This document shows, one piece after another, positions 1 through 29,952 of a DNA stretch of 29,952 bases. Under the pieces are notes generated by a model. That model saw nothing but the letters and a program-made list of their open reading frames with translations, did not search any database and was not told the DNA's origin. The DNA comes from a virus. The DNA lies in the IMG/VR virus record IMGVR_UViG_3300026953_000007, positions 1 to 29,952 of that record; one strand, 5' to 3'. The translations under genes were made by a program, and so were the position numbers. How positions within the stretch are numbered: the first letter of the stretch is position 1; each line of letters begins with the position of its first letter.

Positions 1-149
1 GGTGGGCACCGAGCAAGCCGGTGACAGGTAATGTCTCAGTTTGAATTTTGATCACTGTCTTAACCAAATTTCTATGGTGTGGTGGCGCTGACAACTTTGT
101 TTGCTAGCCTGTTACCTGTCGGAGTGCCCAATTCCGACGATTGCCGTTG

Positions 150-183
150 AAAGGCTCGGTGTCCTCGAGAACGCCGGGCCTTT
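150..183. terminator. possible bidirectional hairpin terminator
   Basis: Ten-base arms (150-159 and 174-183) pair with a single G-T exception around a 14-base loop. The arms begin with AAAGGC and end with GCCTTT, so either strand would finish in a short T run. It lies just past the 3' end of the leftward gene ending at 203, which fits a terminator for that transcript. The T tracts are short, so strength is uncertain. Outside this hairpin, bases 1-202 show no convincing gene. They do hold a 9-bp inverted repeat (23-31 with 112-120) of unknown meaning. Confidence 0.35.
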
Positions 184-202
184 CGCGTTCCTGAGTCCAA
201 TG

Positions 203-457
203 TCAATTGCTCGGGGATTGAAGGCCCAACCAGGGCATTTCCGCAAATGCCGCTCGCTCTGCATCCTTGGCAGTTGCATGAATGCCGGAGAGGAACTCAG
301 GTTCCCAAGTGGATTCGCCTCCGCGGTGTCTAACCAACCGCTCGCTTACATAAGAAAAAGAGCGATCTGACCGTTGGTATATCGCGATACGATTTAGTCC
401 ATCTGCGCTAGTGAGTTCATTGATCGCGACCGCGCCTTCAGGCAGCCAAACCATCAC
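203..457 (-). CDS. hypothetical protein, 84 aa, coupled to transposase gene
   Basis: I do not recognise the family. The protein is mostly charged and soluble with no membrane segment. It has a plausible beta-then-helix pattern, ending in a helical stretch rich in Ala and Glu (about residues 60-75). Its ATG overlaps the stop of the upstream transposase gene by four bases (ATGA), which points to translational coupling and a shared transcript. It could be a cargo or accessory ORF of the transposase unit, or an unrelated early phage protein. Start 457 is chosen because of the overlap; the second codon is also ATG. Confidence 0.55.
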   Translation of the reverse strand: MMVWLPEGAVAINELTSADGLNRIAIYQRSDRSFSYVSERLVRHRGGESTWEPEFLSGIHATAKDAERAAFAEMPWLGLQSPSN

Positions 458-1335
458 GCCGCTTTCTTCTTATACGGCCCGCGCTTCTTGGGGGCCGCTT
501 CAGCATCGTCGATCAGCTTAACAATATGGCTCATGTCCATCAATTCGTCTGTGATACCAGCGGCCATGGCCGGGGTGACACGCAGAGACTTATGGATGCG
601 GCAGAAGTTGTAATGGAAGAAATAGATCGCCAGCGAGTGGGAGTGATTTTCCAGCTTGCGCGAAAAGCCGTTGGTTAGGCGTGTAAAGCGGCGATTTCCC
701 ATGCGAATGTTGAGGTTCATCCGCTCAACGTGGGACGTTGAAATCTTGGCGTTGTCGGGATTGCCGAAAACAACTTCCTTGCTTTGCGACACGATGATGC
801 CAGGAGAGTATTTCTTACTCGGGCCTTTGTCCGGGGTGCTGGAATAGGACTTCTGCACCTGGGCATAGGAAGCGTCCCAGCCAAAGCTATTGCTGACCAA
901 TTCGCGATAGGCCTGGAAACCATCTGTTGTCACTTGAACCGGGGAAGTGATGCGGCGCGCGGTATCTTCCAAGAATGCCTTGGTGGAGCGCCCGTCACGA
1001 TCCCCGCTAAACCACGAAACGATAAGCTTGGTGTCACTGTCCAGCGCCGTGAACGTCCAGACATCGCCAGCTTGCAGCGAAGGGCGCTTCATCTTCGTGA
1101 CATTGACCTTCTTGGCTTGGCAGAAGGCCCAGATTTCATCCATCTGAAGGTGGGCCACCTTCACGTTCTGCACCGCCAGGTCGTGGAAGGCTTCGGCGGC
1201 ACTTCCGGCATCCACCAGCAGCTTGGTGACGGTGTTGATCGATACATCGGCCAGCCGGGAAACGGCGCGCATGGACATGCCCTCCACCAGCATGGAGAGG
1301 ATTTTGGCGCGTGCTTCGGGAGAGAGTTTGTTCAT
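454..1335 (-). CDS. IS1-like DDE transposase
   Basis: This 293-aa protein resembles the IS1-type transposases common in alphaproteobacteria. An N-terminal HTH (about residues 5-45, containing SMRAVSRLADVSINTVTKLL) is followed by a DDE catalytic core. Candidate catalytic residues are Asp in QMDEIW, Asp in VTTDGFQAY and Glu in SHVERMN. The C-terminus is basic (KKRGPYKKK). The open frame runs up to 1452, but the ATG at 1335 opens the usual MNKLSPEAR N-terminus and is preferred. IS1 itself makes its transposase from two frames; here it is one continuous ORF. I found no convincing terminal inverted repeats or target duplication, so its mobility is unproven and it may be a domesticated copy. Confidence 0.85.
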   Translation of the reverse strand: MNKLSPEARAKILSMLVEGMSMRAVSRLADVSINTVTKLLVDAGSAAEAFHDLAVQNVKVAHLQMDEIWAFCQAKKVNVTKMKRPSLQAGDVWTFTALDSDTKLIVSWFSGDRDGRSTKAFLEDTARRITSPVQVTTDGFQAYRELVSNSFGWDASYAQVQKSYSSTPDKGPSKKYSPGIIVSQSKEVVFGNPDNAKISTSHVERMNLNIRMGNRRFTRLTNGFSRKLENHSHSLAIYFFHYNFCRIHKSLRVTPAMAAGITDELMDMSHIVKLIDDAEAAPKKRGPYKKKAA

Positions 1336-1408
1336 GGCAAGCAATATATTCAGTTTGATTACTTTTGGCAAGCATAAAATGCAGTTTGACTCCGTAGGCG
1401 CGACAAGC

Positions 1409-1439
1409 CAATAACCCATTGATTCACAATAGGTTATTG
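1409..1439. repeat. 8-bp perfect inverted repeat upstream of transposase
   Basis: CAATAACC (1409-1416) and GGTTATTG (1432-1439) are perfect reverse complements separated by 15 bases. They lie about 75 bp upstream of the transposase ATG and 29 bp from the 3' end of the tRNA. The repeat could be an operator, part of an element end, or a hairpin in the leader. There is no T tract on the minus side next to it, so a terminator is less likely. Confidence 0.4.
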
Positions 1440-1467
1440 ACCTGCCGGCCAATCAGTGCTTTAAACG

Positions 1468-1544
1468 TGGCGTACCCGGTCGGACTCGAACCGACAGCCT
1501 GGAACTTAGTAGGGACCCGCTCTGTCCAATTGAGCTACGGGTAC
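1468..1544 (-). tRNA. class I tRNA, arginine-like, anticodon ACU (atypical)
   Basis: The minus strand folds as a cloverleaf with encoded CCA. The acceptor stem is GTACCCG/CGGGTAC, the D stem GCTC/GAGC, the variable loop 5 nt, the T stem GTCGG/CCGAC with loop TTCGAGT, and the discriminator is G73. The anticodon loop reads CTACTAA, giving anticodon ACU, one base from the common tRNA-Arg(UCU) loop CTTCTAA. A20 and C35, known arginine identity positions, are present. Serine tRNAs have a long variable arm and this one does not. The anticodon stem (GGTCC/GTTCC) has two mismatches at 29-41 and 30-40, so this may be a decaying or pseudo-tRNA. Every other helix is fully paired. Confidence 0.75.
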
Positions 1545-1627
1545 ATGGTGGCGGAAACCGCGCCGATGGAAGGCCCTACCACCTTCCACCGGCACGGCGA
1601 CTTAGCTGCTCCGGGTGATGTGCTGAA

Positions 1628-2191
1628 TCACGCATTGCCCTCCTCTTCGTCATCGCGATTGAAAAGCCCCGGGGTTGCCGCCCCGGGGTTCTTCGTGCGC
1701 TCTTCCGAGGGCACGAAAAACCAGTCCTTTTGGCCTTTGCGGCGCATGAGCCCTTCCTTGGAAAGGCGGTATAGCGTCATGCCGATGGTCTTCCAGTGGA
1801 GTGGGCCACGGGATTTCTCCACCTCCACCTGCACCGCTTTGGCCCTGATCGGCTCGGGATAAGCGGCCTGGGCCATTTCCAGCACGACATCCCGGATAGC
1901 CTTGGCGGGTGCGATGATCTGTTGCGTCTGCGGGGGCGGGACCACGGCTTGGGTTTCGGGCGGCTGCTGGTTGGCGGCGGCCAGCGCGGCGACCAGATCG
2001 AACCCCAGAAGCCGGGCCGCCGCATGACAGTCATTGGCGACCGTGGAGATTTGCATCTGGAGCTGTCGCTCCGCCTCGGCCTGGCCCTGGTGGTATTTCT
2101 GGCGCTCTAAGGAATTGTGATACTCCGTCGCCACGGACTGGAAGCGGCGCACGATGGCGGCTTTGGCGGCTTCGTCTTGGGCATTGGACAT
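1628..2191 (-). CDS. hypothetical early phage protein with winged-helix-like C-terminus
   Basis: The protein is 187 aa and the family is not recognised. Residues about 1-70 are helical and charged. Next comes a Pro/Gln-rich linker (about 80-100) and a compact C-terminal segment (about 105-170) with a winged-helix-like pattern: GPLHWKTIGMTLYRLSKEGL followed by a basic strand. The tail is acidic (DDEEEGN). The ATG at 2191 is preferred to the upstream one at 2302, which would overlap the next gene. The final part of the ORF contains a strong GC hairpin with a T tract (1667-1688). It is the last protein gene of the leftward early operon, before the tRNA. Confidence 0.7.
   Translation of the reverse strand: MSNAQDEAAKAAIVRRFQSVATEYHNSLERQKYHQGQAEAERQLQMQISTVANDCHAAARLLGFDLVAALAAANQQPPETQAVVPPPQTQQIIAPAKAIRDVVLEMAQAAYPEPIRAKAVQVEVEKSRGPLHWKTIGMTLYRLSKEGLMRRKGQKDWFFVPSEERTKNPGAATPGLFNRDDEEEGNA
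1667..1688 (-). terminator. hairpin with T tract inside the 3' end of a coding gene
   Basis: CCCCGGGG occurs at 1667-1674 and 1681-1688. The two copies pair around a 6-base loop, and on the minus strand the stem is followed by CTTTTC. This has the form of an intrinsic terminator but lies inside the last 20 codons of the upstream gene. If active, it would stop most leftward transcription before the tRNA. Because each arm is also self-complementary, other folds are possible. Confidence 0.5.
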
Positions 2192-2267
2192 GGCTGGGCC
2201 GCGCCTTGGGTTGCAGAGGTTCCCAAAGCAATAAGGGGAGTCACCTGCTCGGTCAATCCCTGTAGGA

Positions 2268-2498
2268 CTACTTTTCCTGTTTCCCCCAACGGGACTCTGC
2301 ACCCAAGCGGGCTATTTTGGCCGTCGCAGTTGGGGATAGTTTTGCCGCCCTTGCCTTGCCGCCAGCTTTGCCGCCTGCCGCCCGTCCAGGCGCCGCAGAT
2401 GGCTTGTCCTCCACCTCGCCGGTCGCGATCCGCCCAACCATGATGGCGGCGGCATTGGTGTCTGCGGGGCGCTTAACGCCACGAGGTCCTTTAGGCAT
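2268..2498 (-). CDS. small basic protein, MPKGP family
   Basis: The protein is 76 aa. The N-terminus MPKGPRGVKRPAD followed by IATGEVED, and the C-terminus GGKARAAKLSPTATAKIARL ending in a W near the end, match a small basic protein type frequent in rhizobial and phage genomes (recalled, not searched). Its function is unknown; the Lys/Arg/Ala-rich tail could bind nucleic acid. The ATG at 2498 is chosen over 2555 because an AAGGA ribosome site lies about eight bases upstream and the recognised N-terminus begins there. The 76 bp to the next start (2191) hold no gene. The 143 bp upstream (2499-2641) are noncoding and contain an alternating CG tract near 2530-2541. Confidence 0.7.
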   Translation of the reverse strand: MPKGPRGVKRPADTNAAAIMVGRIATGEVEDKPSAAPGRAAGGKAGGKARAAKLSPTATAKIARLGAESRWGKQEK

Positions 2499-2641
2499 AG
2501 GCAGTCCTTGCGAGCATGGGATCGGCATTCCGCGCGCGCGCGAAGCCGTTGTCAATCAAGCCCCTGGCCGGATTTCAAAGTGAGACACCACCTTCTGAGC
2601 GTCTTTCAACCTCATTTGACGAATAGCCGAAGTAGTTGGCA

Positions 2642-3094
2642 TTATGCAACTCTTATGCTTTCACGAGGAATTTCTACCTCACGTTTTCCGCCGAATATTT
2701 CCAACAGACATTTCACTCTTTCCTTGTGGTCAGAAACAAAAAGACCTTGGAACCCAGTAAATGCCCCGTCCGTCACGCAAATTACTTCGCCGGTAATAAA
2801 TTTATGAGGTTCTGTGTGATCAATTGGAGGCATATAGGATCTAATTGTCTCTATGACTTCTTCTCTAACAGCTATCGGCAGAAAGCCATTTCTCAGTAGG
2901 TCTATGCATCCCCTGGTCGAGCGGATCACACCCCAATTATCCATCTCCCGGTTGAAGCGCACGAATAAATATCGCGGAAACATGGGCTTGGAATGCAGGA
3001 TGGGGAGGTAAGTATGAAATTCCTGCCGCGCCAGCTCAATGGCTGCACGCGCTTCCTGGCGGGAATGGGTTTGGACCACGAACCAGTTTATCAT
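2642..3094 (-). CDS. NusG/RfaH-like transcription elongation factor
   Basis: The 150-aa protein has a NusG N-terminal (NGN) domain and a KOW-like C-terminus. It starts MINWFVVQTHSRQEARAA, the usual opening of NusG/RfaH paralogues, and continues with the LHSKPMFPRYLFVRF strand region (about residues 33-50). The C-terminal part, VICVTDGAFTGFQGLFVSD (about 104-122), is the KOW-type turn seen where such proteins bind ribosomes or NusE. Members bind RNA polymerase and suppress pausing and termination. Placed deep in the early-left operon, it could act as the phage antiterminator. The 5'-proximal part of the window copy (2640-2960) is visibly more AT-rich than its surroundings, suggesting a foreign origin. 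Its ATG overlaps the upstream stop by 4 bp. Confidence 0.8.
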   Translation of the reverse strand: MINWFVVQTHSRQEARAAIELARQEFHTYLPILHSKPMFPRYLFVRFNREMDNWGVIRSTRGCIDLLRNGFLPIAVREEVIETIRSYMPPIDHTEPHKFITGEVICVTDGAFTGFQGLFVSDHKERVKCLLEIFGGKREVEIPRESIRVA

Positions 3095-3252
3095 GGCGCA
3101 TCTCCACGCAAAACATCCACAAGCGGCTGCCAGACCGGTTGAATCTCACGCCATTTTTCCAGCAATTCCATGGCCTCAATCTGCTCGATGGTCATCTCAG
3201 GCCCTTGGCCTTCCGGTAGGATGGGTTTCTTCATCTTTTTCTTGCGGGCCAT
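3091..3252 (-). CDS. small hypothetical protein, 53 aa
   Basis: The protein begins MARKKKMKKP and then has a short amphipathic helix (MTIEQIEAMELLEKWREI). The family is not recognised. The stop overlaps the start of the NusG-like gene by four bases, so the pair is probably co-translated. An in-frame upstream ATG at 3312 would run back into the preceding gene (which ends at 3261), so 3252 is preferred. The Lys-rich start could bind nucleic acid, but nothing here shows that directly. Confidence 0.6.
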   Translation of the reverse strand: MARKKKMKKPILPEGQGPEMTIEQIEAMELLEKWREIQPVWQPLVDVLRGDAP

Positions 3253-3260
3253 GGCGGGGG

Positions 3261-3470
3261 TTATGCTGCTGATCTGCGGTTGCGCATATAAAGTTTTCGG
3301 CATTGGCGGCAATAAGGATCGACGCGGCCGCGCTCTTTTTCAGCGTAACAGCCAGAGCATAGCGCCCCACGGTGCTCGACATGCTTGCGGCGTCCGTCTA
3401 TCACAAGGGCTATCTGCCGGCGGATGGCGTCTGTAAAAATTTGCGTTTCATGTGAAACGGTGTCTGTCAT
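3261..3470 (-). CDS. small zinc-ribbon-like protein, 69 aa
   Basis: The C-terminal half holds two CxxC pairs, CSGC and CRQC, separated by about 16 residues. This is the pattern of a small zinc ribbon, and it is followed by a basic tail (YMRNRRSAA). The N-terminal half is a predicted helix (IFTDAIRRQIALVIDG). The start at 3470 overlaps the upstream stop by 4 bp (ATGA). The frame stays open to 3797 but the upstream part is the shadow of the neighbouring gene. Its role is unknown; it sits with replication genes, so DNA or protein binding is a reasonable guess. Confidence 0.7.
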   Translation of the reverse strand: MTDTVSHETQIFTDAIRRQIALVIDGRRKHVEHRGALCSGCYAEKERGRVDPYCRQCRKLYMRNRRSAA

Positions 3471-3919
3471 TTCCGCCCAATCTCCCAGCGATCCGCCGCA
3501 GCGAAATGCCCTGTGTCGCGCAAGACCTGGGCGACTGAGCGCAGCTTTGGCTTGGGACCGGTCAAAGCGGGCGCGGAGCGGAAGGTTGGCAGCCGGCGCG
3601 GCGGAATGTCGGGATATTGCGGCGCCGGATTGATGATCGCCAACAATTCCCCAATCTTGGGAAAAAACGTGCTTTCCGGCTTTTTCCGAAACTCCATGCA
3701 GGCTCGCTCCAGCTGGTTCGGGGAAACCTCCACCAGATCGTCCAGGTAATCGGCCATCAACATCCGGGCCTGTTCCGGGGAAAAATCCGGGCGCCAATAA
3801 TGCAGCGCAAGGCGAGAAAGGATCGCCGCCTTGACCTTTCGGTCGCTAGGCGGCGTCGTCTGCTGCGAGGTATGCACCGATGGCAAAGTTTTCGTGTGCG
3901 GTTGGTTTTCCTGGTCCAT
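3467..3919 (-). CDS. putative replication partner (loader-like) phage protein
   Basis: The 150-aa protein has a helical core, ILSRLALHYWRPDFSPEQAR then MADYLDDLVEVSPNQLERAC, followed by STFFPKIGELLAII. It resembles small phage proteins found next to replication initiators and sometimes compared with helicase loaders; I cannot assign it to a named family. There is no P-loop, so it is not a DnaC-type ATPase. Its start lies 74 bp inside the 3' end of the initiator-like gene, in another frame. Next ATGs are deep in the conserved core, so this start is kept. Confidence 0.6.
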   Translation of the reverse strand: MDQENQPHTKTLPSVHTSQQTTPPSDRKVKAAILSRLALHYWRPDFSPEQARMLMADYLDDLVEVSPNQLERACMEFRKKPESTFFPKIGELLAIINPAPQYPDIPPRRLPTFRSAPALTGPKPKLRSVAQVLRDTGHFAAADRWEIGRK

Positions 3920-4673
3920 TGTTCTGCCGTGAGTTGAATTTCAGCGCGTTGCGAGCCCATGTCCGCCAGCTTCCAGGCCAGTCTGCCGACATGGTGGCGC
4001 GGCTGGTGTGATGGTCCCTAAATTTCTCGATTTCCTCTGTCATGGCGTTGCAAAGATCGGCGCGACCGCGCTGCAGCCAATGGGTTTGAGCCCAGGCTTG
4101 GTCGGTCTCTGCCGGGAAGTCGTTTGGAAGCGATGATCGCGCCTTGGCCCGCATCGGCTTGCTGCGCGTCACATCCGAACGTAGTGAGGATGTGTCTGTA
4201 GAGGAAGATGAAGAAGAAGGGCCGTCACCTTGCCGCTCACCAATTGGTGGTATTGGTGAAGTCTTTGGTGGCTGGTTTGTCTCACTGAACTGGGTCGCAG
4301 CACCGCGTCGTCCGCGCACCCACTCATCTCGCACAAACCGGCTGCAATACCAGCAAGGCCCATCTGACGCCGGGATTAGGGTTACCGTATCCCCAGCCTT
4401 TCCCGCGTGGAAAGGCGTGAAGGTGAACGCCACCGCATCGCGATCCGCACCCTTGAGCACGCCCTTTTCAGCCAATTCCTTGGCGAACTTCAGTGCAATA
4501 CCAGCCGCACGTGCAAGATCAGAAAGGGGCCAGCGGCACACGCCATATTCGTCGCTGTCATGGAGGACGCAAAGAATGTCCATCCAAGCACCGCGGGCCG
4601 CTTCGGAGCAGCGGCGCAGCTTGGCGTTGTTCCGCCAATCGGCAGGATAGAATTGGAATGATGGTCGTTTCAT
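3846..4673 (-). CDS. phage replication-initiator-like protein
   Basis: The 275-aa protein begins MKRPSFQFYPADWRNNAKLR and continues into a winged-helix-type domain (about residues 25-90). This opening (FQFYPADW...L..CS...RGAWMD) is typical of phage YdaU/DUF1376-type replication proteins that bind an origin. A low-complexity Ser-rich linker follows (about 150-165). A C-terminal domain with WLQRGRADLCNAM and WPGSWRTWARNALKF (about 200-250) probably contacts the partner or helicase. The ATG at 4673 is chosen because it opens the conserved motif and overlaps the GIY-YIG stop by 4 bp. The origin may lie inside this gene, as in lambda O. No helicase is visible in the window. Confidence 0.75.
   Translation of the reverse strand: MKRPSFQFYPADWRNNAKLRRCSEAARGAWMDILCVLHDSDEYGVCRWPLSDLARAAGIALKFAKELAEKGVLKGADRDAVAFTFTPFHAGKAGDTVTLIPASDGPCWYCSRFVRDEWVRGRRGAATQFSETNQPPKTSPIPPIGERQGDGPSSSSSSTDTSSLRSDVTRSKPMRAKARSSLPNDFPAETDQAWAQTHWLQRGRADLCNAMTEEIEKFRDHHTSRATMSADWPGSWRTWARNALKFNSRQNNGPGKPTAHENFAIGAYLAADDAA
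4170..4194. repeat. 7-bp perfect inverted repeat within the initiator gene
   Basis: CACATCC (4170-4176) and GGATGTG (4188-4194) are perfect reverse complements around an 11-base spacer. They lie in the low-complexity linker region of the replication-initiator-like gene. In lambdoid phages the origin lies inside the initiator gene, so this is a possible origin element. No iterons of the usual size were evident. Confidence 0.3.
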
Positions 4674-4996
4674 CCCACCCGCCATGCCTTACGCTGGTTG
4701 ACACCAACCACGTTAAACCTCGGAGAAAGGCGCTTTATCAGCCGCAACTCGATCATCGCCCATTCGCCGTACTTTTGGGCCCGCTTAATGCGAATATGGC
4801 AATCTCTCGCACCTGGAACACGACCCCAAGGGGTATCAACGCCAGTCCCATAGCCAGGGATTACACGGTGGGAACGCAGGCGAGATTTCAGATTGCCGCT
4901 GCTACCAACGTAGATCGGCTCATCGTCAGCAAAAATAACATACACGCCAGCACACTCTGGCGCGTTCCAATAACGGCATACTTCCCATTTAGTCAT
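4670..4996 (-). CDS. GIY-YIG superfamily nuclease-like protein
   Basis: The 108-aa protein contains GVYVIFADDEPIYVGSSGNL (about residues 17-36). This matches the GIY-YIG core: GVY, then YVG, then a conserved Arg (LKSRLRSH). A conserved Glu is present in WAMIELRLIKRL, with SPRFN at the end of the fold. These are the Tyr, Arg and Glu positions used for metal-dependent DNA cleavage. It is a one-domain protein without a target-recognition module, so it may need a partner or act as a repair or junction-type nuclease, or as a homing remnant. It is coupled by a 4-bp overlap to the replication gene. Confidence 0.8.
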   Translation of the reverse strand: MTKWEVCRYWNAPECAGVYVIFADDEPIYVGSSGNLKSRLRSHRVIPGYGTGVDTPWGRVPGARDCHIRIKRAQKYGEWAMIELRLIKRLSPRFNVVGVNQRKAWRVG

Positions 4997-5001
4997 TAGC
5001 C

Positions 5002-5355
5002 TTAACGCCCCGCCATAAGTCTGGATTTTGGAATGGGAGAGATGATGGATTCCCGGTTTTCATTGGCCGGCTGTTCCGGCTGGTGAAAGCGGCAGAAGGG
5101 TGAGCCGATCAGAGCATCCCGGATGCATTCCCGGTCCCGGCAGAGCTTGATGTTGCCCCACGTACCTCTGCGCGGCTTCTTGGTATCGGGCGTGATATGG
5201 CGCCCTTCCATCTTGGCCTTGTGGATCTGAACGGTGCGCTCCACGACGTTGTATTTCCGGGAAATGTCAGGAATTGACATGCCTCTGCGGATGTCGCGGC
5301 GAAGCGAGTCTTTTTCGTCTTCGGACAGATGATCGTGACGCCCCCGCTTGCTCAT
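5002..5355 (-). CDS. HTH protein with C-terminal Cys/His cluster
   Basis: The 117-aa protein has an N-terminal basic start (MSKRGRHDHL) and an HTH (about residues 15-50, GMSIPDISRKYNVVERTVQI). Its C-terminal cluster is CRDRECIRDALIGSPFCRFH, which could bind one zinc ion. The arrangement recalls the general plan of the alphaproteobacterial regulator GcrA (HTH plus C-terminal Cys/His), but similarity is loose and I do not assign it. The ATG at 5355 is chosen because it overlaps the upstream stop by 4 bp. It is probably a DNA-binding regulator of phage or host genes. Confidence 0.6.
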   Translation of the reverse strand: MSKRGRHDHLSEDEKDSLRRDIRRGMSIPDISRKYNVVERTVQIHKAKMEGRHITPDTKKPRRGTWGNIKLCRDRECIRDALIGSPFCRFHQPEQPANENRESIISPIPKSRLMAGR

Positions 5356-5714
5356 CCCCCATGCTCCGCGTAGAAGGCGCGACCGGCTGGGGTCACCTGC
5401 CAAACCAGCGCATCACTGCCCGAGGGCGATGGCCGCGTGACTTCCTCGCCGCGACCGTCCAGGGCCTTTTCAACCAGGCCATGCTTGGCGCATTCACCGC
5501 GCCTCACACCGATAGACGTTTGAGCCTTCCCACTCGCAGCCGCCAATTCAAAATCTGTCATTGGCCTTTCAGAGAGAAGGCGCAGGACAAGCATCCTGCT
5601 CTTGGATGCCGTGAGGGCTGCGCGTTCGGCTGCCATGTGGCTGGTGGCTGGATCTGTGTGGCGCGCAACAGGGCGCGACCAGATTTCGTCCATTTCGGTT
5701 TGGGTTTCAGTCAT
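5352..5714 (-). CDS. winged-helix protein with DPATS motif
   Basis: The 120-aa protein carries RHTDPATSHMAAERAAL near the N-terminus, a motif frequent in phage-encoded winged-helix proteins. A wHTH follows at about residues 40-100 (RMLVLRLLSERPMTDFELAA, then TSIGVRRGECAKHGL). The last third has the wing (VWQVTPAGRAFY). It is a likely DNA-binding protein of unknown target. The ATG at 5714 begins MTETQTEMDEIW and sits inside the last codons of the tiny upstream gene, an 8-bp overlap. The frame extends upstream to 5771, but that part overlaps the neighbour. Confidence 0.65.
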   Translation of the reverse strand: MTETQTEMDEIWSRPVARHTDPATSHMAAERAALTASKSRMLVLRLLSERPMTDFELAAASGKAQTSIGVRRGECAKHGLVEKALDGRGEEVTRPSPSGSDALVWQVTPAGRAFYAEHGG

Positions 5715-5868
5715 CGTCACCGTCCCAATCCCAATCATCAGGGCGGCGAAGCTGAAGGATGCGGGCGGCATCCTCGTAACCCATGCTAACCAGCAAATCC
5801 TTTATCGCGTCCAGACAAGGAGAAATACCGCCCAGCCCCATTCGGCTCAGAACTTCGCTTTCCGGCAT
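5707..5868 (-). CDS. small acidic hypothetical protein, 53 aa
   Basis: This short ORF starts MPESEVLSRMGLGGISPCLD and ends in a run of Asp and Trp (DDWDWDGDDD). It is tightly packed: its ATG shares one base with the upstream stop (TGATG) and its stop overlaps the next gene by 8 bp. That packing, more than any similarity, supports it as real. The function is unknown. The acidic tail is reminiscent of DNA-mimic or protein-contact segments, but that is only a comparison. Confidence 0.55.
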   Translation of the reverse strand: MPESEVLSRMGLGGISPCLDAIKDLLVSMGYEDAARILQLRRPDDWDWDGDDD

Positions 5869-6008
5869 CATGGCGCAACCTTCGAAAGCTTGCGTTCGAG
5901 GTCGCTACGCTCTTTCTGCAATGCGCGGCGCTCAACAGCCTTGGCGTTCGGGATCATCTGATTGATGATGACTAGGCGGGCGCGAATATCGTCCTCGAAC
6001 TTGCTCAT
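5868..6008 (-). CDS. small coiled-coil-like protein, 46 aa
   Basis: This is a short, highly charged helical protein (MSKFEDDIRARLVIINQMIP then AVERRALQKERSDLERKLSK). The heptad-like spacing of hydrophobics suggests a short coiled coil. The start overlaps the upstream stop by 4 bp and the stop abuts the next start (TGATG), which fits an operon member. No family is recognised. Confidence 0.55.
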   Translation of the reverse strand: MSKFEDDIRARLVIINQMIPNAKAVERRALQKERSDLERKLSKVAP

Positions 6009-6235
6009 GCGGCCACCACATGAAGCGTTTGCTCACAACCGCCGAATAAGCCGTCCCTGCCCGGCTCAAGGCGCCTCAGTTCGCGTAACTTTGTTATGAC
6101 ATGAGGAGAAACCTGCTTTCCGTTCTGAAGCAGATAATCGGTTCCACCTTCCGATGTGTGGTGTAGTAGAACAACGCCACCGCACTTGCTGATACGGTCA
6201 AGACTCTTTTGCAGGCGCTTCGTCATTTCGATCAT
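6005..6235 (-). CDS. hypothetical early phage protein, 76 aa
   Basis: The protein has a charged N-terminal helix (MTKRLQKSLDRIS), a beta-rich middle (GGVVLLHHTSEGGTDYLLQN) and a helix (VSPHVITKLRELRRL). The family is not recognised. Both ends overlap neighbours by 4 bp, so it is embedded in the translationally coupled early-left operon. An alternative start four residues in (MTKR) is possible. Confidence 0.6.
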   Translation of the reverse strand: MIEMTKRLQKSLDRISKCGGVVLLHHTSEGGTDYLLQNGKQVSPHVITKLRELRRLEPGRDGLFGGCEQTLHVVAA

Positions 6236-6693
6236 TTCTCGCCTTCAAACATATCGTGGGTTTCTTCAAGCTCCGGTTCGCCCTCATCCTCGGCAGGCGT
6301 TTGCTGGCGCAGATATTCCAGCATCATCTTTTCCTGCCACTCCATGAAGTCAGGATCGGTGTAGGCACCTGAGAAACCGAACAGAGGTGCGAATAGCGCC
6401 CTCGCCTTTGGGCTGCTTTGGCACATATTGGCCACGGCCAATAGGCTAACCGCGCTTTCGCCATTGCGTTGCTGCTCTACGGCGCGCTCGGTCGTGTCTT
6501 GAAGGTGTGACGCCTCTTTTACCGAGAAATTGAGCAGTACCTTCTGCGTTTCGCGGATCAGTTCTTTCCGACCAATGCGCCGCGCATCATGGTTCGGGGA
6601 TTCCCGAAGAACACTTCCGCGCGCGCGGCGAGGAAAACTTCCGCCGTGCGGTGCAAGAACATTTCCGTGGATTCTGCCTAATTGAAGATTCAC
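6232..6693 (-). CDS. hypothetical early phage protein, 153 aa
   Basis: The N-terminal 40 residues are basic. A mainly helical middle follows (RIGRKELIRETQKVLLNFSV, then a stretch rich in Gln, Glu and Ala), and the C-terminus is acidic (EDEGEPELEETHDMFEGE). The helical core with KEASHLQ and SLLAVANMCQ could be a compact helical or HTH-type fold, but no family is recognised. It starts three bases after the LexA-like gene ends. The acidic tail and basic head suggest it may contact other proteins or DNA. Confidence 0.55.
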   Translation of the reverse strand: MNLQLGRIHGNVLAPHGGSFPRRARGSVLRESPNHDARRIGRKELIRETQKVLLNFSVKEASHLQDTTERAVEQQRNGESAVSLLAVANMCQSSPKARALFAPLFGFSGAYTDPDFMEWQEKMMLEYLRQQTPAEDEGEPELEETHDMFEGEK

Positions 6694-6696
6694 GAA

Positions 6697-7155
6697 TCAA
6701 ATCCCCTTATTCGCGCAGGAACTGACGGAACTTGCGGGGATCGAATGGGAATTGTGAATGTGCGCAGACTTCACGCGCGACTTCGGGCGAGCTTCAAGCC
6801 GAGGCAAAGTGCGCAGACCAACCAGAACAATACCGGGCGCGATTTCCACCGGGACATCCAATGCCTGGACCAGCTTGAGGTCCTTGAGATAGCGGGCATG
6901 GCAGCACCGCAGGCAGTCACAACGGGGGGCGTGGTGATCTTCGGTCGGCAGCAATTGGATGCTGCGGGCTCGTTGGTAATTGCGGGTGAGCCTGCCGGCC
7001 CAGGCCAGCGTGTCTATGAGGTTCGAGACGCCATGCTTGGATTTGATGCCGAGAGCGGCGCCGATTTCAGCATACGTTGGCGAGATGCCATGGTTTTTGA
7101 GATGGGCCTCGATGAATACCATGCATTCTTGCTGGCGCGGCGTAAGCGGCTTCAT
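6697..7155 (-). CDS. LexA-type DNA-binding domain protein without protease domain
   Basis: Residues 1-70 match the LexA N-terminal winged helix: LTPRQQECMVFIEAHLKNHG, PTYAEIGAALGIKSKHGVSN, then LIDTLAWAGRLTR. The remaining 80 residues do not resemble an S24 peptidase: no SM or Lys catalytic pair and no cleavage Ala-Gly can be seen. They contain a Cys cluster (CDCLRCCHARY) and a basic tail instead. It would therefore bind LexA-like DNA sites but could not be cleaved by the SOS response. It could regulate phage genes or compete at host LexA boxes. Its ATG overlaps the upstream tiny membrane gene by 4 bp. Confidence 0.75.
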   Translation of the reverse strand: MKPLTPRQQECMVFIEAHLKNHGISPTYAEIGAALGIKSKHGVSNLIDTLAWAGRLTRNYQRARSIQLLPTEDHHAPRCDCLRCCHARYLKDLKLVQALDVPVEIAPGIVLVGLRTLPRLEARPKSRVKSAHIHNSHSIPASSVSSCANKGI

Positions 7156-7307
7156 GGGAAAGACCTCCCATGATGCTGGTAGAGACGCGGATGCGCCGTC
7201 GTGCGCAGGTACTTGCGATAGTCGAGATAGAGGCAGATGGCGAAAGGAACGCCGGCCAATGGCAGCGTGACCAAGGCTATCACGATGAACTGAATTACCG
7301 CCCCCAT
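7152..7307 (-). CDS. tiny one-span membrane protein, 51 aa
   Basis: Residues 3-28 form a single hydrophobic helix (VIQFIVIALVTLPLAGVPFA and on), followed by a short basic tail with several Tyr, Arg and His. The tail would probably be cytoplasmic. The stop overlaps the LexA-like start by 4 bp. No family is recognised. It follows another tiny membrane protein directly downstream of cro, where temperate phages often keep small inhibitors or exclusion proteins; that role is only a suggestion. Confidence 0.55.
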   Translation of the reverse strand: MGAVIQFIVIALVTLPLAGVPFAICLYLDYRKYLRTTAHPRLYQHHGRSFP

Positions 7308-7317
7308 TGCCAGCCCC

Positions 7318-7440
7318 CTAGCCTTGCCTGCGCCGAATCTTTTTCAGCGCCAGAAACGCGATGCAAAGAAGGATGGCTTCAACGCCGTATCCGACTATCC
7401 ATGCCCATGTGGGGATGTGCTGGGAGCAAAGCCAGGTCAT
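7318..7440 (-). CDS. tiny one-span membrane protein, 40 aa
   Basis: This short ORF has a hydrophobic helix at about residues 12-32 (WAWIVGYGVEAILLCIAFLA) and a basic tail (KKIRRRQG). This suggests an inner-membrane protein with a cytoplasmic C-terminus. Its ATG overlaps the cro stop by 4 bp (ATGA), and it ends 10 bp before the next tiny membrane gene. Function is unknown. The 4-bp coupling to cro is the main support that it is translated. Confidence 0.55.
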   Translation of the reverse strand: MTWLCSQHIPTWAWIVGYGVEAILLCIAFLALKKIRRRQG

Positions 7441-7667
7441 GCGGCTGCACCCTCTCGCGGATATAGATCAGGGCGCAGATCGTGGCGGGTGATTTCCCCT
7501 TCGGTGGCTTTTTCAAGCGGGATGCACCACTCCGCTGGCACTTTCTCAGCTTTCGTTAATGCATGATGGACGCTCGGCTGCTTCACTCCAACGATTTGAG
7601 CGATAGCTTCCTGGCTTCCGAGAATGTCTTTTGCGCGCCGAAGCGCGTCGATGCCCGTTTGGTTCAT
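7437..7667 (-). CDS. cro: Cro/YdaS-type repressor
   Basis: The 76-aa protein (MNQTGIDALRRAKDILGSQE, then AIAQIVGVKQPSVHHALTK, then VPAEWCIPLEKATEGEITRH) has the compact HTH of the YdaS/Cro family. The ending (TRHDLRPDLYP) is typical of this group. It diverges from cI and opens the leftward early operon, so it should repress cI transcription and its own promoter. The ATG at 7667 lies only about two bases after the predicted transcription start. The alternative ATG at 7673 would lie before it, so 7667 is preferred and the mRNA may be nearly leaderless. Confidence 0.8.
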   Translation of the reverse strand: MNQTGIDALRRAKDILGSQEAIAQIVGVKQPSVHHALTKAEKVPAEWCIPLEKATEGEITRHDLRPDLYPREGAAA

Positions 7668-7675
7668 GGGCATCT

Positions 7676-7703
7676 AAAATAGATTTTTCTATGGGACAGT
7701 CAA
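7676..7703 (-). promoter_or_regulatory. predicted cro promoter (early left)
   Basis: On the minus strand, TTGACT (7703-7698) and TATTTT (7681-7676) are separated by 16 bases, a good sigma70-type promoter. Operator 7679-7692 covers the spacer and overlaps the -10 box, and operator 7703-7716 touches the -35 box. CI bound there would therefore block transcription. The expected start site is near 7669. Confidence 0.65.
7679..7692. promoter_or_regulatory. CI/Cro operator 1 at the cI-cro switch
   Basis: ATAGATTTTTCTAT is a near-perfect palindrome (ATAGA...TCTAT arms). The identical 14-mer recurs at 8754-8767, upstream of the rightward operon. It covers the spacer of the cro promoter and overlaps its -10 box. 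Confidence 0.7.
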
Positions 7704-7716
7704 TAGATATTCTTAT
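7703..7716. promoter_or_regulatory. CI/Cro operator 2 at the switch
   Basis: ATAGATATTCTTAT matches the consensus palindrome at 11 of 14 positions. Its centre is exactly 24 bp from operator 1 and 24 bp from operator 3. It abuts the -35 box of the cro promoter and lies just upstream of the weak cI promoter. By analogy with lambda, repressor here could activate cI. Confidence 0.6.
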
Positions 7717-7726
7717 GCCGTCACAT

Positions 7727-7740
7727 ATAAACGAATCTAT
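7727..7740. promoter_or_regulatory. CI/Cro operator 3, overlapping the cI promoter
   Basis: Read on the minus strand, the site is ATAGATTCGTTTAT, an 11 of 14 match to the consensus. It overlaps a TATTAT -10 box (7738-7743) for cI, whose -35 region is poor. That layout fits a maintenance promoter that needs activation and is shut by Cro or excess CI. Confidence 0.55.
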
Positions 7741-7756
7741 TATGCTGCGATACACG

Positions 7757-8461
7757 ATGACGTTCGGGCAGCGGATCAAGGCGGCGCGGGAACACGCCGT
7801 TCCAAAATTGAGCCAGGGACAGCTCGCCAAGAAGCTTGGCCTTCAGCAGCCGACCATTCACAATCTTGAGACCAACCCTAAAGTTACCAGCAGCAAACAT
7901 ACCAATTCGATTGCGCGGATCACTGGCGTGCGTGTCGAATGGCTGGAGACTGGTCAGGGGAAAATGGCTGATGTCCAATCTCGGACATCCGTTGATGAGC
8001 CCGAAAATAAGAAACTATTAACTGAGCCGGAAATTAATATTCATCAAATGCGAAGCGATGTCCCAGTCTTGGGGTTGGCTTCGTGCGGTGAGGATGGGTT
8101 GTTTGAACTGAATGGCCAAATTCTCGATATGGTTCGCCGGCCACCCCGGCTGGTAGGCGCAAAAAATGTATATGCCCTATATGTAGACGGCGAAAGCATG
8201 AGCCCCTGGAGAGAGCCGGGACAGCTCGTTTACGTCCATCCCGATATGCCGGCCAAGATCGGGGACTATGTGGTTGTGGAGATGGAGCCCGAGAAAAAGG
8301 GCGACACCGTGCGCCGCGCCTATATCAAGCGCCTAGTGAGGCGCACCAGCGAGAAATTGATTTTGGCCCAGTATAACCCGCCCGAGGAAAAGACCCTTCC
8401 AGCGAAGCGCGTAAGGGCTGTACACCGGGTTATAGACTGGTCCGAGCTGTTAGGGATCTAG
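7757..8461 (+). CDS. CI-type repressor, XRE HTH plus S24 self-cleavage domain
   Basis: This 234-aa protein is the lysogeny repressor. The HTH is at about residues 18-60 (LSQGQLAKKLGLQQPTIHNL). The linker ends at a likely cleavage site Cys110-Gly111 (GLASCGEDGLFE). The S24 peptidase follows, with Ser147 in DGESMSPW and Lys191 in RRAYIKRLV. RecA-stimulated self-cleavage would inactivate it during DNA damage. The ATG at 7757 is chosen because the predicted -10 box lies at 7738-7743. The in-frame ATG at 7742 is inside the promoter. It is divergent from cro, with three operators between them, and it ends in a shared CTAG with the convergent lipoprotein gene. Confidence 0.9.
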   Translation: MTFGQRIKAAREHAVPKLSQGQLAKKLGLQQPTIHNLETNPKVTSSKHTNSIARITGVRVEWLETGQGKMADVQSRTSVDEPENKKLLTEPEINIHQMRSDVPVLGLASCGEDGLFELNGQILDMVRRPPRLVGAKNVYALYVDGESMSPWREPGQLVYVHPDMPAKIGDYVVVEMEPEKKGDTVRRAYIKRLVRRTSEKLILAQYNPPEEKTLPAKRVRAVHRVIDWSELLGI

Positions 8462-8694
8462 GGCCTGACACAATCGAACGTCATAGTGCTGTCCAGAACA
8501 TCGGTGCCGCTGATACGGGCAATCCTGCCAAACTGCTTGCAGTGATCATTAGCTATGGCGAACGCCTGGTCACGGTTTCCAGCGGTCGAATGTTCTATGA
8601 TGCCGCCTGCCTGATTAGCCCCCGACAGGCTTGGCGCGCATCCCGCCATGGCTAAGGCCATAAGGCTGGCCCCTACAAACTTCCAAATCCCCAT
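8458..8694 (-). CDS. small lipoprotein, possible lysogenic-conversion gene
   Basis: The 78-aa protein has a classic lipoprotein signal: a short basic start, a hydrophobic segment and the lipobox LAMAGC with the lipidated Cys at residue 19. The mature part (about 60 aa) has two Cys (DHCKQF and TFDCVRP) that could form a disulphide. It converges on cI, and the two stops share one CTAG. A GGGAG ribosome site lies about nine bases before the ATG. Position beside the repressor, opposite to the lytic operons, suggests expression in the lysogen as a surface moron, perhaps in superinfection exclusion; that is inference. Confidence 0.75.
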   Translation of the reverse strand: MGIWKFVGASLMALAMAGCAPSLSGANQAGGIIEHSTAGNRDQAFAIANDHCKQFGRIARISGTDVLDSTMTFDCVRP

Positions 8695-8753
8695 TGCATT
8701 AACTCCCTCAAGCCCAAGCCAAAACGGTAGCAGCCCGACTTTTTGCTTGCCCC

Positions 8754-8767
8754 ATAGATTTTTCTAT
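8754..8767. promoter_or_regulatory. CI operator upstream of the rightward operon (site A)
   Basis: This 14-mer, ATAGATTTTTCTAT, is identical to operator 1 at 7679-7692. Its last base overlaps the first base of the -35 box at 8767-8772. Confidence 0.75.
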
Positions 8768-8794
8768 TGACCGGGGCATAGATTTCTCTATTAT
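8767..8794 (+). promoter_or_regulatory. predicted early-right promoter
   Basis: TTGACC (8767-8772) and TATTAT (8789-8794) are separated by 16 bases, the same geometry as the cro promoter. Two CI operators overlap it. Transcription would begin near 8801, leaving a leader of about 113 bases before the first ATG at 8914. The region 8695-8913 otherwise holds no gene; it contains the operators, this promoter and a structured leader element. Confidence 0.7.
8778..8791. promoter_or_regulatory. CI operator upstream of the rightward operon (site B)
   Basis: ATAGATTTCTCTAT differs from operator 1 at one base. Its centre is exactly 24 bp from site A, the same spacing as at the switch. It covers the promoter spacer and part of the -10 box. 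Confidence 0.75.
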
Positions 8795-8855
8795 CCCCTC
8801 ACCTTCCCCGGTCATCCCGGCCAGTACCCCAGCCCCTTCGATAGGTAGGGGTGAT

Positions 8856-8904
8856 CGGGGGAGGAACGGAATAGCCGCCTGCGAAACAGGCTTGGAAGAA
8901 AGAG
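8856..8904 (+). promoter_or_regulatory. repeated structured leader element, copy 1
   Basis: The element has CGGGGGAGGAA (8856-8866), ATAGCCGCC at +15, then a hairpin GCCTG-CGAAA-CAGGC (8877-8891), then TTGGAAGAAAGAGGG leading to the ribosome site of the gene at 8914. Copy 2 (9498-9546) has the same order and spacing but a different, still perfectly paired stem. The stem-loop has the dimensions of a lambda boxB (5-bp stem, 5-nt loop), but no boxA was seen. Confidence 0.6.
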
Positions 8905-8913
8905 GGCAACAAA

Positions 8914-9492
8914 ATGGAATTGACGCTTGAAGCACTTGGCCTGTCGCAAGAATTGGTCGCGGAGCGCGTGGTTGACCAAGTCGCGCGCGGATTACTTTAT
9001 GACCTCGATGAGACCGATGAGGACGGTAACCCGGTTGAGCGGAGGTCGAAATTCCAAGACACGCTCAAGGCGCGCGTGCAGCAGCAAATAGACGCTTCGG
9101 TAGCTGAGGTCGCCGCAAAGCACGTCCTGCCTAATATCTCAATTTTTCTCGAAACCTTCATGCTCCAAGAAACCAATTCGTGGGGCGAGAAAAAGGGCAA
9201 CCCCGTGACTTTCATCGAATACCTGATCCAGCGAGCAGATTTTTATATGCGGGAGCAGGTGGACAGCGAAGGAAAGTCCAAGAGCGAGAACAACTGGGGC
9301 TCCTGGAATGGCAAACAAACTCGCGTGACCTACCTCGTTCACAAGCATCTTCAATACAGCATCGAGACCGCGATGAAACAGGCGCTTGCAGACGCGAACA
9401 GCGCCATCGTGGGCGGTTTGGAGCAGGCGATCAAGCTCAAGCTTGCTGAGGTGCAGAACAGTATCAAAGTCGGCGTGCAGGTGGGGCGCTAA
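8914..9492 (+). CDS. hypothetical early phage protein, 192 aa
   Basis: This is the first gene of the rightward operon. The protein is soluble and largely helical: an N-terminal helix, a middle region (ETNSWGEKKGNPVTFIEYLI), a polar stretch (SKSENNWGSWNGKQTRV) and an Ala-rich C-terminal helix (LADANSAIVGGLEQAIKLKL). I do not recognise the family. An AAAGAGGG ribosome site sits upstream of the ATG. First position behind the CI-controlled promoter suggests a role in early takeover, but nothing in the sequence gives the activity. Confidence 0.75.
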   Translation: MELTLEALGLSQELVAERVVDQVARGLLYDLDETDEDGNPVERRSKFQDTLKARVQQQIDASVAEVAAKHVLPNISIFLETFMLQETNSWGEKKGNPVTFIEYLIQRADFYMREQVDSEGKSKSENNWGSWNGKQTRVTYLVHKHLQYSIETAMKQALADANSAIVGGLEQAIKLKLAEVQNSIKVGVQVGR

Positions 9493-9497
9493 CCCTG

Positions 9498-9546
9498 CGG
9501 GGGAGGAAGCAGATAGCCGCCCACTGCGTGGGCTTGGGAAAAGAGG
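9498..9546 (+). promoter_or_regulatory. repeated structured leader element, copy 2
   Basis: CGGGGGAGGAA (9498-9508), ATAGCCGCC at +15 (9513-9521) and a perfect 5-bp hairpin GCCCA-CTGCG-TGGGC (9519-9533) match copy 1 in layout. Two of the five stem pairs differ from copy 1 but remain paired, which is covariation. It precedes the pentapeptide-repeat gene at 9553. A shorter related sequence (CGGGGGAGGGA, 10391-10401, no such hairpin) precedes the Lar-like gene. Confidence 0.6.
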
Positions 9547-9552
9547 GAAGAG

Positions 9553-10374
9553 ATGGCGCTTGTTGAAATCAAATTCGCTCCATGGAGCATGAAGTCATCT
9601 CTCCAGGTGGAAGTTGGCGATGAAGTAAACCCAATCTTCCGCCTTCGCTCTGCGCTGGAAATTGTTGTTGGCGAGATCAAGGAAGGCAAGCGTGAAAGTG
9701 CCGACCTGAGCGATGCCGACCTGCGCGGTGCCGACCTGCGCGATGCCGTCCTGCGCGATGCCGTCCTGAGCGGTGCCGACCTGCGCGATGCCGACCTGCG
9801 CGGTGCCGTCCTGCGCGATGCCGTCCTGAGCGGTGCCGACCTGCGCGATGCCGTCCTGCGCGATGCCGTCCTGAGCGGTGCCGACCTGCGCGATGCCGAC
9901 CTGAGCGGTGCCGACCTGCGCGATGCCGTCCTGAGCGGTGCCGACCTGAGCGGTGCCGACCTGCGCGATGCCGACCTGAGCGGTGCCGACCTGAGCGGTG
10001 CCGTCCTGCGCGAAATTTTGGAAAAGGAAGTTCCGCTCATTCCCAATATCGACGCTGCAATTCTGGCGTCCATAGAGAAAAACAAGGCTGCCGGGACCAA
10101 CGGCCTGGACATGGGCTCCTGGCATGGCAAAGAAGATATTGACGAAACCAACTGGTGCGGCACGACACATTGCCGCGCGGGATATGCCATCTGCCTTGCT
10201 GGCAAGGAGGGTTTCGCGCTGGAAAAGAAATACGGCTCTGCGACGGCAGGAATGCTGCTTTACATGAAATCCACGCCCGACGCCAAAATCCCCAATTTCT
10301 ATACGACCGACGAACGCGCAATGGCTGATTTGCGCGAGCGGGCGGCAAAACAAACAAGCCCCAGCGGCGCTTGA
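9553..10374 (+). CDS. pentapeptide-repeat protein
   Basis: The 273-aa protein has three parts. Residues 1-49 form an N-terminal cap. Residues 50-154 are 21 tandem pentapeptides of the form A(D/V)L(S/R)(D/G), expected to coil into a right-handed quadrilateral beta-helix of about five turns. Residues about 155-273 form a C-terminal domain with MGSWHG, CGTTHCRAGYAICLAG and IPNFYTTDERAMADL, seen in other phage and bacterial pentapeptide proteins (recalled). Known pentapeptide proteins such as Qnr/MfpA bind gyrase by DNA mimicry; that role is possible here but not shown. A strong AAGAGGGAAGAG ribosome site precedes the ATG. Confidence 0.85.
   Translation: MALVEIKFAPWSMKSSLQVEVGDEVNPIFRLRSALEIVVGEIKEGKRESADLSDADLRGADLRDAVLRDAVLSGADLRDADLRGAVLRDAVLSGADLRDAVLRDAVLSGADLRDADLSGADLRDAVLSGADLSGADLRDADLSGADLSGAVLREILEKEVPLIPNIDAAILASIEKNKAAGTNGLDMGSWHGKEDIDETNWCGTTHCRAGYAICLAGKEGFALEKKYGSATAGMLLYMKSTPDAKIPNFYTTDERAMADLRERAAKQTSPSGA
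9700..10014 (+). repeat. 15-bp tandem array encoding pentapeptides (21 units)
   Basis: Units read GCC-(GAC/GTC)-CTG-(AGC/CGC)-(GGT/GAT). The first 20 units are exact in this alphabet and the last is degenerate. Each variable codon toggles between two forms one base apart, and GCC and CTG never change even at third positions. CGC pairs mostly with GAT and AGC with GGT. The lack of silent changes suggests recent expansion or gene conversion. The opposite strand also stays open as a by-product. Confidence 0.9.
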
Positions 10375-10413
10375 GCGGCTCCCCATATATCGGGGGAGGG
10401 AGCAAAGAGGAAG

Positions 10414-10719
10414 ATGGATATGGCGGACCTTACGATGCTGGAAGTGATTAAGGCGGGGATGGCTCCGAAGTCTCGCGCGCCGCTGGGTTGCCCATTTTGC
10501 GGTGAAGACCCTGGCTTGGCCCGCATTATCCATCACCGCTTCATCGTGGGCTGTGAATCGGATGACTGCCACGTTTGCCCGCAAGTTTCCGGCGACACAT
10601 TGGATGAAGTGTGGAAGCGCTGGAACCGCCGCGCGCCTCAGCTTCGCGTCGTGTCCAGCAATCCCGATCCTATAACGGTGTCTGAGCTTGAAGCGATTGG
10701 GGCCGGCGCGCTGAAATAA
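10414..10719 (+). CDS. Lar-like restriction alleviation protein
   Basis: The 101-aa protein contains LGCPFCGEDPGLARI, then CESDDCHVCPQ, then TLDEVWKRWNRR (residues about 24-72). This is the Lar pattern: a CPFCG zinc pair, a second Cys pair and the closing WNRR. Lar proteins of lambdoid phages modulate host type I restriction, favouring modification of incoming DNA. The last 25 residues are an extra tail. An AAAGAGGAAG ribosome site precedes the first ATG. It sits between the two repeat-protein genes in the early operon, where anti-host functions are common. Confidence 0.75.
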   Translation: MDMADLTMLEVIKAGMAPKSRAPLGCPFCGEDPGLARIIHHRFIVGCESDDCHVCPQVSGDTLDEVWKRWNRRAPQLRVVSSNPDPITVSELEAIGAGALK

Positions 10720-10764
10720 TTTAGCCGGCGCCTCGCGGTTCCTCTGGGGCAGAGAGAAAGTACA

Positions 10765-11052
10765 ATGGCAAAGAATACCGAATTTCACGCAGTCATCGCC
10801 ACACAGCATCGTGGCGTCTTCGCTGGATATATCACCGATCCGAACAGCAAGACCCTGACGGTTCGCGGGATGCGCAACTGCCTTTACTGGCCGCGCAATG
10901 TCGGCGGCTTTGAGGGCTTGGCTGTAACAGGCCCCAACTCCGAAACCAGGATCGGCCCCGCCGCCGACGCCACCATTCACGACGTAACCTGCGTTCTACG
11001 CTCAACACCCGAAGCCGAAAAGGCCTGGGTCAACGCGAAGTGGAAGTTCTAA
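10765..11052 (+). CDS. conserved hypothetical phage protein (DUF6948-like)
   Basis: The 95-aa protein reads as a small beta-rich domain: HRGVFAGYITDPNSKTLTVR, then RNCLYWPRN, then GFEGLAVTGPNSETRIGPAA, then VTCVLRSTPEAEKAWVNAKW. This order (GVF.GY, NC.YW, GLA..GP, ATPEA...W) matches a phage family I recall as DUF6948; function is unknown. It ends 3 bp before the preferred start of the dipeptide-array gene. The recurrence of this family beside array proteins in other phages is from memory and was not checked. Confidence 0.65.
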   Translation: MAKNTEFHAVIATQHRGVFAGYITDPNSKTLTVRGMRNCLYWPRNVGGFEGLAVTGPNSETRIGPAADATIHDVTCVLRSTPEAEKAWVNAKWKF

Positions 11053-11054
11053 GC

Positions 11055-11663
11055 ATGGAAACGGCGACGGTTCTTTTTGGGACCGTCCCGGATGCTCTTA
11101 AGGGCTCCGGCGACGGCTCCGGCTACGGCTCCGGCTACGGCTCCGGCTACGGCTCCGGCTACGGCTACGGCGACGGCTCCGGCTCCGGCTACGGCGACGG
11201 CTACGGCGACGGCTCCGGCTACGGCTACGGCGACGGCGACGGCGACGGCTCCGGCTACGGCTCCGGCTACGGCGACGGCGACGGCGACGGCTCCGGCTAC
11301 GGCGACGGCTCCAAAGAGTATTGGTCCGCCCTAGTCGATACTTTTGCCGAGAAATGGGAGCCCGCGCAGCGCGCACGACTCCGTGCGCTGCGCGGCGAGA
11401 ATGTTACCGTTGCTTACTGGCGCTCTGATGCGAACGGAAAGCCATGCAACGGAGGTCGCGGCGCGGCTGTCAACCCTGGCTTGGTGCAGAAGATCAAGGG
11501 ACCGCTTGCGCTATGCGGCGATGGCGCGCTTCACGCCACACTGATCCCGCCGAAATGGGAAGGTGATCGCGTTTGGATTGTCGCCATGCACGGAGAGGTG
11601 AAATGGCAGGACGATAAGTGCGGTGCGCTTGAGCGGGAAATCATCGGGGAATGTCTCCAATGA
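11055..11663 (+). CDS. Gly-Ser/Tyr/Asp dipeptide-array protein
   Basis: The 202-aa protein has a short N-terminus (METATVLFGTVPDALK), then 35 Gly-X dipeptides where X is only Ser, Tyr or Asp. A globular C-terminal half follows (KEYWSALVDTFAEKWEPAQR, then GPLALCGDGALHATLIPP, then VWIVAMHGEVKWQDD). The array is likely disordered or sticky, like a low-complexity condensate-forming tract. The C-terminal motif (LC..GALHAT..P..W.G.R.W.VA..GEV) recurs in phage repeat proteins from memory, sometimes with pentapeptides. The start at 11055 is preferred for the upstream GGAAG; an in-frame ATG at 11040 overlaps the previous gene. Confidence 0.75.
   Translation: METATVLFGTVPDALKGSGDGSGYGSGYGSGYGSGYGYGDGSGSGYGDGYGDGSGYGYGDGDGDGSGYGSGYGDGDGDGSGYGDGSKEYWSALVDTFAEKWEPAQRARLRALRGENVTVAYWRSDANGKPCNGGRGAAVNPGLVQKIKGPLALCGDGALHATLIPPKWEGDRVWIVAMHGEVKWQDDKCGALEREIIGECLQ
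11103..11312 (+). repeat. 6-bp tandem array (35 units) encoding Gly-X
   Basis: Each unit is GGC followed by TCC, TAC or GAC. All 35 Gly codons are GGC and all X codons end in C, so there is no silent variation. The order looks irregular with short runs, as produced by slippage and unequal exchange. The reverse strand is also open and Arg-rich, which is a by-product of the repeat. Confidence 0.9.
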
Positions 11664-11863
11664 CCCCCATCAGCGCCCACGCCGAAACCCGCCGCTCCGA
11701 CTATCAGTTTGAACGGACACAATCCCGCCAAATGGCAGCGCGAGAATGGGAGGATCGCATCCCGATGCTCAAGGCATATGGCAAGGACATAGCAGCCGCC
11801 ATAGCAATCCTATGCCTGATGGCTGTTGCGTTTCCGGTGGCTGACCTGCTGGCGAGGATGTGA
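11660..11863 (+). CDS. small tail-anchored membrane protein, 67 aa
   Basis: A charged N-terminal part (QFERTQSRQMAAREWEDRIP) is followed by one hydrophobic helix near the C-terminus (DIAAAIAILCLMAVAFPVAD). The ATG at 11660 overlaps the upstream stop by 4 bp. Its stop shares a base with the next ATG (TGATG). Both point to coupling. No family is recognised. Confidence 0.6.
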   Translation: MTPISAHAETRRSDYQFERTQSRQMAAREWEDRIPMLKAYGKDIAAAIAILCLMAVAFPVADLLARM

Positions 11864-12027
11864 TGAGCATAGACCGCTGTTCCCGCTGTGGTGATCTGGT
11901 CGATACCGACGATGAGCCCGAGGCGTATGTCCAGATAGCCGACATGCGCAAGCGCGAGGAATGGATTTGCCTATGCCGCAGGCACCGCGAGCAATACGAG
12001 GAGGAACACAATGAACCAGATTGCTAA
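11863..12027 (+). CDS. small Cys-rich zinc-finger-like protein, 54 aa
   Basis: It starts MSIDRCSRCGDLVDTDDEPE and ends with WICLCRRHREQYEEEHN. Candidate metal ligands are Cys6 and Cys9, then Cys and His in CLCRRH, giving a small zinc-finger-like knot. The ORF overlaps the start of bet by 17 bp in another frame and begins on the upstream stop. The tight packing supports translation. Its partner is unknown; it lies directly before the recombination genes. Confidence 0.6.
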   Translation: MSIDRCSRCGDLVDTDDEPEAYVQIADMRKREEWICLCRRHREQYEEEHNEPDC

Positions 12028-12841
12028 GATCGCATCCGCGCCGGTCGCCCAGTACACACCCGATCAGGTCGAGCTTATCAAGCGCACGATCTGTAAAGGC
12101 GGCACGGACGATGAGCTGCAACTGTTCATGTACCAGTGCGCCAGGACGGGCCTCGATGCCCTCGCCCGCCAGATTTACGCAGTCAAGCGCTGGGACGGCC
12201 AGCAGCGGCGCGAAGTCATGGCCGTACAGGTATCCATTGATGGCTTCCGGCTGATCGCAGAGCGCAGCGGCCACTATGCCGGCCAGCTTGGGCCGTTCTG
12301 GTGCGGGCCTGATGGCAACTGGCAGGATGTATGGCTGGACAGCAAATCCCCCGCAGCGGCCCGCGTTGGTGTCCTGCGCGATGATTTCAAAGAACCGTGT
12401 TGGGGCGTTGCCCGGTTCGATGCCTATGCTGGCCGCAAGAAGGAAGGCGGCTTGTCCCATATGTGGGAGAGCAAGGGGGACATCATGATCGCCAAATGCG
12501 CCGAGGCGCTCGCCTTGCGCCGTGCCTTCCCGCAAGAGCTTTCTGGCCTCTACACATCCGACGAAATGGAACAGGCCAGCAATGGCCCGCTGCCTCAATC
12601 ATCCACCCGCGTCGCGGACGGCATGGAAGAAGATATTCATGAATGGTGCGCAGACTTCAAAGCGCAGAGCAAAGACTTCCTCTCCAAATGCGAGACCGTT
12701 GCGGATACCCAGGAATGGGTGGAGTTGCGCGAGACAGAACTGAAGAAGCTCAAGAAATACGATCTGGCCGGCTGGAACGAGCTTCGGCTGTTCAAGGAAA
12801 ACCGCATCGGCAACATCAATCTGCAAGGCGTCAATGTCTAG
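12011..12841 (+). CDS. bet: phage recombination protein Bet (RecT/Red-beta family)
   Basis: The 276-aa protein carries the Bet hallmark segments: LIKRTICKGGTDDELQLFMY, then CARTGLDALARQIYAVKRWD, then VQVSIDGFRLIAERSGHY (about residues 19-94). ALALRRAFPQELSGLYTSDE (about 160-180) follows. Bet is a single-strand annealing protein that promotes homologous recombination at replication forks. The C-terminal 90 residues are less conserved and helical. It normally pairs with an exonuclease, but none is evident among its neighbours. NinB follows with an 8-bp overlap. Confidence 0.93.
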   Translation: MNQIAKIASAPVAQYTPDQVELIKRTICKGGTDDELQLFMYQCARTGLDALARQIYAVKRWDGQQRREVMAVQVSIDGFRLIAERSGHYAGQLGPFWCGPDGNWQDVWLDSKSPAAARVGVLRDDFKEPCWGVARFDAYAGRKKEGGLSHMWESKGDIMIAKCAEALALRRAFPQELSGLYTSDEMEQASNGPLPQSSTRVADGMEEDIHEWCADFKAQSKDFLSKCETVADTQEWVELRETELKKLKKYDLAGWNELRLFKENRIGNINLQGVNV

Positions 12842-13232
12842 ACACCTCCTCACCATCTATTCGCAGGAAGACCGGGAGCGCGCGGCAAAGTATATCCGCA
12901 CATGCCCGGTTGGAACGCGAGTGGAGGTGAAAGCCATCAAGCGCAGCTTGCCGCAGAATGACCTGATGTGGGCCATGCTGACCGATGTCGCAGCCCAGAA
13001 AGACCACAATGGGCGGCGCTATACACCTGACCAGTGGAAGGTAATTTTCATGTGCGCCATTGGGCGGGAAGTGCAGTTCATTCCCAGCCTGGACGGCAAG
13101 ACATTCATCCCGTGGGGCCAATCATCTTCCGATCTATCGCGGCAGGAAATGACCGCACTGATCGACTTTATCGACGCCTGGGGCGCCCAGAATGGCGTGA
13201 CGTTCCACCATCCAGCGGAGAAAGCCGCCTAA
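12834..13232 (+). CDS. ninB: NinB-like recombination protein
   Basis: The 132-aa protein matches the NinB (lambda Orf) type: KRSLPQNDLMWAMLTDVAAQ (about residues 36-55), YTPDQWKVIFMCAIGRE, and QSSSDLSRQEMTALIDFIDA (about 95-114). NinB binds single-stranded DNA and SSB and can supply RecFOR-like loading activity during phage recombination. It overlaps bet by 8 bp and its stop shares a base with the HNH gene start. The three genes form a recombination block. Confidence 0.85.
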   Translation: MSRHLLTIYSQEDRERAAKYIRTCPVGTRVEVKAIKRSLPQNDLMWAMLTDVAAQKDHNGRRYTPDQWKVIFMCAIGREVQFIPSLDGKTFIPWGQSSSDLSRQEMTALIDFIDAWGAQNGVTFHHPAEKAA

Positions 13233-13609
13233 TGCCCCGCACCACCCGCCCCGACATAACCATGGCGATGAAAATAGACTGTCTCCTCTATCGCTATGCG
13301 GTGACTTGCGCCATTTGCGGGAAGGATATCAAGCCGGGCCAAGCCATCGAATGGGACCATGTTCACGCTCTTGTCCATGGTGGGCCGCATGTCTTTTCCA
13401 ACCTGCGCCCACTTCATGCCCAGTGCCATAAGCCCAAAACAGCGCAGGATGTTTCTGCAAATGCCAAGGTCAAGCGCCTTGCTGCAAAGCCTATAGAGAA
13501 ACGCGCCCCCGGAGAGCCCCGGCCACCGTCTGCTTGGGCACCCCGCCCATTCAATCGGGTGAAGCGCCGCAAAGACTGGCCCAAGCGCCCCATGCGGAGG
13601 CAGGCGTGA
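13232..13609 (+). CDS. HNH endonuclease
   Basis: The 125-aa protein has CAICGKDI, then EWDHVHALVHGGPHVFSNLR, then PLHAQCHKPKT (about residues 27-72). These give the DH, N and H residues of an HNH nuclease plus two CxxC-type zinc ligands. The C-terminus is basic and proline-rich (KRAPGEPRPP...RRKDWPKRPMRRQ), likely for DNA binding. It follows NinB immediately, so a role in recombination or DNA processing is plausible. The ATG at 13232 is set by the upstream stop overlap; longer versions of the frame overlap ninB. Confidence 0.85.
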   Translation: MPRTTRPDITMAMKIDCLLYRYAVTCAICGKDIKPGQAIEWDHVHALVHGGPHVFSNLRPLHAQCHKPKTAQDVSANAKVKRLAAKPIEKRAPGEPRPPSAWAPRPFNRVKRRKDWPKRPMRRQA

Positions 13610-14109
13610 GCTATTGTGTTGCCCAGAATTTACATAAGCCTCGGTCTCACGACCCCGAGTCGAGGCCTGTTGTTATGGCTATTGATACTTGCACTTTTTG
13701 GCACTTTCGCAGTTCAAGCGCGCAGTTATTGAAACGCGACGCACATAGCAAAAGCACTTCGCGCAATCGCGCGGGCCAAGATCACGCCTCGAATGTCGAG
13801 CAGCGCGGCCTGCGACTGGTCGAGGAAGCAATAGAGGCGGCCCAAGCGGCGGGATGCGATCCGGCCACGCTGCACAAGCTGGTTGACTATATCTATGCCA
13901 AGGAACCGGGCGATCTGCGCCAGGAGCTTGGCGGGGTCGGTCTGTGCGTCCTCGCTATGGCGGCGGCTGCGGGTTTCGACGCGGACGAAGCCGAGGAGAA
14001 GGAAGTCAACCGCGTGCTGTCCAAGCCGCTGGACTACTTCGCGCGCCGCAACAAGGTCAAAAACGATGCTGGGTTCGTTGCTGGGTATCAGCAGCCTATC
14101 CAGTCCTAG
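13606..14109 (+). CDS. MazG-like nucleotide pyrophosphohydrolase superfamily protein
   Basis: The protein is 167 aa from a GTG start. The C-terminal two thirds read RGLRLVEEAIEAAQAAGCDP, then GDLRQELGGVGLCVLAMAAA, then SKPLDYFARRNKVKNDAGF. This fits the all-alpha MazG-like phage proteins that hydrolyse or sense nucleotides. The first EExxE motif is present. In the second helix ELGG replaces the usual ExxD, so activity could be altered. GTG 13606 is preferred because GGAGG lies six bases upstream and it overlaps the HNH stop; an ATG at 13675 gives a shorter form without a clear ribosome site. Confidence 0.65.
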   Translation: MSYCVAQNLHKPRSHDPESRPVVMAIDTCTFWHFRSSSAQLLKRDAHSKSTSRNRAGQDHASNVEQRGLRLVEEAIEAAQAAGCDPATLHKLVDYIYAKEPGDLRQELGGVGLCVLAMAAAAGFDADEAEEKEVNRVLSKPLDYFARRNKVKNDAGFVAGYQQPIQS

Positions 14110-14123
14110 CCGGGGAGCCGTCC

Positions 14124-14318
14124 ATGGAACGCATTCACCCCTGTCGCTGCGACAAGTGCCTGACGTGCCGCGATGAGGAATTGCGCCGGGCGAGAGAACA
14201 CGCTGCCCAACTGGCTGAAAATGCCATGACGCGGTTTCTGTTCACGGGCGTAGAGCGAGAGGCTTACTTGGAAGGGTGTCGTATGGCGGCCAAGGCAATT
14301 CGGGAGTTCGCCCAATGA
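14124..14318 (+). CDS. small Cys-rich protein, 64 aa
   Basis: It begins MERIHPCRCDKCLTCRDEEL, giving Cys residues at 7, 9, 12 and 15 that could bind a metal. The rest is an alpha-helix (LRRAREHAAQLAENAM...RMAAKAIREFA). GGGGAG lies upstream of the ATG. The stop overlaps the next gene by 4 bp. The family is not recognised. Confidence 0.6.
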   Translation: MERIHPCRCDKCLTCRDEELRRAREHAAQLAENAMTRFLFTGVEREAYLEGCRMAAKAIREFAQ

Positions 14319-14587
14319 GCAATGTCGTGCCGATGCGCCGCAAGCCGAAAATCAGACCGCTCAGGGCAACCTACGATCCTGCCATGCCCTATGTGGTGGA
14401 ACGGGATGACCATGACAGTGGCAGCATCACCTATGACGTGGTGGACAGCCGCCCCGACAGCTACCGGCTGATTTGCGTGGTGCCGTGGAGCGGCAACGCC
14501 AAGCACGATGCGGAGCAAATCGCCCGCGCCCTGAACATGGCTGTTGGGCTTGGCAAGGACAGCATCCCCAAAATGAAACGTCGATAA
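14315..14587 (+). CDS. hypothetical protein, 90 aa
   Basis: A basic N-terminal segment (VVPMRRKPKIRPLR) is followed by a small beta-alpha fold: PYVVERDDHDSGSITYDVVD, then YRLICVVPWSGNAKHDAEQI, then a helix. The family is not recognised. ATGA overlap with the upstream stop sets the start. It is part of the rightward early operon. Confidence 0.6.
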   Translation: MSNVVPMRRKPKIRPLRATYDPAMPYVVERDDHDSGSITYDVVDSRPDSYRLICVVPWSGNAKHDAEQIARALNMAVGLGKDSIPKMKRR

Positions 14588-14609
14588 GCGGAGCCACAAG
14601 GAGAACGAT

Positions 14610-14864
14610 ATGTCGAAAGCAAAAGTAGTTCCCACACCGGGCGAAGAACCGCAAGGCGCTGAAATTATCGAGCGGGCCATCACAGAATTGGCCGAAGGCA
14701 TGAAGGCGCTGACCAAGACGCGGTTGCGCCGCGCCACCATCGTCACGCTGATCCACGCCAATAGCAAAGTGCCGAAGCGCGACATTGAGCTTGTGTTGAA
14801 CAATCTGGATGACCTGGAATCAACTTGGCTCAAGCCCAAGCCCGTTCCAGCGCCGAAGAAGTAG
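14610..14864 (+). CDS. hypothetical helical protein, 84 aa
   Basis: A strong AAGGAG ribosome site precedes MSKAKVVPTPGEEPQ. The core is helical (EIIERAITELAEGMKALTKT, then LIHANSKVPKRDIELVLNNL) with a KPKPVPAPKK tail. The central helix-turn segment could be a small wHTH, but no family is recognised. It is the third of several small genes between the recombination block and the integrase. Confidence 0.6.
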   Translation: MSKAKVVPTPGEEPQGAEIIERAITELAEGMKALTKTRLRRATIVTLIHANSKVPKRDIELVLNNLDDLESTWLKPKPVPAPKK

Positions 14865-14878
14865 GCAAGGGAGCGGTC

Positions 14879-15028
14879 ATGGGACATTTTTTGGCTGAGC
14901 ACTCCCCGGCGATAGCGAGCGGCGCGCTGTTCGGCGCGGCCATCGTCCATCTGGTCAAGTTTGAATGGTTTCTAGCGGTGTGGACCGGGACCATCAGCGC
15001 CCTTTTGTTTATCAACGTCTTTATGTGA
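14879..15028 (+). CDS. tiny membrane protein, 49 aa
   Basis: There are two hydrophobic stretches, SPAIASGALFGAAIVHLVKF and FLAVWTGTISALLFINVFM, consistent with a two-span inner-membrane protein. AAGGGAG lies upstream. The frame stays open further upstream, but the ATG at 14879 falls after the previous stop. Function is unknown. Confidence 0.55.
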   Translation: MGHFLAEHSPAIASGALFGAAIVHLVKFEWFLAVWTGTISALLFINVFM

Positions 15029-15042
15029 ACGGAGCCCCATCA

Positions 15043-15261
15043 GTGACAGCCCCAAGGGGGAGATCCCGTTTCCGTCAGTCCGATCTTTTGCGAGCCATGA
15101 AGGCTGCGCAGAAGGCTGGCGGCGGTGTGGATTTCTTACCGGACGGCACGATTCGTTATCTGGCGGCCATTGGCCAGCCATTGCCTATCCCAGCGAATCC
15201 CGCAACGGATAGCGATGACGCCATTTTGGCAGAGTTTAGAGCGAGGCATGGCTACCAATAA
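15043..15261 (+). CDS. small basic protein upstream of the integrase
   Basis: The protein is 72 aa from GTG 15043: VTAPRGRSRFRQSDLLRAMK, then AAQKAGGGVDFLPDGTIRYL, and an acidic C-terminus. A GGAG lies about nine bases upstream of this GTG. The ORF overlaps the integrase start by 14 bp. Excisionases are often small basic proteins encoded next to int, so it is a candidate, but no Xis motif is recognised. The real start is uncertain because in-frame ATGs lie only further upstream, inside the previous gene. Confidence 0.5.
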   Translation: MTAPRGRSRFRQSDLLRAMKAAQKAGGGVDFLPDGTIRYLAAIGQPLPIPANPATDSDDAILAEFRARHGYQ

Positions 15262-16309
15262 GAACCCGCTCAAGGGCCTTCATAAGGTCAAAGCCAAGGG
15301 CAAAACCTACTGTTACGCCTGGCGCGGCGGCCCGAAGATCGTGGCTGAGCCTGGAACTAGGGAGTTTCTTGAGGAATTTGTCGCGGCTAGATCTCCGCAC
15401 ATCGACGGCAGCCGATTCGCCGGCTGGGTCCAGAAGTATCAGGCCAGCGAGGACTACAAGGGCATATCGGACAAGACCAAATCGAACTGGGGTCCGATCC
15501 TGGATGAGATAAGGGACCATTTTGGCGCGTTGCCAGTGCGTTTATGGAGCAACCCGAAAATCCGCCATGATATCCGGGTATGGCGCGATAAATGGCGGGG
15601 AACCCCGCGCGCCTCAGATGTCCGCAAGACTGTTCTTTCTAGGGTTTGCTCCTTCATGGTCGCCAATGGCGAATTGATGGTGAACCCCTGCATTGGTATA
15701 GAAAACCTCTATACTAGCGATCGCAGCGAGATCATCTGGACCGAGGCTGATTTGGCCGCTCTACTCGCCGCGGCGTCCCAGGAAATAGGATGGGTAGCCC
15801 AACTCGCCGCCCTAACCGGAATGCGGCAGGGCGACCTCCTGAAGCTTCGCTGGGGCAATATCAACGACTTGGCCATAGAGATAAAGACCGGGAAAAGCGG
15901 CTTCTCCCGTGACGCCATTGTGCCCATCACAGCGCCCCTGAGGGCACTCCTGGCCTCGATCCCTAAGCGGGCGCTGACTGTCCTGACAAATACCCGCTGC
16001 CAACCATGGAGAACCGGGTTTGGGGCATCATGGCAGGATGCCTTGGACTTGGCCGGTCTCAAGGGGCGAAACTTGCATTTCCACGACTTCAAGGGAACTG
16101 CGGTTACGAACTTCTATCGGGCCGGATTCACCAGCCAGGAAATTGCGGACATCGTGGGCTGGGAGCGTGAGGCGGTGGAAAGCATCATCAACAAGTATCT
16201 GAAGCGTGACGAACTGCTGCTAGACCGCATCCGGCGCTTGGAGTTGTTCCAGGCCGATCAGGAACAGCTTGCCAACAAAAGTGTAAAACTGCCTGTAAAA
16301 CCGGGGTAG
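15248..16309 (+). CDS. int: tyrosine integrase
   Basis: The 353-aa protein has an N-terminal DNA-binding part, a SAM-like core-binding domain (about residues 55-150) and a catalytic domain (about 165-320). Catalytic positions: Arg193 in ALTGMRQGDLLKL, Lys216 in IKTGKSG, His279 in FHDFKG, Trp305 in IVGWERE (the usual His/Trp) and nucleophile Tyr317 in INKYLKR. The box II arginine expected in HxxR is lysine (HDFK, Lys282). The ATG at 15248 overlaps the previous ORF by 14 bp. The gene is followed directly by a tRNA-Pro-derived attP core, and two arm-type repeats lie inside its last ten codons. Confidence 0.93.
   Translation: MATNKNPLKGLHKVKAKGKTYCYAWRGGPKIVAEPGTREFLEEFVAARSPHIDGSRFAGWVQKYQASEDYKGISDKTKSNWGPILDEIRDHFGALPVRLWSNPKIRHDIRVWRDKWRGTPRASDVRKTVLSRVCSFMVANGELMVNPCIGIENLYTSDRSEIIWTEADLAALLAAASQEIGWVAQLAALTGMRQGDLLKLRWGNINDLAIEIKTGKSGFSRDAIVPITAPLRALLASIPKRALTVLTNTRCQPWRTGFGASWQDALDLAGLKGRNLHFHDFKGTAVTNFYRAGFTSQEIADIVGWEREAVESIINKYLKRDELLLDRIRRLELFQADQEQLANKSVKLPVKPG
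16282..16301 (+). other. two integrase arm-type repeats, left arm
   Basis: TGTAAAAC occurs at 16282-16289 and 16294-16301, 12 bp apart, inside the last codons of int. The same octamer recurs twice on the other side of the core (16408-16415 and 16460-16467). The arrangement is that of arm sites flanking an attP core. Confidence 0.55.
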
Positions 16310-16328
16310 CCGAAAACCAGCTAAGTAT

Positions 16329-16373
16329 TGGTCGGAACGAGAGGATTTGAACCTCCGACCCCCTGCCCCCCAG
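16329..16373 (-). other. attP core: 3' part of tRNA-Pro(GGG)
   Basis: Read on the minus strand, these 45 bases run from anticodon-loop position 32 (CTGGG) through the T arm (GGAGG-TTCAAAT-CCTCT) to the CCA end of a proline tRNA with anticodon GGG. The 5' half is missing, so it is not a functional gene. Phages that integrate into tRNA genes carry such a 3' segment to restore the gene. It begins 20 bp after int. A short plus-strand ORF here (MVGTRGFEPP...) is an artefact of the tRNA sequence. Confidence 0.85.
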
Positions 16374-16407
16374 ATTGTGTGTTATTGAATGAACGCACAG
16401 ATTTGAG

Positions 16408-16467
16408 TGTAAAACTGGCTCAAAATGCCGATAATCGCATCAATGGGTTAGGCTTGGGCTGTAAAAC
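16408..16467 (+). other. two integrase arm-type repeats, right arm
   Basis: TGTAAAAC is found at 16408-16415 and 16460-16467. The first shares a longer GTGTAAAACTG context with the left-arm copy at 16281. The second overlaps the T tract of the late-gene terminator. Together with the left pair they bracket the attP core. The 233 bp between int and the next gene hold only the core, these repeats and the terminator. Confidence 0.5.
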
Positions 16468-16499
16468 AAAAAAGCCCCGCCACCTTTCGGCAGCGGGGC
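16463..16499 (-). terminator. intrinsic terminator of the late operon
   Basis: GCCCCGC (16474-16480) pairs with GCGGGGC (16493-16499), with a further GCC/GGC pairing possible near the loop. On the minus strand the stem is followed by a T-rich tract (complement of the A run 16463-16473). It lies 44 bp downstream of the last leftward late gene, and is not flanked by T's on the plus strand. Confidence 0.85.
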
Positions 16500-16542
16500 G
16501 AGTTGGCCGCGAGGGGCTGGGGGAGTTGAACTGGGCGCCTAG

Positions 16543-17118
16543 CTAGGCCTGGCGGTGATGGAAAATGTCCAGCACTGACCCGTCCGCCAAAACGACCCGC
16601 TCCAGGTTCAGAAGGATTTCCTTGCCGGACTTGAACAGCGCGAAGGTCTTCTGAGCGTCCTTGGCCACGGTCTGCATGTTGATACTTCCATCACGCTTCT
16701 GCGCGCGGGCCGGGCTGGGAATATGCGTCTTGGAAAGATGTGATCTGTCAATCTGTGAAGCCATAACTATACGTCCTCTGGTTAACCCCGGATCGATCTG
16801 GAAGACGCGATGGGGGTAAGGCACCGCGCGCCAGTAGGCCACAAGTTTTCCCGTGACCTTGTTGATCTTTCGGATGACGGCCTGAAATTCTCCGGGAGTG
16901 GGATCTTTGTGATCGAAGCCTACCGGCTCCGCGAACCCATCTCGCTCCACCACCGTAACGGAGTATTTGTAAGGTGCGGGAAACGGCCCGCGAGCACCAA
17001 CGCGGACAAGAATGCAGCCTTTACATAGATGTTCAATCTGGACACGGACTAATGGGGATGCGTAGCCAGCCAAACGATCAGACTCCCCATGCTGCCAATC
17101 AAACCTGCAGTACCCCAT
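16543..17118 (-). CDS. hypothetical protein, last gene of the late operon
   Basis: An uninterrupted frame of 191 aa has protein-like sequence throughout: YKYSVTVVERDGFAEPVGFD, then FQAVIRKINKVTGKLVAYWR, then MASQIDRSHLSKTHIPSPAR. The start is uncertain. The only ATG for the full frame (17118) overlaps the upstream gene by 70 bp. An internal ATG at 16764 has an AGAGG about ten bases upstream and would give 73 aa (16543-16764). No family is recognised. The strong terminator follows its stop. Confidence 0.5.
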   Translation of the reverse strand: MGYCRFDWQHGESDRLAGYASPLVRVQIEHLCKGCILVRVGARGPFPAPYKYSVTVVERDGFAEPVGFDHKDPTPGEFQAVIRKINKVTGKLVAYWRAVPYPHRVFQIDPGLTRGRIVMASQIDRSHLSKTHIPSPARAQKRDGSINMQTVAKDAQKTFALFKSGKEILLNLERVVLADGSVLDIFHHRQA

Positions 17119-17252
17119 GCCAAGACACGCAATATCGCATCCATGGTTTTCTTGGCATGTCCCCAGCGTTCGGCACAGACCTCTTCATGGGTATCCATTC
17201 TGGCGGATGCTTCTTTGGCCATGTTACGGGCCTCATAATCAATCACAGTCAA
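17049..17252 (-). CDS. small one-span membrane protein of the lysis region
   Basis: The 67-aa protein has a charged N-terminal helix (NMAKEASARMDTHEEVCAER) and one C-terminal membrane span (VLAWGTAGLIGSMGSLIVWL). This is the plan of haemolysin-XhlA/holin-accessory type proteins, which sit beside holin and endolysin genes. It lies 14 bp after the Rz gene. It could be a second holin or antiholin; similarity is by layout only. Confidence 0.6.
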   Translation of the reverse strand: MTVIDYEARNMAKEASARMDTHEEVCAERWGHAKKTMDAILRVLAWGTAGLIGSMGSLIVWLATHPH

Positions 17253-17265
17253 AACGCGCGCTCCG

Positions 17266-17799
17266 TTAAAATGGGTTCAGTTGCTCAAGTATTGTTTTTG
17301 GTTTTTCAACCGGACTCGGAAGAACGGGCTTTTGCGCCGCTATGTCATCAACCTGTTTCTGGCAGGTATAATACTTGTCTGCCCAGTCTGTGACGAGCAT
17401 GGCGATAACTTCAGACAGCTTAATGCCGGAGGATGCGTTAGGAGATTGGCCGGGATAGGGATCTGCACCGGGGCTACGACTTGCGGCACGGTCGAACAGG
17501 CGGATAGCGGCAACAGGCATAACAGGATCATTATCAGGAGGAATCTGGACAGTCCGAACGATCTCCCGTGTGGTGTCGTGGACAATTTGAACGCCTTTCT
17601 CATGGTTTTCTCCTGCCACCTGCGCTTGCGCGGCGCCCTTGCGTGCGGCATCCAGTTGTTTCTGTGTCTGGGAGAGCGTCTGTTCCGTATAGGCATTTCG
17701 CATGTCATCATGGCCGCGCGCATACATGAGCCATCCGGCCAAAACGAGAGACGCGATCCATGCACCGGCCGCCCCAAGCAGCACATATGGATTAGCCAT
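17266..17799 (-). CDS. Rz: inner-membrane spanin Rz
   Basis: The 177-aa protein has an N-terminal membrane anchor (VLLGAAGAWIASLVLAGWLM) and a long periplasmic helix rich in Gln, Lys and Ala (TEQTLSQTQKQLDAARKGAA). This is the plan of an i-spanin. The ATG at 17799 (MANPYV) is chosen because it precedes the anchor and overlaps the holin stop by 8 bp. The Rz1 lipoprotein is encoded inside it in another frame. Together they would fuse the inner and outer membranes in the last step of lysis. Confidence 0.8.
   Translation of the reverse strand: MANPYVLLGAAGAWIASLVLAGWLMYARGHDDMRNAYTEQTLSQTQKQLDAARKGAAQAQVAGENHEKGVQIVHDTTREIVRTVQIPPDNDPVMPVAAIRLFDRAASRSPGADPYPGQSPNASSGIKLSEVIAMLVTDWADKYYTCQKQVDDIAAQKPVLPSPVEKPKTILEQLNPF
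17340..17603 (-). CDS. Rz1: outer-membrane spanin Rz1, nested in Rz
   Basis: Inside Rz, in another frame, an ATG at 17603 opens an 87-aa ORF. It has a signal segment (FLLIMILLCLLPLSAC) and a lipobox Cys at residue 36, followed by a proline-rich mature start (STVPQVVAPVQIPIPANLLT). A small proline-rich lipoprotein nested in Rz is the signature of Rz1. The mature part of about 50 residues has the usual size. The frame is open further upstream but the conserved features start here. Confidence 0.8.
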   Translation of the reverse strand: MRKAFKLSTTPHGRSFGLSRFLLIMILLCLLPLSACSTVPQVVAPVQIPIPANLLTHPPALSCLKLSPCSSQTGQTSIIPARNRLMT

Positions 17800-18016
17800 T
17801 CGGCGGCAGGTTCGATTGCTTGAGCGGGGCCGCTGTAAGGGCCGCGAGGGTGAACACCACAACCACCGCGCCCTTGACCCACTCAGGAACGGTCGGGGTC
17901 AGACCGCACGCATAGAACGCACCCCAGGTCAGAAGCACAACGGCCTGCGCCGCAACAATCTTCACGCTCCACCGCTTCCAGATTACCGAAAGATCATCAA
18001 CCAACCGCAGCTTCAT
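17792..18016 (-). CDS. holin-like membrane protein
   Basis: The 74-aa protein has two predicted spans, IVAAQAVVLLTWGAFYACGL and VKGAVVVVFTLAALTAAPL, separated by a short Pro-rich turn (TPTVPEW). The N-terminus is charged (MKLRLVDDLSVIWKRW). Size, two spans and position between endolysin and Rz fit a holin. It overlaps the endolysin stop by 20 bp and Rz by 8 bp. Confidence 0.75.
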   Translation of the reverse strand: MKLRLVDDLSVIWKRWSVKIVAAQAVVLLTWGAFYACGLTPTVPEWVKGAVVVVFTLAALTAAPLKQSNLPPNG

Positions 18017-18455
18017 TCGGCCATACTCCTGTCAATAACGTTGCCGCATTCATCCGCGCCCTGGTCTTCACCTGCCGGGCGTAGAGGCTGTCCAATAGCT
18101 CATCATGCGCCCGCTGCCAGTTTCCAATCCGAATAGCAGCAAGCGTGTCATGGAAGGCGACAAGCTTTGTGGGACCCGGATTAAAGCAGAGGTCTACAAG
18201 CACAGATTTGCGTGGTTCATTCAGCCTGGACCAGCAATCGGCGCCGATGATGTGTGGTGCATGACCAGTTGCTATCGCATAGTCGTTATAGAAGGCGTGC
18301 CAGCAGCGGTCTGATGGCCAATGATCGCCCATCTTCACGTCCCGGCCAGTGTGCCCCAAGCCCACGGTCGGAACGCCCAACGTGTCCAGATACACGTCTA
18401 AAACAGGAACACCGCCCGGCGCTTCAAACCGAGCAGTATATTGGTGGCCATCCAT
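17997..18455 (-). CDS. endolysin, T4-lysozyme type (GH24)
   Basis: The 152-aa protein carries the GH24 catalytic pattern: Glu11 in ARFEAPGG, Asp24 in VYLDTLG, Thr30 in GVPTVGLGHTG. The Asp-to-Thr distance matches T4 lysozyme (D20, T26), with four extra residues between Glu and Asp. It would cleave the glycan backbone of peptidoglycan. There is no signal or SAR anchor, so export would depend on the holin. The ATG at 18455 is preferred; the frame is open to 18563 but that part overlaps the neighbouring gene. Confidence 0.88.
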   Translation of the reverse strand: MDGHQYTARFEAPGGVPVLDVYLDTLGVPTVGLGHTGRDVKMGDHWPSDRCWHAFYNDYAIATGHAPHIIGADCWSRLNEPRKSVLVDLCFNPGPTKLVAFHDTLAAIRIGNWQRAHDELLDSLYARQVKTRARMNAATLLTGVWPNEAAVG

Positions 18456-18469
18456 GCCGGGCCTCTGAT

Positions 18470-19648
18470 TTATTGAATGATCCTGATGGGGCGGCTTTGG
18501 GCCAGAAAGCGCCTTTTGTGCGAACCCGCTGCTACATAGAGCACCGCGTATCCGTCTCCCCAACTTGTCGGGGTGCTGTTCAACAGGGTGGGACTGCCGG
18601 TGGTATTGGAGAAATCACAGCCCAGCACGATGGCGCCAAGGGAATCGTTGTAGCATTGGCCGTCTATGTTCGACAGGCCATTCAGGTTGCTTGAATATTG
18701 GGTATCAACCGACCCATCCGAAGTATCGATGATGGTCACTTGCGGCGGCGATCCGGTGTAAAATCCGCATCGTTGATTCTTGATGTCACTGTAGGCGAAC
18801 GTGACACCGGCGGAAATCCGCCCACCGCCATCAGAGTTTGGCAAGTGAACTGTCCACTCCAAAGCAGCCGTTGCCGGATTGATCTTGGCCAGGACAGTAT
18901 GGGTCGTTACGCCACCGTTTCCTGCGAATACAGCAAGAAGTTTGCCGTCCGTCTGATCCAAACAGACTCCGATGGGATGGAATTGATCGGTCCATGTCGG
19001 TTCGACCGAGGCCATTGTGATATCGCCTATCGCGACATTGGACACATATCCCGAGCCATCAAAGGTTACGGCCGAAAGAGTGGCTGGTCCTGTTTGGCTT
19101 GGACCACCATCCGGTGCCGATAGAAGATATGCCATTCCGTCGCCCGGCATACCGGCGCACCCGACCCCTCCGACATGGGTAAAGTTGTTGTCGCCAAGCC
19201 AAGCGGTGGTGGAGTTGAACTGGATGCGGTTGAGAACCGTGATGATGCTGTTGCCCAGGCCCATGTCCATGGCGTATTGCGTGCTGCCGAAGGTGAATCC
19301 CACCATCCCGCCCAAGCCTTCATTGGGGGGTGGATAACCGATGAGATTTATCATCGTGAGAGCGGAGCCATCCACATACATGGCAGCGCCGTTGTAGAGC
19401 GAACCGGATGCGCTTAGAAAAATATTGCCATTCGCTGCTATCCCAATCGGGGCCGCAATGCCGTTTTCTCCAATTCCTCCCATATCGGCCAGGGGCGCAT
19501 AAGCTTCTTCGAGGCCGGTCAATAGGCCATACCTGGATAGATTCGTATTGCTCACCTCAAATGCGCGTCTGCGCGTCCAGTCGAGACCTATGGCGACGCC
19601 TCCCGAATGATCACCGACCAAAGACTGAATTGATGGTATGAAGGGCAT
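18470..19648 (-). CDS. putative tail protein, beta-propeller-like
   Basis: The 392-aa protein is rich in Gly, Ser and Thr. It has repeated short strand motifs such as GIGENGIAAPIGIAANGNIF, then DGSGYVSNVAIGDITMASVE, then DQTDGKLLAVFAGNGG. The pattern resembles blades of a propeller. It lies directly downstream of the head-binding-domain protein (1-bp overlap) and before the lysis genes, where P22-like phages keep tailspike or receptor proteins. No catalytic motif is evident, so a receptor-binding or tail-tip role is inference. Confidence 0.6.
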   Translation of the reverse strand: MPFIPSIQSLVGDHSGGVAIGLDWTRRRAFEVSNTNLSRYGLLTGLEEAYAPLADMGGIGENGIAAPIGIAANGNIFLSASGSLYNGAAMYVDGSALTMINLIGYPPPNEGLGGMVGFTFGSTQYAMDMGLGNSIITVLNRIQFNSTTAWLGDNNFTHVGGVGCAGMPGDGMAYLLSAPDGGPSQTGPATLSAVTFDGSGYVSNVAIGDITMASVEPTWTDQFHPIGVCLDQTDGKLLAVFAGNGGVTTHTVLAKINPATAALEWTVHLPNSDGGGRISAGVTFAYSDIKNQRCGFYTGSPPQVTIIDTSDGSVDTQYSSNLNGLSNIDGQCYNDSLGAIVLGCDFSNTTGSPTLLNSTPTSWGDGYAVLYVAAGSHKRRFLAQSRPIRIIQ

Positions 19649-20301
19649 CAGGTGATTCTCGTCACCAGCGCTATGGCGATGTTCTCAGCCGTCAAGTCTT
19701 GCGGGGAAGGCCACACAAACGAGAGCTGATCTCTGGCTGCAAAATCTATTTGTGCGGGAAATGTCACAACCACATTGCCAGCCGTATCAATATCGATGGT
19801 CCCGATGGAAGCAGGACTGCCCGGAGGTGTAGTCTGGTAAAGCGTGATGGTGATATCGGCGGTCGGCAAAAAATTCGGATCAATGGTTATGACGCTGCCC
19901 GCCATAGCAATGGGAATGCTTTGGGCAATCGGCATGTTGATGACGGGATAGAGTTCCGCGTCATCCGGCTTTCCTTCCATGAAGATGTCGCGGAAGATGA
20001 AGTCTGCATCTGGAGGCGGATTGGCCGGCGAATAGGGTGCGGCGGTTTCCTCATCCCAGATCAGGTTGCCGAGCGCGTCCTTGACCCGCTGGCGATAGAT
20101 GCCATAGCCGTAGATGATCGCTTGTCCTCTGCTGTCGAGGACAATGGGATTTGTGTTGAGGATGGTCTGGTCATCGTCCTGCCAGGTGTCTTTTAGGACA
20201 AGCGTGCCAGGCTCGTAGAAGGTGACAGTCCCGCCTACGAGAGGCCTGCCATTGATGTCGATGAACTGACGTTTGCCATTAGGAAGTATCGCGGCTGTCA
20301 T
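19648..20301 (-). CDS. tail protein with head-binding domain
   Basis: The 217-aa protein has an N-terminal domain (about residues 1-90) of the P22-tailspike head-binding type: LPNGKRQFIDINGRPLVGGT, then YEPGTLVLKDTWQDDDQTI, then NPIVLDSRGQAIIYGYGIYR. A beta-rich domain of about 120 residues follows (FRDIFMEGKPDDAEL...VITIDPNFLPTADITITLYQ). It would dock to the tail and carry or display another domain. The upstream gene encodes a near copy of the N-terminal domain alone. Confidence 0.75.
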   Translation of the reverse strand: MTAAILPNGKRQFIDINGRPLVGGTVTFYEPGTLVLKDTWQDDDQTILNTNPIVLDSRGQAIIYGYGIYRQRVKDALGNLIWDEETAAPYSPANPPPDADFIFRDIFMEGKPDDAELYPVINMPIAQSIPIAMAGSVITIDPNFLPTADITITLYQTTPPGSPASIGTIDIDTAGNVVVTFPAQIDFAARDQLSFVWPSPQDLTAENIAIALVTRIT

Positions 20302-20564
20302 CCGGTGGTGTCTCCATCCCAGATGGTGTTGCCGCGTGCATCGGTCAGGACTTGCCGATAATTGCCGGACCCGTAGATGGTGGCCTGCCCCCGACTATCG
20401 AGGACCACCGGGTTGGTATTAAGCACAGTTTGGGCGGAATCCTGCCAGGTATCCTTGGGGATCAAGGTGTTGGCCTGATAGAAATATACGAGGCCGGCGA
20501 CGAGGGGCCGCCCATTCAAATCCACGAATTGTTGTTTCGCATTTGGCAATAGAGTAGCGGTCAA
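20298..20564 (-). CDS. stand-alone head-binding domain protein
   Basis: The 88-aa protein is the same domain as the N-terminus of the next gene: LPNAKQQFVDLNGRPLVAGL, then YQANTLIPKDTWQDSAQTVL, then NPVVLDSRGQATIYGSGNYR. It stops where the second domain would begin. Its stop overlaps the longer gene by 4 bp. Either it is a duplication that lost its C-terminal domain, or it is a dedicated adaptor. Confidence 0.75.
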   Translation of the reverse strand: MTATLLPNAKQQFVDLNGRPLVAGLVYFYQANTLIPKDTWQDSAQTVLNTNPVVLDSRGQATIYGSGNYRQVLTDARGNTIWDGDTTG

Positions 20565-20607
20565 GGAATCGTGTTCCGTGCTTTGGTTATGAGATCAGTC
20601 TTTCGCG

Positions 20608-22461
20608 CTACTGCGCGAAACTTGGGACGAGATTGTTCTGCTGCTCTTGCGGATTTTTCTTGGCAAAAATCGCGGTGAGCATTTCAGGCGTGAAGGCTGG
20701 CGCCTGCGGGATTTTATTGCCGCTGGCGCGCACCAATTCAGATGCAGCAAGCGCATTACGCTTTGTGGCTTGTGTGGCAATCATGCGCCCAAGCGTGCCG
20801 GCGACGGGAAGCGCCAGGGCTTTGGGATCGAGATGAATAGCCCCCATCTCACCCAGGATCGCCATGAGATTGGTGGGGGCGAGTTTTCCGACCGTGCGCG
20901 CCAGATTGCCAACGGGTCCGCCCCGTGCGACTTGCCGAATGGCGTCTTGCTCGTCAGCGGAAAACCGAGCCATGCGTTTGGGATTTTGGGCGAGCTGGCG
21001 AAACTCCACTCTCAGAGCGTTTTCCAGACCAGATCCGCCAACCACTTCGGCGCGGTTTTTGGCCCGGTTACTGAGTTCGTCTAGGACGCTGGATTTTGCC
21101 TGTTTGGCCCAGAGGCCTCGGGCTTCTTTGATGGCTGTAGTGGCGGCTTCGGTATCCCCCGCACGGACATGGCCAGCCCCGAGATTTTCAACAAAGTCAT
21201 CAATATGATCCAGAATGATGTGAGCAATGCGGCTCTCGTCTTTGTCCATGCTGCCTGCGGCGCCATTGGCCACGCGGCGCAGGATGTCCATCTGCTTGAG
21301 GGAAATGTCTCCCTTGGAATCTAGCAGCCTCTTGACCGCAGCGGTAGCCTTGGGGTGCAATGTCGGATCAATACCCGCCTCAGTCACGGCTTGGTTGATG
21401 TCATTGGCCAAGCCTTTGACGGCACTATCCTTAATCACCACGCCGGCCTGTTCGGCACGCTTATAGGCGGCTGTGGCCGCAGCCTTGATATCGGCTGTGG
21501 ATGGAATTTGCGGCTTGGGATTTTCAATGGCGTGCTTTACCGCTCCCAATGCGCCACCTCCTGCCAATGCACCGGCAAACCGGGCTACAGGCTCTATTGG
21601 CTGACCTTCAGTAAGCTGGCCCGCTGCTTCCGAGGCTGCGCCAGGCACGGCTACACGGGCAGCGCGCAAGAGGGCATTGCCGGGAGCCAAGGCGGCTGGA
21701 GCAAACTGAGCGATTGTGTCGGTGAATTTCCCAGGAACCGTCTGGGGTTCATAGAAACCACCGAAGGGCTTAGCCACGGTATTGGCGATACCGGCTGAAG
21801 TCGGAAGCTGGTTGGTGGAGATATTGGCGCCTGTCAGGGCGTTGGCTCCTGCGTCCAGCAAGGAATTAACATCACCCGGAAGCCCTGCAACTGCGGACAC
21901 GCCCTTGACCAACCCTCCAGGTAGCGAACGGATCATGTCAGCTAGGGTCGAGCCGGTCGGTTTGGACGGTCCTGCTGGAGCCGCTACGGAAGCGGCAGGA
22001 CTCGATCCTTTCGGGGCTTCACCCGTCAACGCCGCCAGCAATTGATCGTCTGACGGGCCTTGCTGAGTCTGTGGGGCGGCAGCCCTGGCTGGCGCACTTC
22101 CCTGCCCAGTCAAGGCCTTCAACAGATCATCATCGGAAATACCGGATTGTGCCATCTTGAAACGAATTACCTGTCGCCTGCTGGTTGGTGCGAAAGAGAC
22201 GTGGACATGATCGCCCTCGTCTATGAGCTGATCGAACGGGACATTGACTTTGGAGAAACGATTAACTGCCTCTGCCGTGCTAATGCCCTTGGGGACAAAA
22301 TCATAGGCCTGACCCGGCGTCAGATGCGCAGAGTTGGGTATCCCGCCCACCAAGGCATTGCGCTGTGCATCCCGGAACCCGCTTGTCAGAGTCAGCGGCG
22401 AACCAATGATCCCCGTCAGATAGCCGGTCGGATCATTGTCCGGGGAGTTGTACCCAGCCAT
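20608..22461 (-). CDS. ejection/internal virion protein with M15 peptidase domain
   Basis: The 617-aa protein has an N-terminal M15-like peptidase (about residues 10-100): SGFR, then NSAHLTPGQAYDF with His and Asp metal ligands, then EGDHVHVSFAP with the second His. This would cut peptidoglycan cross-links during DNA entry. A linker with two DD.LL.ALTG motifs and Ala/Pro stretches follows. The long C-terminal part contains Ala-rich helices. The gene fills the position of P22 gp16 (ejected with the DNA). Its start overlaps the upstream gene by 29 bp. Confidence 0.75.
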   Translation of the reverse strand: MAGYNSPDNDPTGYLTGIIGSPLTLTSGFRDAQRNALVGGIPNSAHLTPGQAYDFVPKGISTAEAVNRFSKVNVPFDQLIDEGDHVHVSFAPTSRRQVIRFKMAQSGISDDDLLKALTGQGSAPARAAAPQTQQGPSDDQLLAALTGEAPKGSSPAASVAAPAGPSKPTGSTLADMIRSLPGGLVKGVSAVAGLPGDVNSLLDAGANALTGANISTNQLPTSAGIANTVAKPFGGFYEPQTVPGKFTDTIAQFAPAALAPGNALLRAARVAVPGAASEAAGQLTEGQPIEPVARFAGALAGGGALGAVKHAIENPKPQIPSTADIKAAATAAYKRAEQAGVVIKDSAVKGLANDINQAVTEAGIDPTLHPKATAAVKRLLDSKGDISLKQMDILRRVANGAAGSMDKDESRIAHIILDHIDDFVENLGAGHVRAGDTEAATTAIKEARGLWAKQAKSSVLDELSNRAKNRAEVVGGSGLENALRVEFRQLAQNPKRMARFSADEQDAIRQVARGGPVGNLARTVGKLAPTNLMAILGEMGAIHLDPKALALPVAGTLGRMIATQATKRNALAASELVRASGNKIPQAPAFTPEMLTAIFAKKNPQEQQNNLVPSFAQ

Positions 22462-23914
22462 TGTTCAGCGCCGTGCGGTAGGAATTGAGAAAGCCCTTTT
22501 GCTCGTTCTTGGTCATGCCAGAGAGCATTTTCTTGCGATCATCCGGCGTCAGATATTGAGACTGGAACACGCGGGGATCGTAGGACTTGTTGAACTCAGT
22601 CGAGAATTGCCCATAAGACTGGGGGCCGTTCTGTTGTTTGAACGCCTGCCACGCTTGGTTTTTGGCAGCAATTGCATCCTCATTTCCTTTTAGCAATGCA
22701 ATGATGCCTTTATTGCCCAATTTGGATAATTCAGAATTAGGGCTGGTAAGCGTTGTTGCATCCAACTTGGCATCGGTACCCGTACCTCCAAGAGCTTGGA
22801 ATTGGGATTGTGCCAACATCCCGGCCAGTTTGTTGAATTGTTCGCGGGCGGCAAGGCCTTCAACGCGGATATTCATGCCAAACTGGGTATTCATGAATTT
22901 TGCCCAATCGGCCATGCTTTTGGTGCCTGGTCCAGTATTGAAACCAGGGGTATTTAATTCGCCTTCCAGATTTCCGAGAATGGCTTTGGTATCATTCACT
23001 CGATCCGAACGCCGCTGTAATTCCGTGCCCTGTTGAGCGCTTGCGTGCGCATCAACAGATGCCGCCTCGGGCGCACCCAAGGGAGGCGCAGCAGCCATAC
23101 CGCCGCCGCCCCCACCCATTGGCGCTCCACCGCCTTGCGAAGGATTGCCACCGCCCTGTCCGCCACCACCTGTAGGCCCGACAAACTCCATCTGGCGGGT
23201 TTGCGGATTGTAGCGCTGTGTGGTGGGAGGCAGTTCGTTCTGGATGCCGGGACCGGCCAAGGATGGTGCGCCGATCTGCGGCAGCCGCATCGGGATTTGA
23301 GATTGTCCGGTATTGACAATCGTAGGGGCCGGATTGGTGGCATTTAGGGCAGATTGCCGATCCATCAGGTTCAGCATCATCTGCTGGGACCAGGATGGAA
23401 TTTTGGTTTCATCAATGCGCCCATCCGGGGTTCTGGGAAGGGTCGCCCAGACCTTTGAGGCCTCTTCGGGTGATGCCAGTCCTGCCGTGGTAGCCGCTGC
23501 CAGTTGATGCGCAACATCGCCGGAAGTTGCCTTGTTTCCCAACGAAAGCAGGGGCGAGATAAAAGACCCCACCGCGTCCCAGTGTTTGCGCTGGTTTTCC
23601 AGTTGAGCGGTATCGATACCGATATTGCGCGCCCGCGCTTCCTGGGACTGCTGATAGGCCTGGGGAAGTCCATAAGAGGCATTGGGATCGGAGGCCAAAA
23701 GCGCAGACAACTTGGCCTGATCGATAGTCCCGTCAGGATTCATCGCCTGCTTGTAGATATTCGAGACGGCCAGGTTGGTGTTGTATTGCTGCTGGAACAG
23801 TTTGTTCTGGTTCAGTGTGTTTTGCAGCGTGGCAAAATCACTGAAAGTCTTTAGCGGACTTGTATTATTAGCTTTGGGATAGGTACTCGTATCGATGTCT
23901 GGCATCATGTCCAT
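22433..23914 (-). CDS. ejection protein, gp20-like position
   Basis: The 493-aa protein has an Asn/Gln-rich helical N-terminus (LQNTLNQNKLFQQQYNTNLA), a glycine-rich middle linker (GGGGQGGGNPSQGGG region) and an Ala-rich helical C-terminus. Such composition is typical of P22-type internal proteins that are ejected to form a channel. It lies between the gp7-like and M15-domain proteins, matching P22 gene order (7-20-16). No enzymatic motif is seen. It overlaps both neighbours. Confidence 0.65.
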   Translation of the reverse strand: MDMMPDIDTSTYPKANNTSPLKTFSDFATLQNTLNQNKLFQQQYNTNLAVSNIYKQAMNPDGTIDQAKLSALLASDPNASYGLPQAYQQSQEARARNIGIDTAQLENQRKHWDAVGSFISPLLSLGNKATSGDVAHQLAAATTAGLASPEEASKVWATLPRTPDGRIDETKIPSWSQQMMLNLMDRQSALNATNPAPTIVNTGQSQIPMRLPQIGAPSLAGPGIQNELPPTTQRYNPQTRQMEFVGPTGGGGQGGGNPSQGGGAPMGGGGGGMAAAPPLGAPEAASVDAHASAQQGTELQRRSDRVNDTKAILGNLEGELNTPGFNTGPGTKSMADWAKFMNTQFGMNIRVEGLAAREQFNKLAGMLAQSQFQALGGTGTDAKLDATTLTSPNSELSKLGNKGIIALLKGNEDAIAAKNQAWQAFKQQNGPQSYGQFSTEFNKSYDPRVFQSQYLTPDDRKKMLSGMTKNEQKGFLNSYRTALNNGWVQLPGQ

Positions 23915-24561
23915 CCAAATAGGGGACCGCTGCTCTGGCCTGCGGCACCACCACCAAATGCACCGTTGTTCAGAAGGGCGGCAAGTGGAAGAGACCCGGC
24001 TGCGTTACTGATGGAATTGCCAATACCATTATAACCGGCCGCCGCTGCATTACCTGCTGCAATTTGGCTTCCTGCAATACCAGTACCGGCTTGGGTACCA
24101 ACGCCGGCCAGCGCATCTGCGGCGTTCAAGCCCATACCCGCATAATTGGAGAGCTGATTTACATAAGCCCCGTAATTTGAGTTTGCCAATCCTGTTGCAT
24201 AGCCAGCCGCGCCCTTTAGGGCGGCCCCAGAATTTGCCAATCCACGCGCAGCGGCCCCATTTTGAACGGACTTCAAACCCTGATTGAGCGTGAACTGATA
24301 GCCGGGAAGACTCTCCAATGTGCTTTGCATAGTCGAAGAGTTTCCGCCCAGGCCAAGCAAATCCCGCAAAGTGCCATAACCGGCAAACCCCTGATCATTC
24401 CAGGGCTGCAGCATTGCCTTATTGGAAGCATAAATATCGCGTTGCGTCTGAGCAGCAGCATTGGCTGCATCCGATTGTGCGCCAGATGCTTGACTCGATG
24501 TAAAGGCATTCACTCCTGCGCTCAACGCTGTGGAACCAATAATGGCTGCACCAATACCCAT
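23905..24561 (-). CDS. gp7-like DNA transfer/ejection protein
   Basis: The 218-aa protein starts MGIGAAIIGSTALSAGVNAF, then has a helix rich in Ala, Gln and Asn. PWNDQGFAGYGTLRDLLGLG follows, and then a Gly/Ala/Asn-rich tail. This profile (hydrophobic GA start, AQ.QRD.Y.S.K..L.PW...G..GY..L.DLLGL) recurs in phage proteins annotated as P22 gp7-type DNA transfer proteins. It would be part of the pilot complex ejected with the DNA. It precedes the two larger ejection proteins. Confidence 0.78.
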   Translation of the reverse strand: MGIGAAIIGSTALSAGVNAFTSSQASGAQSDAANAAAQTQRDIYASNKAMLQPWNDQGFAGYGTLRDLLGLGGNSSTMQSTLESLPGYQFTLNQGLKSVQNGAAARGLANSGAALKGAAGYATGLANSNYGAYVNQLSNYAGMGLNAADALAGVGTQAGTGIAGSQIAAGNAAAAGYNGIGNSISNAAGSLPLAALLNNGAFGGGAAGQSSGPLFGWT

Positions 24562-24562
24562 G

Positions 24563-25027
24563 TTACGCTCCTAGCCACACGGCATAGACGGAATCGATCT
24601 TTTGCATTCCCATCCGCTCAAACAGCTTTCCAATTGAATTAAACTCTTTGGTCATCCAGTAGGCCCGCACACATCCCCGCGCCTCGCAGACCTCCAAAGC
24701 GCGCTTGATGAGCCTTGTTCCGACCGATCCAAGGCGTTCAGATTTGGTTACGAAGTAGGAATCTTCAAAGGCACAAAGCGCGTCATAGTGGATATGACGC
24801 CTGCATACGATGAGGCAGTAGCCAATCATTCTCCCGGCCTTTCGTGCCGTGATTATTTCCAGAGCCCCGGCATTCGCCAGTGCCTGATATGCTTTGCAAT
24901 CAGGCCCTATCGGCATTTTGTTTTCGTGCGCCGGCACGAACTCGGAGTAATGCTCTACCCAGAGCCTTTCGCGGTCAGGATCGTTGTAATAGGCGTCCCA
25001 GCTTTCACTGTGGAACGTAATTGTCAT
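24563..25027 (-). CDS. GNAT-family N-acetyltransferase
   Basis: The 154-aa protein follows the GNAT plan. The beta strands lead to AGRMIGYCLIVCRRHIHYDA, then AFEDSYFVTKSERLGSVGTR for the acetyl-CoA loop, then LIKRALEVCEARGCVRAYWM and FERMGMQKIDSVYAVWLG. It would transfer an acetyl group to an amine on an unknown target. It overlaps the hydroxylase gene by 23 bp and precedes the ejection proteins. It occupies the slot where P22 has gp14. Virion or host-target modification is possible, but neither is shown. Confidence 0.8.
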   Translation of the reverse strand: MTITFHSESWDAYYNDPDRERLWVEHYSEFVPAHENKMPIGPDCKAYQALANAGALEIITARKAGRMIGYCLIVCRRHIHYDALCAFEDSYFVTKSERLGSVGTRLIKRALEVCEARGCVRAYWMTKEFNSIGKLFERMGMQKIDSVYAVWLGA

Positions 25028-25616
25028 GCTTGGTCCGAATATCCATGACGAGATGCAGGCGGTCCACTGCCGAATTGTTCTGCACGGAATGGATTATCTG
25101 ATTATCGAACCACCAGACCTCCCCGGTGGCCATGTAGACTTCTTCATCCCCGCAGCGGAAAACCGTTCCCGGCCCACTCTGCAAAACCACATGATAGCGC
25201 TCGTAATAGAGCGCTGGAGGAACTCGGTCCGGAAAGGCTTCCTCGGCAGGCCCAATGCGATCTGAATGCTCCGGGATTGAGCCTCCGGGAGGAACACGAG
25301 AAATCATCACGCGCCCGAGATGAACCCCTTTCACTCTGGCCATGACGCCGAAGATGAAATGATGCGCCTCCGGAAGCTTATGCCATGCCGGATAATCGAC
25401 GCAGTGGATGTTGGAACAAATCTTGTCCATGAAATCTTCGCCCTGCGTGTATGGCGCATATCGCAGAACAATATCGTCTACTGCCTTGTGAACGGATAAG
25501 GGGCCTTCCTTGGTGGTGCGGACCTTGTACTGGTTCCAGAGGTCTTGATTGGAGGATAAAGCCAGAAGAAGCGGCATGGTGTCCTGCCCTTCTGCAATCT
25601 TCAGGAAATTTCTCAT
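25005..25616 (-). CDS. aspartyl/asparaginyl beta-hydroxylase-like 2-oxoglutarate oxygenase
   Basis: The 203-aa protein has the iron ligands His117 and Asp119 in SIPEHSDRIG. The distal His176 and Arg186 lie in WFDNQIIHSVQNNSAVDRLH. The strand RYHVVLQSGPGTVFRCGDEE lies between them. This is the double-stranded beta-helix of the Asp/Arg hydroxylase family, which adds OH to protein side chains using 2-oxoglutarate and Fe(II). The ATG at 25616 overlaps the fibre gene stop. The longer frame upstream is a shadow. Such an enzyme inside a virion cluster suggests modification of a structural or host protein. Confidence 0.78.
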   Translation of the reverse strand: MRNFLKIAEGQDTMPLLLALSSNQDLWNQYKVRTTKEGPLSVHKAVDDIVLRYAPYTQGEDFMDKICSNIHCVDYPAWHKLPEAHHFIFGVMARVKGVHLGRVMISRVPPGGSIPEHSDRIGPAEEAFPDRVPPALYYERYHVVLQSGPGTVFRCGDEEVYMATGEVWWFDNQIIHSVQNNSAVDRLHLVMDIRTKHDNYVPQ

Positions 25617-26242
25617 TATGCCTTGATCATCCAGATAACTGCCGCATAAGGCGGCATGATGGAAAACGGATTGCCGGAACCGGCACTGTTGGTCCCCGTG
25701 ATGCCGGTGGTGGCTGATCCCGTCATGCCGCCAGTCGTGACATCGCCGGGATCTGTGCCGGTCGTATTGGTCGAGGCCGTTGCCAGCGTCGTATGAGCAT
25801 GGCCAGGGTCGGTAATGGTATGGCTGTGAGCGGGAAGTTCGCTTGTCGTAAGCGTTACGCTGTCTGTGCCCCCGGTCGTGCCTAGAGATGCAACACCAGC
25901 GCCCAGTGCAAACCGATCTGTCAGGTCCGGAACATTGAAGGTGGTTGAACCATCTCCAGGCCCCCATGTGGTTCCAATGACGGAAAACAATGCCGCATAA
26001 GTAAGCCTGTCTACGGCTGCTCCATCACAAGGAAGCCATCCCAGCGGCACCGTAGCGGCCCCGTAAGCGCTTATGATACCCGTATAGACAACGCCGCTTC
26101 CCGACGCCGCGCCCGTGCGAGCCCACAGGCTCATCATGAAACGCAGCCAGAATGTGGTCCACTGGAAATTCCGGCTGGGGTCCACAACCGGAGCATTCGT
26201 CTGCGGAAAGCCCTGGCTGTTGGGGTTTCCCGGAGAACTCAC
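25616..26242 (-). CDS. tail fibre protein with phage collar domain
   Basis: The 208-aa protein has a short N-terminal anchor (about 1-45). The collar domain follows at about residues 52-112 (GIISAYGAATVPLGWLPCDG, then TWGPGDGSTTFNVPDLTDRF). A Thr/Gly-rich tip holds a histidine cluster (SELPAHSHTITDPGHAHT), a typical metal-bound fibre motif, and ends with SIMPPYAAVIWMIKA. It is in the place of the P22 tail needle gp26 and probably acts as the tail tip or short fibre. Confidence 0.82.
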   Translation of the reverse strand: MSSPGNPNSQGFPQTNAPVVDPSRNFQWTTFWLRFMMSLWARTGAASGSGVVYTGIISAYGAATVPLGWLPCDGAAVDRLTYAALFSVIGTTWGPGDGSTTFNVPDLTDRFALGAGVASLGTTGGTDSVTLTTSELPAHSHTITDPGHAHTTLATASTNTTGTDPGDVTTGGMTGSATTGITGTNSAGSGNPFSIMPPYAAVIWMIKA

Positions 26243-27699
26243 GAAGCGGCCTTTATCACTTCAAGATAAGCGCCCTGAATGGAGGTCTTTACAGGGGCGG
26301 ACCAGGACACTTCATATACGCGGTCACGCGCGAGGCCCAACCGGTTCCACTGCATGGAGGCAATGTAATTGCCGGTTTCGCCCAGGGTCTGAAGAACCGC
26401 TTCCCCATAGGACTTTCCGGCATTGTCCGACCATCTGAGAGAAACATAATCATTGTCATTCGTCGCCGTGGTCATCTTGTTGCCCACTTCCATGGCGAGC
26501 AGGAAGTTCTTGTGTATCAGGCGGTCGTTTTCATCCGTGGTATGCGGGAAGGACCGCACCCGAACCACGGGGTCTCCATCTGTCCCATCGTAGCTGTCCA
26601 GGTAGGTATCGAGATCGAGGTAATAGATGTTGCCGTTCTCGAAATCCCCTACCAGGAGTTTGCCCTGATAGGTGGTGAAACAATTGGCCCGCCAGCGGTT
26701 CAAGATGCCATTGTCATCAGACCAGCAGCGCCGATGCCATTTTTCCTCCCCGATGTCATAAACCCAAGTGACATTGGCCGAGGGAAATACCAGGACATAG
26801 AAAACATGGCCTTCCTGAAGATAGGTGAAGCCGAGCGCGTCCGAAGTATTGGCATAGGTCGCAATCTCGCGATCAATGGCCTTTGTCGATATGGTTCTTG
26901 CCCGGTATTGAGCGCCCTCGAATACCACATTGGCGCCCATGGCATCCTGACCCAGCCAATAGACACCCAGATCATATTTGGCTATCGAGCCTACAGCGGT
27001 GCAGCCATGCTCCACGAAAGCGCCAGGCATGGCCTGGAAGGCAAAATCCTGGGCGCCGGCATCGAACCAGACCTCGGAGGTCCACTCCCCGAGCAACCAC
27101 AGTTCGCGATGCATGACCTTGAGCCCAACGATATTGTCATTGCCTCCGGTCTTGGCCGCGATGTCGAGGGGATCAAAAGCGGTCCCACCGACAAACATCG
27201 CGTAGTCCGCATTCGACAGGCTGAAAAAGAACTGATTGGTGCCCTTACGGTTGAAGATCAGATAGGTATCGAGATAATCAACCACATCGCAGGCGTAGAA
27301 GTTCGTGGCCGATACCGAGTTCCACGAATTGTCCGACAGCTTGATGCAGAAGGCAAAAGAGGTGCCATCCACAATCACCGCGACAAGGGTATTGTCCTTG
27401 ATCGAGACAAGGCCTGAGGATGTTGTAAGCGTTCCCAGAACCGTCCAGACACCCGCGTTTACGTAATAAGCGGTGTCATCCACCACGATATAGAGATTGC
27501 CGTTTGACGCGGTGTACTGCGCCCTGACCTCACCTGCTACCGGAGCCGTGTCCCAAATGGGTGTTCCAGGCGTGGGGTAATAGGTCTCCGGGAACGGGCT
27601 ATCGTCCGGATTTTTCTCCGCATAGAGGTTCACGCATTTTTGTGCATCGGCAATCAAGGCGCGGGCTTCATAGGCACCTTGGGTAAGCGCCAGTCTCAC
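26239..27699 (-). CDS. packaged DNA stabilisation protein, P22 gp10-like
   Basis: The 486-aa protein begins GAYEARALIADAQKCVNLYA, then YYPTPGTPIWDTAPVAGEVR. Propeller-like strand pairs run throughout (LDTYLIFNRKGTNQFFFSLS, then LGEWTSEVWFDAG, then VYDIGEEKWHRRCW). This is the gp10-type hub that closes the portal vertex after packaging. P22 gp10 is of similar length. It lies downstream of the gp4-like gene, with other genes between, and upstream of the collar-domain protein, as gp10 precedes gp26. Confidence 0.85.
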   Translation of the reverse strand: MRLALTQGAYEARALIADAQKCVNLYAEKNPDDSPFPETYYPTPGTPIWDTAPVAGEVRAQYTASNGNLYIVVDDTAYYVNAGVWTVLGTLTTSSGLVSIKDNTLVAVIVDGTSFAFCIKLSDNSWNSVSATNFYACDVVDYLDTYLIFNRKGTNQFFFSLSNADYAMFVGGTAFDPLDIAAKTGGNDNIVGLKVMHRELWLLGEWTSEVWFDAGAQDFAFQAMPGAFVEHGCTAVGSIAKYDLGVYWLGQDAMGANVVFEGAQYRARTISTKAIDREIATYANTSDALGFTYLQEGHVFYVLVFPSANVTWVYDIGEEKWHRRCWSDDNGILNRWRANCFTTYQGKLLVGDFENGNIYYLDLDTYLDSYDGTDGDPVVRVRSFPHTTDENDRLIHKNFLLAMEVGNKMTTATNDNDYVSLRWSDNAGKSYGEAVLQTLGETGNYIASMQWNRLGLARDRVYEVSWSAPVKTSIQGAYLEVIKAAS

Positions 27700-28508
27700 C
27701 CCTTTTCTCCGTGGCTGAATTTGTGGGCGCAGGCGAACATCCCGTCACCATGGATAGTAAGTCCGATGTCGAAATATTCGGCAAGCATGAAGAACTGTTC
27801 CGCATCCTTGGCCTCAGATGCCCAGCTTCTGGTGGTGGAAAAAACCCGGCCGCCAATCACTTCTTCGCCCTCAATGGTGCCCCCGTAATTGAGATGCAGG
27901 ACTTCCACACCAGACCAATCATCGTCCACAGTGGCGTGGTGCTTGCCGTCAATGAAACAGCCGTCCCATCCCCAATACTCGAAATCCGTGTAGCCAAGCC
28001 GGTGCATCAGCCATGAGGCCGATAACGTTACTGTCGAGCAAAGCGCGATCCTGGAACGGCCATCGGCGGGATAGTCCCGCAGATGCCAAATCCGCACATC
28101 GCAGCCCTTGAGCTTCTCAAACACCCGAGGATGGCATTTGGAGGCTACGAAATAGATGGTTTCCCGAGAGGGATTATCGGGAAGGAAATCCGCCACCAAT
28201 TCTTGCGGATCGCAGCAGGCCCAATAGGTGGGAGCAATTCCCCAGTCTGTAAACAGCTTCAGGCTGGAATTAAGCGCCAGTGTCGGAAGACTTGAGATGT
28301 AGTTCCCGGCCAATCGCGCGCTAGGACCAGCCGCCACGATATGCAAGGTTCTGCGCCTTACCGCTTCTTTCAAGCCGCGCTTCAGATTGATGTCGATATG
28401 GCTTCGGCAGATTTCGTCATTGAGAGGCGTGACGATCTCGAAACCTTCGATGATGGTGCCGGGGGCTATTTCCTCCCCAGCACCAACAATCGGAGTGTTA
28501 TGCCCCAC
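27696..28508 (-). CDS. DUF115/MptE-like enzyme
   Basis: The 270-aa protein has a Rossmann-type start, RTLHIVAAGPSARLAGNYIS, then LALNSSLKLFTDWGIAPTYW, then DPQELVADF. Later segments are STVTLSASWLMHRLGYTDFE and WGWDGCFIDGKHHA. This order matches the DUF115 family that includes motility-accessory (Maf) glycosyltransferases and archaeal MptE kinases. In a virion cluster it could modify a structural protein or a carbohydrate; the substrate is unknown. It overlaps gp10 by 4 bp and the upstream gene by 11 bp. Confidence 0.7.
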   Translation of the reverse strand: MGHNTPIVGAGEEIAPGTIIEGFEIVTPLNDEICRSHIDINLKRGLKEAVRRRTLHIVAAGPSARLAGNYISSLPTLALNSSLKLFTDWGIAPTYWACCDPQELVADFLPDNPSRETIYFVASKCHPRVFEKLKGCDVRIWHLRDYPADGRSRIALCSTVTLSASWLMHRLGYTDFEYWGWDGCFIDGKHHATVDDDWSGVEVLHLNYGGTIEGEEVIGGRVFSTTRSWASEAKDAEQFFMLAEYFDIGLTIHGDGMFACAHKFSHGEKG

Positions 28509-28965
28509 GCATCACCGCCCAAAGGGTGGTGTTGACGGCAACATAGATATTGCCCTTGTTCTTGACCAGGAGCGTTGTGTCAGCGGCATTCGTAGAGGCG
28601 CCACCGATTTTGCCGTTCGTCGCCGGATAGACCTTGGCGCTGAAGGTCGTGGCTACGGACAGAACCCGGACAATCAAACCTGTCGCGGCAGTCGGAAGGC
28701 GAACGCCATGGGTGGAGGAGGTGGCAACCGCAGTGATGATGGCCGTCGATTTGGTGATGGCCGTCGCGGTGCCCTGCGTGGTGCCCGTGGTGAGCTGGAT
28801 TAGCTGAGGCGAGCCAGTCAGCGTGCCGGTAAAGGAGAGATTGCTGGCGGTCGTGCTTTGCGGCGTGCCGTTGCCGGTCAAGTTGTTGCAGACGGTGATG
28901 ATCTGGTTCATGAGTTCGCCAGGGAAAAGGCGATAGCCCAGAAGTTGCGAGAGAATAGCGGCCAT
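28498..28965 (-). CDS. putative small structural (decoration) protein
   Basis: The 155-aa protein has a hydrophobic start (MAAILSQLLGYRLFPGELMN) and a Thr/Ala/Gly-rich beta body (LSFTGTLTGSPQLIQLTTGT, then LIVRVLSVATTFSAKVYPAT, then DTTLLVKNKGNIYVAVNTTL). Composition and place between the HNH and DUF115-like genes suggest a head or tail decoration protein. No family is named with confidence. Confidence 0.6.
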   Translation of the reverse strand: MAAILSQLLGYRLFPGELMNQIITVCNNLTGNGTPQSTTASNLSFTGTLTGSPQLIQLTTGTTQGTATAITKSTAIITAVATSSTHGVRLPTAATGLIVRVLSVATTFSAKVYPATNGKIGGASTNAADTTLLVKNKGNIYVAVNTTLWAVMRGA

Positions 28966-29025
28966 GAGGGAGTCCTTTCAGGGTCGAGAGGGATTTAGCC
29001 CCTCCCAGACCCGCAAAGGACGAGG

Positions 29026-29667
29026 CTAATTCACATTGCGCCACCATCTCCGGCGACGTGTTGGATCAAGCAAAAGGTCTTTCGGCCAGTTGCTGAAAAC
29101 GCGATATTTTATCGTTGTGACGCTTAGCCCACTGCGTTCCGCAGCTTCTGCAAGCGTCATTTTTCCCAAAGGAGTTTCAATTATTTTGCAATTGCGCGTG
29201 TTGCGCATCTGCTCAGATTGAGTGGCCCAGCGGCAGTTTCCAGGCTCGTAGTTGCCGTTTACATCAATTCGATCAATGGAGAGATTGGGTCGCCATCCCG
29301 GCGCCATGTCATCCCAGAAATTCCAGAAGTCAGCCAACCAGCGGTCGCAGACCTTGATGCCTCTACCGCCATAATCTTTGAAGCACATGGTGCTTTTGTT
29401 CGAACACCGGTCCTTCATCCCAACCCAACATCGATATATCGGATGGAAAGACTGCTTATGCTTAGTTGCTCTCTTGGAAGTCACCTCCCTCTGAAAACAA
29501 CCGCATGATGTTGAGCCTCCAGACCGCAGATTTCCTGTTGGGATCTCCCGCTCTACACCACACTTACACTTGCAGACCCACATGGCCGCACCGCGACGAC
29601 TTCGTGCGTAACGAAGCACAGTCCAACGGCCAAATTTCTTGCCTTGAAGTTCTACTCTTGCAGTCAT
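29026..29667 (-). CDS. HNH homing-type endonuclease with C-terminal HTH
   Basis: The 213-aa protein has an N-terminal zinc ribbon (GRWTVLRYARSRRG, then WVCKCKCGVEREIPTG, then STSCGCF). It also carries YGGRGIKVCDRWLADFWNFW and SIDRIDVNGNYEPGNCRWAT, the HNH core of a widespread phage endonuclease type. The C-terminal HTH is PLGKMTLAEAAERSGLSVTT. It sits between the gp4-like and structural genes and reads less GC-rich than they do. That fits a free-standing homing gene. The ATG at 29667 is preferred; an upstream start at 29712 precedes the conserved motif. Confidence 0.82.
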   Translation of the reverse strand: MTARVELQGKKFGRWTVLRYARSRRGAAMWVCKCKCGVEREIPTGNLRSGGSTSCGCFQREVTSKRATKHKQSFHPIYRCWVGMKDRCSNKSTMCFKDYGGRGIKVCDRWLADFWNFWDDMAPGWRPNLSIDRIDVNGNYEPGNCRWATQSEQMRNTRNCKIIETPLGKMTLAEAAERSGLSVTTIKYRVFSNWPKDLLLDPTRRRRWWRNVN

Positions 29668-29730
29668 GCCGTCTCTCCCTATTCGCGGAGAAACTAGCAT
29701 ACAAATATCCACTAAGACATTGGTTTTGTA

Positions 29731-29952
29731 CTAGTAATTACTGTCCGAGAATATATTGTATTTCGCGCCCCTGCCGAGGCCTACCGGCATTCTGAGGCGG
29801 GGAACTGCCGCATTCATATTGCGGATGACGCTGAGACTATCCACGGCCAGCCCGACCAAAGACGGATCGGGTGGGATCTGATACATGGGACGAACCCTGC
29901 ATCCCAGATTGTACCGCAGCGCCCCAAAATACTGGCTGGGAAGGTTGATCTC
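29731..29952 (-). CDS. P22 gp4-like tail accessory factor (partial, 5' end outside window)
   Basis: The last 73 residues plus stop are inside the window. They read INLPSQYFGALRYNLGCRVR, then MYQIPPDPSLVGLAVDSLSV, then IRNMNAAVPRLRMP, and end YNIFSDSNY. This INLP...L..N.....PEY..P....L...A...L..I...N pattern is the C-terminal part of gp4-type head-completion/tail-accessory proteins. The start codon is missing, beyond base 29952. It sits upstream of gp10, with the HNH and two other genes between, consistent with P22 order. Confidence 0.8.
   Translation of the reverse strand, partial: EINLPSQYFGALRYNLGCRVRPMYQIPPDPSLVGLAVDSLSVIRNMNAAVPRLRMPVGLGRGAKYNIFSDSNY

Follow-up and report, generated by a model that had tools for sequence, protein, structure and literature searches.

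Hairpin-bearing leaders repeated before early-gene start codons in a phage with a lambda PL-like operon

Introduction

Why should one short, hairpin-bearing segment stand immediately before two separate genes of a single phage operon, and at what level of gene expression might it act? The question is raised by the 29,952-nucleotide stretch of viral DNA analysed here (the window; IMG/VR record IMGVR_UViG_3300026953_000007, positions 1 to 29,952), in which an earlier note had described two copies of a structured leader with compensatory changes in the stem, placed them in the 'right operon' and hinted at antitermination of the lambda boxB/NusG type. The finding is real and is better supported than it was by that first view of the sequence. 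As far as we could find, a start-of-gene leader of this kind is undescribed in the literature and in Rfam, and its function is something that we infer.

Architecture of the repeated leader

Both copies, at 8856 and 9498, follow the order CGGGGGAGGAA-N4-ATAGCC-[5-bp hairpin]-TTGGRA-(N)-GAGGG-ATG (Table 1). The two-copy observation is borne out by exact matches to CGGGGGAGGAA-N4-ATAGCCGCC at 8856-8879 and 9498-9521, ATAGCCGCC starting 15 bases into each copy, and the stems and loops are as first described; the whole record was searched, with no further match elsewhere and none to a reversed control pattern. Copy 1 pairs GCCTG with CAGGC around the loop CGAAA, and copy 2 pairs GCCCA with TGGGC around CTGCG, the latter having an alternative fold of 6 bp with a 3-nt loop. 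Identity runs on through GGC-TTGG(A/G)A and the GAGGG SD to the ATGs of the genes at 8914 and 9553; the 3' end of the hairpin lies ~15-20 nt upstream of the start codon. The shared 11-base and 9-base blocks at 4-base spacing occur as one such pair in the window and in 0/300 first-order Markov windows, so copies 1 and 2 are related. Given the constant GCC/GGC, the two extra Watson-Crick pairs have p ~0.06 for one copy and ~0.004 for both, and this covariation, taken from the two window copies alone, is weak evidence; the stability of the 5-bp hairpins is unremarkable against shuffles (z -0.55 and -0.62).

The strongest pairing with the anti-SD in both copies is made by the upstream G-block, at -10.9 kcal/mol, above the local SD, and with the hairpin removed the G-block would lie about 28 nt (copy 1) and 25 nt (copy 2) from the start codon. 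The shorter relative reported at 10391 also proved genuine, consisting of CGGGGGAGGGAGCA and then AAGAGGAAGATG and lacking the ATAGCC hairpin; this trimmed version stands before the third gene of the operon. Its G-block is the 3' arm of a CTCCCC/GGGGAG pairing, while copy 2 has no comparably strong partner.

Table 1. Positions of the leader copies, associated operon features and Pseudomonas-type (R1) sites; positions are those of the window unless a contig is named
Feature	Position	Strand	Composition or basis
Element copy 1	8856..8906	+	CGGGGGAGGAA, CGGA, ATAGCC, hairpin 8877-8891, TTGGAAGAAAGAGGG (SD GAGGG 8902-8906)
Element copy 2	9498..9547	+	CGGGGGAGGAA, GCAG, ATAGCC, hairpin 9519-9533, TTGGGAAAAGAGGG (SD GAGGG 9543-9547)
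Trimmed relative	10379..10414	+	CTCCCC-ATATATCG-GGGGAG hairpin (10379-10384 with 10393-10398) containing CGGGGGAGG, then AAGAGGAAGATG; repeat family D2
Near-identical palindromes ATAGATTTTTCTAT / ATAGATTTCTCTAT	8754..8791	+	Repeat families D1/D2; third at 7679-7692
Sigma-70-like, PL-like promoter TTGACC-16-TATTAT	8767..8794	+	10/12 matches, consensus only
17-bp leader hairpin	8802..8864	+	8802-8818 pairing with 8848-8864, including three G-U pairs; starts at position +2 of the predicted transcript
First operon gene, phrog_26090 family	8914..9492	+	PHROG assignment
Pentapeptide-repeat protein gene	9553..10374	+	PF00805 1.5e-38; phrog_31265
Lar-like restriction alleviation gene, lambda ral equivalent	10414..10719	+	PF14354 6.5e-7; phrog_599
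NusG-like gene, near end of opposite PR-like operon (outside the element)	2642..3094	-	PF02357 2.3e-15; phrog_6386
R1 sites	L024:2933-2978; L213:494-541, 700-747; L214:398-446, 776-825; L215:398-446; L029:4596-4644, 4910-4958; L225-L243

Genomic setting

The plus-strand operon runs from the phrog_26090 gene through the pentapeptide-repeat, Lar-like, DUF6948, RecT and NinB/Orf-like genes to an integrase gene, which is last; upstream of the operon are the gene of an S24-type repressor, likewise on the plus strand, and, on the minus strand, a Cro-like gene of the YdaS/Cro family. This gene content and layout is that of the lambda PL operon, not PR, so the 'right operon' is better named PL-like. 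The near-identical palindromes are likely CI operators, adjoining the S24 repressor gene (7742-8461), for which a homology search found no relatives. Together with the consensus promoter they predict a transcript start at ~8801, and from there the leader of copy 1 would open with a 17-bp hairpin that the earlier note had missed (-37.3 kcal/mol for 68 nt, z -3.33, 0/200 shuffles equally stable), whose 3' arm is CGGGGGAGG, the G-block of copy 1.

Homologues of the first gene, 33-48% identical, occur in Pseudomonas phages and prophages and in other contigs, and its distant homologues in L014, L016 and L026 have no clear hairpin. Two short stretches (GSW-GK and ETN-W codons) recur almost identically in the first and second genes, in a different order (9297-9318 with 10113-10134, and 9169-9186 with 10144-10161), the two proteins being otherwise unrelated. 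A long low-complexity run of the SGYGDG type (11100-11320) lies within the gene at 11055, whose frame is intact, and the pentapeptide-repeat gene beside it is also repeat-rich. Where lambda has rex, between the repressor gene and the PL-like promoter, is a small lipoprotein-like gene (8458-8694, minus strand), possibly an extra gene expressed in lysogeny. The position of the NusG-like gene, near the end of the PR-like operon, is that of lambda Q, and this NusG paralogue may be a late-gene antiterminator. At the left end of the contig a tRNA-like gene (1468-1544, minus strand), to which ARAGORN gives an unusual anticodon, ACT, for serine, lies beside a transposase-like gene (454-1452).

Relatives of the leader in other phages

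A scan of 2.9 million viral contigs with a pattern derived from the window led to contig L103 (and the nearly identical L104), which carries ATAGCC-[GCCGC TAAC GCGGC]-TTGGAAGTGAGGGGAAG-ATG before an 83-aa ORF, with the extended match TTGGAAG-N-GAGGG-ATG. The same contig holds a second leader, AGAGCC-[GCGGC TTC GCCGC]-TTGGAAGAAGGG, upstream of a DNA methylase gene, and this one was not picked by the search pattern. The stems (GCCGC/GCGGC and GCGGC/GCCGC) differ from those of the window, and across the four members every variant is paired: C-G or G-C at position 3, T-A, C-G or G-C at position 4, and G-C, A-T or C-G at position 5. All four add two more C-G pairs across a UU bulge, giving CC-[5 bp]-UU-GG. 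A covariance model built on the two window copies detected both L103 members, at 26.0 bits (E 6e-6) and 19.2 bits (E 0.001), L103 being a 4.7-kb fragment whose first member came from a window-derived pattern. L103 and the window have no significant translated similarity; pairing is thus retained in all four members, which come from two phages that are otherwise unrelated. The earlier proposal of an RNA element whose hairpin is conserved and covaries is supported by these two members, with other stem sequences before two further genes.

The pattern CC-[5 bp, loop 3-6]-TTGGRA gave 5 hits on both strands of 1.76 Mb, four of them the window and L103 members, all at gene starts, and the fifth a chance hit in coding DNA, against control means of 1.3 hits, 0.03 at gene starts, with permuted tails. 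Within the 1.76 Mb scanned, the composite CC-[5 bp]-UU-GG-RA stands at gene starts only in the window phage and L103. A third possible L103 copy (1567-1597, minus strand) lies inside a coding region and was not counted, and a single hairpin in L155, ATAGCCGCCC-CAAC-GGGCGGC-TTGGGAGGG-ATG, was set aside since it has another pairing register and may be chance.

Other searches yielded no relatives. All 11 hits to the exact 5'-block pattern in viral contigs were unrelated coding DNA; a one-mismatch scan of 289 alphaproteobacterial genomes gave 9 hits against 3 for the control, all chance by context, and the 3' pattern gave 13 hits in 385 alphaproteobacterial genomes, below the reversed control and none convincing. 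Short-query BLAST against 50,697 phage records, and against plasmids, returned chance matches only. At gathering score, Rfam 15 found only a tRNA in the window and nothing in L103, L155 or the Pseudomonas leaders described below. A RecT search led to three phages, all without the element, and RecT was not found in the 190 alphaproteobacterial genomes searched. In random phage DNA, TTGG was not generally enriched downstream of pre-start hairpins, so the window type is a specific family; this exact type is represented by two phages only.

A pre-start hairpin family in Pseudomonas prophages

In Pseudomonas phage MR13 (L024), a different hairpin stands before the orthologue of the first gene, GATTTACTGATGCCGC-loop-GCGGCATTGGAAATC-AACGGAGG...ATG, and BLAST with this leader and one related leader found further examples in Leptolyngbya phage Lbo-JY16 (two) and in the Pseudomonas phages PseuP_224 and PS-1. 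A covariance model of this family, R1, detected it in 13 of 100 genomes of Pseudomonadaceae, where some members are paired ~270-310 bases apart, and in 0/115 alphaproteobacterial genomes; no Rfam family matches it. Standard pairs fill 93.6% of the pair cells in the 34 distinct sequences, against 41-65% with the partners slid. Changes on both sides were seen in 10/15 pairs, with a covariation score of 0.503 against 0.219 shuffled (0/500), in an alignment fitted to the model; a model-free alignment already showed double changes in 8/15 pairs. In 32/37 sites there is a start codon downstream, at a median distance of 15 nt and with an SD-like sequence close by. R1 is thus a well-supported and apparently undescribed structured RNA family before early-gene start codons in Pseudomonas-type prophages, and it is the strongest result of this work and the best test bed.

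R1 resembles the window leader in three respects: its hairpins lie immediately upstream of the SD and start codon, at several small early-operon genes in each phage and near cI; it has the strand TTGGRAA in common, on the 3' side; and it stands before orthologues of the window's first gene. It differs in its longer hairpin and conserved lower helix, UUUC-A-CUG...GG-GAAA, and with filters off the R1 model matched neither window copy, its best window score (11.9 bits, E 1.1) falling elsewhere. The window copies are not members of R1, though they have the same placement and the same repeated use in an early operon.

Functional interpretation

The leader is repeated, and it is positioned before start codons. 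Its fixed order of hairpin, TTGGRA, purines with SD and start codon, gene after gene, favours translation initiation over transcription, and we regard it as about an even call that the copies are cis-acting RNA leaders of individual genes in a CI-controlled, lambda-PL-like early operon that act on translation initiation. Transcription from a CI-controlled promoter, an effect on translation and a role for the G-block are each something that we infer from the sequence. In such a leader, the ribosome-binding segment, TTGGRA...GAGGG, purine-rich and unpaired, would come after a short hairpin rich in GC (5 bp, with two more C-G pairs over a UU bulge); the hairpin would stop upstream RNA from pairing with the SD, and the 30S subunit would be offered an open stretch. 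A standby or second docking site might be provided by the upstream GGGGGAGGA block, whose pairing with the anti-SD is stronger than that of the local SD. This role is speculation, and weakest for copy 1, where the G-block would be locked in the 17-bp hairpin if the predicted transcript folds, which makes a standby role there doubtful. A leader ORF beginning at an ATA after the G-block was considered and dropped, as it has no normal start codon.

Known translational signals offer partial parallels. At the split sites of T4 genes 25 and 38, a hairpin between a strong upstream SD and the start brings the SD to 5-11 nt from the AUG (PMC3014915). The window leader is alike in its strong upstream SD and intervening hairpin but keeps 25-28 nt and has a local SD, a spacing too long for a split ribosome-binding site of the T4 type. 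The SAS elements of cluster K mycobacteriophages are repeated SD-core elements before the starts of non-structural genes, with a proposed role in translation initiation, and the ESAS adds an upstream 17-bp inverted repeat for which, according to the authors, RNA pairing is unsupported (PMC3203893). These are also repeated short elements before start codons, but the window sequence differs and its pairing is kept; on direct reading, no GGGATAGGAGCCC-like SAS sequence 3-7 bp before the start codon (as defined in PMC3203893) is present in the window leaders.

It is distinctly unlikely that the 17-bp and 5-bp hairpins, lying from +2 to ~+95, instead act on RNA polymerase against termination or pausing, in the manner of HK022 putL or, together with a phage factor, as a nut-like site. 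Copy 1 does have two stem-loops just downstream of a PL-like promoter, the position of putL (PMC9378689), and the phage encodes a NusG-like protein. Copy 2, however, lies inside the operon without the first stem, the L103 members stand before separate genes, and all four are at start codons. The element is repeated before genes and, compared via the published description of put, lacks the putL signature: the A3GACG7/C15GUCU19 pattern (AGACG...CGTCT) is absent from 8795-8900. The lambda boxB consensus loop is GNRA-like. The window element shares with the nut boxB a 5-bp stem and 5-nt loop, but its loops (CGAAA, CTGCG) are not GNRA-like and it occurs several times per operon at start codons; neither leader has a boxA-like site, and the earlier note had seen none, the best match to CGCTCTTTA differing at 4 of 9 positions in copy 1 and at 5 of 9 in copy 2. 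The best match in the leader to the ops-like GGCGGTAGNNTG (target of RfaH, a NusG paralogue) has 5 mismatches of 12, and the NusG-like gene is in the Q position. The hint of boxB/NusG antitermination is therefore not supported.

Two further readings we also consider unlikely. The repeated block might be short DNA common to gene cassettes, through which phages swap early genes in homologous or RecT-like recombination, with a hairpin that is incidental; the blocks do lie exactly between genes, on both sides of two accessory genes, in an operon encoding a RecT-type annealing protein. Yet the homology is short (11 + 9 + 7 bases), the stem changes while keeping its pairing, which is superfluous for DNA exchange, and L103 has the same layout with little other common sequence. 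Alternatively, the hairpins might shield downstream segments of mRNA from decay or mark cleavage sites between cistrons, a role favoured by the GC-rich hairpins between cistrons and by the great stability of the one at the 5' end of the predicted transcript, but a constant TTGGRA and a placement fixed with respect to the SD and start codon are unexpected of a pure stability stem. We think it very improbable that the leader has no function, being a recent duplication with the likeness in L103 thrown up by a large scan. The search pattern did give 109 stretches, nearly all of them chance in coding DNA, and no relatives were found by short-query BLAST in the phage records or in the 385 alphaproteobacterial genomes; against this, L103 holds a second, unselected member and the extended match noted above.

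Significance

Our findings suggest that some phages tag early genes with a folded start-of-gene signal that probably aids initiation by the ribosome. A broader proposal, which we offer tentatively and think more probably wrong than right, is that the window element and R1 branch from one class of phage RNA, widespread and so far undescribed, in which every temperate phage lineage sets its own version of the pre-start hairpin at many early genes and a single factor, of host or phage, recognizes the tag and switches translation of the entire early set. In the usual view, promoters and terminators are the main points of control in phage early operons, and covarying hairpins repeated at successive early-gene starts point to a common layer of control that acts on translation or on the fate of the mRNA. 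R1, the Pseudomonas family with 34 distinct members, is large enough for direct testing and would be a new RNA-database entry, and the window copies present the same layout in phages with other sequence types.
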